Source: a virus. From it: a DNA stretch of 47,788 bases. Every line of letters starts with the position of its first letter. Within the stretch, counting starts at the first letter, position 1. Of the stretch, positions 1 through 47,788 are shown one piece after another. The translations under genes and the position numbers were made by a program. The stretch lies in the IMG/VR virus record IMGVR_UViG_3300023118_000011, positions 1 through 47,788 of that record; one strand, given 5' to 3'. Below the pieces are notes generated by a model that did no database searches, was not told the origin of the DNA, and was given only the letters and a program-made list of their open reading frames with translations.

Positions 1-58
1 GCAGACGGTTGCCGACGGCCTACGCGCCGCCCTCGCCCGCGTCGGGGGTACTGCATGA
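1..58 (+). CDS. 3' end of junction-spanning small early protein
   Basis: This is the end of the gene that starts at 47633. The window's first seven bases (GCAGACG) are the same as its last seven. If that duplicate is removed, the frame from 47633 runs on through GTT at 8-10 and stops at TGA 56-58, giving a 68-residue protein. The stop then overlaps the ATG of the next gene (55) as ATGA, the same junction seen at 47442/47445 and 47633/47636. Read without merging, the tail becomes an arginine- and proline-rich run that fuses into the next gene, which looks wrong. Function unknown. Confidence 0.7.
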   Translation, partial: QTVADGLRAALARVGGTA

Positions 59-252
59 TCCCGGGCCAGCTCACCTATGACCTGCAAGCGCCGCCGCCGA
101 ACCCATGGGAAGACGGCATCCCCCAGGACGTCATCGACAAGGCCACGAACCGGCTGATGGCGCGCGGCATCTATGACCCCACCGACGAGCAGTTGACCGA
201 CATGTGCGTGGTGGTGTGGAACGACGAATCGGAATGGGAGAGGGAGCCGTGA
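55..252 (+). CDS. hypothetical early protein, 65 aa
   Basis: A small acidic protein with no domain that I recognise. It starts in an ATGA overlap with the junction-spanning gene, and its own TGA overlaps the GTG of the next gene at 249, so it sits inside a tightly coupled plus-strand operon. The N-terminal third is proline rich (PPPNPW) and the rest looks helical. Such proteins in the early operon of virulent phages often act on the host, but nothing in the sequence shows that here. Confidence 0.7.
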   Translation: MIPGQLTYDLQAPPPNPWEDGIPQDVIDKATNRLMARGIYDPTDEQLTDMCVVVWNDESEWEREP

Positions 253-467
253 CGAAAACACGAGACATCTTGGATGTACTGAGCGAAGACCGTCTTAAAG
301 CGCACCCGAAGCTTGATGGCGGCAGTTACGAGCGTTCGATCATGGCGTATGCGTGGGTGGCAAGCGCCATCGATGTTCTCGAGCGCATCCGCGACACGTC
401 CACTGATGAAACAGCCCGCAATGACGCTTCTTGGGCCCTTGAAGCAAGGTCGATAACTTATGACTGA
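249..467 (+). CDS. hypothetical early protein, 72 aa
   Basis: The start is GTG at 249, overlapping the previous stop as GTGA and preceded by a purine-rich ribosome site (GAGAGGGAG). An upstream in-frame start at 204 would lie inside the neighbouring gene and is less likely. The protein is mostly helical, with a central segment resembling helper helices of small phage proteins, and no motif I can name. Its 3' end overlaps the next gene by 8 bases, which suggests translational coupling. Function unknown. Confidence 0.65.
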   Translation: MTKTRDILDVLSEDRLKAHPKLDGGSYERSIMAYAWVASAIDVLERIRDTSTDETARNDASWALEARSITYD

Positions 468-855
468 TCGGAAGCTGTTGCCCGTTGAGGTCGAGGCCGA
501 GAAACACGCATGGTGGATTCTTTGCACCTATGACGTAGGCCCCACGCCAGTTGCCGCCATGCAAGCGGCAGGTCATCTTCGCCGTATGGCGGCCACCATC
601 GTCCGACTTGAGCGAGACCTCGCCACCGAACGCCGCCTGCACCGCGACACCGAAAAGCGGGCGGAACTCTACAAGACCGAGCGCGATGTGGCTCGGCGCG
701 AGCGGGATGAAAGGTTTTCTCAGGTGACTATTTCTAGCGACTTGAGAACGGCTACCGGATGTGATCTTGACGGGCTTATCCCGATGGGTCTCGAGCGTGG
801 CGACCGCAGTGACGCCGAGTTGCGTAAATACCTCATTGACAAAAAGGGAAGCTAA
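460..855 (+). CDS. hypothetical coiled-coil protein, 131 aa
   Basis: Residues 40-85 are a long charged helix with heptad-like spacing (repeated Arg, Glu and Leu), so a coiled coil and probably a dimer. The N-terminus contains HAWWILCTYD. No enzymatic motif is visible. The ATG overlaps the upstream gene by 8 bases and the TAA shares one base with the next ATG, so it belongs to the same polycistronic early message. Similar coiled-coil proteins of unknown role are common in phage early regions. Confidence 0.7.
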   Translation: MTDRKLLPVEVEAEKHAWWILCTYDVGPTPVAAMQAAGHLRRMAATIVRLERDLATERRLHRDTEKRAELYKTERDVARRERDERFSQVTISSDLRTATGCDLDGLIPMGLERGDRSDAELRKYLIDKKGS

Positions 856-1109
856 TGAACCCTCTGTACCTCCCCGAACGCCAGATGATCCGCCACAAGC
901 AAGCCGAGTGGACCGAGGCGATGCATATGGCCGCTGCACGCAAGCGCATGCGCGCCTACCGCTGGCGTCTACGCCGGGCCCGTATGAAGACCGTCGTCGC
1001 TGACTGGATTTTCGTCAACCGGCATTTCTTCGCCTTTCTCTTTCACCTGGCGCTGTGGACGTTCATCGCGCTGGTGTTCACCGCTTCGATCTTGGGGTTT
1101 CGTCGATGA
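855..1109 (+). CDS. hypothetical basic membrane protein, 84 aa
   Basis: The first 50 residues are strongly basic (many Arg), followed by one clear membrane segment at about 56-77 (FFAFLFHLALWTFIALVFTA). The positive charge before the segment predicts an N-in single-pass inner-membrane protein. It is coupled to the gene before it by a one-base stop/start overlap and to the next by ATGA. A role at the host membrane, such as superinfection exclusion, is possible but only a guess. Confidence 0.65.
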   Translation: MNPLYLPERQMIRHKQAEWTEAMHMAAARKRMRAYRWRLRRARMKTVVADWIFVNRHFFAFLFHLALWTFIALVFTASILGFRR

Positions 1110-1327
1110 GCCTGACCATTCGCATGCGCCGCGCGCTGGCGGCGTTTCGTGCCGATCCGAAGGTGGATGTGTTTACGGTAACTGTCCCGAAGAGCCATCA
1201 GGTTGTCATAGAGACCCGTGGCGGGGGAGGCGGCGGCAGCGGGAAGCCGAATACCGGCTTTGTCCCCGGAGTGGGTGGCAATTACGCGGACGGAGTGACG
1301 CACATTAGTGTCACGAAGAAGCCCTGA
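1106..1327 (+). CDS. hypothetical small protein with glycine run, 73 aa
   Basis: The start at 1106 is chosen because it forms an ATGA overlap with the preceding gene; the longer in-frame ORF from 1055 would run through that gene's membrane segment. A basic N-terminus is followed by a short beta-rich stretch, then an uninterrupted run of six glycines and a beta-rich tail ending in KKP. The last base of its TGA is the first of the next ATG. No family recognised. Confidence 0.6.
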   Translation: MSLTIRMRRALAAFRADPKVDVFTVTVPKSHQVVIETRGGGGGGSGKPNTGFVPGVGGNYADGVTHISVTKKP

Positions 1328-1797
1328 TGATCACCGTCTACCCCCATCAGGTCATCCCGTACCCGATCCACCGGGTGCCGCCCAAGTGCCCGTACTGCGC
1401 GCGTCGGTCAGAGCTGGTCGATTCCGTCGCCGTATACGGCCGAAGCTACGGCCCGATCTGGTTGTGCGCGCACTGCGAGGCGTTGGTGGGCTGCCACAAG
1501 AACTCACCGGATTTCGCGCCGCTGGGCAGGCTGGCCGATGCCGGGCTTCGCAAGCTGAAGACGGAGGTTCACGCGCTTCTCGATCCGTACTGGCGCGAGA
1601 CGAAAGGGGGATCACAGGCTTTCCGGCGTAAGGCGATTTATCGGCTGCTCGGCGACGAACTCGGCATCAAGCCCTGCCGCTGCCATGTGGGCGATATGGA
1701 CGACGCCATGTGCGAGCGCGTGCTCGATCTTCTCCACTCCGCGCGCTGGCGTGTCCTCGCCGCGGGCGCCATCACTCACACCGCCAACGAGACGTAA
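1327..1797 (+). CDS. DUF3268 zinc-finger protein
   Basis: Residues 20-75 show the zinc-binding layout of the DUF3268 family: CPYC near residue 21, then VAVYGRSYGPIW, then CAHC and a conserved VGCHKNS. The four cysteines should bind one zinc. A downstream helical part carries a second Cys/His cluster (CRCHVGDMDD). This family is common in phage and prophage early regions and its function is not established. It starts one base into the preceding stop and lies in the same operon. Confidence 0.8.
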   Translation: MITVYPHQVIPYPIHRVPPKCPYCARRSELVDSVAVYGRSYGPIWLCAHCEALVGCHKNSPDFAPLGRLADAGLRKLKTEVHALLDPYWRETKGGSQAFRRKAIYRLLGDELGIKPCRCHVGDMDDAMCERVLDLLHSARWRVLAAGAITHTANET

Positions 1798-1799
1798 CG

Positions 1800-2054
1800 A
1801 TGCACATTCTGGGAACCATGGCCGACTGCAACGGCTGGGCGATGAACACGACCGATGGCGAGCTAGCCTTGCGGGTTCGTTCGCCGGCCTTCCGCGGCGG
1901 CAGTCACACCGTGCAATGGCTTCTGAGCGACGGCACCGGCATGTGGTACGAACCGCAGCCGGGCGAGACAGAACGTCTCGAGGATCAGTTTCAGAAGGCG
2001 TTCAAGGAAAAGTCGATGGCCGGCACCTTCGCGAACTCATACGACGCGTTCTAA
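1800..2054 (+). CDS. hypothetical protein, 84 aa, last gene of the plus operon
   Basis: The ATG at 1800 comes 2 bases after the previous stop; an upstream ORF extension to 1710 is rejected because it overlaps the DUF3268 gene. The product looks like a small beta-rich domain with a helical C-terminus and contains GTGMWYEPQPG. No family recognised. It is the last gene of the plus arm and is followed by the hairpin at 2062-2095. Confidence 0.65.
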   Translation: MHILGTMADCNGWAMNTTDGELALRVRSPAFRGGSHTVQWLLSDGTGMWYEPQPGETERLEDQFQKAFKEKSMAGTFANSYDAF

Positions 2055-2061
2055 GCAAAGT

Positions 2062-2095
2062 GCCCCGGCAGGGGCGTAAGGGGCGCTGCCGGGGC
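2062..2095. terminator. 10-bp perfect hairpin after the plus operon
   Basis: GCCCCGGCAG at 2062-2071 pairs perfectly with CTGCCGGGGC at 2086-2095 around a 14-base loop. It begins 8 bases after the stop of the last plus-strand gene. There is no U-tract, so it may stop or stabilise transcripts by another route. Position between converging operons supports a terminator role. Confidence 0.45.
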
Positions 2096-2219
2096 GTGGC
2101 TGCCGAAGCCGTGACGATCGTATACGCCAGGGTGTAACGAATACGGGTCACCTGGGCTTGCCACACCGGAGTCGCGTCACCGCGCAGTAGGGTCGCCTGG
2201 CGGGATCATCCTATCAGGT

Positions 2220-2259
2220 GCGAGGGGCGACGGCACACTGCCATACCGCCGCCCCTCGC
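2220..2259. terminator. 10-bp perfect hairpin in the convergent gap
   Basis: GCGAGGGGCG at 2220-2229 pairs perfectly with CGCCCCTCGC at 2250-2259 around a 20-base loop. It lies 33 bases beyond the end of the minus-strand tail-fibre assembly gene. No U-tract follows on either strand. Together with 2062-2095 it fills the 237-base gap where the two arms meet; I see no gene or tRNA in that gap. Confidence 0.4.
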
Positions 2260-2291
2260 TGCGTCCGGAGACGCGGGTCGATGCTACACGA

Positions 2292-2771
2292 TCAGGACAA
2301 ACTCACGGGCGACGTGATGGCAGCCCCGTAGCCCGGCTGGGGTGGTGTGGGCCACGTCGGGTTCTGCGCAGTCAGCACGACGCGATTGACTGCGACGCGG
2401 AACTGCTTCCATTTCGTCAGCATCGCCACATCGTCATCGGTGGCTTCACCGATATCAACCGCATCCTGCAAAGGGCCTATAGCGAGTGTGGCTGCGGCGA
2501 GATATTGATTTCTCGTCGCCGTGTTCGCAGCCAGAATCTCGGCCGGCGTTGGCCCCGGAGGGGGGAGTGGGGCAGCGAAGTTAGCGCCGTCGTAGGTCCA
2601 TCCCACCAGTGGGGTCGGCGATACGCCGGTGATGTCTACGCAGTCCGCGACGAAGCCGGGCGACCAAATCGTATTGAACGGGATTTCATTGCCTTCGGCA
2701 TCGAAGATAGGGTCGAAAATCTGAAGGATGACGCCCTCGGGAACGTAGGCGTGAAATGATCCGGTGCTCAT
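2292..2771 (-). CDS. tail fibre assembly chaperone
   Basis: This has the layout of the phage tail-fibre assembly (Caudo_TAP) family. An N-terminal beta domain of about 80 residues ends in GWTYDGANF. A proline-rich linker follows (PLPPPGPTPAE), then a helical domain with the characteristic LTKWKQFRVAVNRV near residues 115-130. Such proteins help the fibre fold and trimerise and are normally encoded just after the fibre gene, as here. Its start shares a base with the fibre stop. It is the last gene of the late operon. Confidence 0.75.
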   Translation of the reverse strand: MSTGSFHAYVPEGVILQIFDPIFDAEGNEIPFNTIWSPGFVADCVDITGVSPTPLVGWTYDGANFAAPLPPPGPTPAEILAANTATRNQYLAAATLAIGPLQDAVDIGEATDDDVAMLTKWKQFRVAVNRVVLTAQNPTWPTPPQPGYGAAITSPVSLS

Positions 2772-3637
2772 TAGCGGTATTCCTCGATGATGACAATGCC
2801 GTCCAGACCGGCCAGTCCTACAGTCGCTGCCGAGCTGGCGACTGTGATCTGACCATCGCCGCCTCGCCCTGGACCGTAGCCGAAGACTGCTGACACGCCA
2901 CCCCAGCCTTTGGATCCGTTATTGGTCTGGGTGGCGATCACAGTAGAACCAGCGGCGCCCTGACAGTTGAGAATATTGCCGCCGGTGGCGATAGCTGGCG
3001 GCGCCGCACCGAGCTGCGTAATGGGTGGTGTAAGCAGCAGGTTGTTGCCGCCATTGCCGCCTGGTGCACTCATTGGCGTCGGTGTAGCTGCGAATGAACT
3101 TGACCCGCCCGAGCCACCGGCAGCTCCCGATGCAACACTTCCACGTAAACCGACAATGAGTGTTACCCCCGAAAATCCAGTGGTGTAAAGGCTTTCGCAA
3201 TACGACCCACCGGAGCCCGAACCTCCTAGGGACACGTTCGTCGTGTTAGTCGCTACAGTGCCGCCACCACCACCGCCAGCGCCAGCCACACGCACACGAA
3301 CCATGCGTGTGCCGGGTGTCGGGGTATAGGTATAGGTGCCTGGTGTAGCGAATATCTGGGTTCCTGTCAGCCTGCCGGTCAGGGCAATTTTGAGGTTTGC
3401 GAGAAGCGTTGCCGTCGTCCCGTCATCCACGGCATTTGCACCGGTGTTATCCACGATCAACTGAGCCAGCACCGCCGCCATGATCGACGACTGCCGCATC
3501 CCCTTGTTGATGATGGCCGACTTCGCGACACCGCTGACATTGCCGGTGGTGACGATGGGGTCGGCCGCGTAGGTGGCTTGCGAGGCGACATTGGGTGCCG
3601 GGCCAGGGGCGACGACGAGGAAATCATTGGTTGCCAT
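2771..3637 (-). CDS. tail fibre / glycine-rich receptor-binding adhesin
   Basis: The ATG at 3637 (MATNDFLVVAPG) is chosen over the ORF extension to 3775 because it matches the usual start of these fibres and has CAGGA upstream. Residues 1-110 are the attachment region with the common motif MRQSSIMAAVLAQLIVD. Residues about 120-288 are a glycine-rich domain: a G6 run, then GGSGSGG, GGSGG, GGNGGNN and GPGRGG. Such motifs form polyglycine-II sheets in phage adhesins such as S16 gp38. The C-terminal half is therefore the probable host-recognition part. The assembly chaperone follows directly. Confidence 0.75.
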   Translation of the reverse strand: MATNDFLVVAPGPAPNVASQATYAADPIVTTGNVSGVAKSAIINKGMRQSSIMAAVLAQLIVDNTGANAVDDGTTATLLANLKIALTGRLTGTQIFATPGTYTYTPTPGTRMVRVRVAGAGGGGGGTVATNTTNVSLGGSGSGGSYCESLYTTGFSGVTLIVGLRGSVASGAAGGSGGSSSFAATPTPMSAPGGNGGNNLLLTPPITQLGAAPPAIATGGNILNCQGAAGSTVIATQTNNGSKGWGGVSAVFGYGPGRGGDGQITVASSAATVGLAGLDGIVIIEEYR

Positions 3638-3662
3638 GAGGATGTCCTGAAGATGAAAGGGG

Positions 3663-4316
3663 TCAGGCAGGGATGACCCACGCGCCGACGTCGAAACCGC
3701 TAACAAGGTCATTTTCTGAGTCGAAGCCGAACGCAGGTACGCCCGGTACGGAGTTGACGAAATAGTACGCGACACCGATCGCTTCAGGCTTCAGCGGAAG
3801 GTAGCCCTGTGTCAGAAGCGCCACGAACAACGCTGAGGGCGGGGCACCGGCAATCACGACCGTCATTGTCATGTCGCCGTTGTCCTGCACGAAGATGTTG
3901 GACGAGGCTGGGAAGACTTGATCGATGATCGCCTTCCAGCCCGCCATGGATCCGTCCCAGCGGTTCGCGCCGATCTTCGCGCGGATCAGGATGCGATACG
4001 TATCGTCGGGTAGGGTGGTGAGCCCGGTATCGGGGTCAAACGGCCCTTTCCACACGCCTTGATCAAAGCCAAGGCCGGCGATATCGAACGAGAAGTAGAC
4101 GCCGGCAATGGGCACCGCCACGTTCCGGCTGATGCCGACCCATGCGCCCACCGCATCGAGCTGGGCGCCTTCGGCCAGGTCAAGGTCGAACGAGTCAACC
4201 AGCGATAGGTCGAAGTCCCGAATCGCGCTGATGTCGCTGGTGATGCCGTCGACCAGCGCCACGAACTTCGGCTTGTCGGCATGCTCGGCGGTGATCCGAT
4301 CGGTGTATTCGCTCAT
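3663..4316 (-). CDS. DUF2612 baseplate/tail protein
   Basis: A 217-residue protein starting MSEYTDRITAEH. The N-terminal half has the DUF2612 signature, LAEGAQLDAVGAWVGISR, followed by a segment ending LPDDTYRILIRAKI. The C-terminus is beta-rich. The family is encoded between baseplate J and the tail fibre in many myoviruses and probably links the fibre to the baseplate wedge. The start at 4316 lies 2 bases after the J gene; the long ORF upstream to 5000 is a shadow of baseplate J. Confidence 0.75.
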   Translation of the reverse strand: MSEYTDRITAEHADKPKFVALVDGITSDISAIRDFDLSLVDSFDLDLAEGAQLDAVGAWVGISRNVAVPIAGVYFSFDIAGLGFDQGVWKGPFDPDTGLTTLPDDTYRILIRAKIGANRWDGSMAGWKAIIDQVFPASSNIFVQDNGDMTMTVVIAGAPPSALFVALLTQGYLPLKPEAIGVAYYFVNSVPGVPAFGFDSENDLVSGFDVGAWVIPA

Positions 4317-4318
4317 CG

Positions 4319-5503
4319 TCAGGTCGCCGTCAGGGTGACAGTGCCGGTGGTCGCGGAGGCGGCCTCGTTGAAGGCCAGCGGGACGTCGGCCGCAGCCAAG
4401 CTCCCCGCACCACGCTTGAGCGTCAGGGCTGTCAGGCTGAAGGTGGAGGAAAGCGGCACCGACTTGACGGCCTCGATCAGGTCGCCCCACTCGACCGCCT
4501 TGGCAATGCCACCGCCGAGGGGCAGGGCATTGATGTAGGCGATGACGGCATTGACCGCCGCGGTACCCACTGAGGCGCTGTAGCCGGGCAGCGCCTTGAC
4601 CGTGATCGCGACGGTGATCGGAACACCGGTCGGCCGGCTGAACTTGATCACCTGGGGCTGGCCGTAGACGTTCGTGATCGTCACCGACGTGCTGCCGAAC
4701 GTGGGGCTTCCCAGGGTCTTCTTCAGAGCGATCGCCGGCGCGATGGCATTGACGTCGCCACCCTCGACCACGAACGCGGTGTTGTAGGCGGGGATGCCGT
4801 TGGCGTCGGTGACGTTGGTGTCGTTCTCGAGCCCGACCACACGCGTCACGCCGGGCACGTTGGACACGGCGCCGATCATGCCATCCAGCACGGTTTGCGA
4901 GGGCAGGGCGACCGAGAGGACTTGGCGGGCGCGCAGCTCGGCGTCGGTCTCGATCGCGTCGCCCGGCACGGCAGCAGCGGCGTTGTTGACCGTCTGCCAA
5001 CCGCGGGTCGGCGTAGCGATCTGGGTGACGGTGGCAGGATCCGCACGGATGGCGCCGACGTTAACGGCCGTTGCGGTCACCGTGATCGTGCCGGCGCTGG
5101 GGATCGTCACGCTCGCCGGCAGGTTCCAGAGGTTTTGGTTGCTGTCGCGCACCTGGCCATTGGTGATCGTGGTACCGACCGTACCGCCAATATCGACATC
5201 GACCGTGGAGTTCGTCGCCTCGTTGACTGTGATGCCATTGATTTTCACGTTCGATTGCAGGGCGCGGCCCGATGCGGTCAGCGGCGAGAAGCTGTTGTAG
5301 ATCGCCACGGCCGCCGAATTGCAGTCAGTGAAGGCAAGCGCCATCAAGGCGATGAACTGGCCGTCCTGACTGTCCGGCGCGATGTAGGTGTCGGCGCCGA
5401 AGATGGTGGCGTACTGGCCCTGCACGAAGGTCAGTACATCGGCGTAACTCGGGGCCGTGATGCCCGAGGCATCAATGACAGGGGCGACAGTGGTGATGGT
5501 CAC
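4319..5503 (-). CDS. baseplate J-like protein
   Basis: A 394-residue member of the baseplate J/gp47 family. The N-terminus has the typical opening YADVLTFVQGQYATIFG, then DSQDGQFIALMALAFTDCNSA. The middle carries the conserved GRALQSNVKINGI and, further on, ETDAELRARQVLSVALPSQT. This protein forms the wedge that surrounds the hub in contractile-tail baseplates. It overlaps the gp25-like gene upstream by 4 bases and is followed by DUF2612 after 2 bases. Confidence 0.9.
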   Translation of the reverse strand: MTITTVAPVIDASGITAPSYADVLTFVQGQYATIFGADTYIAPDSQDGQFIALMALAFTDCNSAAVAIYNSFSPLTASGRALQSNVKINGITVNEATNSTVDVDIGGTVGTTITNGQVRDSNQNLWNLPASVTIPSAGTITVTATAVNVGAIRADPATVTQIATPTRGWQTVNNAAAAVPGDAIETDAELRARQVLSVALPSQTVLDGMIGAVSNVPGVTRVVGLENDTNVTDANGIPAYNTAFVVEGGDVNAIAPAIALKKTLGSPTFGSTSVTITNVYGQPQVIKFSRPTGVPITVAITVKALPGYSASVGTAAVNAVIAYINALPLGGGIAKAVEWGDLIEAVKSVPLSSTFSLTALTLKRGAGSLAAADVPLAFNEAASATTGTVTLTAT

Positions 5504-5844
5504 AAGGTTTCCTCGACGGTCACGTTGCGCCCGTAGATCGTACTGACGGTCGCGGCGATGGTGAGTTTACGGGTGGTGGCGTCGCGGTTGCTGCTGTAGC
5601 TGACCAGCTCAAGAACCCCTGGCGTGCCCAGGATGCGTTCCTTGATTTCCGGGTCGTAGAGGTTTCCGGTGTACTTGCCCAGCACGCGGGTCTCGTAGGC
5701 GGTCCCCTCGGTCGTGTCGAGGAACCATTGGCCGGCCCACAGACGCAAGCGGGTGCCGATGGCCTGCCCGACACACTCCGGGGTGTCCTGAAGGAAGGTG
5801 TTCAGCATGTAGTCGCCATCGGGGTCGAGCTTTCGATACCGCAT
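5500..5844 (-). CDS. gp25/W-like baseplate wedge protein
   Basis: The ATG at 5844 has a near-perfect ribosome site (GGAGG, 5 bases away); the ORF extension to a TTG at 5862 has none. The 114-residue product reads MRYRKLDPDGDYM, then CVGQAIGTRLRLWAGQWFLD, then ERILGTPGVLEL. That matches the small baseplate proteins encoded immediately before J in Bcep-type and Mu-like phages, which correspond to T4 gp25. It lies directly after the terminator at 5863-5890, so it probably needs readthrough or antitermination. Confidence 0.75.
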   Translation of the reverse strand: MRYRKLDPDGDYMLNTFLQDTPECVGQAIGTRLRLWAGQWFLDTTEGTAYETRVLGKYTGNLYDPEIKERILGTPGVLELVSYSSNRDATTRKLTIAATVSTIYGRNVTVEETL

Positions 5845-5862
5845 CGCGTCCTCCGGAGACAA

Positions 5863-5890
5863 GAAAAAAGCCCGCGCTGGGGCGGGCTTG
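5863..5890 (-). terminator. intrinsic terminator of the moron cassette
   Basis: On the minus strand AAGCCCGC and GCGGGCTT (plus 5882-5889 and 5868-5875) form a GC-rich hairpin with a short loop, followed by a run of six U. It follows the stop of the 62-residue gene (5919) and precedes the gp25-like gene. The structure is a textbook Rho-independent terminator. Confidence 0.85.
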
Positions 5891-5918
5891 AGTATAGGGC
5901 GGATGCGGGTAGGGCGCG

Positions 5919-6107
5919 CTATGCGTACTTTAGTTCGCGATAGGGCCTGTCGTCTAAGCGGGCGGCGTTAGTTGTGAGGATGCGCATCCAGTCCCTGTAC
6001 GCGCCATGTGGCGAAGATCCCATGCCATATAGGCCGCCCTTAACCCCGCACCGCCAAAGGCCGTTGAAGTAACTGACGTTCGGTTTCCTCAAGGCATAGC
6101 CGTTCAC
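5919..6107 (-). CDS. hypothetical protein, 62 aa, second gene of moron cassette
   Basis: The start is GTG at 6107, overlapping the TGA of the upstream secreted-protein gene as GTGA, so the two are co-translated. The core reads YFNGLWRCGV then GMGSSPHGAYRDWMR. This is the pattern of a short aromatic-rich domain that I have seen in several small phage and prophage proteins, with no known function. A strong terminator follows at once. It is not a structural gene by size or composition. Confidence 0.6.
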   Translation of the reverse strand: MNGYALRKPNVSYFNGLWRCGVKGGLYGMGSSPHGAYRDWMRILTTNAARLDDRPYRELKYA

Positions 6108-6649
6108 GTAGCCACCGCCAGCGTGTCACCGCACTGCTGCCGCTCCACCACACGCATCTGCTCCATGTTCCAGTAGCCGGTCGAGCCCGACTTCATCAGG
6201 AAGACTTGGGCTTCAATCTTGTCGCGGATGTGGCGGCAGGCGATACCCTTGCGGACGTCGGCGCGGTTTCCGGCAGGAATGCGGGCCATATCGTTGTCGG
6301 TGGGGGTGACGTAGCCGAACATGGCGTCGTAGCGCCTGAAGCTCTCGGCGAGGTCGACCGACTTCGCGTGGGTCAGGTGGTCGTTGACGGTATAGCAGTC
6401 CAGCTCGGGCAGGCCGATCGTATCGTTCAACACTGCCAAATGGGTGCAAAGGACGATCTGCTGGTCCTTCGGCCCCAAAGTGCGAAGCCATGCCACTTGC
6501 TCGGCGGTCATGTGGTTCATAGCGCGCTGACCTGCCGCGATAGCCGGGCCAGCCGTCGCCGCCTCCACCTCGCGGAAGGGCGACATCGCCAGGATGAACA
6601 TCACGGACAGGACGATCAGGGCGTAGAGGGTGCGAAGGGTGAATTTCAT
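6104..6649 (-). CDS. exported four-cysteine protein, first gene of moron cassette
   Basis: A start at 6649 gives a signal sequence: basic MKFTLR, a hydrophobic stretch of about 16 residues (LYALIVLSVMFILAMS) and a likely cleavage site after REVEA. The mature part of about 150 residues contains four cysteines (in LCTHL, LDCYT, IACRH and QQCGD), enough for two disulphides in the periplasm. The ORF could extend to 6694, but that start would lie inside the promoter motif. No family recognised. Its own promoter, its terminator and its export signal suggest a lysogeny- or infection-time host modifier such as an exclusion protein. That role is inference. Confidence 0.7.
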   Translation of the reverse strand: MKFTLRTLYALIVLSVMFILAMSPFREVEAATAGPAIAAGQRAMNHMTAEQVAWLRTLGPKDQQIVLCTHLAVLNDTIGLPELDCYTVNDHLTHAKSVDLAESFRRYDAMFGYVTPTDNDMARIPAGNRADVRKGIACRHIRDKIEAQVFLMKSGSTGYWNMEQMRVVERQQCGDTLAVAT

Positions 6650-6675
6650 GGAGTCGGCCTCGGGTAGATGAGGGG

Positions 6676-6704
6676 ACGATATACCTGCAACCATAGGATT
6701 GCAA
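6676..6704 (-). promoter_or_regulatory. TTGCAA-motif promoter (copy A)
   Basis: On the minus strand the 18-base motif TGCAATCCTATGGTTGCA (plus 6686-6703) carries a -35 box TTGCAA. A 17-base spacer leads to TATCGT; TATATC at a 15-base spacing is the alternative. It sits between the stop of the spike gene (6709) and the start of the exported protein (6649). The same motif occurs at 37.6 and 47.15 kb, and in a degenerate form at 30.66 kb. Confidence 0.65.
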
Positions 6705-6708
6705 GTGA

Positions 6709-7374
6709 TCAGGGAACTGGCATGCCTGACGTGCCGCCGCCTGTCTGGACACCGCTGTGAATATGAGTCTTAAGGGAAACAGTTCCAGCGATAACGTCTA
6801 CTGGCGTTGTGATTGTCCCTGAAACCGTCATATTACCGGTGACTTCGAAGCCTGCCGGAGCCAGCGCGCGGATATGTCCGGAAGGCTGGATTTCGATCAG
6901 CGCGGTACCGGCATCATTCCGAAGCTGCACGGCGGTGGTGCTGGGGGCAGGGGAGAGGGAGCGAGGTAGGGAACGGATGCCAACGATGGCGAAGGCGTCG
7001 GACAAGTTGTGCTTGCGCGCCGCCGTGGGCTGCTGGATGCCCCCCAGCGCGTGCCAGGCATCGATGCCCCGGCTGCCGAAGACGAGGATGCACTCATCCC
7101 CTGCTTTGACCGGGAACGTCAGGGAGAAGCCGCCACCGGACGGGAACTGGACCGGCACATCGGTGATGACCGGCAGGGACACGGCGGTGACCGTGCCATC
7201 GGGGGCCGTGATGTTGCCCTGTATGGCGGGCTGCACGGTCGCCGTCTGCGTCGTCGCGTCGTAGGACTGCACGATGCCGGGGAGCATGGTCCAGACGGCG
7301 GCGAGGGCGCTGGCGACAGCAGTTCGGTAGACGGCCTCGGGGTCATCGAAGCGTTCGGGATTGCTAGTTGCCAT
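6709..7374 (-). CDS. baseplate spike protein (Gp138/gpV type)
   Basis: A 221-residue protein starting MATSNPERFDD. Residues 20-110 match the Gp138 N-terminal OB-like domain: LPGIVQSYDATTQTATVQPA, then VPVQFPSGGGFSLTFPVKAGDECILVF. The C-terminal part is a beta-prism-like region with GFEVTGNMTVSGTITTPVDV and ends in THIHSGVQTGGGTSGMPVP. The THIHS motif is typical of metal-binding spike tips. It pierces the outer membrane at the tip of the tail tube. It overlaps the hub gene upstream by 11 bases. Confidence 0.85.
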   Translation of the reverse strand: MATSNPERFDDPEAVYRTAVASALAAVWTMLPGIVQSYDATTQTATVQPAIQGNITAPDGTVTAVSLPVITDVPVQFPSGGGFSLTFPVKAGDECILVFGSRGIDAWHALGGIQQPTAARKHNLSDAFAIVGIRSLPRSLSPAPSTTAVQLRNDAGTALIEIQPSGHIRALAPAGFEVTGNMTVSGTITTPVDVIAGTVSLKTHIHSGVQTGGGTSGMPVP

Positions 7375-8302
7375 CGGGCACGGCTTCCAAGGTGGGTCCG
7401 CCAACGGGAGCGGTGCCGTCGACAGCGATGCAAATCAGGTTCGTCGTCCAGTCGTCGCCGCGCGTATCCCCCGAATGGGTGACGCAGAGGGACTTGTAAA
7501 AGCCATCCTTGTCGGTGCCGGCGAAGAAGGGCACGTCCGTGCCTAGGTAGGCGCTTGCGTTCAACTGCGCGGACGCGATCGAGGCGTTGTCGATCTGCAC
7601 CTTTCCCCCGGCCTTGATCGCGGGATTGAGCAGGCACGTCGCACTGATGCCGTCCACCGTTTGCTCCGGTACGCCAAGCAGGCCTGTTGCGGAGGTCAGG
7701 ACAACAATGGCGCCGGGGAGGGTGTCTTTCTTCGGTACAAAGTTCAGCTTGCCGTCCTCGATATACCAGTCGCAGTTCTGCGCGGCGGCAAGCGTCCCCA
7801 GGTAGGCGTGCACCATGCCATAGAGGACATAGCCGCGCTGCCCAGCTTCAGTACTGAAGGTCGGCTTGTTTCCGGCCGTGATTCCGTAGGGCTGAAGCGC
7901 CTTCAGCAGCGAGGCGTAAACGTCATCCGGCGTCCATCCCGCCGCCAGGGAGTCGCTCACGGTGCCGTAGTTGTAGGCCTTGTCGCCGTCCTGACAGAGG
8001 ATTTCGACGTAGGTATCCACGTCGCGACGGGACTGGCGAACGATGGCAATCTCGCCCACGAACAACTGCTGCGGGCCGGGATCTTCGTAGCCTGCTGAGA
8101 ACTGCACGCGGGTGAACTCGTTGTTGAACCGCTGGGCGGTTTCCGGCTTGAGGTTGTAGATCCGGAAGGTAGCCGTCTTCGGGCTCGCCACGGTGGCGTT
8201 CTGGATGCTGAAGGTGATGCGAAGCGCGGAAACGTCAAGCGAGCCTTGCCCGCTGTCGGGGCCGACGATGAGCTGCGCGACGCGGCCGAATTGGCGGCTC
8301 AT
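7364..8302 (-). CDS. baseplate hub protein (gpD/gp44-like)
   Basis: A 312-residue protein. N-terminal FGRVAQLIV then LRITFSIQNATVASPKTATF and RIYNLKPETAQRF are typical of the hub proteins that link the tube to the spike in phages with a Gp138-type spike. The middle segment SLLKALQPYGITAG resembles the gpD/gp27 second barrel. The gene lies between the Pam3-plug-like protein and the spike, the usual place. It overlaps both neighbours by a few bases. Confidence 0.8.
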   Translation of the reverse strand: MSRQFGRVAQLIVGPDSGQGSLDVSALRITFSIQNATVASPKTATFRIYNLKPETAQRFNNEFTRVQFSAGYEDPGPQQLFVGEIAIVRQSRRDVDTYVEILCQDGDKAYNYGTVSDSLAAGWTPDDVYASLLKALQPYGITAGNKPTFSTEAGQRGYVLYGMVHAYLGTLAAAQNCDWYIEDGKLNFVPKKDTLPGAIVVLTSATGLLGVPEQTVDGISATCLLNPAIKAGGKVQIDNASIASAQLNASAYLGTDVPFFAGTDKDGFYKSLCVTHSGDTRGDDWTTNLICIAVDGTAPVGGPTLEAVPDGN

Positions 8303-8607
8303 GGCGTCACGAAGACAAGGTGCGCAGTCGTGCCGAGGTTGTCGACCGTGGGATCAGCCGTCGCATCGCCGTCGCTGAGCACCAGCAGCTCGCCGCCGAA
8401 CTGGTACTGCGGGTAGGGCTGCAACAGGTCGATGCCGGCGACCAGCGGGATACCGGAGACCAGCTTGGTGCCGTCCAGTCGCGCGATATCAAGGAACCAG
8501 CCGTAGGGATCGCGCCAGTTCAGCGCCATCGCATAGGCGACGTTCGCCAAGGTCACCTGAAAGGTCTGGCTGACGGAAGTCAGGGGGATTTCGGCGAGGG
8601 TCGGCAT
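8299..8607 (-). CDS. baseplate plug-like small protein
   Basis: A 102-residue protein from an ATG at 8607 that shares a base with the upstream stop. It contains FQVTLANVAYAMALNWRD, GWFLDIARLDG and LVSGIPLVAGIDLL. This pattern is that of the small single-domain baseplate proteins related to the Pam3 plug gp18, which fill the hub of small contractile baseplates. The longer ORF to 8829 is a shadow of the neighbour. Confidence 0.7.
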   Translation of the reverse strand: MPTLAEIPLTSVSQTFQVTLANVAYAMALNWRDPYGWFLDIARLDGTKLVSGIPLVAGIDLLQPYPQYQFGGELLVLSDGDATADPTVDNLGTTAHLVFVTP

Positions 8608-9203
8608 CAGTTGAATAGGCCCTTGGCGGTGTTGTAGGCGTCGAGCAGGGCCGAGGTCTTCGGTGCCGTGGTCTGCTTGGCCCCGCCGTTGACGGGCGCC
8701 GCGGTCTTCTCCGGCTCGGCCTGGTTGGCCTTCGGGGGCAGGGTGGTGGCCTGCGTGTCGACGATCAGGACTTCCCGCAGGCCGACGTCGATGATGATGA
8801 CGTTCTGGGTTTCCTTGTTCGTCGTGCACCCCAGACTGGCGATCATCATGTTGGGGTAGATGCGCTTCGACGTCGTGACCGTGAATGGCTCGCGCAGGTT
8901 TTGCAGGTCGAGCAGGGCGGCGTAGGCGTCGTCGACGCTGTTGGTCGTCCCGGAGAAGTCGAACAAGCTGCCACCGGCTCCCCAGCCCACGGTCATGTTC
9001 AGGTTGGCCGGCTGCTTGTAGGCATGGTCGGACACCGGTGCGCCCGTCTCGATCGGGTGATCGGTGATCGTCAGTTCGTCCCGGCCTTCGGAGCCGATGA
9101 AAACCTGCGGGATGATGTAGCCGATCGAGGTACGTGGGCGCAGCAGTACCGAGCTGAGCTTGCCCAGGGCACCGACCGCGACCGCCTTGAGGATGCCTGC
9201 CAT
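8607..9203 (-). CDS. Dit-like tail/baseplate protein
   Basis: A 198-residue protein with an N-terminal hydrophobic segment, then a Dit-like beta domain: IEIT-type pattern LTITDHPIETGAPVSDHAYK, LNMTVGWG, and further FTVTTSKRIYPNMMIASL. The HPVE-type motif (here DHPIETG) is the family hallmark. The last 45 residues are a low-complexity Ala/Lys/Pro tail. Dit-like rings join the tube to the hub. It is encoded right after the tape measure, as expected. Confidence 0.8.
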   Translation of the reverse strand: MAGILKAVAVGALGKLSSVLLRPRTSIGYIIPQVFIGSEGRDELTITDHPIETGAPVSDHAYKQPANLNMTVGWGAGGSLFDFSGTTNSVDDAYAALLDLQNLREPFTVTTSKRIYPNMMIASLGCTTNKETQNVIIIDVGLREVLIVDTQATTLPPKANQAEPEKTAAPVNGGAKQTTAPKTSALLDAYNTAKGLFN

Positions 9204-11017
9204 TACTGAGCCGCCGTGGAAAGGTTGCGCGCCAAGCGCTGGTTCACGCCATTCTGAGCAGTCGCCGTGCGGTTGGCTACCTCAGACGGGTTGCCGGCGC
9301 CGTTGATGTTAATGGTCGTCTCCTGATTGACCGTCGCCGCACCGCCCAGCGTGGTCGACGCCGCATCGCGGAACTGCTGGTTGGAGTAGGGGTTGCGGCC
9401 CTGCTCGTGAATCGTGATGCCGCGCATGAGGCTGGCGAGGGTGTCGGGGTCGCTCAGGTTCAGGCGATCGGTCGGCTTGACGCCCATGCGCTGGGAGACG
9501 TCGGCGATGTACGCGGACGTGTTGTTCTCGTTCGGCGGTGCGTAGGTACTGATGATGTCTTGAATGGTGTCGAGGCTGCGCCCACCGGTGTTCTTGGACT
9601 TGCCCGTCGCGTAGAGGTTGAGCTGACGACCGAGCGCCTGTAGGCCTTCGGCGGGGCTGCCGTAGTTCGTGATGCGCCCGCCCGGGCCATTTCGGATGTT
9701 GCCCGGGTTGGTGGGCTGGCTGCCGCTAGATGTGCGCGCGCCCCCAGGCATGGACGACGTAAGGCGACCACCTCCGGCAAGCGTGGCGGACTCGTCAAGT
9801 GCCTTCTGCGCCTCCTTGCTGCCCAACCCCGCCGCAAGGTAGGTCGCCCACTCGCCGATCTTGTCGCCTGCGCTGGTGCCACCGAAGACCTGATCGGACA
9901 GCTTTTTCGTCTTCTCGAATGCTTCATCCAGCCAGCCAACGAGGGTCTTGATACCTTCGATCGCGGCATTGATTCCCGGCGCCCATTTGTCCCAATCGAT
10001 GAGCGTCTGGCCGCCTTCCTTGAACGTCTTGTAGTCGTCGTAGAGCAGCAGAAGGGCGGCAGCCAGGGTAAGGACAGCGCCAAGCGGGGAGGCGGCGAAG
10101 ACGGCGGCGATAAGGCGCAGCGCCGCATACACCCCGAGCAGGAGTTCGGCGAGGTTCTTCGTTACCGGGTCGAGCCGGTCAAAGGCGCCATAGAGGTCGC
10201 TGAAAATCTCGACCGCTCGCTCCACAACAGTGGACACCACCTTCGCCAGCACGCCGAGGACGTTGACGATGCGGTCGATCCACTGGGCAATGAGCCCGGC
10301 ATTGGCCTCGATCCACTTGCGTGCCCGCTCGATGACCGGTGTCAGCTTCTCCGCGAACGTGGCGAAGAACTTGTCCGACAGCAGGCCCAGCTCACCGCGC
10401 AGGCCGCGTAGCTGGACCATGAAAGCATGGGACGTTTCCGACGCCTTATCCGAATCGAAGCCGATGTCCTGCGACATCTTCCGGTATTCGTCGCTGAACT
10501 GGCCGACGCCCTTGATGAGGGCTTGTAGGGTCTTTTCGTCTATCCCCAGCAGGCTCGCCCGCTTGGATGCCTGGTAGTAGGGCATCGCGGCGAACTGCTT
10601 GCCGAGGTCGGACAGGATGTCGACGGTATCGCGGAGCTGGCCGGCTGAGTTGCGCGTGCCGACGCCTAGCGCGCCGATGAAGCCTTCGCCGCCCGGGTTG
10701 CTGCGGATGAACTTGGCGATGCCCTCGATGCTGCCTAGCGCGTCTTCAGCGCTGCCGCCGAGGTTGGTCACGGCGTACTGAAGGGACTTGATCCCGGCGA
10801 CGCTGGCCTGCGTGCGCTGGCTGACGAAGTAGAGGCGTTCCATGCCGGCCGCGGCGGCTGTGGTGGCAGCGACGAGACCGGTGAGGGCGCCGGACAGCCC
10901 GATGACTAGCTTGGTCGCGCCATTGATGCCATCGACGAATCGTCGCTGGGAATTCGTATCTAGGTCGAAGCCAAGACTGACCAAGAATTCACGAATTACG
11001 GTTGCGTCATTTGCCAT
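9203..11017 (-). CDS. tail tape measure protein with lysozyme-like C-terminus
   Basis: At 604 residues it is short for a tape measure; at about 0.15 nm per residue the tail would be near 90 nm. Residues 1-60 open with IREFLVSLGFDLDTNSQRRF and a hydrophobic helix. Residues 230-340 contain further membrane-prone helices. From about residue 440 there is a muramidase-type domain: NPGNIRNGPGG, SPAEGLQALGRQL, TIQDIISTYAPPNENNTSAY and HEQGRNPYS, as in P5-like and other virion lysins. It sets tail length and probably opens the cell wall during DNA injection. Its start lies next to the antisense HNH gene. Confidence 0.85.
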   Translation of the reverse strand: MANDATVIREFLVSLGFDLDTNSQRRFVDGINGATKLVIGLSGALTGLVAATTAAAAGMERLYFVSQRTQASVAGIKSLQYAVTNLGGSAEDALGSIEGIAKFIRSNPGGEGFIGALGVGTRNSAGQLRDTVDILSDLGKQFAAMPYYQASKRASLLGIDEKTLQALIKGVGQFSDEYRKMSQDIGFDSDKASETSHAFMVQLRGLRGELGLLSDKFFATFAEKLTPVIERARKWIEANAGLIAQWIDRIVNVLGVLAKVVSTVVERAVEIFSDLYGAFDRLDPVTKNLAELLLGVYAALRLIAAVFAASPLGAVLTLAAALLLLYDDYKTFKEGGQTLIDWDKWAPGINAAIEGIKTLVGWLDEAFEKTKKLSDQVFGGTSAGDKIGEWATYLAAGLGSKEAQKALDESATLAGGGRLTSSMPGGARTSSGSQPTNPGNIRNGPGGRITNYGSPAEGLQALGRQLNLYATGKSKNTGGRSLDTIQDIISTYAPPNENNTSAYIADVSQRMGVKPTDRLNLSDPDTLASLMRGITIHEQGRNPYSNQQFRDAASTTLGGAATVNQETTININGAGNPSEVANRTATAQNGVNQRLARNLSTAAQ

Positions 11018-11078
11018 TGGTCGAAAGGTCCAATTAAGTTAAACTCGATTCCTAGCAACCAGACGTTCAGGGCACAAA

Positions 11079-11600
11079 ATGAAGACGCTTCCTATCGAAT
11101 TCCTTCGCGAATGCCTTGACTATAACCCTGAGACCGGCATCCTTCACTGGAAAGCTCGGCCAATAGGACACTTTGCTTCGGATGCCTCGTGGCGAGGTTG
11201 GTTGACTCGCTTCTCTGGCCGGGCAGCGGGGCATATTCGGCCTGATGGGTATTTGGATATCACGATAGGCGGCAAACTGTTTTTGGCTCATCGTTTGTGC
11301 TTTGCAATGCATTTCGGTCACTGGCCCGAGAGTGTTGATCATGTCAACCGAGCTAAGGCTGACAATCGAGCCTCCAACTTGAGAGAGTGCAGTCATCTGC
11401 AAAATATGAGCAATCAGGTGTCTAGGAGAGTGGGACGACTGAAAGGCGCTTACTTCAGTGCGCGTGCAGGCAAGTGGCACGCAACCATCTGTGTCAATTA
11501 CAAGCAAACCCACCTCGGCTATTTCTTGACCGAGATGGAAGCTCATCAAGCGTATGTAGAAGCCTCTCGCCGCCTCCGGGGTGAGTTTTCGGCCGACTAA
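11079..11600 (+). CDS. HNH homing endonuclease with AP2-like domain (copy 1)
   Basis: A 173-residue protein encoded against the surrounding late operon. The N-terminus has the NUMOD-like DYNPETGILHWKAR. An HNH core follows at residues 75-105: HRLCFAMHFGHWPESVDHVN, then KADNRASNLRE. The C-terminal AP2-like domain reads LKGAYFSARAGKWHATIC and LGYFLTEMEAHQAYVEA. Such genes nick or cut intron-free alleles and spread by homing. It fits between the tape measure start (11017) and the end of the chaperone frame (11597), overlapping the latter by 4 bases. CAGGG precedes the ATG. Base composition is more AT rich than the flanks. Confidence 0.9.
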   Translation: MKTLPIEFLRECLDYNPETGILHWKARPIGHFASDASWRGWLTRFSGRAAGHIRPDGYLDITIGGKLFLAHRLCFAMHFGHWPESVDHVNRAKADNRASNLRECSHLQNMSNQVSRRVGRLKGAYFSARAGKWHATICVNYKQTHLGYFLTEMEAHQAYVEASRRLRGEFSAD

Positions 11601-12186
11601 GGTTTTTGTTGCGCCTCGTCAGCCAGGATGCGGTTGTCTTCGATCACGTCGAGATGGTCGTTCATGATGGCGATATCGGCTAGATCGACGCGCCCTTCCT
11701 TCAGGTCGAGGTAGCTGCACCATCCGTGATTCACAGGACGGTACAGCCAATCGGTCTCGTCCGGGTGAGACCGCCAATCGACGTTGGTCAGTTGGGTTGC
11801 GCGGGCGCCAAGCCGGGCGTATCGCCTGCCGGAAAAAAACCGCCGAGGTTCTCCTGCACCACCTTGCCGACGATCTGAAGCACCTCGGGTAGCGGAATGC
11901 TGTCGTCCATGATGTGTCCGCCACTGGCGAGCGCGCTGTATCCGGCGTCGTTCTTGCGCTGGACCACCGAAAGGCAGGTGACGACGATCCAGTTGACGTC
12001 GGTCTCTGGCATGGCAGCGACGGCATCCATGATCGGGCCAGTGAACCCTTCCATGGACGTGGCGCCGCTGGCCTGCGCGGAGGCGATAGCCCCCAACGCA
12101 GGGGCGATGCGGCGGGCGAGGTGGAGTTGCGACAGCACTGGGAGCTTGGTGCTGGCGTAACTGTTGGAGCCGATCGTGAAGTTCAT
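11597..12186 (-). CDS. tail assembly chaperone, long form by -1 frameshift
   Basis: Ribosomes starting at 12186 can slip back one base on a run of seven U (plus 11833-11839) and continue in the -1 frame to the stop at 11597, giving about 196 residues. The extension reads SGRRYARLGARATQLTNVDW, then HPDETDWLYRP and a helical acidic end. This is the G/GT arrangement known in most long-tailed phages: it sits between tube and tape measure, and the fusion protein guides tube polymerisation on the tape measure. The downstream frame has no good start of its own. Confidence 0.75.
11788..12186 (-). CDS. tail assembly chaperone, short form (G-like)
   Basis: A 132-residue protein starting MNFTIGSNSYAST, ending in PAQPN. 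It is mostly helical, with a central MPETDVNWIVVTCLSVVQRK. It corresponds to the in-frame product of the tail chaperone pair. The in-frame codons at the slip site are GGT TTT TTT CCG. The longer ORF to 12252 runs into the tube gene and is not used. Confidence 0.8.
   Translation of the reverse strand: MNFTIGSNSYASTKLPVLSQLHLARRIAPALGAIASAQASGATSMEGFTGPIMDAVAAMPETDVNWIVVTCLSVVQRKNDAGYSALASGGHIMDDSIPLPEVLQIVGKVVQENLGGFFPAGDTPGLAPAQPN
11833..11839 (-). promoter_or_regulatory. U7 slippery site for -1 frameshifting
   Basis: The minus strand reads GGT TTT TTT CCG in the zero frame, so the heptamer is U-UUU-UUU, a canonical X-XXY-YYZ slip site. In the -1 frame TTT TTT TCC GGC continues open for about 80 codons. 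It is about 15 codons before the zero-frame stop. Confidence 0.8.
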
Positions 12187-12212
12187 GGGAAGCCCAGGCA
12201 GTGGGGGAGGAG

Positions 12213-12659
12213 TTAAAGCAGCGAATCGATTTCGAGGCAGTTGAACACCCATTCCATGATGCCACCCTCGTTGGCGTTGTTGCTGGTCGGGAAGCGGGCG
12301 AGGCCGACGCCGGTGGCGGTATGGGTCTCGCCGGTATGGCTGTTGGTGACGGTGAGCACGCCCTGACCGTACACGTTGGAACTCAGGGTCTCGGCGTTGT
12401 AGAGGATCGACAGGCGCTTGTTGGTCGGCGAGGTCTTCAGCAGGCGCACAGTGATCTTGCCAGACTTGTCGCCGAGCAGGTTGTGCATGCCGGACCCGTC
12501 GGCACCGATGGTCATCGTCGCTTTGTCGTTGGCGCGCTCCACGGTGATGCCTTCCGACGAGTTGCCGTTGCCCGTGCCGAGAGAAATAGATCCACCCCCA
12601 GGCACAGTTGCCAGGGTGGCATGGACGTCCAGAAACGAATAAACGGACTGCTGAGCCAT
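12213..12659 (-). CDS. tail tube protein (DUF3277)
   Basis: A 148-residue protein starting MAQQSVYSFLDVHATL. The GITVERANDKATMTIGADG segment and the following beta strands match the DUF3277 tube family, which pairs with DUF3383 sheath genes. The tube forms the inner channel of the contractile tail. It is encoded 10 bases after the sheath and just before the chaperones, the conserved order. Confidence 0.85.
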   Translation of the reverse strand: MAQQSVYSFLDVHATLATVPGGGSISLGTGNGNSSEGITVERANDKATMTIGADGSGMHNLLGDKSGKITVRLLKTSPTNKRLSILYNAETLSSNVYGQGVLTVTNSHTGETHTATGVGLARFPTSNNANEGGIMEWVFNCLEIDSLL

Positions 12660-12669
12660 GACTTACCCC

Positions 12670-14133
12670 TTAACGGTTGACGTTGACGTTGATGGCGACG
12701 CTATGGATGGCGCCCGCGAGCTTGACCGCCACCTGGATCGGCGGTGACTTGCGCGCCTCCCGGTCGGCCTGGCTCTGGGTGGCAATGTCCGCCGCGTAGG
12801 TGTAGTAGCCCGAAGACAGCGTGTCGCCCTGGTTGAGGTTGCCGAACCCGGCGAGGGTCCAGACGCCCGGGGCGATCAATCCGTTGGTCACACCACGCGA
12901 GCAGGACTGATTGACGGTGGTCACCAGCACGTTCACGCCGGCGTTGGTCTGCGGGATCTTCGGGTTGCTGACGAGGGCATTGAACACACCCGTCTGGATG
13001 TCGTTCTGCAACCAGGCCAGACCGTGGATTTCGTCGAAGTAGGCACCCGAGGCCATCGTGCCCTGCTCGAGGATCGACGTGCCGTTCTGGTAGGCGACGA
13101 AGACGTTGCCGTTGTTCGCCTCGAGCGCGTTCGCCTGCGTGGCCGAAAGCACCTCGGCGACGATGCCGGGCTCGTTCTTGAACTTCAGGGTGATCGTGGT
13201 GTTGCTGCCGTCGAAGTCCACCGTGGCGGCACGACCGAACATCGAGACCACCGCGTAGGGGTTCGTGCTGCTGTACTGCCAGAAGGTGCGATCGAAGTTC
13301 GCCTGGCTGAGCAGGTAGCCGACGCTGGTCGTCTGGCCGGTGACGAGTTCCTGGGCATCCTGCGACGTGACGCCGTACATGCGCGCGATGCCGGAGGCTT
13401 CGATGAACTGCGCGTTGGCGACATGCTGGGAGGGCGTCAGGCTGGCGTCAGCGAACGTTGCGGCATACCAGGCACCCGAGGCATTGGCGAGGGCGGTGAG
13501 GCCTGCCAGCGGCGTTTCGATGGCGAAGCCAGCGACGGGCGTCGGACCATCGACAGCGCGGACGTTGAGCAGGGCAGCCAGCGGCGTGTCCGGCACGACA
13601 GCGACGGTGCTGGTGATGCCCGTGGTGGACGACACGATGGTGAAGCTCGCCGTGTTCGGGTTCCAGTTCGCCGTGCCGTGCGTGGTCAGCGCCGCGGAAA
13701 TGATGCCGGCGACGGCGTTGAGGTTGGCCGCGGCTGACAGGTTGATACCCGAGAGCGGGGTAGCGACACCATCGATCGTCACCGTCATGGCGCCCGCGGT
13801 GATGGCGTTGAAGTTGGCGATAGCCTGCTCGGCCACGGTCAGTGGGGCACCGATCAGTCGGCCGGCCGTGGCGGTCTTCGCCCACTGACCGATGTACAGG
13901 GTGTCGGGCTGCGGGTTCTGGTTGAAGTACAGGACGGCGGCAGCGTACTCCGGTGCCGACGTACCGAAGTCGGTGGCGACCGATTCGATGTCGTTGTACT
14001 CGCGAAGACGCTGGTTCATCGGGATGACGCCGGACGAACCGATGATCAGGAGGGTACCGAAGTCACGCTCCTGCGCGGCGACAGGCGCCAGGTTCACCGT
14101 GACGTCGACGATGCGATTTACGGAAAGGCTCAT
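12670..14133 (-). CDS. tail sheath protein (DUF3383)
   Basis: A 487-residue protein from an ATG at 14133, opening SLSVNRIVDVTVNLAPVAAQ. The family features are visible: ERDFGTLLIIGSSGVI, then YFNQNPQPDTLYIGQW, and at the end TYAADIATQSQADREARKSP, the conserved sheath C-terminus. Its presence shows that the virion is a myovirus. The ORF extension to 14292 is a shadow of the upstream gene. The start follows the purine-rich AAGGAAACCCCC. Confidence 0.9.
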   Translation of the reverse strand: MSLSVNRIVDVTVNLAPVAAQERDFGTLLIIGSSGVIPMNQRLREYNDIESVATDFGTSAPEYAAAVLYFNQNPQPDTLYIGQWAKTATAGRLIGAPLTVAEQAIANFNAITAGAMTVTIDGVATPLSGINLSAAANLNAVAGIISAALTTHGTANWNPNTASFTIVSSTTGITSTVAVVPDTPLAALLNVRAVDGPTPVAGFAIETPLAGLTALANASGAWYAATFADASLTPSQHVANAQFIEASGIARMYGVTSQDAQELVTGQTTSVGYLLSQANFDRTFWQYSSTNPYAVVSMFGRAATVDFDGSNTTITLKFKNEPGIVAEVLSATQANALEANNGNVFVAYQNGTSILEQGTMASGAYFDEIHGLAWLQNDIQTGVFNALVSNPKIPQTNAGVNVLVTTVNQSCSRGVTNGLIAPGVWTLAGFGNLNQGDTLSSGYYTYAADIATQSQADREARKSPPIQVAVKLAGAIHSVAINVNVNR

Positions 14134-14144
14134 GGGGGTTTCCT

Positions 14145-14750
14145 TCAGGGCTGGACGGTCACGGTGGTGAAGGCGCTGACAAGCCCGGTATCGGTACCGA
14201 GAGTGATATCGGCCTCGACCAGGTTGCGGACAGTATAGGTGCGGGTGAGGGCGCGGCGGAACGTGACGGACAGGTCGTAGCGGTGGATCCACTGGTCGTT
14301 CCGCTGCTCGGGACGGTTGGTGATGCTGTCGGCGACGTTCCCGACGACGAGCCCGGCGTTAATCCACATCGGTTCGCGGTTCTGCGGCAGCTTCAGGCCG
14401 TCACGGAAGCGCGCGGCGTAGAGCATGGCGCTGGGACCGTAGAACGAGGCGAGGACGGGCAGGGCTTCCCAGTTGGTCAGGTCGTCCGTGCCAAGCCCGG
14501 CATCGGTGTCCGGTTGGTGCTCGATAGCTGCATCACCCAGCGTCACGATATCGCCGACGATGCCGATGGCGCACCAGCTCACGTTGATGTCGGGCAGGGG
14601 AGGCGGATCCGGCTGCCAGCGCGGGCGGACCAGTTGCCCGGCGAGCCCGGTGACGCCTACCACCACCGACTGCAACGCGTCTTCCAGCGCGTCATCGGTG
14701 AGGATAGTGTCGGTCGGCAGTAGGTACCCGATGGTGGTCGAATCAGCCAT
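14145..14750 (-). CDS. neck/tail terminator-like protein
   Basis: A 201-residue protein starting MADSTTIGYLLP. It contains ALEDALQSVVVGVTGLAGQL, VRPRWQPDPPPLPDINVSWC, and RHDLSVTF-type strands near the end (here YDLSVTFRRALTR). Its size, beta-rich fold and place immediately before the sheath match the neck or tail terminator proteins (gp12-like) of similar myoviruses. It overlaps the next upstream gene by 8 bases. Confidence 0.6.
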   Translation of the reverse strand: MADSTTIGYLLPTDTILTDDALEDALQSVVVGVTGLAGQLVRPRWQPDPPPLPDINVSWCAIGIVGDIVTLGDAAIEHQPDTDAGLGTDDLTNWEALPVLASFYGPSAMLYAARFRDGLKLPQNREPMWINAGLVVGNVADSITNRPEQRNDQWIHRYDLSVTFRRALTRTYTVRNLVEADITLGTDTGLVSAFTTVTVQP

Positions 14751-15126
14751 TGGCGCCACCACTGATCGGCAGCAGGTCGGCGTAGGCGCAGATGTAGCCC
14801 GAACCGTAGCGGCTGTAGTTGTCGACGTGCGTCACGATGTAGTGGTTGCCGTCCCACAGGATATCGTCGGCGAGCTTGGTGGCGTTGCCGGCACTGATGC
14901 GGGTACGGCTGTGAATCTCGATGCTACCCACGATCCCGGCGCCCTCGGCGATCAGGTCACGGTTACGGCCCTTGTCCATCTGCACGACACCGACGACCGC
15001 GGGCGTGGTGACAGGGGTCTTCACCGGACGGCCATTGGCGCCCAGAGTGATAGTGGTCACCGTCCAGTCGAAGACATCCTGAAACAGGGGATCGTCGAGG
15101 ACTTCGGAGACGTCAAGCGTCGGCAT
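14743..15126 (-). CDS. probable head-tail joining protein, 127 aa
   Basis: The protein is beta-rich with a conserved-looking core, PAVVGVVQMDKGRNRDL, then NATKLADDILWDGNHYIVTH. The latter resembles the stopper/connector proteins that begin the tail attachment site, but I cannot assign a named family with confidence. It lies between gp10-like and terminator-like genes, where the joining protein is normally found, and overlaps both. Confidence 0.6.
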   Translation of the reverse strand: MPTLDVSEVLDDPLFQDVFDWTVTTITLGANGRPVKTPVTTPAVVGVVQMDKGRNRDLIAEGAGIVGSIEIHSRTRISAGNATKLADDILWDGNHYIVTHVDNYSRYGSGYICAYADLLPISGGANG

Positions 15127-15622
15127 CAGCGGCTCCGGTGCGGATCACATAGGTAAAGCTGTTGAGGTACTGCCCGGTGTCGATCAGCGGCTTGTCGCCG
15201 GTGCGGCCCTTCTCGAGGCGCAGCTTGATGGTGTAGCCGGACAGGGCAGGGGTGAGGCGATCGACGATGGTGGTCTTCACGCTCGACACGGCGATGAGGC
15301 CCGCGGCATGCATGGACTTTTCCAGTGCCTCGCTCTCGCCCAGCGCCTCGTCGATCAGGCCTTGCTTCAGGACGTCCGTCACGCGTGCGCGGACCTTGAG
15401 CACGCCAGGGACCAGATGGGGGCGCGCCGGGATGTTCTGGGTCGGCGAGCCGAATTCATTGATGTGACCGATCATCGCGTTCGACACGCCGACGTCGCCA
15501 GGGCGCGCGGTGTGGTCGTAGGGGATGCCGATCAGGATGGTTTTACGGGTGGCGCGCTTGACGAGGGCCAGCACAGCGGAGACCCGATCGGTGGTGATGC
15601 GGACCCCGGTGGATGCGCTCAC
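15113..15622 (-). CDS. HK97 gp10-like / minor tail completion protein
   Basis: A 169-residue protein. HINEFGSPTQNIPARPHLVP is the hallmark of the gp10-like family (E-x-G-x-x-x-IPARP). N-terminal helix, then ILIGIPYDHTARPG. A C-terminal region ends LIDTGQYLNSFTYVIR, also typical of the family (L..TG.L..S). These proteins complete the neck or tail top. It overlaps both neighbours. Confidence 0.8.
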   Translation of the reverse strand: MSASTGVRITTDRVSAVLALVKRATRKTILIGIPYDHTARPGDVGVSNAMIGHINEFGSPTQNIPARPHLVPGVLKVRARVTDVLKQGLIDEALGESEALEKSMHAAGLIAVSSVKTTIVDRLTPALSGYTIKLRLEKGRTGDKPLIDTGQYLNSFTYVIRTGAADADA

Positions 15623-16077
15623 GGGAACAGGAAACCGGGCAGCGTGGAAAACCCGCTACCGTAGAAGGGGAGGATGACGGTATTGCCCATGACCTGCACA
15701 GGACCGGCACCGAATAGCTGGATGAGCTGGAACAACTCGATGCCGTAGCGGCTGAGGTTCCAGAACGCCTGGCCGTCGTAGGTGACTGCTCCGGCGTCGT
15801 AGGAGACTGAGACCTTATCGACGGCCTTGGACGTGACCGGCCCGCTGATGCCACCGCCCGAACTGCCGCCACCGGTGCCGCTGGTCGCGTTCGAGGGCCC
15901 GGTGATGACCAGCAGGTGCGCGACGTACAACATCACGCCGTAGCTGTAAGCCGTGCCCCAGCGACACTCGTTGAGCATCGCCTCGGCAAACGTGGCGACA
16001 ATGGTCAGCCGCGCGTCGGGGTAGGCGGCCGTATCCGCAAACTGCGGGAACGCTTCCCGAAACGCGGCGTTATCCAT
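15619..16077 (-). CDS. DUF4054 head-tail adaptor protein
   Basis: A 152-residue protein opening with FREAFPQFADTAAYPDARL, the classic head completion start. It is followed by NECRWGTAYSYGVMLYVAHL, and a poly-Gly/Ser loop (near residues 65-78) before KVSVSYDAG and FWNLSRYGIELFQLIQ. These are DUF4054 family features. It works as an adaptor on the portal ring. Start shares one base with the upstream stop. Confidence 0.85.
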   Translation of the reverse strand: MDNAAFREAFPQFADTAAYPDARLTIVATFAEAMLNECRWGTAYSYGVMLYVAHLLVITGPSNATSGTGGGSSGGGISGPVTSKAVDKVSVSYDAGAVTYDGQAFWNLSRYGIELFQLIQLFGAGPVQVMGNTVILPFYGSGFSTLPGFLFP

Positions 16078-16544
16078 TACGCGCCCCGACGACCGGCGTT
16101 GGCCGGCTTGCCTGCGGCTTCCGCCTGGACCTTGAGGTCTTTCGCCTGCTGGGCCGCATCACCCGTGCTGCCCTTGACCGTCTCGCCCGTGGCAACCGTC
16201 TGGGCATCCTTGGCGGCCTGTTTCTCGGTCACTTCGTCACGGGCCGGCTCGGTAGCCGGGGCCTTCTTGTTGGCTGCTGCCAGTTCCTTCAGGCGCTCGG
16301 CCGCGGCCGCTTCGATCTGCTCGCGCTCGAGGGCCACACGACGTTCCACTTCGGCGTCGATGAATGCCTGCGTGGAGGCATCGGTATCGACATCCTTGCC
16401 GCTGCCCAGGTCGACGTGGGCCTTGCCGAACCAGTGGTTGGCGACGTCATGCGGGACGTCATCACCGGCCTTGAACGTGCTGGTCTCACCATGGCTGTGC
16501 GTGAAGGTGAACGGTGCCTTGGCGGTGTAGGTCTTCTTGCTCAT
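16077..16544 (-). CDS. hypothetical virion-region protein, STY1053-like start
   Basis: The first 45 residues form a small domain (MSKKTYTAKAPFTFTHSHGE, then FKAGDDVPHDVANHWFGKAH) of the STY1053-like kind found after capsid genes. The rest is a charged helix rich in Ala, Glu and Lys, then a low-complexity tail to residue 155. It probably lines the head or adaptor region, but its role is unknown. It is separated from the capsid gene by 36 bases. Confidence 0.7.
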   Translation of the reverse strand: MSKKTYTAKAPFTFTHSHGETSTFKAGDDVPHDVANHWFGKAHVDLGSGKDVDTDASTQAFIDAEVERRVALEREQIEAAAAERLKELAAANKKAPATEPARDEVTEKQAAKDAQTVATGETVKGSTGDAAQQAKDLKVQAEAAGKPANAGRRGA

Positions 16545-16580
16545 GGTGCGCTCCGAAAGGGAAGGGGAGGAACCGGGGGA

Positions 16581-17627
16581 TTAACCCCCGGCGCCTGCGG
16601 CCGTGACGCCATCCCAATAGCTGATGGCCTCGGGACGGACCACTTCGACCACGCCCAGCTTGGCGTAGACGTCCACCGACTGCTGGATGCCGTTGAGCTG
16701 AAGCGGCGTCCGCATCGGTGCAACCTGCGGGAAGCGGATGATGTTGCGGTCCTTGCTGTAGACGACCATGCGGCCGACACCGCCGACACCGGCCGAGGCG
16801 GCGAACTTCATCGGCACGATTTCCAGCGTGGCACCCGCCTGGGTCGAGGCGATGTTGTTCAGACGCAGGTAGGACAAGATCGACTGGCTACCCGCCGTGC
16901 TGACCAGCGCCTGGGAGATGTAGGCGTAGGCCACCGGGGGCAGGCCGATGCGGTTGGACATCAGCGCGTAGCCGGTGTTCGTCCAGTTGGCGACGATCGC
17001 GGCGTTCAGGTCGTTGAGGATTTCCTGCGGGGTCTTGCGCGCCCAATCCGCGAAGCCGCTGGCACCGTTCGGCACGTTGGTGACGGACACGCCCGGGGTG
17101 TTGAGCAGGCCGAACTTGTTCAACGCCGTATCGCCGATGTAGGCCATCTCGTCGTTGTCCATGTTCCACTTCAGATTGATCGCGTCCATCTGAGAGAGGT
17201 CCGGGGAGACCGGCACGCCAGCCTGCTGCATCAGCGCGGCGGCGGCCATTTCGAACACCGACCACTTCGCCGTCATGCCCCACGGGTACAGGGGGTTGAA
17301 CTGCTTGTCGAGGTCGGCCGAGACACCAGGCAGGGCGTCAGCTTTCTTCGAGATGATCGCCTTGCGGCTACCCGAGGACGTGCCGGCATCCGCGCCGAAG
17401 GTCTCACGCGACCAGCTCGACACCTCAGTGCCCATCGAGGCATCGAGGCGAAGATCAAGATCGCGGGTGTAGGTGTAGTTGACCAGCGGCTTGTACAGGG
17501 TGGGGTCCCACGCTTCCAGTGCGCCCATGAGGAACGCACCGGCGCTGTCGGCCGTGGCCTGCGGCACGATGATCTGCTGATCGGCCGTAGCGAGGCGGAC
17601 GGACCGGGTGATGATGGTCTGCTTCAT
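16581..17627 (-). CDS. major capsid protein (DUF2184)
   Basis: A 348-residue protein from an ATG at 17627 (MKQTIITRSVRLATADQQII). HK97-fold features of the DUF2184 family include an N-terminal arm, then TLYKPLVNYTYTRDLDLRL, ADLDKQFNPLYPWGMTAKWS, and a C-terminal IRFPQVAPMRTPLQLNGIQQ with VVEVVRPEAISYWDGV. It follows the cement gene after 13 bases. The extension to 17684 is rejected for lack of a ribosome site. Confidence 0.9.
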   Translation of the reverse strand: MKQTIITRSVRLATADQQIIVPQATADSAGAFLMGALEAWDPTLYKPLVNYTYTRDLDLRLDASMGTEVSSWSRETFGADAGTSSGSRKAIISKKADALPGVSADLDKQFNPLYPWGMTAKWSVFEMAAAALMQQAGVPVSPDLSQMDAINLKWNMDNDEMAYIGDTALNKFGLLNTPGVSVTNVPNGASGFADWARKTPQEILNDLNAAIVANWTNTGYALMSNRIGLPPVAYAYISQALVSTAGSQSILSYLRLNNIASTQAGATLEIVPMKFAASAGVGGVGRMVVYSKDRNIIRFPQVAPMRTPLQLNGIQQSVDVYAKLGVVEVVRPEAISYWDGVTAAGAGG

Positions 17628-17640
17628 GGTCTGTGGGCCC

Positions 17641-18141
17641 TTAGATGTTGAACGCGACTTCGGCGACGGAATTCTCGTCGACAAGGCCCTGGAAGGTGGC
17701 GCCCACGATCACGACCGTGTTGGCACCATCGGCGACGGCTTCGATACCACCGATCACCTTGGCACCGGACGGGGTGGCGATACGCATGTACACCGGGCCC
17801 TGGGCGGCCGGGACACCGGCGTTGACCTGCACCATGATGTAGCCGCGGCGCAGGATGTCGATCGGGAAGTTCGCACCAGGCGGCACGGCATTGCCGAAGG
17901 CCGGGGCGAAGGTGAAGTCCTGACCGGGCCACGGACGGACCGAGAAGCCGTAGACGACGGCAGCGGTGTCAGCGGCGGCGATCGCGGTAGCGCGGCCGGC
18001 GACCATCTTGACCGGGACGCCGAACAGGGTCACCGGCGCGGTGGCCGACTGGATCTGCGGTTCGATGGTCTGGACGTTCGGGCGTGCAGGCGTGCCCGGC
18101 GCCGGGAAGGGCATCTGAAGCTTGAAGACGGTATTGCTCAT
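17641..18141 (-). CDS. capsid cement protein (Gp24-like)
   Basis: A 166-residue beta-rich protein starting MSNTVFKLQMPFPAPGTPAR. It contains VVYGFSVRPWPGQDF, NFPIDILRRGYIMVQVNAG and GPVYMRIATPSGAKVIGGIE, the usual pattern of the structural cement proteins encoded just before the capsid. It should sit at the threefold or quasi-threefold points of the shell and stabilise it. Confidence 0.8.
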   Translation of the reverse strand: MSNTVFKLQMPFPAPGTPARPNVQTIEPQIQSATAPVTLFGVPVKMVAGRATAIAAADTAAVVYGFSVRPWPGQDFTFAPAFGNAVPPGANFPIDILRRGYIMVQVNAGVPAAQGPVYMRIATPSGAKVIGGIEAVADGANTVVIVGATFQGLVDENSVAEVAFNI

Positions 18142-18171
18142 GGTGGCGGTTCCTCGTGGGTGCCGGGTGGG

Positions 18172-18846
18172 TTACTTGCTGGCCCAAGCCGCGTCGATGC
18201 CTTCCTGCATCATCTGGGCTGGGGTCTTGCTGCCGGCGCCCGGAGCACGCGCGACGGTGTTGGGAACGGCGTTGTTGAGCTTGGCGCGGACCGCAGCAGC
18301 GACACCGAAGTTAGCGTCGATGAGCGAGGCATCCGCCGTGGCGATATCCACGCCAGCCAGAAGCGGCATCAGCGTATCGCGCAGGTCGCCGGTGTAGGCG
18401 GCAGAGAGGGCCGCGCGCTGAAGGCCGAGCATGTCAGCCGCGGCATCACCAGTCGGCTGGGCGAGCTTGACACCTGGGGCCAGAATCTCGGCTGCTGAGG
18501 CAATCTCGGTCTGGCGGGTCACCGGGTAGCGGGTTGCCATGGCGGCATCGGCGGTCGCGGTTGCGGTGCGGGCAGCTTCGGCAGCGGCGGCATCGGCCGT
18601 GGCCTTCGCGGTGCGGTTGCTCTCGGCTGTCTCGAGCACCGTCAGGCGATTGCCCAGCGACTCGATACCGGCCAGGATCGCCGCGGCATCACCTGTGGCA
18701 AGGGCAGGGGTGGTTTTGGCGGCAAGGGCCGCGACTTCCGCCGCGTGCTCGCGGTCGGCTTCGTTGAGCGCGTTCGTCACGCCCTCGGCATCGCCGGTAC
18801 GCACCGCGGCGTGAACCTTGTTCTTCAGTTTGTCGAGCCAGTTCAT
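18172..18846 (-). other. possible nested scaffold start inside DUF2213 gene
   Basis: The in-frame ATG at 18846 (MNWLDKLKNKVHAAVRTG) is preceded by GAGGAAACCATCCCC. The product would be 224 residues, entirely Ala-rich and helical. It begins just where the DUF2213 domain ends, as Nu3 does in lambda C. The ribosome site is about 11 bases away, which is on the long side. Confidence 0.35.
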
Positions 18847-19419
18847 GGGGATGGTTTCCTCGTCTCCGATGGCGCAGGTTGGGCCGCCCCGGCCTTTCAT
18901 GACGAGGGCGATGCTATTGCCGATGATGGCGGATTGGGACGCGAGACCCGGCTTGTCGGAGTCCTGCGTGTAGATCGCGGTGTAGCTGGGTGACACTTCA
19001 GGGGTACGCATGTACGCAGGGTTGCTGGGATCGGTCAGGCGCTTGATGGCGACCGCATCGGTGAACAGCAGGTCGACCATGAGGGCATCGGAATCAGCCC
19101 CGGTACCGCGCCTCGGGTTCAGTGCCGTGCCGGTGCTGACCGACTTCGCCATCGCCGGGGTGACGATGTGACCGGGTACGTGGGCGATGGTGACGGGCTT
19201 GCCGAGGTAGCTGGCGATAGTCAACGGGTCGAACAGGCTGGCCTCATCCCGGGTGACGTTGACGATACCTTGGGTAGGGTGGGGCTTGATGCCGGTCAGC
19301 TCACCAGGCCCGTAGATCAGGGTTCCCGTCCGCATGATCGGCACATCCCGGCAGAGCAGGAAGCCCTCCGGCGTCAGTTCGCGGCGACCGCTGAGCTTTT
19401 CGGTGGTGAGCACACGCAT
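18172..19419 (-). CDS. DUF2213 prohead protease/scaffold protein
   Basis: A 415-residue protein. Residues 1-185 are the DUF2213 domain: EGFLLCRDVPIMRTGTLIYG, YLGKPVTIAHVPGHIVTP, VDLLFTDAVAIKRL, ELSPSYTA-like EVSPSYTAIYTQ and IGNSIALVMKGRGGP. This family takes the place of the maturation protease. Residues 190-415 are Ala-rich helical and look like a scaffold. That recalls lambda C/Nu3 and T4 21/22 fusions. An internal ATG at 18846 may start a scaffold alone. It precedes cement and capsid. Confidence 0.8.
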   Translation of the reverse strand: MRVLTTEKLSGRRELTPEGFLLCRDVPIMRTGTLIYGPGELTGIKPHPTQGIVNVTRDEASLFDPLTIASYLGKPVTIAHVPGHIVTPAMAKSVSTGTALNPRRGTGADSDALMVDLLFTDAVAIKRLTDPSNPAYMRTPEVSPSYTAIYTQDSDKPGLASQSAIIGNSIALVMKGRGGPTCAIGDEETIPMNWLDKLKNKVHAAVRTGDAEGVTNALNEADREHAAEVAALAAKTTPALATGDAAAILAGIESLGNRLTVLETAESNRTAKATADAAAAEAARTATATADAAMATRYPVTRQTEIASAAEILAPGVKLAQPTGDAAADMLGLQRAALSAAYTGDLRDTLMPLLAGVDIATADASLIDANFGVAAAVRAKLNNAVPNTVARAPGAGSKTPAQMMQEGIDAAWASK

Positions 19420-19428
19420 GGCCGGGGG

Positions 19429-19953
19429 CTACCTCAGAACGATGACGCGGCAGGGGATCGAATAGCTGGCACCGATGGCGAGCAGCGGCGCGCTGAGCGC
19501 AACTTTAAGCGTTCCCGCAGCAGAACACCATGCGTTGTGAATGGCGTAGCCGTCCGGAATGCCGACGCCAGCGGTCACCACGGGAAACAATAGAACGTTG
19601 TCGGAGGTCAAAAGGCCGGTCAAACCGGTAAAAGTGAGCGTGCGGATGCCGGCGACAATGGCGATCACGGCGTTCTGGGCGATGGTGACGGTGCCGATGG
19701 TGACAAGCGGGGAGGGGCCAGCGGCAGGCGGATGGGCGGCCAGGTAGGCCGCGACGGCGGTGGCAACCTGAGCATCCGTGGCGTTGTTCCCGCTTGCCGG
19801 TGGGTGCGCCGCGAGGTAGATGGCGACCTGCGCGGCCACCTGAGCATCGGTGGGGGCCTGACCGCCAGGCGCCGGGTTGGCGACGAAGTAGGCGGCAATC
19901 GCTGCCGCCATCGCGTTCTTGCCCATGGGTGCCACGACCACGCGCGGGGCCAT
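19429..19953 (-). CDS. virion-region protein with internal repeats, 174 aa
   Basis: Residues 10-75 hold two close repeats, TDAQVAAQVAIYLAAHPPA and TDAQVATAVAAYLAAHPPA, preceded by a weaker one (MAAAIAAYFVANPAPG). Residues 80-174 are a beta-rich domain (VTIGTVTIAQNAVIAIVAG, then DGYAIHNAWCSAAGTL). The helix-repeat and beta domain combination recalls short fibre or head-decoration proteins. I cannot name a family. It sits between the capsid group and another small virion gene, with which it overlaps by one base. Confidence 0.65.
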   Translation of the reverse strand: MAPRVVVAPMGKNAMAAAIAAYFVANPAPGGQAPTDAQVAAQVAIYLAAHPPASGNNATDAQVATAVAAYLAAHPPAAGPSPLVTIGTVTIAQNAVIAIVAGIRTLTFTGLTGLLTSDNVLLFPVVTAGVGIPDGYAIHNAWCSAAGTLKVALSAPLLAIGASYSIPCRVIVLR

Positions 19954-20339
19954 CAGGCCACCCCCTGTGCGCCGTAGAACATGACGTTGAGGATCGCACC
20001 GGCTGTCTGCCCGATGATCATGAAGTTGCCGCCGCTCACGCGCGCGTCATAGGTGAGCGTTTCCCCGATATCGAGCGGTTGGCCGAAGGTCGTGGTCGGC
20101 GTGCTGCCATCGTCACAGTAGCGCGCACCGTCGCCTTCCATCTTGAGCTGGGCCAGCACCACCCCCGGAAGGATGGTCGAGAGGCTGACCGGCGCGGTAG
20201 TCGATAGCGTGATCTGGCGGTATCCCAAGGGGATCAGTCGAAGATTGCCGGAGTAATTGCCCGCGGGATCAAACGAGGTGACGGGGACGGAATCGACTGG
20301 CCCTAAGGCCGAGAGCGCAGAGGGGACGCGGTTTGCCAT
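19953..20339 (-). CDS. hypothetical virion-region protein, 128 aa
   Basis: A start at 20339 gives a beta-rich protein opening MANRVPSALSALGPVDSVPV. It contains NLRLIPLGYRQITLSTTAPV and GETLTYDARVSGGNFMIIG, like small decoration or fibre-base proteins. No family named. The ORF extension to 20639 crosses the terminator at 20425 and a coiled-coil gene and is rejected. Confidence 0.65.
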   Translation of the reverse strand: MANRVPSALSALGPVDSVPVTSFDPAGNYSGNLRLIPLGYRQITLSTTAPVSLSTILPGVVLAQLKMEGDGARYCDDGSTPTTTFGQPLDIGETLTYDARVSGGNFMIIGQTAGAILNVMFYGAQGVA

Positions 20340-20424
20340 GTGTCTTCCATCCAGTGGGGGACAGGACCGTTGCGGGGATTCCCGTAACGGCGTCACCGGT
20401 GGCAGGCCGGGCGCGTGAAGGATA

Positions 20425-20450
20425 CAAAAAAACCCCACCGAAGTGGGGCT
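20425..20450 (-). terminator. intrinsic terminator with UUCG loop
   Basis: On the minus strand GCCCCAC-TTCG-GTGGGG forms a stable tetraloop hairpin followed by seven or more U. It lies 30 bases after the coiled-coil gene (20479) and about 85 bases before the next start (20339). No clear promoter is visible in between, so downstream structural genes may depend on readthrough. Confidence 0.85.
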
Positions 20451-20478
20451 CAAGTCGAACAGTGCGTGCGGTCGGAAA

Positions 20479-20826
20479 TCAGGCAGTCGGCGCGTTCGGT
20501 TCGGTGCCGCCGCCATCGGTCGGGGCAGCCGGATCGTCGGCACCCATCTGCGCGGTCGAGTCGGTGACCTGGGCGCGCAGGGCGTCGATCTTGTCGGCAG
20601 CGGCAGCGAGGCGAGTCTCGATGTCAGCGGTATCGCCACCCGTGTTCGCCACGGCAGCCGCGAGCTGCTGAATCTCGGCGGAGATGGCAGTCAACTGGTC
20701 ATTGATGTTCGTGCCCAGCAGGGCAAGCGAGGATTCGAGGCGCAGGGTTGCTTCGTTCAGGGCCATGAGCTGTTCCTTGAGGTGGTCGATGCCCAGAAGG
20801 GCTCGGAAGAAATTGCGAAGATTCAT
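20479..20826 (-). CDS. coiled-coil protein, 115 aa
   Basis: The ATG at 20826 has GGTGA 6 bases upstream. MNLRNFFRALLGIDHLKEQL opens a long helix. Residues 20-90 are a continuous helix rich in Ala, Leu and Glu with heptad spacing, ending in a Gly/Pro/Asp-rich tail (DDPAAPTDGGG). No family recognised. Proteins like this occur next to portal and morphogenesis genes and may be minor head parts. It is followed by a strong terminator. Confidence 0.6.
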   Translation of the reverse strand: MNLRNFFRALLGIDHLKEQLMALNEATLRLESSLALLGTNINDQLTAISAEIQQLAAAVANTGGDTADIETRLAAAADKIDALRAQVTDSTAQMGADDPAAPTDGGGTEPNAPTA

Positions 20827-21027
20827 AGGCTTCACCGTGCGCTGGTGCGCCTGGGAATGCTACGCCGTTGCGGCGTTATAGGGGAGTGATCGAGGCGTGC
20901 CGGTTAGGATTGTCCGGCGTCAGTGTTGATGCTTGTATTGGACTCTTTCGGGAGCCACAGCCCTGACCCATTTCGAATTCGTTGGCGTCACCTTAGCGAG
21001 GTGAGAAAGGCCCTAGTCCGCCCTTCG

Positions 21028-21048
21028 CATTGGCTGATCAAGCCAATG
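21028..21048. repeat. 8-bp inverted repeat in a 250-base gap
   Basis: CATTGGCT at 21028-21035 and AGCCAATG at 21041-21048 are perfect inverse copies around GATCA. The gap 20827-21076 contains no ORF of note. On the minus strand a TATAAC lies near 20877, close to the next gene, but no convincing -35 box. The repeat may be a hairpin behind the morphogenesis gene or an operator. Confidence 0.35.
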
Positions 21049-21076
21049 GCACAGCCCATGCGTCGCCGAGGCCATC

Positions 21077-21847
21077 CTACATCGGGATGATCGGCTCTGC
21101 CCAGCACCGGCAGTTCCAGATGGTGCCCGGATTGGCATGGATGCCTGCCGCGATGTCAGCCACAGGCGGAGTGGCGTAGGCGAAGACCTTGCCGTTGAGT
21201 ATCTTGTGGTCGTGCCGAACGTCGCTGTCGCCAACCGTGTGCCAGATGTATTGCGTGGCGCCGGCATACTCCGCGCGTGCCTGCGTGAGGTTGGCCTGAG
21301 CCCGAGCCACCTCCGTCCGCGCAATCAGGTTCGCCCGCGACTTCGTAACCTCGCCGGTCTCCATGAGGGTGGCGGCGATCTGGTCGGCACGCTGGCCTTT
21401 GATGACGCCCTCGATCGCCATCTTGTTGACGCGCTCCGCGGCCTTGGTGGGCAGGGAGGTGATGAGGGCGACCTGTTCGGCTTGGAGCTTTCGGTACGTG
21501 GCGCCGGTGGGTGCGCCCTGAATCTCGGCCTCGAGCAGGCGGCTGATTTCCTTGCCGCGCGCGTACCACTCACGGCGGTCGATGCGGTCGACATCCCGGA
21601 TCATGCGGTCGGCGACACCAGCGGCCCAGCCGGTGAGGGCCGGGGCGTAGGCCAGCAGGGATTGCACGATGCCGGGGACGTAGGACGACGGTGGTTCCTC
21701 GGGCTTGACCTGGCCGTTCACTAGCTCGTCGATCTGCCGGGCGACCTTGCGGAGCTGGACGGCATACCAGCGCTCGACGGGTGTGGTGCGCGGCGCCTTG
21801 AAGCGCACGACACGATCACGGTCCGCGGTGGCGAGGCGCTGGCTCAC
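21077..21847 (-). CDS. phage head morphogenesis protein (Mu F-like)
   Basis: A 256-residue protein. The C-terminal third has the Mu gpF/SPP1 gp7 pattern: SRANLIARTEVARAQANLTQ, then VRHDHKILNGKVF and finally PGTIWNCRCWAEPI. The D-H...C-R-C signature is typical. The N-terminal part is helical. It is a minor head protein bound to the portal, and here it follows the portal with a 4-base overlap. Confidence 0.9.
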   Translation of the reverse strand: MSQRLATADRDRVVRFKAPRTTPVERWYAVQLRKVARQIDELVNGQVKPEEPPSSYVPGIVQSLLAYAPALTGWAAGVADRMIRDVDRIDRREWYARGKEISRLLEAEIQGAPTGATYRKLQAEQVALITSLPTKAAERVNKMAIEGVIKGQRADQIAATLMETGEVTKSRANLIARTEVARAQANLTQARAEYAGATQYIWHTVGDSDVRHDHKILNGKVFAYATPPVADIAAGIHANPGTIWNCRCWAEPIIPM

Positions 21848-23277
21848 GCGTCAACCTGGGCCGGGGCTTTGGGGTTGGCGGGATCGACTTGGCCGGGCTC
21901 GGGCAGCGGAGCGACATAGCCGGGCTGAAGCTCCGGTGGGTCGTTCTCGGCCTCGGTAATGTCTTCGTCGGTGATCTTCGTGCCGCGCCCGGTGATTTCG
22001 GACAGGGACTTCAATTCCGATAGCGTGGTGGCACGGCTGATGATGCCGCTGCCTTCCAGTGTGTTGAGGGTCGTGGCGTCCTGCTGGAAGATCTTGGACT
22101 TGGTTTCCTCGCTCATCGGCGAAATGTCGCGGAAGTTGAAGCCGAATCCTTCTTCCGGTGGACGGCCCATGACGGAACGGTGCATCACGTCAAGCGTGCG
22201 GGAGAGACCACGGCGCAGCCGGCGCTCCTGGTTCTGCTTCAGCATCCCGACCCAGAGGTCCATGTCCAAGTCGCCATCGGCGTTCAAGCCGCTGGGCGCC
22301 TGCCCGTAGAGGACGGCCATGGGAATCTCGGTGACGGCGGCATAGTCCTGCTTGAACGAGGACAGCACACTATCGAGGCCAGAGAAGGCATAGGAAAGCC
22401 CCTCAAACTTGTCCTTGGCGTCCAGCATCGTGACGCCTTCCAGCGTCTGGGTGACCCGCATGTTCTCGACCTGCTTCATCAGGGCTTCGAACGCGGGGCC
22501 ACCAGCGGCCAGGATGGTACGAAGGTTTTCGATGCTGACGGTACGCAGGTGTGCCTTGTGGATGAGCTGCGCCGTGCCTGCCGTGGCGGTGTCCAGATTG
22601 ATGAGGCGGTCGTACCAGACCTCGACATAGGAGGCGTCCCAGCCCTGCTCGTACAGGCGCTCGCGATAGGGCAGACGGGCACCGCCGTAGCGGATGACGC
22701 GCGTGTAGTGAACCCGCTTGCCGCCCAAGGGGTTGCCATCGGCGAGGATGTCATAAGCCACCGGCAGGCCGAAGTCCGGGCCGTACTCGGTGATGATCTG
22801 CTGGACCGGCTGAAGCTGCCAGCGATCGAAGGTGGCGAAGCCCTTGAACTGGTCCTTGCCGATGGTGTCGGGGTTGAGCGGGGTTTCCAGCGACTGCCCG
22901 TCGATCAGCATCACGTTCAGAGCGCCACCGAACAGGCGACCCCAGCGGAGACCGTCGCCAATCTCATCCCAGATGCCGAGGTCATCGAAGGCCTGCATCA
23001 GTGGGTCGAACTGCTCCGGGTCGTCCTTGGTGGTGAGGTCGATCCCTTCCCGGGTCATGTGGTCGGGTACGGTGTCGATCGCCTTACGCATCAGGCCGGA
23101 ACTTCGGTACATCGCGTTCAGTTCCAGCCAGTTCCGGGTCCGGTTGCGCTGGCTTACGTAGGTGGCACCGCCTTGGAGGTTTGAGGCATTCGCCCCCAGC
23201 CTGGCGTTGAAGTTAGCGAAGCTGTCGGCCGTGACGAGCGCCTTCGGTTCGGCGGGGGCAACGTTCTCGCGGGCCAT
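21844..23277 (-). CDS. portal protein (DUF1073)
   Basis: A 477-residue protein with the DUF1073 signature. It has RNWLELNAMYRSSGLMRKAI, then MTREGIDL, RWGRLFGGALNVMLIDG, VQVWYDRL-like VEVWYDRLINLDTATAG and AVLYGQAPSGLNADGDLDM. The ring forms the DNA entry vertex and binds terminase. The C-terminal 60 residues are acidic and Pro rich. Gene order terminase-portal-morphogenesis is standard. It lies 18 bases after TerL. Confidence 0.9.
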   Translation of the reverse strand: MARENVAPAEPKALVTADSFANFNARLGANASNLQGGATYVSQRNRTRNWLELNAMYRSSGLMRKAIDTVPDHMTREGIDLTTKDDPEQFDPLMQAFDDLGIWDEIGDGLRWGRLFGGALNVMLIDGQSLETPLNPDTIGKDQFKGFATFDRWQLQPVQQIITEYGPDFGLPVAYDILADGNPLGGKRVHYTRVIRYGGARLPYRERLYEQGWDASYVEVWYDRLINLDTATAGTAQLIHKAHLRTVSIENLRTILAAGGPAFEALMKQVENMRVTQTLEGVTMLDAKDKFEGLSYAFSGLDSVLSSFKQDYAAVTEIPMAVLYGQAPSGLNADGDLDMDLWVGMLKQNQERRLRRGLSRTLDVMHRSVMGRPPEEGFGFNFRDISPMSEETKSKIFQQDATTLNTLEGSGIISRATTLSELKSLSEITGRGTKITDEDITEAENDPPELQPGYVAPLPEPGQVDPANPKAPAQVDA

Positions 23278-23295
23278 GGGCTTCTCGATGGTGGG

Positions 23296-24888
23296 TTAGG
23301 ACGCTTCGGCCAGACGCTCCCAGATGGCGAGCGGATCGCTGCCGGGCTGCGACCGAATCATAACGGCGTCGGCGAGGTTAGGCGAACGGGTGCCCTTGGG
23401 CGCCTTGTCCACCACGTACTTGCCAGCGGTGTTGCGCCCGTAGGTGGGCTGGGACAGCTCGATCATCAGCTTGTCGAGCTTGGGCATCGCGCTGGACAGG
23501 GAGATGATTTCGTCCTTGTCGTAGGGTTCACCGGTGACCACTGCGCGGTAGGTGTTCCGGAACAGGATGCGGAGGCGCCACCAGGCTTGGGCCTTGGCGT
23601 TGGGGAAGGTTTCCTTGTTCACCCGGCCCTCAATCATCTCGCCGGTGGGGTCGATCACCTCGCCGCTGCCGCGCCATTCGCTGAAGTGCACGCGTCGCTG
23701 ACCCTTGGCCCGGCGACCCTCATTGATGACCCTCGCGTCACCGCGGACACCACTACCCAAGCCATCAGCATCGGCAATCACCGAATCAATGGCGCGCTCG
23801 TCACAGATGCCGAAGACCTTCAGGGTGGAGTCGTACAGGTCGCCTCCGACACCGGACCACTCGTCCACGAAGTCCACAAGGATGCCCACGCCGGCCGCGA
23901 AGCCCACGGTGTCCTTACCCTCGTCGGCGGGGTCCATGGCGCCGGTACGCTTGCCGGTGGGCTCGATGCCCAGCTTAATATGCGCGTCTACGGCGGCCTG
24001 CACCCACGCGGAGGGGATGAGTACGTTCTCGGCCATCGCCGCATAGGAAAGGTCCAGTTCCTGGGCGACCACGACGGCCTCAAGGTCCTCGACCTGCTTG
24101 GCGTACCACGCCTCGTCCTTGCGCGGATCGTCGCGCCAGTGCGCTGTGAAGATGCGCGCCTTGGGGTAGCGCTTCCGCTTCCGGGCGAAGCTGTTCTCCG
24201 GCCCGTTAGGGCTGCTGACGTCGATACGGCAGTTCGTCGTCTGGGAGAGGGCGGCGTCTACGCTGTCCTGCTGTTCGAGGTACGCGGATTCGTCCACGAT
24301 GTAGGCAGAGGCACGACCACCGCGGCCGATGTTGTCGCCCGCCTCGCCAATCATGCTGGACCCGGTGCCGAGGAAGTTAATTCGCATGTGGGGCGCTTCG
24401 TACTCGCCCTTGAACTCGGCCGGCAGGTTGTCGAGGAAGAACCGGGCTTTCCAGAACAGGGACTTGTTGTCACCGATCTTGTCGACGAGCTCCGCCTTGC
24501 GACTGCCGTACCCGAAGGTCAGGCCATGCCGGAACAGGCAGAGGGTGGCGCCGACGCACACGGTCAGCCAGGAGAAGCCCATATCGCGCGACTTCTCGGC
24601 CAGCCAGTTTTCCCGGGCCTGCCAGTGCTGCATGAAGCGCTCGGCGAATTCCTCCTGCTTCGGGAACAGTAGGAAGGGGACGGTGGTCGGCAGGCCAATC
24701 TCGGCGTTGCGGGGGTCATAGGTCATCCCCCAGTCGGTGATGAACTGGCCCGGGTTGTCGGCATAGAAGGCGCGCAGGCCAGGCAAGAGGTGGGGGTTGG
24801 CCCGGATCTTCTGCAACCGCGACGCGCGCCAGGTCAGCACCGCATGCCAGTCGGGGTTCTTCCAGTCGAACGCGAACGGGACAGGCAT
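23296..24888 (-). CDS. terminase large subunit
   Basis: A 530-residue protein. The ATPase has a variant Walker A at about 98-106 (EKSRDMGFSW) and a Walker B at about 195-200 (AYIVDESAYLE). The nuclease half has GAMDPADEGKDTVGFAAG, VIADADGLGSG and a C-terminal PNLADAVMI aspartate. It drives DNA packaging and cuts the concatemer at the head. The start at 24888 shares a base with the small gene upstream. Confidence 0.9.
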   Translation of the reverse strand: MPVPFAFDWKNPDWHAVLTWRASRLQKIRANPHLLPGLRAFYADNPGQFITDWGMTYDPRNAEIGLPTTVPFLLFPKQEEFAERFMQHWQARENWLAEKSRDMGFSWLTVCVGATLCLFRHGLTFGYGSRKAELVDKIGDNKSLFWKARFFLDNLPAEFKGEYEAPHMRINFLGTGSSMIGEAGDNIGRGGRASAYIVDESAYLEQQDSVDAALSQTTNCRIDVSSPNGPENSFARKRKRYPKARIFTAHWRDDPRKDEAWYAKQVEDLEAVVVAQELDLSYAAMAENVLIPSAWVQAAVDAHIKLGIEPTGKRTGAMDPADEGKDTVGFAAGVGILVDFVDEWSGVGGDLYDSTLKVFGICDERAIDSVIADADGLGSGVRGDARVINEGRRAKGQRRVHFSEWRGSGEVIDPTGEMIEGRVNKETFPNAKAQAWWRLRILFRNTYRAVVTGEPYDKDEIISLSSAMPKLDKLMIELSQPTYGRNTAGKYVVDKAPKGTRSPNLADAVMIRSQPGSDPLAIWERLAEAS

Positions 24889-25139
24889 CAGGCCGCCTTA
24901 CGCGATCGCGGCCATGGCTGGTACTGCCATGTCACCCGAGCGATGAGGCTATCCCGCAGGCTCACGGTCACGGCATAGCGACACCGGACGCCAGGGCGAA
25001 GCGGCGACCGATTCATCACGACCCGGACGCCAACTACCTCGTGGTAGGTCTCTGTCTTGGCGTTGAAGGCAATGTCACCCACTTCAGGCGCCTGATCCCC
25101 GTACCAGTCCACCCGCCATGTCTTGCGCTTGCCGTGCAT
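24888..25139 (-). CDS. hypothetical protein between terminase genes, 83 aa
   Basis: Basic and beta-rich, with KRKTWRVDWYGDQAPEVGDI and AVTVSLRDSLIARVTW. No domain known to me. It overlaps both neighbours by one base, so it is co-translated with the terminase genes. A packaging accessory role is possible but unsupported. Confidence 0.65.
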   Translation of the reverse strand: MHGKRKTWRVDWYGDQAPEVGDIAFNAKTETYHEVVGVRVVMNRSPLRPGVRCRYAVTVSLRDSLIARVTWQYQPWPRSRKAA

Positions 25140-25342
25140 CAGTTATCCCACATGGCAAGGCCACCATCTTGTTTAGGCTGGCTCACTGGTTCACCCACCA
25201 AGGGTTCATGTGATTCGAGGAAGATCGCGCAAGGACCGAGCCCGCAGTGCGGACAGGTTCGTGGATAAGCAAACCCGCGAAGGCGAAGCGCGGTCGAACA
25301 CCTCACCTGCATACCCGCCCTCTCGGCACTGGTCATCACCAT
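25139..25342 (-). CDS. hypothetical zinc-finger-like protein, 67 aa
   Basis: Contains CPHCGLGPC in the middle, a knuckle that could bind zinc together with the upstream cysteine (MQVRCST). The start at 25342 forms a one-base overlap with the TerS stop; a shorter start at 25312 is also possible. No family recognised. It lies between TerS and TerL. Confidence 0.55.
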   Translation of the reverse strand: MVMTSAERAGMQVRCSTALRLRGFAYPRTCPHCGLGPCAIFLESHEPLVGEPVSQPKQDGGLAMWDN

Positions 25343-25950
25343 CAGTCGTCGCCTTCCATGAGCTGCCGGTATGCCGCCGCTGCCGCAATGGGGTCCGTAG
25401 GCAGGGCAAAGGTTGCCGTGACGGTCGTGCCATTGATCGTGGCGTCCGTTTGGACCGGGCCGCCGTCCTTACCGGTGAGTTCTACCTGCTGCACCGCGCC
25501 GAACTCGTTACGCATCTTGCTGCGCGCCCAGAGGTCGATTGCCCGGTCACTCGGGGGGACGTGCACCATGACCTTCACGCGCTTGACCACGCCCTTCACC
25601 ACTACGATCCGTTCTTCCTCGTAGCTGTATCCGGTGGCCTTGGCGAACAGGGAGCCCTTAACGCGAGCATTGGCAACCGCCGCAGGGATCTTTAAAGATT
25701 CGGAAAACTCTTTGTGCTTCCGAGCATAGCTACGTAACGTCGTGAGTCCTATACCAATTTCCTCGGCGATCTCAATTTCGATCGCACCGAGCTTCGCCAT
25801 AGCCTTGGCAACCACACACATCGACTTCTGGTACTTGGTCGGTCGTCCGCCGCCTGGGTTTCCCTTGGCAAACTGGTTGCCCGCTGGGGCGCCTCGACGT
25901 TTCTTCGGGGGCTCGGCCTCGGGAGGCGTCTTGGTGTTCTGGCGTGCCAT
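25342..25950 (-). CDS. terminase small subunit
   Basis: A 202-residue protein. The N-terminus has the TerS-type low-complexity RRGAPAGNQFAKGNPGGGRP, then an HTH-like IEIEIAEEIGIGLTTLRSYA with a helix-turn-helix spacing, and a central coiled stretch. It ends PTDPIAAAAAYRQLMEGD, a common end of small terminases. It binds the packaging site and holds TerL. Upstream gene 25950 shares one base. Confidence 0.85.
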   Translation of the reverse strand: MARQNTKTPPEAEPPKKRRGAPAGNQFAKGNPGGGRPTKYQKSMCVVAKAMAKLGAIEIEIAEEIGIGLTTLRSYARKHKEFSESLKIPAAVANARVKGSLFAKATGYSYEEERIVVVKGVVKRVKVMVHVPPSDRAIDLWARSKMRNEFGAVQQVELTGKDGGPVQTDATINGTTVTATFALPTDPIAAAAAYRQLMEGDD

Positions 25951-26159
25951 CAGCCTTTTGCCCCATCAACGTCAGCCACAGCACCCACCACGGCAGCGGA
26001 GGATGCTTCCCTGGCCTCCCTATCGGTTTCGGCTTGGCGGTCCATGGCGAGGCGCTGGCGGTCGTCGGCCATGCGCTTGGCGAGCCGTTGGAGTCGAAGG
26101 GCCTCGGCGGTGGGTTGCAGGTTGGTCGCGATGACGACAGGGGTACGGTGGCCTTTCAT
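25950..26159 (-). CDS. hypothetical helical protein, 69 aa
   Basis: The start at 26159 forms an ATGA overlap with the upstream gene. It is a single charged helix, RLQRLAKRMADDRQRLAMDR with heptad spacing, then an Ala/Val-rich tail. No family named. It probably belongs to the packaging operon because its stop overlaps the TerS start. Confidence 0.6.
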   Translation of the reverse strand: MKGHRTPVVIATNLQPTAEALRLQRLAKRMADDRQRLAMDRQAETDREAREASSAAVVGAVADVDGAKG

Positions 26160-26479
26160 ACCAACTCCCCGAGGTTGCGCGCCTTCCACTCGTCCATAGG
26201 CATGGGGTTGGGAACCATGTCAGGTCCGACGTTATTCGGATATGTTCCGCCAGCCCATACCGTTTCCACATCTGGCCCGAGGCTTGCCATATGGTCTAGT
26301 GGGACCGGAGCGACGAACATGCACGGCTCCCCTCGGGTGGCTTTGATCGCCAGTTCCTGGGTCGTGAAGATGCCGATCAGGCAGCTAATGAGGGTCTTGG
26401 GGTTGACCTCCTGAACGAGCCACACATGAGGCGTGGTGGTTGGCAGGACGGACGGGTCCCAGTGCGGGATATCGCTCAT
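26156..26479 (-). CDS. hypothetical protein, 107 aa, first of the packaging operon
   Basis: The product has a beta-alpha layout, with VWLVQEVNPKTLISCLIGIF and TQELAIKATRGEPCMFVAPV. The latter resembles small domains in which a residue change marks a regulator, but I cannot assign it. It begins about 55 bases after the terminator at 26535. A TAGGAT box on the minus strand near 26505 may belong to its promoter, but the -35 box is weak. Confidence 0.6.
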   Translation of the reverse strand: MSDIPHWDPSVLPTTTPHVWLVQEVNPKTLISCLIGIFTTQELAIKATRGEPCMFVAPVPLDHMASLGPDVETVWAGGTYPNNVGPDMVPNPMPMDEWKARNLGELV

Positions 26480-26534
26480 GGCGGAATTCTCGGATAGTTG
26501 GCAGTGCTGCCATCCTACTCCGTGCCTTCGGGCA

Positions 26535-26562
26535 TAAAAAAGCCGACCTGTGAAGATCGGCT
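26535..26562 (-). terminator. intrinsic terminator before the packaging operon
   Basis: On the minus strand GCCGATC and GGTCGGC (plus 26555-26561 and 26542-26548) form a 7-bp stem with one G-U pair, followed by six U. It separates the small membrane-protein gene (26620) from the packaging genes. It would stop transcripts of the accessory region. Confidence 0.8.
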
Positions 26563-26619
26563 CGGGGCCTAGCCCCTGCGAACAAGCGATTTAGACTTGC
26601 TCGGTGTGGTGGGTCGATC

Positions 26620-26784
26620 TTAGAACAGCCCGTGGCCGCGGACAAGCCATACGATCAGCAGGATCGCCAGGACGACGCCCACGATGCCGGACGGGCCGTA
26701 CCCCCAGGCCGACGAGTAACCCCAAGTGGGCAAGCCGCCGATCAGGGCGAGGATGAGCACGATGATCAGGATGGTGAACAGCAT
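26620..26784 (-). CDS. DUF3309 small membrane protein, 54 aa
   Basis: MLFTILIIVLILALIGGLPT opens with one hydrophobic segment, then GYSSAWGYGPSGIVGVVLAI and a second segment ending LLIVWLVRGHGLF. This is the DUF3309 pattern, a tiny two-segment inner-membrane protein found mostly in bacterial chromosomes. That suggests it was taken from a host. GGAG lies 8 bases before the ATG at 26784. Role unknown. Confidence 0.75.
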   Translation of the reverse strand: MLFTILIIVLILALIGGLPTWGYSSAWGYGPSGIVGVVLAILLIVWLVRGHGLF

Positions 26785-26842
26785 GGCGGCAGCTCCGAGG
26801 GTGAGGTGGGTGGATGGTTGCACCTGAACCGTGAAGGACTTT

Positions 26843-27088
26843 TCACGGAAAGTCAGGAGTTACCTCGTTGCCTTCGGAGTCGACGAAGATCGCCCTTGGC
26901 ATTGGCGTAGCGAGGATCAGCTTCACCCATGCCACCCCTTTCAGGGTCAACCGCCAACAACCTGTGTCCACTCGCATGACATCCTGCATGGCGAAGTCGC
27001 CGCAGAAATCCCTCTCTGTGTCATTTTTAGGCATAGCCCCATCGGGATGGCATATAGCCCTGAGCAGTAGTTCAACCTGAAGCGGCGC
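26843..27088 (-). CDS. hypothetical protein, 81 aa
   Basis: The start is GTG at 27088, 2 bases past the upstream stop, with GGAGAA upstream. The longer ORF to 27139 would overlap the neighbour. It contains FCGDFAMQDVMRVDTGCWRL and ILATPMPRAIFVDSEGNEVT, a small alpha/beta protein. No family recognised. Confidence 0.55.
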   Translation of the reverse strand, partial: APLQVELLLRAICHPDGAMPKNDTERDFCGDFAMQDVMRVDTGCWRLTLKGVAWVKLILATPMPRAIFVDSEGNEVTPDFP

Positions 27089-27090
27089 CA

Positions 27091-27285
27091 CTAGTTCTTC
27101 TCCCGCTCGGCCATCATGGCGTCGGCGATTTCGCCGCACATGGTCGCGACGACATCAGGAATTTGCATGCGGTTTCCTTGCGCATCGGTGTAAGTCCGAC
27201 CTTCCCTTTCGTCTTCGAAGCACAGCTTCAGGCAACCCGGAAGGGCGGCAAGCGCGAACTCGTCGCGCAGGTCTTTGGGTTTCAT
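27091..27285 (-). CDS. hypothetical protein, 64 aa
   Basis: MKPKDLRDEFALAALPGCLK begins a small helical protein that ends in DVVATMCGEIADAMMAEREK. The first half resembles an N-terminal region common in small phage proteins that start 'KDLRDEFAMAALPGLL', of unknown function. It lies 2 bases after the nucleotidyltransferase-like gene and 2 bases before the next GTG. Confidence 0.65.
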   Translation of the reverse strand: MKPKDLRDEFALAALPGCLKLCFEDEREGRTYTDAQGNRMQIPDVVATMCGEIADAMMAEREKN

Positions 27286-27287
27286 AG

Positions 27288-28223
27288 TTAGAACATCCTG
27301 TCGATGATTTCGATGAGGTAGGCGGAATTGACCTTCGCCGGGTCTTTTTCCTTCAACTTGGCGATGACCTCGCAAAAGTAGGCGCAGTCGACGCCGGTAA
27401 GCTGGTCCTGCAATACGGCGATGTCTGTTAGGTCCAAGGCCGATATCTGCATCACGGCCTTGAGTATCTGGCCGGCGTTGACCGTCCAGCCGCGCTTGAT
27501 GAACTTCCGCAGGCGGATGATGGAGCATACCGGGTATTTACTGCCCACATATACCAGTTCGCGGGCAAGGATCGCCTCAAGGGCTGCCTGTCGAAGCACC
27601 AGCGCATCGTTCCAGCTTGTCCAGTAGTTGGTGCAGTGCACGAAGTCATAGTTTTCGTGGATCGTGTCCGGCTCGCCGTAGAATCGAAGCACGATCTGAA
27701 CGCGGTCGCTCAACGTGATGGCGTTGGTGGACAGGAAGACAGGACGGAACGGCGGCTTTCCATCGGCCTGCTCGGCGACCTCTTGGCTCGCATCAAGCTG
27801 GTCCTGAATGTCGCCAGGATCGTCCATCACCTCGGCCACGTAAGCTCGGGCCTCGCCTTCGGGCTGGGCCTCAAAGTATTCGTAAGGCTGGGCCGAACCA
27901 TCTTCGCTGGCGATGCCTGCCGACTTCACCACGATGCGGATACGATCATCCGAGTCGTCCACGGTGATGGCACACGGAATGCCTTTCTTCGATTGCGGCT
28001 GGAACCGCTCGACGTAGTAGTTCGCGACGACCAAGGCCGACTCGCGCGTCTTGAAATAGACATCGAAGTCGTTGACCGGCTCGTTCATCAGCATGGAGGC
28101 AATGGCGCCACCGGTCACGATGATGTTCTGAGCGGCATGCTCGCGAAGCACTTCGTCCTCGATGGTGGCAAGCCATGCGTCTATCTTGGCGCGAATGATG
28201 CTCTTGATCGTTTTGGCTTTCAT
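27288..28223 (-). CDS. nucleotidyltransferase-like protein, 311 aa
   Basis: Residues 33-57 have the pol-beta nucleotidyltransferase signature: IIVTGGAIASMLMNEPVNDF followed by DVYF, so G-G then D-x-D as metal ligands. The rest is a conserved-looking region with DFVHCTNYWTSWND and AILARELVYVGSKYPV. Its substrate (RNA end, tRNA or protein) cannot be read from the sequence. The start at 28223 is 7 bases after the YbcO-like stop. Confidence 0.7.
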   Translation of the reverse strand: MKAKTIKSIIRAKIDAWLATIEDEVLREHAAQNIIVTGGAIASMLMNEPVNDFDVYFKTRESALVVANYYVERFQPQSKKGIPCAITVDDSDDRIRIVVKSAGIASEDGSAQPYEYFEAQPEGEARAYVAEVMDDPGDIQDQLDASQEVAEQADGKPPFRPVFLSTNAITLSDRVQIVLRFYGEPDTIHENYDFVHCTNYWTSWNDALVLRQAALEAILARELVYVGSKYPVCSIIRLRKFIKRGWTVNAGQILKAVMQISALDLTDIAVLQDQLTGVDCAYFCEVIAKLKEKDPAKVNSAYLIEIIDRMF

Positions 28224-28230
28224 GGGATTC

Positions 28231-28704
28231 CTATAGCGCCGATTCGGCGCGAATGATGGCTTGGGTCCGAAACACCGCCTCAGCGTGCCACAGGCGGAGC
28301 GTGTCGCGGTCGTAAGGTGGCTTGATCTTGTGGCGCCCATCCACGATCGCGTGGCATGTCGCGCAACCGTAGGCACCCAGCCAGTCTGGTGGCTTCAACC
28401 CCGCGCCACTGAGGCCAGCGAGGCGGTAGTGGCACAGGACGACAGTGTCTGTGGTGCGCTCGCAGTAGCCTGGCACGCGGATCTGGCATTCCTGGCCCTT
28501 GGCGGCCTGCCTCGCATTGGTGGTATTGGGTCGACGTGAGGCTTTCTTGGCGGCTTTGGCGAGGCTGTCGGGCAGCGGAGGTAGCTTGGGCAGCGGCTGC
28601 AGCGTGGTGCTCGATACGAAACCTTTTTCCACCATGTAGTCGTGGTAGGTCTTCGATGTGGATCGAAGTGGGGTTTTACGCTTGAGTTCGGCGCCGCGCT
28701 TCAC
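28231..28704 (-). CDS. YbcO-like (DUF1364) nuclease
   Basis: A 157-residue protein from GTG at 28704. Residues 70-130 have the DUF1364 features: GQECQIRVPGYCERTTDTVV, then LCHYRLAGLSGAGLKPPDW and GCATCHAIVDGR. The cysteines and CHxIvDGR histidine form a zinc site like HNH-type nucleases. Lambdoid phages carry relatives in the recombination region. The N-terminal basic stretch (KRKTPLRSTSK) may bind DNA. GTGA overlap with its upstream gene. Confidence 0.75.
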   Translation of the reverse strand: MKRGAELKRKTPLRSTSKTYHDYMVEKGFVSSTTLQPLPKLPPLPDSLAKAAKKASRRPNTTNARQAAKGQECQIRVPGYCERTTDTVVLCHYRLAGLSGAGLKPPDWLGAYGCATCHAIVDGRHKIKPPYDRDTLRLWHAEAVFRTQAIIRAESAL

Positions 28705-28976
28705 TTGAAAAACCCGCTCAGAATGTCAAACAGGGATATCCGAACCACGTATCTACGCCCCTTGTAATGCCGTACCACTCGCATGGTTTTTGTGGTCGGA
28801 ATAGCGATCGTCATGTGGATCGGACCTGGTTGCGCCCGACGCCATCCATCAGCCAGCGCTTTACTCAAATCGTTCAGCATTTGCGCAGGCGATTTCGTCT
28901 CATAGACAGGATCGGTCGTAGGGATAACCGAAGGCTTTGGCGTACCCAAGCCATACATCAGCTCGTACTTGTTCAT
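28701..28976 (-). CDS. hypothetical protein, 91 aa
   Basis: A start at 28976 gives MNKYELMYGLGTPKPSVIPT. A central helix (QMLNDLSKALADGWRRAQPG) is followed by two strands and a basic end (RHYKGRRYVVRISLFDILSG). No family recognised. It overlaps the YbcO-like gene by GTGA, and the two are probably co-expressed. Confidence 0.55.
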   Translation of the reverse strand: MNKYELMYGLGTPKPSVIPTTDPVYETKSPAQMLNDLSKALADGWRRAQPGPIHMTIAIPTTKTMRVVRHYKGRRYVVRISLFDILSGFFK

Positions 28977-29019
28977 GCCTTCCTCGCTAAGAAGTGATGG
29001 GCCTTTCGACCCATCGGTT

Positions 29020-29655
29020 TTACGGATTGTGCGTCGGCTCGACCCAGCCCGAATCGTATGCGGCCGGCGTCTTGGTCTTGTCGATCGTCTGCTCGTTCGT
29101 CCAGCCAGCGGGACGGGATGGAATGCGCGCACGATAGCTGTCCGACACGACAGGCTGCCCATCCATACCGATCAGGCCCAGCTTCTGGCAGGCGTCGATC
29201 TCCTGGGCGGTGGCTGTGCACTTCTGGAACCAGGCCATGGCGCGAAGCTTGGCGGCTGCGTCGGCAAGCCCGACCTGAGCGGCATCGGCGGCAAGGGCCA
29301 CATAGACGCCGGCATCGCGGCGGGCGTTGCAGCGAATGGATTCGGTAGCGTTGCCCTTGGCCGCACTGAACCACATCGTGGCGATCCCGCCCTGCGTGGT
29401 GTTGGCGCAGTTTTCGTTTGAGAAGCCTGCCGCAGCTCCACCGAGCGACAGCGGGGCGACCTGCTCAACGCGCTGATGACCGTAGTCATAGCGCATGTGG
29501 TCGGCGCCCTCAAACGTGTTGTTGAGGCTGACGCCGTTGTTGCTGGCCCCTGCGGAGGCACCGGACTGGACGGCGGTCTGGCTGGTCGAGGTGACCTGAG
29601 CAGCAGCCGGAAGCGAAGCCGCGGCGATAAGCCCGGCGAGAAGGTAGCGGATCAT
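29020..29655 (-). CDS. exported protein, 211 aa
   Basis: MIRYLLAGLIAAASLPAAAQ is a clear signal peptide (cut after AAA). The mature part begins with Ser/Thr/Asn-rich low complexity, then ESIRCNARRDAGVYVALAAD and AWFQKCTATAQEIDACQKL with four or five cysteines. The layout recalls small periplasmic or extracellular proteins encoded near lysis regions; I cannot name the family. No partner is obvious. It lies about 64 bases after the next gene's stop. Confidence 0.6.
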   Translation of the reverse strand: MIRYLLAGLIAAASLPAAAQVTSTSQTAVQSGASAGASNNGVSLNNTFEGADHMRYDYGHQRVEQVAPLSLGGAAAGFSNENCANTTQGGIATMWFSAAKGNATESIRCNARRDAGVYVALAADAAQVGLADAAAKLRAMAWFQKCTATAQEIDACQKLGLIGMDGQPVVSDSYRARIPSRPAGWTNEQTIDKTKTPAAYDSGWVEPTHNP

Positions 29656-29719
29656 GGGTTTTCCCTGGCAGTGAAGTGATGCGGTTTTGTCGGGACCGCG
29701 AACCCGTCAGGCTAGCCGC

Positions 29720-30145
29720 TTAGTGGCCGAACGAGATACCCGCACCGAAACCGGCGCCGATCTTGCCGAACTGGCCGATGGCCGCCGCGTTGGTATCGGT
29801 GCCCTGCGCGGCCGATCCGGTACCGGTGGCGCTGCCGCCGACGTGGGACTGCGCGGCGCCGTTGCTGTAGCTCGAGTTGTTGGTGAACGTGGTTACGCCG
29901 TTGCTGTCGATCGCGCCGCCCGCATTGGCCGAGCCGCCACCGTTGGAGTTGGCAAAGCCCGACGCCTTACCATTGGAATTGACGCCGACCGAGAACGAGG
30001 AACCGCCGACCGTGGAGCTGGACGACTGCGCGGCTACCGTACCGGCGTAGCCTTGGGCACCGACGGATCCGGAGTAGGACGACGTGGCGGATGCGGCGCC
30101 GGCGACGAGGAACGAAAGTGCGATGGCAGTGATGAAACGCTTCAT
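29720..30145 (-). CDS. exported Gly/Ser/Asn-rich protein, 141 aa
   Basis: MKRFITAIALSFLVAGAASA is a signal peptide. The rest is almost entirely Gly, Ser, Ala and Asn, with short repeats such as GGSS, NSNG and GGSA, ending in QFGKIGAGFGAGISFGH. The composition looks like that of surface-layer or biofilm-type secreted proteins and gives no enzymatic clue. The start follows a GGAGCAACACAC stretch. It lies 125 bases below the terminator at 30269. Confidence 0.6.
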   Translation of the reverse strand: MKRFITAIALSFLVAGAASATSSYSGSVGAQGYAGTVAAQSSSSTVGGSSFSVGVNSNGKASGFANSNGGGSANAGGAIDSNGVTTFTNNSSYSNGAAQSHVGGSATGTGSAAQGTDTNAAAIGQFGKIGAGFGAGISFGH

Positions 30146-30268
30146 GTGTGTTGCTCCGAAAGCGGGGCAGAGAGATAACCGGCAGAGCGCCCCTTAATAC
30201 CCTGTCGATTTGTGTGAAAAGTGGCCCTTCGACATTTCGGCTCTACTTGCCTGGTGTGGAAGTTGCCG

Positions 30269-30296
30269 TTAAAAAAGTGCCGGTCTTTCCCGGCTG
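30269..30296 (-). terminator. intrinsic terminator after the non-coding segment
   Basis: On the minus strand GCCGG-GAAAGA-CCGGC forms a short hairpin, followed by AC and then TTTTTT. It could end both the lysis transcript and a separate RNA starting near 30637. Its 5-bp stem is short but GC only. Confidence 0.7.
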
Positions 30297-30637
30297 TCCG
30301 TCAGTTTTCTCACCCCTGCAAGGTGTGTATGCGTTGGGCCGGCACTGATCCCCGGCATACCGTCGAGTTCGCTTGACGGCCCTCAAACCCTGCGCATCAG
30401 CCTGCGCATTCCGATCCATACAAGTAAGGCGGCTAGTCAGGGGGTCGAGCCGACTTGTCCGTATTCTTTCAACGGTGAGCTGATTGCCTTCAGCGCTAAC
30501 CGCCTTACTTGTGCCCCTTATTACGCGAAGGGACCACGCGGCGAGGATGATCGCCTCACTTCTACCCGACCTTTGCCTTAACGTGGCACTGACTGTCGAG
30601 TCTCCCCACGACGGCTGCCAGGGGGCTAGCTGCCGTG
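30270..30637 (-). ncRNA. putative structured RNA of about 370 nt
   Basis: The segment 30300-30640 has no minus-strand ORF of 60 codons and no credible plus-strand gene. It is bracketed by a TTGCAA-type promoter (30644-30672) and a terminator (30269-30296). Within it CAAGTAAGGCGG (30421-30432) and CCGCCTTACTTG (30500-30511) are perfect inverse repeats. In the minus-strand transcript the stem extends to 16 pairs with one G-U; in the plus strand it is broken by a C-A mismatch, which favours the minus strand as template product. The loop is about 60 bases and may fold further. No tRNA features are seen. It could also be an origin. Confidence 0.4.
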
Positions 30638-30643
30638 GAACGA

Positions 30644-30672
30644 ACTATGCGCTTGCAATCCTATGAATGCAA
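30644..30672 (-). promoter_or_regulatory. TTGCAA-motif promoter (copy D, degenerate)
   Basis: On the minus strand TTGCAT (plus 30667-30672), a 17-base spacer and CATAGT (plus 30644-30649). The plus strand here reads TTGCAATCCTATGAATGCAA, two bases different from the motif at 6.69, 37.59 and 47.15 kb. It lies 11 bases beyond the o-spanin stop and faces the non-coding segment. Confidence 0.5.
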
Positions 30673-30682
30673 TACCCCGCGA

Positions 30683-30931
30683 TCACTTTTTTACGCAGAG
30701 GGCTTTGAACGCATTGTTGTGGGCGCGGATCTTCACGAGAAGGGAGAGCGGGGCGGCTTGGGCCTCGGCTTCCGTGAGCACGATCAGGCTGAAGGCCGTG
30801 CAGCCCGTCGTGCTGACCACAGGCGGCGCCACAGGCTTCACGGGCTGGCATCCGGCAAGTAGGGCAGGGACAGCGGCCGGAAGGGCAAGCGCGATCAGCC
30901 AGACGGCGAGAAGGCGGCGTGAGGGCTTCAT
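30683..30931 (-). CDS. o-spanin-like lipoprotein
   Basis: An 82-residue protein starting MKPSRRLLAVWLIALALPAA, with a lipobox LLAGC at about residues 24-28. The mature part starts with PVKPVAPPVV, a proline-rich stretch like Rz1, then TGCTAFSLIVLTEAEA and IRAHNNAFKALC. It would be lipid-anchored in the outer membrane. It overlaps the i-spanin-like gene as ATGA. Together they span the periplasm and fuse the membranes at lysis. Confidence 0.7.
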   Translation of the reverse strand: MKPSRRLLAVWLIALALPAAVPALLAGCQPVKPVAPPVVSTTGCTAFSLIVLTEAEAQAAPLSLLVKIRAHNNAFKALCVKK

Positions 30932-31221
30932 GGCTGAATCTCCCCATCGGCGCGCATCTCGGCGATCAGGGCATCTTTGCCCTTGTCGCCCGAGGCGCTG
31001 GCCTGGTTGACGGCAGCGACGCGAATGGCAGCGGCTTCCGTCTGAGCCTGTCCGGCAGCGGTGGCCATCTCGGTAGCAACGGTAGCCCGCGTGGTGGCCT
31101 CGGTGACCGTCTTGGCCTGCGCCACGGCGGCATCGGTCTTTCGGGTGCCGATCCAGTGGCCGATAAAGCCAGCGATAAGGCTGACGATGAGCGCAGCGGC
31201 GCCCGCGATGGTAGTGATCAT
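30928..31221 (-). CDS. i-spanin-like membrane protein
   Basis: A 97-residue protein from 31221. MITTIAGAAALIVSLIAGFI and GHWIG form one N-terminal inner-membrane segment. The remainder is a coiled-coil-like helix rich in Ala and Thr (KTVTEATTRATVATEMATAA, then further), ending DALIAEMRADGEIQP. That is the i-spanin layout. It overlaps the holin-like gene by 4 bases and the o-spanin by 4. The ORF extension to 31344 is a shadow. Confidence 0.65.
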   Translation of the reverse strand: MITTIAGAAALIVSLIAGFIGHWIGTRKTDAAVAQAKTVTEATTRATVATEMATAAGQAQTEAAAIRVAAVNQASASGDKGKDALIAEMRADGEIQP

Positions 31222-31637
31222 TCGGTGTGCCTCCGTACTTCGTTGCGGATGGTGTCGATGATGAGTCCGCCCTGAAGCCGAAGCTTCATCAGCAGGCCGA
31301 GCCCCATGAGGCTCATATCCAGGTAGTGGCCCAGCGTTGCCCAATCGGCAGGGATGTCGTCACGGAACGCCTGAAGGGCAACCTGAAGGGCAAGAGCGGC
31401 GGCCCAGAACTGCGTGGAATGCTCTTTCCAGAACGCGCGAGTGTTGGTCACCCATCCGGAGGTGCGGATGCCGATCGACTCGACGAAATCGCGGTCCACC
31501 ACATCGACGGGCTTGATGTCCGCCACGGTCGGGCCGGTGGCTTGGTTCACCGTTGCCGCGATGTTTTCGGCAACTTGCGCGGCGACGGAGAGTCCCGGCC
31601 CCGCGACGACTATTTTATCGGGAGCCGGGATATCCAT
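31218..31637 (-). CDS. putative holin, 139 aa
   Basis: The C-terminal half has two hydrophobic stretches, at about 83-97 (STQFWAAALALQVALQAF) and 110-128 (YLDMSLMGLGLLMKL). The N-terminal half is soluble, with GPTVADIKPVDVVDRDFVES. The position, next to the spanins and downstream of the endolysin group, fits a holin or pinholin. Two segments and a charged tail are consistent with class II. No direct homologue is recalled. Confidence 0.55.
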   Translation of the reverse strand: MDIPAPDKIVVAGPGLSVAAQVAENIAATVNQATGPTVADIKPVDVVDRDFVESIGIRTSGWVTNTRAFWKEHSTQFWAAALALQVALQAFRDDIPADWATLGHYLDMSLMGLGLLMKLRLQGGLIIDTIRNEVRRHTE

Positions 31638-31640
31638 GGC

Positions 31641-31787
31641 TTACACCTCGGGGTCGGTTTCGATGGCGGGCGGGTCGAGCTGGTCAGCGGCGGCGCGGAG
31701 AAGGGAGGCCTGTTCGGCGAAAGTCATTTCCTGGCCTTCCACCCGAACATCGAACTGCGGTGAATCCTGCACGGAATTTTCGGCCAT
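31641..31787 (-). CDS. hypothetical protein, 48 aa
   Basis: An acidic protein, MAENSVQDSPQFDVRVEGQE, followed by a helix MTFAEQASLLRAAADQLD. The start at 31787 is chosen; a TTG at 31844 would extend it through a region with no ribosome site. It lies 3 bases before the holin start and probably belongs to the lysis operon. Role unknown. Confidence 0.5.
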   Translation of the reverse strand: MAENSVQDSPQFDVRVEGQEMTFAEQASLLRAAADQLDPPAIETDPEV

Positions 31788-31890
31788 GGTGGATTCCAAG
31801 CCTTCCCGGCGCGGGCCGTGGCTGATGATAGTGATAATTGTCAAGACGGGGTTCTCCGTGAGATTATCGAATTCGAACTAGGAGGATGTG

Positions 31891-32394
31891 ATGAAGCAAA
31901 GAAGGGTTGTCCCAGATCAAGCGTTTTTACATGCCCACATCCATTACGACCCCAAAACCGGATCTTTCACCAGAGCCCGAGATTGTGGGAAGTGGAAGAC
32001 CGGCCAAGCCATGGGGACAATATCAAAAGATGGCTACCTGAACATCAACATTAACTACCAGATATTCCGTGCTCATCGGATCGCTTGGACCTACATGACC
32101 GGCGAGCAGCCGCCCGAATATTTGGACCATGCCAACGGCCTCCCTTTGGACAACCGCTGGTGCAACATTCGGAAGTCGAGTCAGGCAGAGAACCTTTTCA
32201 ACAAGCGCGGTCACAGAGGCAGCGTTACAGGTTTGAAAGGTGTGAGCCTAGATAAGCGGTCAGGGCGTTACAGAGCACGGGTTCAATCTAACGGTGCTGT
32301 GGTGTTTGAGAAATTTTACGATACGGTCGCGGAAGCAAAAGCTGCGCGGGACGCTGCGGCTAAAGTCTTTCACGAATCCTTTTTCCGATCCTGA
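31891..32394 (+). CDS. HNH homing endonuclease with AP2-like domain (copy 2)
   Basis: A 167-residue protein read against the lysis operon. AGGAGG lies 5 bases before the ATG at 31891 (a GTG at 31888 is the alternative). N-terminal HYDPKTGSFTRARD, HNH core HRIAWTYMTGEQPPEYLDHA then LPLDNRWCNIRK, and an AP2-like end LKGVSLDKRSGRYRARVQSN. It is AT richer than its surroundings and the upstream region has a TCGAATTCGA palindrome. Its last 25 bases overlap the 3' end of the membrane gene on the other strand. Confidence 0.9.
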   Translation: MKQRRVVPDQAFLHAHIHYDPKTGSFTRARDCGKWKTGQAMGTISKDGYLNININYQIFRAHRIAWTYMTGEQPPEYLDHANGLPLDNRWCNIRKSSQAENLFNKRGHRGSVTGLKGVSLDKRSGRYRARVQSNGAVVFEKFYDTVAEAKAARDAAAKVFHESFFRS

Positions 32395-32723
32395 GGCGGC
32401 TGCAAACTTGGGGCTTGCTGGTAGATGGCCTGAAGATACGCGTTCAGGTCGTCGATTTCTTTCGCCTGGTGAAGCATCCACATGCCGCCGAACATCATGG
32501 CGACCATCATAGCGGTGCAGCAAATGGTCGAAATCCACACGGCGATCCACGCTGGGCCTTTACCTGCATCGATGGTCACCGTGGAGTTGCCATTCGTTCC
32601 GCCGTGGAATCGCGTGATGCCAGCGATAGACGACTTCAGGCCTCCCAGCGCATCCCGAAGCTGATTGATTTCCTCGGCCAATTCTTCCGGCAACGGCTGG
32701 TGATCGGTCTCGCGTCGGCTCAT
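32370..32723 (-). CDS. lysis-region membrane protein, 117 aa
   Basis: The N-terminus is a charged helix (QPLPEELAEEINQLRDALGG), then SSIAGITRFHGG, then one long hydrophobic segment at about 57-80 (AWIAVWISTICCTAMMVAMM and FGGMW). A proline/glutamine-rich tail ends DRKKDS. The ATGA overlap with the upstream gene makes it part of the lysis operon. It may be a second holin or antiholin, but only position and topology suggest this. Confidence 0.55.
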   Translation of the reverse strand: MSRRETDHQPLPEELAEEINQLRDALGGLKSSIAGITRFHGGTNGNSTVTIDAGKGPAWIAVWISTICCTAMMVAMMFGGMWMLHQAKEIDDLNAYLQAIYQQAPSLQPPQDRKKDS

Positions 32724-33052
32724 AAGTCGTCCGGATTGGGGTCAGTGGCGCGGCGCTTGCCGCCGAGACGTTCATCGATGCGGGTAAGAACATGCTCGAC
32801 CCGATCCAGTCGGTTGTCCAGCTTCTCCAACTCGTTCTGGAATTCCTTGATATCCGCCGCCGCCATGCGCTGCTCGACCATCTGAAGCTGCATCTGGTGC
32901 AGGGCTTCGTCGATCTTTTTCAGGTGGTCGTCGTGATCCTTGGCCTTGGCCTGCCACTGCTTGGCGATGAAAAGGATGATCAGGATGAGCCCGGTGCCCA
33001 GCCAGGTCAGGAAGTCTTTGGCCTCGTAGCCGAACATCGTCAGGTCGTCCAC
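32720..33052 (-). CDS. lysis-region membrane coiled-coil protein, 110 aa
   Basis: The first 35 residues hold one membrane segment (FLTWLGTGLILIILFIAKQW). Residues 40-100 are a long helix with heptads (DEALHQMQLQMVEQRMAAAD, EFQNELEKLDNRLDRVEHVL). The start could be GTG at 33052 or ATG at 33037; neither has a good ribosome site. It resembles i-spanin topology and could be a second such protein, so its role in lysis is undecided. Confidence 0.55.
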   Translation of the reverse strand: MDDLTMFGYEAKDFLTWLGTGLILIILFIAKQWQAKAKDHDDHLKKIDEALHQMQLQMVEQRMAAADIKEFQNELEKLDNRLDRVEHVLTRIDERLGGKRRATDPNPDDL

Positions 33053-33555
33053 GTCATCGGCGCCATCCCGGTACGGAAGATGTCGGCGATATCGACGATA
33101 CGGTCGCGCTCCACGTCCGTGCTCGCGGAGCCGGGCCAGTGGGACTTCAGCAGGACACGGGCACCTTCATCCCAGCGGTTGGCTTTAACCGCTATCCACA
33201 GCTTGTCCATGCCCAGTAGAGAGGGCAGGCCGATCACCATGGCGACATGGACGAGGACGGCGATACGCATGCTGCCCAGGTTGGGGTGCTGAAGGGCGCG
33301 CAGCCGCAGGGCGGCCAGATACGATGGCACCGTGTTCTCGAGCATCACCTTCATTTCCGGCTTGCTGACGGCCTTGGTTTCGGCGATCCGCGAGAACTCA
33401 GCGAGCATGCGGCCGTTGACCATGGACGGCAGATGGGAGAAGGGCGGATAGGCCGGGATCATTTCCATGACGTTCACAGCCGCCTCCGCGAGCTGGCGAT
33501 CAAGGGTCTCAACAAGCGCGGCATCGTGGTCATCAAAGCGGTCGACCTCCGTCAC
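33040..33555 (-). CDS. lysozyme-fold protein lacking the catalytic N-terminus
   Basis: A 171-residue protein from GTG at 33555. Residues 65-160 follow the C-terminal lobe of T4-type lysozyme: KPEMKVMLENTVPSYLAALR, then AVLVHVAMVIGLPSLLG, then RWDEGARVLLKSHWPG and IADIFRTG. Those resemble the RWDEAA, AKSRW and TFRTG segments of T4 lysozyme. The first 60 residues show no E-G-...-Y-D / TIGYGH region, so the catalytic Glu and Asp are missing. It may bind or regulate rather than cut. It sits beside another endolysin. Confidence 0.6.
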   Translation of the reverse strand: MTEVDRFDDHDAALVETLDRQLAEAAVNVMEMIPAYPPFSHLPSMVNGRMLAEFSRIAETKAVSKPEMKVMLENTVPSYLAALRLRALQHPNLGSMRIAVLVHVAMVIGLPSLLGMDKLWIAVKANRWDEGARVLLKSHWPGSASTDVERDRIVDIADIFRTGMAPMTWTT

Positions 33556-34097
33556 GGGGCAGTTCCGGAAATGGCGACACAGGCCAGGTCATAGGCCTGG
33601 TGCCATTTGGCGCGGAGGGCAGCGCGGGCCTGGGCATTGCCGCGGGTGAAGGCGCCGGGGCGCCAGACGTTGACGTAGGTGGCAAAGGCTCCATCGGCAT
33701 CGCCTAGCACGGCCAGGGGGGCGGCATCGGTCCAGTAGAGCAGCCGGGCGAGCCCTGCGGCCAGCACGTCGTCATAGGCCAGCGCGGTATAGACGGCATC
33801 GATCGTCGGCGGGACTTCGCGGAGATTGCAGAGCATCGCCGCCTGATCGCGGGATGCCGGGTGGGTCATAACACCCTTGACCCCGCCGCCTTTCTCGTTC
33901 TGCCAGAACCCGCGTGCCGGGCCGCCGTTGTACTGAAGCCGAGTCCGGTAGCCGTCCGACTCCTGATACCCCGTGGTCAGCACCTGAACCAGGGCATTGG
34001 GCCTGCCCATCTTTGCCGGCAGGTAGGACAGCGCCGGCAACAGGGCCTCGCCCAGGACGGTTTTAGGCTCGGCGGGTAGGGCAAGCTGGCATTGCAT
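33552..34097 (-). CDS. endolysin of lysozyme/transglycosylase type
   Basis: A 181-residue protein. TGYQESDGYRTRLQYNGGPA, then RGFWQNEKGGGVKGVMTHPA, have the E-S then G-P-A-x-G-x-x-Q order of the lysozyme/SLT superfamily, with Glu near residue 48 as the likely acid. Next come ALAYDDVLAAGLARLLYWTD and NVWRPGAFTRGNAQARA. No signal peptide is visible, so release needs the holin. The start at 34097 excludes a 23-residue shadow extension. It overlaps the lysozyme-fold gene as GTGA. Confidence 0.7.
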   Translation of the reverse strand: MQCQLALPAEPKTVLGEALLPALSYLPAKMGRPNALVQVLTTGYQESDGYRTRLQYNGGPARGFWQNEKGGGVKGVMTHPASRDQAAMLCNLREVPPTIDAVYTALAYDDVLAAGLARLLYWTDAAPLAVLGDADGAFATYVNVWRPGAFTRGNAQARAALRAKWHQAYDLACVAISGTAP

Positions 34098-34155
34098 GGC
34101 GGCGTCCGTTGGCGGGCAATGGGCGCAGGATACACCGGGAGGGGTCGCGGGGCCT

Positions 34156-34311
34156 CTAGCCCGCACTCACGCCATTCGCACGGATAGCCGCCTGCCAGGC
34201 CAACCACATCACGTCAGCGTCGACACCGAGCCCGCACAGGAACCCCTTTTCCACCTCCAACCTGACCCATGCGTCGTACTTGGCGCGCTGCTCGGTCGAT
34301 TCCTCAACCAT
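34156..34311 (-). CDS. hypothetical protein, 51 aa
   Basis: MVEESTEQRAKYDAWVRLEV followed by DVMWLAWQAAIRANG. The 'YDAWV...WQAA' layout is that of short phage early proteins of unknown function. AAGGAGG lies about 10 bases before the ATG at 34311. It overlaps the DUF551 gene upstream by 8 bases. Confidence 0.6.
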   Translation of the reverse strand: MVEESTEQRAKYDAWVRLEVEKGFLCGLGVDADVMWLAWQAAIRANGVSAG

Positions 34312-34528
34312 GCTCACTGCCGCCTCCTTTCGGTGGTTCGGGTAGGGGCATCCAGTACACAGGCGGGGAAACGATATCCATGTTCCCAGTCGGGGCATGC
34401 CACTCATCACGCATATCCCCATACCAGCTCACTGGATATTCCCACCCATCGTGCTCAATGGGCGGCCAAACCAGCACATCGTCGTCGGTTGGCGGCTTGC
34501 ATTCGCTTACCAGTTTCCAGTCACTCAC
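34304..34528 (-). CDS. DUF551 domain protein, 74 aa
   Basis: MSDWKLVSECKPPTDDDVLV, then HDGWEYPVSWYGDM, ending VYWMPLPEPPKGG. The starting W-x-x-V/I, the VLVW strand and the WMPLPEPP end are DUF551 hallmarks. The domain is common in phage early operons, with an unknown role. Confidence 0.85.
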   Translation of the reverse strand: MSDWKLVSECKPPTDDDVLVWPPIEHDGWEYPVSWYGDMRDEWHAPTGNMDIVSPPVYWMPLPEPPKGGGSEHG

Positions 34529-34529
34529 C

Positions 34530-35183
34530 TCAATCCCCCTCGCCGATGATGGCGGTTAGGCTTTCACAGATGGAATCGACAGCGCAGGCGTAGCCAGTTT
34601 CCCAGTCGCCGCCGTTATCGGTTTTTACGTCCCTGGCGATTTGCATGGTGTCGATGACGTTTCGGATCGCTTCCACGGGAACAGTCGTCGCGACGACTTC
34701 CGAAAGAGGAAGCCCATCCACCACCGCATCGGCATGTTCGCCGTTGACAAAATCGCCGCTTCGATCGCCGGTTGGAAGCGCGATGCATGGCACGCCGGCC
34801 ACGCCTATGGGAGCATTCCGGACCTTTCGATAACGCTCAGCGTCTTCCACCACCTTGCCCTGGCTGCGGAGGGCGGCTTGCGATGCTTTCTCAGCAATGG
34901 GGCGGGAATAGGCTAGGGCCGCAGACAGTCGTCGAGATAGGCTGCGCAGTTCATCAGCCTCAGTGCCTTCGAACAGAGCAGAAGTCTGATCAATCATTGT
35001 CACGTCTTCTTGCGTGATAGAAACCACTTCGATTGGTCGGCTACGGAGTGCAGCTTGATAGCCCTCCCAAGCACTGTTAGTCGCTGAGTAGACATACGTT
35101 TCGCCAAACTTCGCGGTACTAAAATGTTCTGAATGAGCCCAAGCCTCAAACATCGCGCGATCATCTGTGACGCTGGTGGTCAT
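34530..35183 (-). CDS. hypothetical early protein, 217 aa
   Basis: The ATG at 35183 has AAGGAGCC upstream. N-terminus DDRAMFEAWAHSEHFSTAKF and SATNSAWEGYQAALRSRPIE have the 'AFEAW...W..W.AA' pattern of several phage early proteins. The middle has a helix DELRSLSRRLSAALAYSRPI, and an Arg/Tyr-rich DAERYRKVRNAPIGVAGVPC then GDRSGDFVNGEHADAVVDG. It is probably two small domains. Function not known. Confidence 0.7.
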   Translation of the reverse strand: MTTSVTDDRAMFEAWAHSEHFSTAKFGETYVYSATNSAWEGYQAALRSRPIEVVSITQEDVTMIDQTSALFEGTEADELRSLSRRLSAALAYSRPIAEKASQAALRSQGKVVEDAERYRKVRNAPIGVAGVPCIALPTGDRSGDFVNGEHADAVVDGLPLSEVVATTVPVEAIRNVIDTMQIARDVKTDNGGDWETGYACAVDSICESLTAIIGEGD

Positions 35184-35323
35184 GGCTTTGGCTCCTTGAT
35201 AGGGACATATCCCTTCGTGTCGCACACCGAGCACCATTGACGCTCAAGGTTGTATCCGCGACACGCGGGGCATGGGATGTGCCCGTAGTAGAACGACGAA
35301 TAAAACGGCGAATAGAAGGCCAT
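35180..35323 (-). CDS. small zinc-ribbon protein, 47 aa
   Basis: MAFYSPFYSSFYYGHIPCPA begins with aromatics, and CPACRGYNLERQWCSVCDTKG follows the DnaJ-type zinc ribbon C-x-x-C-x-G...C-x-x-C-x-x-K-G. The start at 35323 is fixed by a one-base overlap with its upstream gene. A short regulator or chaperone-like piece is possible. Confidence 0.6.
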   Translation of the reverse strand: MAFYSPFYSSFYYGHIPCPACRGYNLERQWCSVCDTKGYVPIKEPKP

Positions 35324-35799
35324 CACACACCCCCGGCGGAAGGTGAGGCGGCGAGCAACTTGTCCCATACGTGCTGGACGAAGAAATGGCGACCTTGGCG
35401 GCTTTCTTCTAGATGCCATGCAAGTACGTCACACATCGGTCTCGGCAAATCTTCAGGCACGAACTTGTGGCCGGTGGGGATGGTGGGTGTGGCGTAGAGG
35501 GGTCGGACTTCCTCGAACGGATACCTTCCCTCGGGTTTCGCCTTTGTGATTATTTCCGCCGAAAACGGACTGCAATCGAACCATTCCGTCCAACCGCCTT
35601 CCTCGGCCTCACTTGGCTGCAAGTAGACGCGACGCTGCCAAGCCACAACCTCCCCCTGCGCAACGGGCTGGGGCTGGGATAGGTGGGCTTCGATGGCGTC
35701 GGCAAGATCAGTGCAGTCACCCGGACGAAGGTGAATGTTTCCGCCATGATCCGGCGCAGCACGCAAGATATCTAGGACTTGCAAAAGCGTGTATGTCAT
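35323..35799 (-). CDS. hypothetical early protein, 158 aa
   Basis: The N-terminus (TYTLLQVLDILRAAPDHGGN then LADAIEAHLSQPQP) resembles a helix that recurs in early proteins. The middle is beta-rich (GEVVAWQRRVYLQPSEAEEG) and continues FEEVRPLYATPTIPTG, a motif known in Gram-negative phage ea22/ead-type proteins. The C-terminus has HLEESRQGRHFFVQHVWDK. No catalytic motif. The extension to 35874 is a shadow. Confidence 0.65.
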   Translation of the reverse strand: MTYTLLQVLDILRAAPDHGGNIHLRPGDCTDLADAIEAHLSQPQPVAQGEVVAWQRRVYLQPSEAEEGGWTEWFDCSPFSAEIITKAKPEGRYPFEEVRPLYATPTIPTGHKFVPEDLPRPMCDVLAWHLEESRQGRHFFVQHVWDKLLAASPSAGGV

Positions 35800-35830
35800 T
35801 TCTTCTGCTCCTTGGTGGTGCGGGTGGCGG

Positions 35831-36469
35831 TCATGCGACTTGCTCCATTGCCTTGACGCTTGACGCGATGGCAATCAGAACATCTCGAAACTCTGGCGGC
35901 GTAGCGTTGCGGATCTTCGTCTTATCCTTCCCGCCCACCATCGCCATCATCCCGATGCGCCTGGCCTTCTCGTATCCGTAGCGCTCAAGGGCGACCGGGT
36001 GAAGACGCTGCTCAGTCTTACCCCAGCGGAGTTCGGGAAGGTCCTGACGTCGTACTCCGGACACGTAGAGCCACGTAGCCTTGCCAGAGAAGTGCCCGTA
36101 CTTCCCCTGGTACACGCAGCAGGTCCATGCGTCGTCACCAGCACGAACCCATCCACCCTCGCGTGGTGGCTTGGGAATACCGAACGCCTCCCAGGCATGC
36201 GAGTCAGCCGGGTGCTCGATAACACCACCGAACTCAGTTACCGAAGCCAGCGCCGCAGCGAAGCACCCACCATCGTCACCCTTAAGAAACTGGTGGGGCT
36301 TGCGTGTCGATCCGTGCCACATGCGACCCCAACGTTGGCACGGCGGGTGGCAAATCACCGGATAGGGCCCGGCATACTTCCTGGCATCCCTCGGCTCGTC
36401 CCAGGCATCAATGCCAGGCAGGCCGAAGTAAGTTCCTTCAGATTCTACGTAGAGGGCAGCGATGGTCAT
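35831..36469 (-). CDS. C5-methyltransferase-like protein without motif I
   Basis: A 212-residue protein with a central YPVICHPPCQRWGRMW, the PPCQ motif IV of DNA cytosine methyltransferases, then EFGGVIEHPADSHAWEAF (motif VI-like) and, near the end, RNATPPEFRDVLIAI (motif IX/X-like). No SAM-binding F-x-G-x-G motif is visible. It may be a half-enzyme, a DNA-binding relative, or an enzyme with a diverged SAM site. Many phages carry this family in the early region. Confidence 0.55.
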   Translation of the reverse strand: MTIAALYVESEGTYFGLPGIDAWDEPRDARKYAGPYPVICHPPCQRWGRMWHGSTRKPHQFLKGDDGGCFAAALASVTEFGGVIEHPADSHAWEAFGIPKPPREGGWVRAGDDAWTCCVYQGKYGHFSGKATWLYVSGVRRQDLPELRWGKTEQRLHPVALERYGYEKARRIGMMAMVGGKDKTKIRNATPPEFRDVLIAIASSVKAMEQVA

Positions 36470-36699
36470 CACACCCCATCCTTCAGCGCGTTGCGGGCGA
36501 TGGCTGCGTGCCATCCGCATCGAAAACCATGGACTAGGATTTCGCCACCGGGAAGACAATCAGCGCAGGCGTGATCTGTCACCTTCTGACCATGCCGAAC
36601 AATCCAACTAGCCATCTGTTCCACCTCGGCGGTAAGTTCGGCAATGCGGGCGTCTTGCTCGGCTATGTGCTTTTCCTGCCAATCGTAGATACCCATCAT
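36469..36699 (-). CDS. coiled-coil protein with cysteine cluster, 76 aa
   Basis: A heptad helix (EKHIAEQDARIAELTAEVEQ) precedes a short part with HACADCLPGG and FRCGWHAAIARN, three cysteines and two histidines that could bind zinc. The start could be the first or second of two adjacent ATGs (36699 or 36696), both with GAGGA upstream. Function unknown. Confidence 0.6.
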   Translation of the reverse strand: MMGIYDWQEKHIAEQDARIAELTAEVEQMASWIVRHGQKVTDHACADCLPGGEILVHGFRCGWHAAIARNALKDGV

Positions 36700-37193
36700 G
36701 AATCCTCGCGAGGCACTGGGTTGAAGTCGTGATACTTGGCTTTAGCAGCAAGGTAAGCCGCGTGAGCTTCTTCCTCAGTCTTAAAACTTCCGAGGTTTAT
36801 TCTCTTGTGGTTCACGCAGATCTTTGCTTGAAAACGTTTCTTCCAAGGGACCACGCCGGTTAAGCGATGTTTGTTGTATTGCTTCGCAAGGTTCTGACTG
36901 TTCTGCGCGGCTGAGCATTCTCGAAGATTAGCAATACGGTTGTCCGATCTATCGCCATTTATATGGTCAATGAACTCATCTGGCCAGCGTCCGTGTACAT
37001 ACAACCATGCGAGTCTGTGCGCGAAATAATTACGGCCCTTTGTGGAGATTTTTATGTAGCCGTTATCCGTCTTCGGTGCCACACACTTAACGCGGCCATC
37101 AGCCATGATCCTTGAGAACAAACCCGTTTCGGGGTCGTATGAAATGCACTCCATAAGATCTGATTGGGTTAGCCCGTCGTTACGCGGCTTCAC
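36696..37193 (-). CDS. HNH homing endonuclease with AP2-like domain (copy 3)
   Basis: A 165-residue protein from GTG at 37193 that overlaps the upstream TGA as GTGA. It has SYDPETGLFSRIMADG, HNH core HRLAWLYVHGRWPDEFIDHI then NGDRSDNRIANLRE, and an AP2-like end LTGVVPWKKRFQAKICVNHK, LGSFKTEEEAHAAYLAA. Unlike copies 1 and 2 it runs with its operon, coupled to the upstream gene, and is AT richer than its neighbours. The extension to 37253 is a shadow. Confidence 0.9.
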   Translation of the reverse strand: MKPRNDGLTQSDLMECISYDPETGLFSRIMADGRVKCVAPKTDNGYIKISTKGRNYFAHRLAWLYVHGRWPDEFIDHINGDRSDNRIANLRECSAAQNSQNLAKQYNKHRLTGVVPWKKRFQAKICVNHKRINLGSFKTEEEAHAAYLAAKAKYHDFNPVPREDS

Positions 37194-37540
37194 GATTCTT
37201 CCCCCTCGGCACGCTGGAGGGCGGCGCGGGATTCTTCGTAGTGGGACTGACACGCCGCCTTAGCCTCATCATCAGACGAGTACAGCGGAGCGTTACAGGA
37301 GTTGTATAACGCCCCTTCGGTACGAATGACGAAGTACCAGCCCTTAAGCGGGCCACGCCAGTCACCACCTGAAGGGTAAACGCTAGCGATTTCCTCATCG
37401 CCTACGCGGCCTTTGTGTCCACGAGGGCCAGATCCAACAGCACGCAAGCCGGTCTCGCGAGGATTCTTCTTCCAGCGAATCTTCGGCGACTTCGCCACCT
37501 TCAATTTCCTCTCGCTCACTGGCGTGTCCTCAGTAGTCAT
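37190..37540 (-). CDS. hypothetical protein, 116 aa
   Basis: A basic protein, MTTEDTPVSERKLKVAKSPK with many Lys and Arg in the first 50 residues, then GPLKGWYFVIRTEGALYN and EAKAACQSHYEESRAALQRA. It is the first gene after promoter B and is probably translated early. It may bind nucleic acid through the basic N-terminus. No family recognised. Confidence 0.6.
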   Translation of the reverse strand: MTTEDTPVSERKLKVAKSPKIRWKKNPRETGLRAVGSGPRGHKGRVGDEEIASVYPSGGDWRGPLKGWYFVIRTEGALYNSCNAPLYSSDDEAKAACQSHYEESRAALQRAEGEES

Positions 37541-37569
37541 GTTCTGCTCCTAGCCCTGTGTTGTGGTGA

Positions 37570-37598
37570 ATCCTAAACCTGCAACCATAGGATTGCAA
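37570..37598 (-). promoter_or_regulatory. TTGCAA-motif promoter (copy B)
   Basis: On the minus strand TTGCAA (plus 37593-37598), a 17-base spacer and TAGGAT (plus 37570-37575). The 18-base motif occupies plus 37580-37597. The TAG stop of RusA (37599) follows it directly, and the 116-residue gene starts 30 bases downstream at 37540. It would start an early transcript within the minus arm. Confidence 0.6.
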
Positions 37599-38147
37599 CT
37601 ACCGGGGGATGACCTTGATAGTGCTGGGCAGTTCGGCGAGGGGGATGATCGTCACATCGACGCCAGGCTGATCCCCAAACCGCTTGGACTTGGCGGTCGC
37701 GACGACCTGAACGTCGTCCACCCAGGCGATCTTGTTGAGCGCATCTTTCACGATTTTTTCGATGTTGTCACCGTCGGGCTTGATGACCGGCAGCATCTTC
37801 AGCAGGGCAATCATGGCGAGCTTCCATTTCGGCCACGCCGGATTGACCATGTGCGTGATTTCCAGCAGCAAGATCACCGGTCCGGTGGTCGGCGGTCCCG
37901 TCCTCACACTTCGATACCATAGCGCCACGTTCTGCTCGTAGTTGACAGTCTGGCTCGGCGTATGGTGCTTGATGATCGCCCTGCCACCTTTCCCCTTGAC
38001 GACTTCACCGTCACGATCCGTCAGCACGCGAGACCTAGCCCGCTGCTTTCCCCGAATCTCCCCGGGGATCGTGAAGCGAATGGCGCCAGGCACGTTCGCC
38101 ATGCTTGTCAGGAATCGACTCAGCATCGTGTAGGGCGACACCACCAC
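37599..38147 (-). CDS. rusA: RusA-like Holliday junction resolvase
   Basis: Residues near the C-terminal half read KPDGDNIEKIVKDALN and WVDDVQVVATAKSKRF. Both aspartate groups (D-x-D-N-x-x-K and W-D-D-x-Q-V) are the metal-binding hallmarks of RusA. Upstream SRVLTDRDGEVV and TVNYEQNVALWYR are also typical. RusA resolves Holliday junctions late in recombination. The start is uncertain: three GTG codons occur at 38147, 38144 and 38141, with AGGGAG just before. It lies 7 bases after the previous stop. Confidence 0.85.
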   Translation of the reverse strand: MVVSPYTMLSRFLTSMANVPGAIRFTIPGEIRGKQRARSRVLTDRDGEVVKGKGGRAIIKHHTPSQTVNYEQNVALWYRSVRTGPPTTGPVILLLEITHMVNPAWPKWKLAMIALLKMLPVIKPDGDNIEKIVKDALNKIAWVDDVQVVATAKSKRFGDQPGVDVTIIPLAELPSTIKVIPR

Positions 38148-38154
38148 ATTCTCC

Positions 38155-38328
38155 CTAGCCACGCGCCTTCCCCTTGCCACTGAGAAGGTCGACGACGTTG
38201 CGCGTGCTCGGGGAGGGCTTGCCCTTGGCGTCCATGGCCGAACGCAGTCGGTCGAGGGTTAGGGCCATGGGCTTGATGCGGTGGATGCCGTGATTGGTGA
38301 CGGACTTGATGGGCTTGACGGTGTTCAT
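38155..38328 (-). CDS. hypothetical basic protein, 57 aa
   Basis: A start at 38328 overlaps the methylase stop by 4 bases and has AGGGAG upstream. MNTVKPIKSVTNHGIHRIKP, then ALTLDRLRSAMDAKGKPSPS, give a basic protein that may bind DNA. No family named. The extension to 38379 is a shadow. Confidence 0.55.
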   Translation of the reverse strand: MNTVKPIKSVTNHGIHRIKPMALTLDRLRSAMDAKGKPSPSTRNVVDLLSGKGKARG

Positions 38329-39161
38329 ACGACTAATCTCCCTTGGTGCTGGCCAGCGTGTGCGGCATCGTTGAGCCACAGACTTTCGACGCGGCTTCGG
38401 GCGCCGTCAGCGTGGGAAGCGCGATCGATACGGTGCCATCCGGCATAAAGCTGATCGTAGAGTTCCGATGGATATCCAGACAAAACGACCATTCCCCGCA
38501 AGCCTCGCAAGCCGCTGGCCAGAATTTCGTGCATCTCATCGGTCAGCTCGTGCTTGTAGGACTTTCGGGATAGGTCGTGGTTGACCTTCACTGAGCGAGT
38601 CGAGTGGACATACGGCGGGTCAACGTAGTGAAGGGTCTCGGCGCTGTCCTGATGAAGCATCACCGCCATAGCATCGCGCTGCTCGATAACCACGCCGCGC
38701 AGTCGCTCGACCAGTGCTTCCGTCGCGTCGGCATAGTTGGCCCAATCGTGTGCCGGCGTGGTGCCCGATCGATTGCTGTTGGCGCGAAACCCAGACAGTT
38801 CACCGCAGGCGGCGGCCGACCCAAACCCCTGGAAGCTGCGGAGGATTGTCCGGCGCGCCTGCTCCAACGGTTCGTCAGAAGGCAAATACGAGGCTGCGAA
38901 CTCGGCTCGGCTAAAGGGAGTAAGGCGAATCGCTTCACGGAGTTCGGGGCCGCGGTCGCGCATCATCCGGAACACATTGACTATCTCGCCATCAAGGTCG
39001 TTGTAGACCTCGGCGTAGCTGCGCGGCTTCCTGAGAAGCACGGACCCACCGCCGCCGAAGGGCTCAACATAGGTACGGTGAGGCGGAAGGTGTCCGATGA
39101 TCCACGGGGCAAGTTTCCACTTTCCGCCGTGATAGCGAACGATCGGGCGACCGACTTTCAT
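38325..39161 (-). CDS. DNA adenine methyltransferase (D12 class)
   Basis: A 278-residue enzyme. Motif I is PFGGGGSV at about 34-41, and DPPY at 181-184 is the catalytic motif IV. The N-terminal RYHGGKWKLAPWIIGHLPPH and the SFQGFGSAAACGEL region are family features. It methylates adenine, probably to protect the phage DNA from host restriction. It overlaps both neighbours as ATGA. Confidence 0.9.
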   Translation of the reverse strand: MKVGRPIVRYHGGKWKLAPWIIGHLPPHRTYVEPFGGGGSVLLRKPRSYAEVYNDLDGEIVNVFRMMRDRGPELREAIRLTPFSRAEFAASYLPSDEPLEQARRTILRSFQGFGSAAACGELSGFRANSNRSGTTPAHDWANYADATEALVERLRGVVIEQRDAMAVMLHQDSAETLHYVDPPYVHSTRSVKVNHDLSRKSYKHELTDEMHEILASGLRGLRGMVVLSGYPSELYDQLYAGWHRIDRASHADGARSRVESLWLNDAAHAGQHQGRLVV

Positions 39162-39676
39162 GGCGTCCTCGCATTCATCGCGTTGGGTTCGGTGGTGAGG
39201 CAGGCGGCCCGCGCAAGGCGACCCATGGCAGTCGGGGTGAGACCGTTGTCGGCATTGCCGTCGTAGACCAGGCGAAGCACCGCGGCTCTGGTGGCTCGAG
39301 CCTCATCGTCCGTGACGGTCGTCAGGGCCGAGGCCATGCCGGCACGACTGATGCCCTGTTCTTTGTCGAGCTGTATGGCGGTGGCGAGGCGGGCGATGCT
39401 GTCGCAATACGTGCTGGCGCAGGCAATCGCTGGGCCGAGCAGCAGGGACGACAGGACCACAGACTTCACGATTTGCTTGGCGCGGGACTGGCGGACACTC
39501 TCGGCCTCACATGCCCGGCACCGCGCGGCCCAATAGCCATGCATGCGGCGGTAGAACTCGGGATCGCAAGGCCAGTACTCCTGGCAACCGGTGCAGTATT
39601 TTTCCTCGAACTCCGGCCGGGTCCGAAAGCGCGGGACGCCGGACTTCGTAAACGGGGTGATCGATCCAAGCTTCAT
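39158..39676 (-). CDS. zinc-ribbon plus membrane-anchored protein, 172 aa
   Basis: Residues 20-60 form a zinc ribbon: KYCTGCQEYWPCDPEFYRRM, then RCRACEAESVRQ. A hydrophobic stretch at 75-88 (VVLSSLLLGPAIACAST) is a likely membrane or lipobox-like segment. The rest is helical with ALTTVTDDEARATRAAVLRL. The mix of a zinc ribbon and a membrane piece is unusual. AGGAC lies before the ATG at 39676. Role unknown. Confidence 0.6.
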   Translation of the reverse strand: MKLGSITPFTKSGVPRFRTRPEFEEKYCTGCQEYWPCDPEFYRRMHGYWAARCRACEAESVRQSRAKQIVKSVVLSSLLLGPAIACASTYCDSIARLATAIQLDKEQGISRAGMASALTTVTDDEARATRAAVLRLVYDGNADNGLTPTAMGRLARAACLTTEPNAMNARTP

Positions 39677-40221
39677 GGGACGTCCTGTGAGGTCTTCGGC
39701 CGCCCGAGGGCGGCACGGATGCGGGCGATATGCTCGGCGGCGGTCTCGGGGCTAGCCGGGCGGCGCTCGGGCGGTTTCTGTTCTATAGCTGGGAGGATCG
39801 GGTCAAGCACTTCACCAGCCAGCACGCGTTTCTTCACGACGTCATAGGCGGCCTGAAGGATCTTGTTCGCCTCGTAGGTCGGCGATCCCTTCCAGTTCCA
39901 CATGTCGATGGCGCGGGAGACGGCGACGGTGAACGGCTGGGGGTCACGCTGGCCGCGCAGGTAGGCTTCGCACTCGTCGCGGGTAGGGATGTCGAAACAG
40001 AACAGGCGGAATTCGGGGGCGCGCGGGGCGAAGCCGTGGCCGCTGTCGCGAAGACGGTCACAGGCCCGCATGACGAGGTCAGGCTCGACACCCCGGATCA
40101 CGCCCGCCCATTCCTCGCCAAACGCCGTCAGAGCGCGTCCGTCCGGTCGGAGAGGGGTAGGGCCGTACTGGCTGGTCCATTCCCTCCCGTACAGCACGCC
40201 CATGCGCTCCCATAGCCGCAT
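39673..40221 (-). CDS. replication P-like helicase loader
   Basis: A 182-residue protein from ATG 40221 with MRLWERMGVLYGREWTSQYG, EEWAGVIRGVEPDLVMRACD and HGFAPRAPEFRLFCFDIPTR. These match the lambda P / P22-like helicase loader N-terminal domain (W-x-x-x-L-x-x-x-L...P-E-F-R-x-x-C). It would bring host DnaB to the O-like protein. It has no strong ribosome site and probably depends on coupling with the O-like gene, 13 bases upstream. Confidence 0.65.
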   Translation of the reverse strand: MRLWERMGVLYGREWTSQYGPTPLRPDGRALTAFGEEWAGVIRGVEPDLVMRACDRLRDSGHGFAPRAPEFRLFCFDIPTRDECEAYLRGQRDPQPFTVAVSRAIDMWNWKGSPTYEANKILQAAYDVVKKRVLAGEVLDPILPAIEQKPPERRPASPETAAEHIARIRAALGRPKTSQDVP

Positions 40222-40234
40222 GATCAGCGTCCGG

Positions 40235-41124
40235 CTAACGGTGGCCGAAGGCAGCGCGGAAGGTCCGCTGCTCGTCGTCGGACATGGCCTCATAGTCTTC
40301 ACGGAGTGCTGCGCGGTTTCGCTCGCTGGCTTCCATGACTTGTTCGTAGGAGGTTTTGGCTCGGCCATTGGTCTTCGGTCCGGTTGAGGTGTCGATGTCG
40401 GCGGTCCAGCCGCCGCCGTTGAGGTAACTGGATACGTGGGGGATGGCGAATCCATCAATCCATGGCCGGTGGAATTTCTTGCGCTGGTCGAGGTCGAAGT
40501 GAAGTCGGGTTCGCTCGGCCTGTTTATCGGCATCGTCGAGATTGAGCTTTAGCCACGCCTGGTAACCCTTGGCCTTCGTTCCTCCCTTTCCCTTGGGCCA
40601 GCAGTCCCAGAATTCTTCGAACTCACGGCTGTACTTCGCGTCGCCGATAACTGGCTGGATCACGGAAATCGAGTTCCCCCGCTTGCGGGGGCTAGGGGGT
40701 TTCGTAAGACTCTTTTCTTTCGTGCTGTTTTCTTGTGTTTCGTAAGAGTGACCAGGTTTCCCGTCAGTCGGGGATTCCGTGCGTACGGAAATCGGTATAC
40801 ACGGCTCCAAGTTGAGAATCAGGTCGCGGCCGACAATCCGGTTACCCGCGTCCCTCACAAAATGGTCACTCACAAGGCCGGCTGCCTTCAGCACGCGCAT
40901 GGCTTCGGCGTAACGCTCGCGACTCAGGTCGAAGTGGTCGCGAAGGTGATTCTTCAGGATTCGCCAGTTCGACGACTTGCTGTGGAGGTACGCCCACAAC
41001 GCAGTGCGTCGGGGTTCTGGATCGACTGAATCACTGCGGTAGGAAGCTGGGTGTAAGGCGCAACCTGTTTACGAAGCACGGCATCGGGAAGCGCCGCTGC
41101 CTGGGCGCGTTCGGCTTCGTTCAT
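40235..41124 (-). CDS. O-like replication initiator, frameshifted near residue 42
   Basis: The reading frame from ATG 41124 (MNEAERAQAAALPDAVLRKQ, then PTAVIQSIQNPDAL) matches the usual start of O-like initiators. It leaves the correct frame near 41001 and stops at about 40957. The remainder, LWAYLHSKSSNWRILKNHLR then ERYAEAMRVLKAAGLV, is read in a second frame to the stop at 40235. One missing base near 40999-41003 accounts for the break. The ATG overlaps the zinc-finger gene's TGA as ATGA, which supports 41124 as the true start. The C-terminal half is a winged-helix and a charged region. It may be a sequencing error, a real mutation, or a programmed shift. Confidence 0.65.
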
Positions 41125-41297
41125 GCTGCAACAGCCTTCGGAGCCGGATTACGGTCTTCGATCATGTCAATGCAAATTCGTACGCATTCTTGGCAGATAG
41201 CTGCGTCAGATGGGCCCGCTATAAGCGCAGGAGTCGAATCCTCAGAAACACCGCAGTAATCGCAGTGCAGGACGGTTCGGGTTTGGGTTTTTTTCAC
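41121..41297 (-). CDS. ClpX-type zinc-finger protein, 58 aa
   Basis: A short protein from GTG at 41297 with AGGAG upstream. HCDYCGVSEDSTPALIAGPS then AAICQECVRICIDMIEDR fit the ClpX zinc-binding domain: C-x2-C...LIAGP...ICxEC...C.D.I. That is all there is, without the ATPase. It would dimerise and may pose as or bind ClpX adaptor sites. It is coupled by ATGA to the O-like gene, so a link to replication control through ClpXP is worth testing. Confidence 0.75.
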   Translation of the reverse strand: MKKTQTRTVLHCDYCGVSEDSTPALIAGPSDAAICQECVRICIDMIEDRNPAPKAVAA

Positions 41298-41323
41298 TAG
41301 CACGCTCCTGAATGGAGCGCCGG

Positions 41324-41340
41324 GGCGATGTTGCATCGCC
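41324..41340. promoter_or_regulatory. perfect operator-like inverted repeat
   Basis: GGCGATG (41324-41330), TTG, CATCGCC (41334-41340) is a perfect 7-bp inverse repeat. It overlaps the -35 box of the plus-strand RNA promoter. It lies 27 bases upstream of the zinc-finger gene start on the minus strand. It could be the binding site of the HTH regulator. Confidence 0.45.
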
Positions 41341-41358
41341 GCCAAAGGTCGGTATGAT
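41331..41358 (+). promoter_or_regulatory. promoter of the OOP-like RNA
   Basis: TTGCAT (41331-41336), a 16-base spacer and TATGAT (41353-41358) form a good sigma-70 promoter on the plus strand. It points at the 3' end of the HTH gene. The predicted start is at about 41365. Confidence 0.65.
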
Positions 41359-41364
41359 CCGGCC

Positions 41365-41439
41365 TAGCGGAGACGCGCCATCGCCTTGGCGCGTTCTGTT
41401 TGGCCCTCGGAGTTCGTCGCTCCGGGGGCTTTTCTTTTT
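41365..41439 (+). ncRNA. OOP-like small RNA, about 75 nt
   Basis: Between the promoter at 41331-41358 and a terminator lie two hairpins. The first is a perfect 8-bp stem ACGCGCCA (41373-41380) with TGGCGCGT (41387-41394). The second is GCCCTCGGAG (41403-41412) with CTCCGGGGGC (41420-41429), followed by TTTTCTTTTT. The RNA is about 75 nt, ends within the stop codon of the HTH gene (41438-41440), runs against it, and lies just upstream of the O-like gene. Lambda OOP has the same place, direction and size, between cII and O. Confidence 0.6.
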
Positions 41440-41755
41440 ACTCGTCTTTCGGCGTGTAGCCAAGCGCTTTGACAGTCAAGCCCTTGAAGTGCTGGGGTGC
41501 CACTTCCTTCAGGTTCGCTTTCCCGCCCTTGGCCTGCGCCATTTCAACGATACGGCGGGCCATCACGGCATCCAGCGGGTCGGTGTCGCTCTTGCGTCCC
41601 GTCCGCGTGTCGCCCCAGCGTATCCGCTCGATGACCGGACGGCTGACGCCCAGCTCGCGCGACACATACGAAGCCCCGCCAGCCTGTTCAATCGCTTCTT
41701 CTCTGGCCTTGGTCACCTTGGCGGTGAGGCGTGTTACCCATTCGAAACGTTTCAT
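41438..41755 (-). CDS. small HTH regulator (Cro/CII-like position)
   Basis: A 105-residue protein from ATG 41755. AGGASYVSRELGVSRPVIER (residues 25-45) forms an HTH, followed by IRWGDTRTGRKSDTDPLDAV. The C-terminal part is helical and basic. It is the first gene of the minus arm. By position it is a counterpart of CII or Cro, but no direct match is recalled. The longer frame to 41848 begins with a TTG and has no ribosome site. Its own ribosome site is weak. Confidence 0.65.
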   Translation of the reverse strand: MKRFEWVTRLTAKVTKAREEAIEQAGGASYVSRELGVSRPVIERIRWGDTRTGRKSDTDPLDAVMARRIVEMAQAKGGKANLKEVAPQHFKGLTVKALGYTPKDE

Positions 41756-41892
41756 TTGGTGCTCGGCAGCAGTGGTGTTGGGCGGAGTGTGCACCGATCC
41801 GGCTATTTGGTCAATCCACGGATTGTTTTTCTTCGCGGAGTAGTGCAAGATGACTCATCCCCGAGCCACTTCGGGGCACATGGGTGAATTCG
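41756..41892. promoter_or_regulatory. divergent control region between the two arms
   Basis: This 137-base gap separates the minus HTH gene and the plus RecE-like gene. On the minus strand TTGACC (plus 41809-41814), 17 bases and CACACT (plus 41786-41791) form a possible promoter. On the plus strand TTGTTT (41823-41828), 17 bases and CAAGAT (41846-41851) form a weaker one. CCCCGA-GCCACT-TCGGGG (41860-41875) is a hairpin just before the RecE start. Fit of all boxes is partial. Confidence 0.5.
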
Positions 41893-42816
41893 ATGTCCGC
41901 ACTCGATCTTGCGTTGCCCGCCTGGGCGGCGCCGTACTTTGATGGTCCCGATGCAAAAGGGAAGGCCATCGTCTACGGTTTGCAGGAAGACCTCTATCAC
42001 CGCACGAAATCGCTGATTTCGAAGTCGTCGCTGGACAAGATCGCGATGACCCCGGCGCACTACCGTTACCACTTGGCTAACCCGGTGGTGCCGACGCGCG
42101 CCATGGTGACCGGCTCGGCGCTACATACGGTCGTTCTGGAGCCGGATCTGTTTCCCCGCAAGTTCGTGGTGATGCCCGAGTTCGGCAACATGCGAACCAA
42201 CCTGGCAAAGGCCAAGCGCGACGAGTGGATCGCGGAGCACGGCGCGGGGAAGACCTACCTCACGGCTGAGGAAATGGCGACGGTGATCGGCATGGCCGAC
42301 TCGCTTCGCATGCATCCAACCGTGCGTATCCTGCTGGCGGACTTCGAACCCGAAGTGACCATCGTCTGGACGGACGAGGAAACAGGCTTACCATGCAAGG
42401 GCCGCATCGATGCGCTGTCGCGGTACGCCGATGGCATCCCGGTCGACATCAAGTCAGCACGCGATGCGTCGGAGTCGGGCTTCATGCGGGCCGCGCACAA
42501 CCGGCGCTACCACGTTCAGGATTCCACTTATATCGGTGGTCTACGTGCAAACGGTCACACGGCGCGCAACTTCGTCCTGCCCGCGGTGGAAAGTAAGCCG
42601 CCTTATGCCGTGGGCGTGTACCAGTTCCGTGCGCCTTCCCTGATCGCCGGTGACGAGCTGCGCCGCCGTGATATGCGGATGCTGGCGAAGTGCCTGAAGG
42701 CCGACCACTGGCCCGGTTATACCGAGAACATCCGCGACATCGATATTCCCAACTACGGCCTCGCCGAGGCTGAGAACATGAACAACCTTGACGACGAGGA
42801 TGACAACGATGAGTGA
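41893..42816 (+). CDS. RecE/Exo8-like exonuclease (PD-(D/E)XK)
   Basis: A 307-residue protein. It opens YGLQEDLYHRTKSLISKSSL then MTPAHYRYHL, the RecE/DUF3799 start. Further on, SALHTVVLEPDLF, then EVTIVWTDEETGLPCKGRID and PVDIKSARDAS, give the D and D-x-K of the nuclease; DSTYIGGL follows. It resects double-stranded ends to feed RecT. The ATG at 41893 is preferred; GTG at 41884 is in frame. Its stop overlaps the RecT start by 8 bases. Confidence 0.85.
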   Translation: MSALDLALPAWAAPYFDGPDAKGKAIVYGLQEDLYHRTKSLISKSSLDKIAMTPAHYRYHLANPVVPTRAMVTGSALHTVVLEPDLFPRKFVVMPEFGNMRTNLAKAKRDEWIAEHGAGKTYLTAEEMATVIGMADSLRMHPTVRILLADFEPEVTIVWTDEETGLPCKGRIDALSRYADGIPVDIKSARDASESGFMRAAHNRRYHVQDSTYIGGLRANGHTARNFVLPAVESKPPYAVGVYQFRAPSLIAGDELRRRDMRMLAKCLKADHWPGYTENIRDIDIPNYGLAEAENMNNLDDEDDNDE

Positions 42817-43702
42817 CACCGAAGTTTTACCGGATGGCAAGCCGATGGATACACCAGCCGTCATTCCCGACCGACCCTATGCGAACGACAACCGGGCGCT
42901 GTCCGTGTTCGGTAGTGGGCATGGCTTCAGCGTGGCGATGGAAATGGCGCGGATGCTGTCGGAATCGACGATGGTTCCCGACCAATACCAGGCCTACAAC
43001 CTGAAGAATGGACAGTGGGTCCATAACCCGGTGGGTGTCGGCAACTGCATCGTGGCGCTGGAATTCTCGTCGCGTATGGGTCTGTCACCCTTCACGATCA
43101 TGCAAAACATGGATGTCATCAAAGGCAAGCCGGGGTTTCGTGGAAAGTTCAACGCGGGCCTCGTGAACCACTCGCCCCTGTTCTCGCGTATCGCTTATGA
43201 GTGGCGCAGCGAGAAAGGGAAGGATGAATACGGCTGCCGCGCCTATGCGACGTCAGTGGATTCCGGTCAGGTGCTCTATGGCGTCTGGATCGACTGGAAG
43301 ATGGTCAAGGCTGAGAAGTGGGACACGAACCCGAAGTGGCACAACATGACCGAACAGATGTTCATGTACCGAGCGGCTTCGTTCTGGGTTAACGCGCATG
43401 CCCCCGAACTCACGCTTGGCCTGCCGACCGTTGAGGAAATCGAGGACGTCGCGGTTGTCACGCAGGATCGCCGGGCGAGTGCGCGTGATCTGAACGCGCG
43501 TATTCGACATGACCTTGCTGCTGGGGCTGGTCAAGGTCTCGAGACGGACGGGGAAGTTGTCGAGCCTGATCCGGAAGGCGTGGCATTGGAACCTCAAGAA
43601 ACCGAAACGCCGGCCGATACCAACGAAGCCCCTAGCGGCGTTATCGAACCCTCCACCGAAACCCCCACGACCCGCCGTCGCGCCGGCCGCACTGTCGAGT
43701 AA
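42809..43702 (+). CDS. RecT-like single-strand annealing protein
   Basis: A 297-residue protein. MGLSPFTIMQNMDVIKGKPG then FRGKFNAGLVNHS, and KWHNMTEQMFMYRAASFWVN with HAPELTLGLPTVEEIEDV are the RecT core motifs. The C-terminal 70 residues are acidic with PEPE-like low complexity. It anneals strands exposed by RecE. The start at 42809 overlaps the RecE gene. Confidence 0.9.
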   Translation: MSDTEVLPDGKPMDTPAVIPDRPYANDNRALSVFGSGHGFSVAMEMARMLSESTMVPDQYQAYNLKNGQWVHNPVGVGNCIVALEFSSRMGLSPFTIMQNMDVIKGKPGFRGKFNAGLVNHSPLFSRIAYEWRSEKGKDEYGCRAYATSVDSGQVLYGVWIDWKMVKAEKWDTNPKWHNMTEQMFMYRAASFWVNAHAPELTLGLPTVEEIEDVAVVTQDRRASARDLNARIRHDLAAGAGQGLETDGEVVEPDPEGVALEPQETETPADTNEAPSGVIEPSTETPTTRRRAGRTVE

Positions 43703-43712
43703 GGACATCACC

Positions 43713-44159
43713 ATGACCAACGCACTTGTAGGTAAAAAGCTGGCGGCTATTCAGATAGCGTCCGACCGTGAAGCGCTTCGATTCATCTGTGAAGATGGCG
43801 AGGTGATCGCCCGTTGCTACGGCGATTGTTGTTCGCGAACTTGGGTTGAATCAGTGGAGACGACAGCAATGCTTCCGGCCGTTGTCCTGTCTGTCGACAG
43901 CCTCGCTCTACCTGAATTTGATGGCGATAAAGATCCGGAGATTCGCCAGGAGTGGGATGGCGGCGAACTCATCCGGTTTTATGGTTGCAAGATCACCACC
44001 GACCGTGGTCACGTCATCATCGACTACCGAAACGAATCGAACGGCTATTACGGCGGATCTCTGGGGTGGCCCGGCGATCTTTTCTACGGCGGCGTCTACG
44101 GCCAAAACGTCAGCAACGAGGAATGGCAGCCGCTTTTCTCTCTCACCCCCGAAGGTTAA
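43713..44159 (+). CDS. DUF7448 protein, 148 aa
   Basis: LVGKKLAAIQIASDREALRF then CEDGEVIARCYGDCCSRTW, ending TDRGHVIIDYRNESNGYYGG. The pattern KKLxxIQIASDRxALRF and CYGDCCSxTW marks the DUF7448 family, frequent in phage early regions and of unknown function. AAGGACA lies before the ATG. It is between RecT and the ATPase. Confidence 0.8.
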   Translation: MTNALVGKKLAAIQIASDREALRFICEDGEVIARCYGDCCSRTWVESVETTAMLPAVVLSVDSLALPEFDGDKDPEIRQEWDGGELIRFYGCKITTDRGHVIIDYRNESNGYYGGSLGWPGDLFYGGVYGQNVSNEEWQPLFSLTPEG

Positions 44160-44168
44160 GGACACCTC

Positions 44169-45827
44169 ATGCGTATCAGCACCGTCACCGCCTCCCATTT
44201 CCTGTCCCACACCAGCCTCATCATCAGCATGCCGGCCGAGGTCAAAATGACCCTGATCGCCGGACCCAACGGCGCCGGCAAGTCGGCAGCGGCGCAGGCC
44301 ATTCGCCTGGCGCTGTTCGGCGAGCCAGTGCGCGGGCTGTCGAAGAAGAACGAACTCTCCGCGCTGCGTCAGCACGGCCAGATGAAGGGCATTGTCTCGG
44401 CAGACACCAGCCTGGGCGTCGGCAGCCTGTCGTTGAGCACGGGCAAGCACGAGGCGCCGGCCAACGCGTTGCCGCCCATGCTGGCCTACACGCTCGATCC
44501 GGGCCTGTTCTTCGCCGAGCCAGATGCCGGCAAGAAGGCACAAATCCTGATGAAGGCGTGCGGCATCCGCCAGAACAAGGAGCGGATCTTCGCCGACCTG
44601 ATCGCCATGGGCCACGACGCCGGGCGGGTCGAGGGCTTGGAGTGGGGCGCCGGCTTCACCTTCGCCGAGAAGGCCGCGAAACAGGAAGCCAGCGATGCGC
44701 GGGCACGCTGGAAGTTCGTCACCGGCGAAACCTACGGCGACCAGAAGGCGATCGGCTGGACTGCGCCCGACGTGCCGCCCATGGACACGACCGAGGAAGA
44801 CCTTGCCCATGCCATCAGCACCGTGCAGAAGCGCGTGCAGGGCGCGCAGGAAGCCCGGGCGACCCTGAAGGCGAACGATGCCGCGGCCAAGCGTGCGGAG
44901 GCCTCCCGGAAGACGGCGGCGGGCGCGCAGGCGATTGCCGACAACATCGGGACGCAGCGGGACGCGCTGGAACGGCTGGAAAAGGAACTGGCCGAGGTCA
45001 CCGAGATTGCGATGACGCCGGGCGGCACGGTGGTGGAATGCCCCTGCTGTAACGCCCAGGTCATCGTGCAGGCCAGTGGTCGGCTGCTGAAATACACGCC
45101 ACCGAAGGGTAACGCGCCGCGCGCCGCCGTCCGCAAGCGTGAACTGGAAGCCGAAGTCGTCACGAAGCGCGGCATCCTGTTGTCGCTGGAAGGGCAGTTG
45201 CGGATGGCTGAAGCCGCTCGAGACGCGCTGGGCGATGTACCTGACGCTCCGACCGAGGCCGAGCTTTCCCGGGCTGATGCTGACGTGGCGCGTCATCAAG
45301 GTATGCTGGACGAAGCGCAGCAGAAGATGCGCGAACTTCAGAAGCACCAGGGAGACGTCGAGGCCGCCGCCAAACGCACGCAGCAGGCCGCCGATGCCCA
45401 TGCCGATGTGCAGGCCTTCACCGCACTGGCGGACGCAATTCACGGGCTTCCTGAGAAGTACATCGGCGAGGCGTTGGTGACGATTAACGGCTGGATGGCG
45501 GAACTGGTCGAACTCGGGTATGCCGAAGGCTCGCCGGCCATCGTCATGGACCCCGACATGAGTCTTCGTTACGGTCCGACCCTGTATGACCTGGCAAGCG
45601 AGTCGGAAAAGTGGCGCATGCGCTTGGCCTTGGCCTACGCCATCGCGCAGGCATCGCAGGTGGGCGTGCTGATGATGGACGAGTTCGATATCGTTCAGCC
45701 GTCCGATCGCGGCGACATCCTCGGCTTCTTCGAAGGCAACACCGACGTGCAATCGATCTTGATCGGCACGCTGAAGACGAAGTACGAGCCCGAGGCGGGA
45801 GGCCAGTGCATCTGGATGGGCGCATGA
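44169..45827 (+). CDS. SbcC/Rad50-like ATPase
   Basis: A 552-residue protein. Walker A is GPNGAGKS at 32-39, Walker B is VGVLMMDEFD at about 499-508, and the signature region is ESEKWRMRLALAYAIAQ. Two coiled-coil arms flank a CPCC zinc hook at about residues 291-294. That is the SbcC/Rad50 design, shortened. No SbcD nuclease partner is near. In this operon it may hold DNA ends for RecE/RecT. The next gene overlaps its stop as ATGA. Confidence 0.85.
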   Translation: MRISTVTASHFLSHTSLIISMPAEVKMTLIAGPNGAGKSAAAQAIRLALFGEPVRGLSKKNELSALRQHGQMKGIVSADTSLGVGSLSLSTGKHEAPANALPPMLAYTLDPGLFFAEPDAGKKAQILMKACGIRQNKERIFADLIAMGHDAGRVEGLEWGAGFTFAEKAAKQEASDARARWKFVTGETYGDQKAIGWTAPDVPPMDTTEEDLAHAISTVQKRVQGAQEARATLKANDAAAKRAEASRKTAAGAQAIADNIGTQRDALERLEKELAEVTEIAMTPGGTVVECPCCNAQVIVQASGRLLKYTPPKGNAPRAAVRKRELEAEVVTKRGILLSLEGQLRMAEAARDALGDVPDAPTEAELSRADADVARHQGMLDEAQQKMRELQKHQGDVEAAAKRTQQAADAHADVQAFTALADAIHGLPEKYIGEALVTINGWMAELVELGYAEGSPAIVMDPDMSLRYGPTLYDLASESEKWRMRLALAYAIAQASQVGVLMMDEFDIVQPSDRGDILGFFEGNTDVQSILIGTLKTKYEPEAGGQCIWMGA

Positions 45828-46105
45828 TTACCGGCGATCCCAAGACCCCGTTCTTTGCCTACAAGCTGTCGCCCACGTATTGCATCACCCGCGTCATCGT
45901 CGAGGAAGCCTTGGGCCAGTCCTACTACCGGCTGGAAACCAAAGGCGTCGTGCATGGCGCGGAGCTGCACATGAGCGTGGCCGATGCCATTGCCTCGGGC
46001 CGTCAGAAGATCCTCATGCTGGAACGGTCGATGGCGAAGGGGCAAGCGAAGATCAATGAACGCAAGGCGGCGCTGAAGAACGCCGAGAAGATGGCAAAGT
46101 CCTAA
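45824..46105 (+). CDS. hypothetical protein, 93 aa
   Basis: MITGDPKTPFFAYKLSPTYC, RVIVEEALGQSYYRLETKGV, then a helix KILMLERSMAKGQAKINERK. It is coupled to the ATPase as ATGA, so it may be a partner of it, but nothing in the sequence names it. Confidence 0.65.
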   Translation: MITGDPKTPFFAYKLSPTYCITRVIVEEALGQSYYRLETKGVVHGAELHMSVADAIASGRQKILMLERSMAKGQAKINERKAALKNAEKMAKS

Positions 46106-46160
46106 CGACATTTCCCGCGACGAACTATCACCGTCGCTATAACCAACGGAGCATCACCAC

Positions 46161-47099
46161 ATGTTCGAAATCACTGAAGGGGACGTGCTGCTGGCACACC
46201 TCAATACCCGGACCGAGAAGCATGGCGACGAGGATGTCGGCGCGATCGATCTGAAGATCAAATGCCGCGCGGCGAACACCATCCTCGATCTGCTGGACCC
46301 GCGTCTGCGTTCGACGTTCTTCCAGCGCGCGGGCGGCGGCCAGCAGGCGGACATGCATTCGCCGGAGCATCTTCCGCAGCGCGTCTTCCCGCATATCCCG
46401 TCGTTCACTTGGGACGACAAGCTGGAAGGCTACACGGCGGTCATCGGTACCGGCCTTGGGCTGGTCAGCGTCACGCTCGGCCAGGTGAAGGTCCACAAGT
46501 TCAAGTTCGAACCCGTCGATGGCGGCACGGTCGACCTGACCTACACGGTGAGCTGCAACCCATCCGCCGAGCAGGTTGCCGCGGTCTACCCGCTGAACGG
46601 GCAGGGCATCATCCTGACCCTGACGCCGCCGAAGTCGGATGGTGGTGGGGCAGCCAAGATCAAGGACGAGGCGATCCGCCAGCGTCAGGCCGAGGAAGGT
46701 CAGCCGGATATCCTCGACGAGCAGGAGAAGGCCGAGAAGGAACGCGCAGACGCTATCGCTGATGCGTGGGAAGGCCAGCCTTCGACCATGGGTGAGTTCG
46801 CCCTGCTGCCGCCTGCTGTTGCCGGCGAGCCCGATGTACCGGAAACCGAAACGCTGGTGACGCTGCTGGCCGAGCGCGGTTACGAGATGACGGCCGAGGA
46901 CATCGAGAACCCGGCCGTGCTGGACGATCCGACGTATGCCGAACTGCTGGCGTACCTGCGCGGCAACGACCCGGCGCCCGATGCTCTGGTGGATTACATG
47001 GTGGCCGTATCGTCGCCACAGGAAGACCCGGAACCCGAACCCACCCCGGAACCCGAGAAGCCCGCCCGCAAGCCCCGCAAGGGCAAGACGGTCGACTGA
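46161..47099 (+). CDS. hypothetical protein of the recombination operon, 312 aa
   Basis: Residues 1-150 are beta-rich: EKHGDEDVGAIDLKIKCRAA, then LDPRLRSTFFQ and HIPSFTWDDKLEGYTAVIGT, VDLTYTVSCNP. The rest is charged, ending in a Pro/Glu stretch (EDPEPEPTPEPEK) and a basic end KPRKGKTVD. The beta domain plus acidic tail recalls single-strand binding proteins, but this is only shape. Homologues with this start occur next to RecT in other phages. A terminator follows. Confidence 0.65.
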   Translation: MFEITEGDVLLAHLNTRTEKHGDEDVGAIDLKIKCRAANTILDLLDPRLRSTFFQRAGGGQQADMHSPEHLPQRVFPHIPSFTWDDKLEGYTAVIGTGLGLVSVTLGQVKVHKFKFEPVDGGTVDLTYTVSCNPSAEQVAAVYPLNGQGIILTLTPPKSDGGGAAKIKDEAIRQRQAEEGQPDILDEQEKAEKERADAIADAWEGQPSTMGEFALLPPAVAGEPDVPETETLVTLLAERGYEMTAEDIENPAVLDDPTYAELLAYLRGNDPAPDALVDYMVAVSSPQEDPEPEPTPEPEKPARKPRKGKTVD

Positions 47100-47107
47100 C
47101 ACGGAGA

Positions 47108-47131
47108 GGGCGGGAGACCGCCCTTTCTTTT
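47108..47131 (+). terminator. intrinsic terminator of the recombination operon
   Basis: GGGCGG-GAGA-CCGCCC (47108-47113 with 47118-47123) is a 6-bp stem with a 4-base loop, followed by TTTCTTTT. It lies 8 bases after the stop of the 312-residue gene. Confidence 0.85.
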
Positions 47132-47140
47132 GTCCATGGC

Positions 47141-47181
47141 TGCAATCCTATGGTTGCAATCTTCGGCGGGATGCGTATACT
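47141..47181 (+). promoter_or_regulatory. TTGCAA-motif promoter (copy C)
   Basis: The 18-base motif at 47141-47158 ends in TTGCAA (47154-47159), which with a 16-base spacer precedes TATACT (47176-47181). This is the best match of the four copies to a sigma-70 promoter. It comes right after the terminator and about 46 bases before the next gene at 47227. In this copy the second half-site acts as the -35 box. Confidence 0.75.
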
Positions 47182-47226
47182 GAACCTGTCCCCGGCGATC
47201 GGCCGGGATTTCAAAGGGTGAATGAC

Positions 47227-47445
47227 ATGATCGGTAATGACCAGCTTCTCGCAATGATCGAAGCAGCGCGCAATGACGGAATCACGATTCTTGTGACCAT
47301 GGATGAAGATGCAAAGATCTTCGAAGGTCGGGACTTGATTGAAACCGTTCAAATCCTTGGCTTGAAGGGATGTGGCCCGCTTCCCATGCCTTGCATAACC
47401 GCGGCAGAGCGCCTTGCTCCAACATACTGGAGCGCCGTCGCATGA
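47227..47445 (+). CDS. hypothetical early protein, 72 aa
   Basis: AAAGGG lies before the ATG at 47227. MIGNDQLLAMIEAARNDGIT then ETVQILGLKGCGPLPMPC. A small alpha/beta protein, first gene after promoter C, of unknown function. Its TGA overlaps the next ATG. Confidence 0.65.
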   Translation: MIGNDQLLAMIEAARNDGITILVTMDEDAKIFEGRDLIETVQILGLKGCGPLPMPCITAAERLAPTYWSAVA

Positions 47446-47636
47446 TCCGCACCGACTTTCGCGAACTCGACCAGCTTGTTCGCCAGTACCTTAAAGCCGG
47501 CTGGTACCCGGCACTGGCTTCCCACGAAGCCGCCATGACCTTCATCCAGCGTCACCGTGCCGAGCGGGCACCGAAGCGCCTTGACGTGCTCAAGGTCTCG
47601 GGTCGGATGGCGCTTAACCGGAGCATTGAAGTATGA
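47442..47636 (+). CDS. hypothetical early protein, 64 aa
   Basis: MIRTDFRELDQLVRQYLKAG, then HEAAMTFIQRHRAERAPKRL, a basic helical protein. ATGA overlaps at both ends make it part of one coupled operon. No family named. Confidence 0.65.
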   Translation: MIRTDFRELDQLVRQYLKAGWYPALASHEAAMTFIQRHRAERAPKRLDVLKVSGRMALNRSIEV

Positions 47637-47788
47637 ACACCGAGACGCAGAAGGTGGATGTGCTGGTGGTATGTGAACTGGTCGGCTTTGCCGAGTCGGC
47701 ACTCGCCTATGTCGATGCAGCGGCAGAAGCAGAGCGCGAACGTCATAAGAAGAACGGCTCCCCAAATAGCCAAGTCATTGCGCAGACG
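47633..47788 (+). CDS. 5' part of junction-spanning small early protein
   Basis: MNTETQKVDVLVVCELVGFA, then a helix AYVDAAAEAERERHKKNG. The frame is open at the window end and continues at position 8 once the seven duplicated bases are merged, ending at 58. It is a 68-residue protein. Function unknown. Confidence 0.7.
   Translation, partial: MNTETQKVDVLVVCELVGFAESALAYVDAAAEAERERHKKNGSPNSQVIAQT
47782..47788. repeat. 7-base terminal duplication
   Basis: GCAGACG at 47782-47788 equals GCAGACG at 1-7. It is best read as an overlap left when a circular sequence was cut open. Confidence 0.6.

Follow-up and report, generated by a model that had tools for sequence, protein, structure and literature searches.

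Short antisense RNAs of phages include OOP, whose transcription unit (pO-oop-tO) is found in Stx phages as well as in lambda, and P22 sar, which stops translation of ant and lies outside the replication operon. Lambda OOP measures 77 nt and sar 68/69 nt (PMC12197685). OOP overlaps cII over 52 bases and leads to RNase III-dependent cutting of the cII-O mRNA at two sites, neither of which lies in cII (PMC5869508); therefore, little coding overlap is needed for action of the OOP type. Transcription from pO is convergent with that from pR: when pO is lost, transcription from pR goes up and replication is impaired, while the O initiator itself is a substrate for degradation by ClpXP (PMC3985674).

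Here, we describe a locus of related plan in the viral record IMGVR_UViG_3300023118_000011, the whole of which (47,788 bases, 62% GC, linear ends) was analysed and is referred to as the window. On its minus strand lie, in this order, a gene for an HTH-like regulator, a gap, and genes for a small zinc-finger protein (ZF), an O-like initiator, a P-like loader, a Dam-type methylase and RusA. Opposite the gap, the plus strand carries a predicted RNA that, judged from its sequence, very probably exists as a short antisense RNA, OOP-like in plan (Table 1). RecT follows the exonuclease of the divergent operon, both on the plus strand and running away from the HTH gene.

Table 1 Features of the locus and their positions in the window
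Feature	Position	Strand	Remarks
P-like helicase loader	39673-40533	-	phrog_109, 1.6e-7
O-like replication initiator region	40235-41124	-	phrog_270, 6e-19
AT-rich patch inside O-like gene	~40699-40759		two flanking GTTTCGTAAGA repeats
ClpX-type C4 zinc-finger protein (ZF), 58 aa, GTG start	41121-41297	-	PF06689, 4e-12
Palindrome GGCGATG-TTG-CATCGCC over -35 box	41324-41340		candidate operator
Small-RNA promoter-like site TTGCAT-N16-TATGAT	41331-41358	+	sigma-70 matrix
Predicted non-coding RNA, ~74 nt, ends +/-2 nt	41365-41438	+	antisense to HTH-ZF intercistronic region
Hairpin 1, 14 bp, one bulge, 6-nt loop AUCGCC	41366-41400	+	
Hairpin 2, 12 bp, 5-nt loop (41402-41430), with U-tract; predicted intrinsic terminator	41402-41439	+	
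HTH-like regulator gene, ATG at 41755, 105 aa	41438-41755	-	frame open to 41848
RecE-type exonuclease (exonuclease VIII), first gene of divergent operon	41884-42816	+	

Signals and fold of the predicted RNA

The promoter-like site was found exactly where a sequence-only reading of this DNA had placed it, with the -35 box at 41331-41336 and the -10 box at 41353-41358, separated by a spacer of 16 nt. It ranks second among the 95,504 positions scored on both strands of the window by a sigma-70 weight matrix, the frequencies of which are general ones for E. coli promoters. Its -35 box is poor (3/6 consensus), and the built-in consensus scan misses the site because 8 of its 12 bases match and the scan needs 9. 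The palindrome over the -35 box may be an operator. It has one copy with two mismatches, at 41369-41385, and no other close copy in the whole window; at up to three mismatches, its matches are no more frequent genome-wide than expected by chance.

The predicted transcript contains no ATG and no GTG, and its length is close to the 75 nt or so that had been proposed. Two hairpins had been proposed as well; both are present, with stems of 14 and 12 bp instead of 8 and 10 bp, and both include G-U pairs. The U-tract TTTTCTTTTT (41430-41439) reaches into the HTH stop codon (TAA, 41440-41438), where the RNA had been expected to end. The predicted folding energy of the RNA, -43.9 kcal/mol (z -5.6), is equalled by none of 200 shuffles, whereas the minus-strand complement reaches only -30.9 kcal/mol and is thus 13 kcal/mol weaker. 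The plus strand fold is the more stable because its G-U pairs become A-C mismatches on the minus strand. A fold specific to one strand in turn makes an RNA of ~74 nt from the plus strand likely.

The combination of signals is rare. Among compact hairpins with a U-tract, this terminator ranks first over the two strands of the window; the one match of lower energy is an irregular hairpin, 42 nt long, whose U-tract is poor. When promoter-terminator pairs were sought at a distance of 35-130 nt, with a matrix score of at least 9 and an energy of -12 kcal/mol or lower, the window yielded one site and shuffled genomes 0.135 each; a pair reaching even score 12 and -16 kcal/mol was absent from all 200 shuffles. 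Upstream on the plus strand there is no gene that would need a terminator, the open reading frames there being opposite the O-like and P-like genes. It is therefore likely, as far as prediction goes, that a short plus strand RNA is made opposite the replication operon.

Relatives were sought in several collections. With an exact-peptide/exact-DNA prefilter, 2.9 million viral contigs (IMG/VR) gave no homologue of the HTH protein, ZF, the O-like protein or the RNA; the exact 27-nt core of the RNA is also absent from them. A single-sequence scan of the viral contigs and of genome contigs gave no relative of the exonuclease. Among 50,697 phage records there was no homologue of the HTH protein, the O-like protein or the RNA, and blastn searches of phage records with the region or the RNA as query returned no meaningful match. 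The HTH protein had no homologue in 72,556 plasmids or in 369 bacterial genomes of the class of Caballeronia. HTH and ZF homologues were absent from 160 loci collected with the exonuclease profile, and in 50 phage records collected with the portal profile the HTH protein had no homologue and O a single weak match. ZF had distant relatives only, in a few Pseudomonas phages, and the operator repeat, used as bait, drew out 8 contigs with no genes in common. As the prefilter detects close relatives only, and as records that are very close to the window may be excluded, these absences are no proof that homologues do not exist.

Comparison with lambda OOP and lifestyle of the phage

The resemblance to lambda OOP, which had been drawn from place, direction and size, is borne out on all three. 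Both RNAs have a promoter of their own opposite a replication operon, predicted from sequence in the present case, and an intrinsic terminator of their own; they are of nearly the same length (~74 nt here, 77 nt in lambda), and each points toward a regulator gene, from the interval that separates this gene from an O gene. An AT-rich patch with repeats sits midway in the O-like gene, with a P-like loader in the neighbourhood. The patch has the second lowest GC content among 60-base stretches of the window and is a candidate origin; in lambda, the origin likewise lies inside the O gene. The O-like gene itself is irregular. Its 5' part (40954-41124, minus strand) is in another frame than the rest: the ATG at 41124 is out of frame and the open stretch of the homologous frame begins at 40999, which points to a frameshift or an assembly error.

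Below the level of layout, the parallel weakens. The overlap with the regulator gene is 0-3 nt, confined to the stop codon, compared to 52 nt in lambda. The regulator is not recognisably CII: up to an E-value of 1 it has no match to CII families, and its single profile match is YdaS-like at E 0.0016, below the cut-off. A structure model of the regulator reached a pLDDT of 49, which is insufficient for a fold comparison. The RNA does lie between the HTH and O-like genes but not, as first described, just upstream of the latter, since the ZF gene intervenes, a gene that lambda does not have at this place. ZF is preceded by a Shine-Dalgarno sequence at 41308-41305, its stop overlaps the ATG at 41124 (ATGA), and among known structures it matches ClpX zinc-binding domains best (6e-8). 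The promoter also differs from that of OOP in carrying no LexA box of the E. coli type (CTGT-N8-ACAG), although the motif of the host may differ; the sole such box of the window is at 29138. In Rfam, the RNA has no match at the gathering score and chance-level matches below it, a result that does not presume an OOP model in that database. Because the coding overlap, the CII partner and the LexA box of OOP have no counterpart here, we do not file the RNA under the OOP family. P22 sar is similar in being a phage-encoded antisense RNA of comparable size, and different in its ant target and its location.

The phage had been read as lacking lysogeny genes. This holds in the window for the three classes searched, with neither a tyrosine integrase nor a serine resolvase nor an HTH_3 repressor detected and with positive controls. 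Its structural relatives are nevertheless temperate. The portal shares 43-45% identity with its counterparts in two phages: Bordetella phage vB_BaM-IFTN9, a prophage that was induced and that encodes an integrase, and Burkholderia phage Magia, in which both an integrase and a repressor are present. The late genes are collinear with those of IFTN9. Since the record is possibly a fragment, the phage cannot be called virulent on this basis.

Proposed action of the RNA and competing explanations

We consider it somewhat more probable than not that the locus encodes an OOP-like cis-antisense RNA, which has a promoter and a terminator of its own and is directed against the HTH-ZF-O-P transcript; this is the best explanation we have. 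The RNA would pair with the HTH-ZF intercistronic gap with full complementarity, in a duplex of ~74 bp, and RNase III would cut the duplex, so that the messages for HTH, upstream of the duplex, and for ZF-O, downstream of it, would be separated and destabilised. Firing of the promoter would at the same time send polymerase head-on into the replication operon. The quantity controlled would be the dosage of HTH or of O. Since contact of the RNA with the HTH gene is limited to the stop codon, destruction of the regulator mRNA is something we infer. If the RNA is made, an antisense layout in the style of OOP would be present in the replication module of a myophage without a detectable CII or close relatives, and it could then be asked whether the deeper role of OOP is initiator dose rather than the choice between lysis and lysogeny.

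Masking or unmasking of the ZF start by the RNA was also considered. Modelled pairing leaves the occlusion of the ZF ribosome-binding site unchanged (paired probability 0.65 versus 0.67), and a simple switch of ZF translation is not supported.

Most serious among the rivals, though we hold it to be unlikely, is transcriptional interference, whereby convergent transcription, of the kind seen with lambda pO and pR, would lower transcription of the operon across the origin and tune replication, with the RNA as a by-product. The effects of pO loss in lambda (PMC3985674) speak for it, as do the origin-like patch in the O-like gene ~600 nt from the small-RNA promoter and the rank of that promoter as the second best of the window. 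Against it, the strong strand-specific fold suggests selection on the RNA itself, and hairpin 1 would be superfluous.

Three further proposals seem improbable to a similar degree. Firstly, hairpin 1 and the U-rich tail could belong to a trans-acting sRNA that works on host or phage messages from elsewhere; size, terminator and structure are like those of ordinary sRNAs, but the position opposite the replication operon already provides a perfect cis target, and a duplex scan of the phage showed no outstanding site elsewhere. Secondly, there is a slim chance that the segment is the leader of the exonuclease-RecT operon, which follows 450 nt further along the plus strand: transcription would start at 41365 and stop at 41430 or, when antiterminated, continue antisense through HTH into the exonuclease gene. 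Yet no antiterminator gene was recognised, and the exonuclease has a separate promoter-like site just upstream (+41846, rank 43 by the sigma-70 matrix). Thirdly, initiator dose might be controlled in two layers in a phage with no recognisable lysogeny genes, the RNA setting the ZF-O message and ZF shielding O from ClpXP, an idea to which we give little weight. Its second layer starts from the degradation of lambda O by ClpXP (PMC3985674), in view of which a mimic of the ClpX zinc domain beside an O-like gene suggests that ZF may protect the O-like protein from proteolysis.

That the hairpins instead serve in processing or stabilising the minus-strand mRNA, with no plus strand RNA, is very improbable: a longer minus-strand stretch also folds well (z -5.4), but the hairpins are much weaker on that strand, the U-tract is of use to the plus strand only, and a top-ranked promoter is directed into the segment.

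Other regulatory and structured elements of the window

An 18-bp palindrome, TGCAAYCMTAKGRTTGCA, absent from the small-RNA promoter, occurs at 6686-6703, 30654-30671, 37580-37597 and 47141-47158 (4 sites versus 0.07 expected). Each copy adjoins a promoter-like site whose -35 box reads TTGCA, and the palindrome is likely an operator of a phage regulator.

On the minus strand, positions 30418-30516 hold a structured element whose core of ~44 nt (~30445-30488) is 93-98% identical in 44 phage records, from phages of Aeromonas, Enterobacter, Acinetobacter, Salmonella, Serratia and Pseudomonas. Among the records inspected, the element is mostly unannotated and lies between tRNA genes of the same strand; its closing stems vary in sequence, with pairing kept in most of the 11 compared. 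It has no Rfam match, a search that gave one chance-level match elsewhere, and its sequence looks like that of an uncatalogued phage RNA.

A second promoter-terminator pair, ~75 nt apart and enclosing three hairpins (z -5.2), is located between small genes at 26534-26610 on the minus strand, where a second small RNA is possible.
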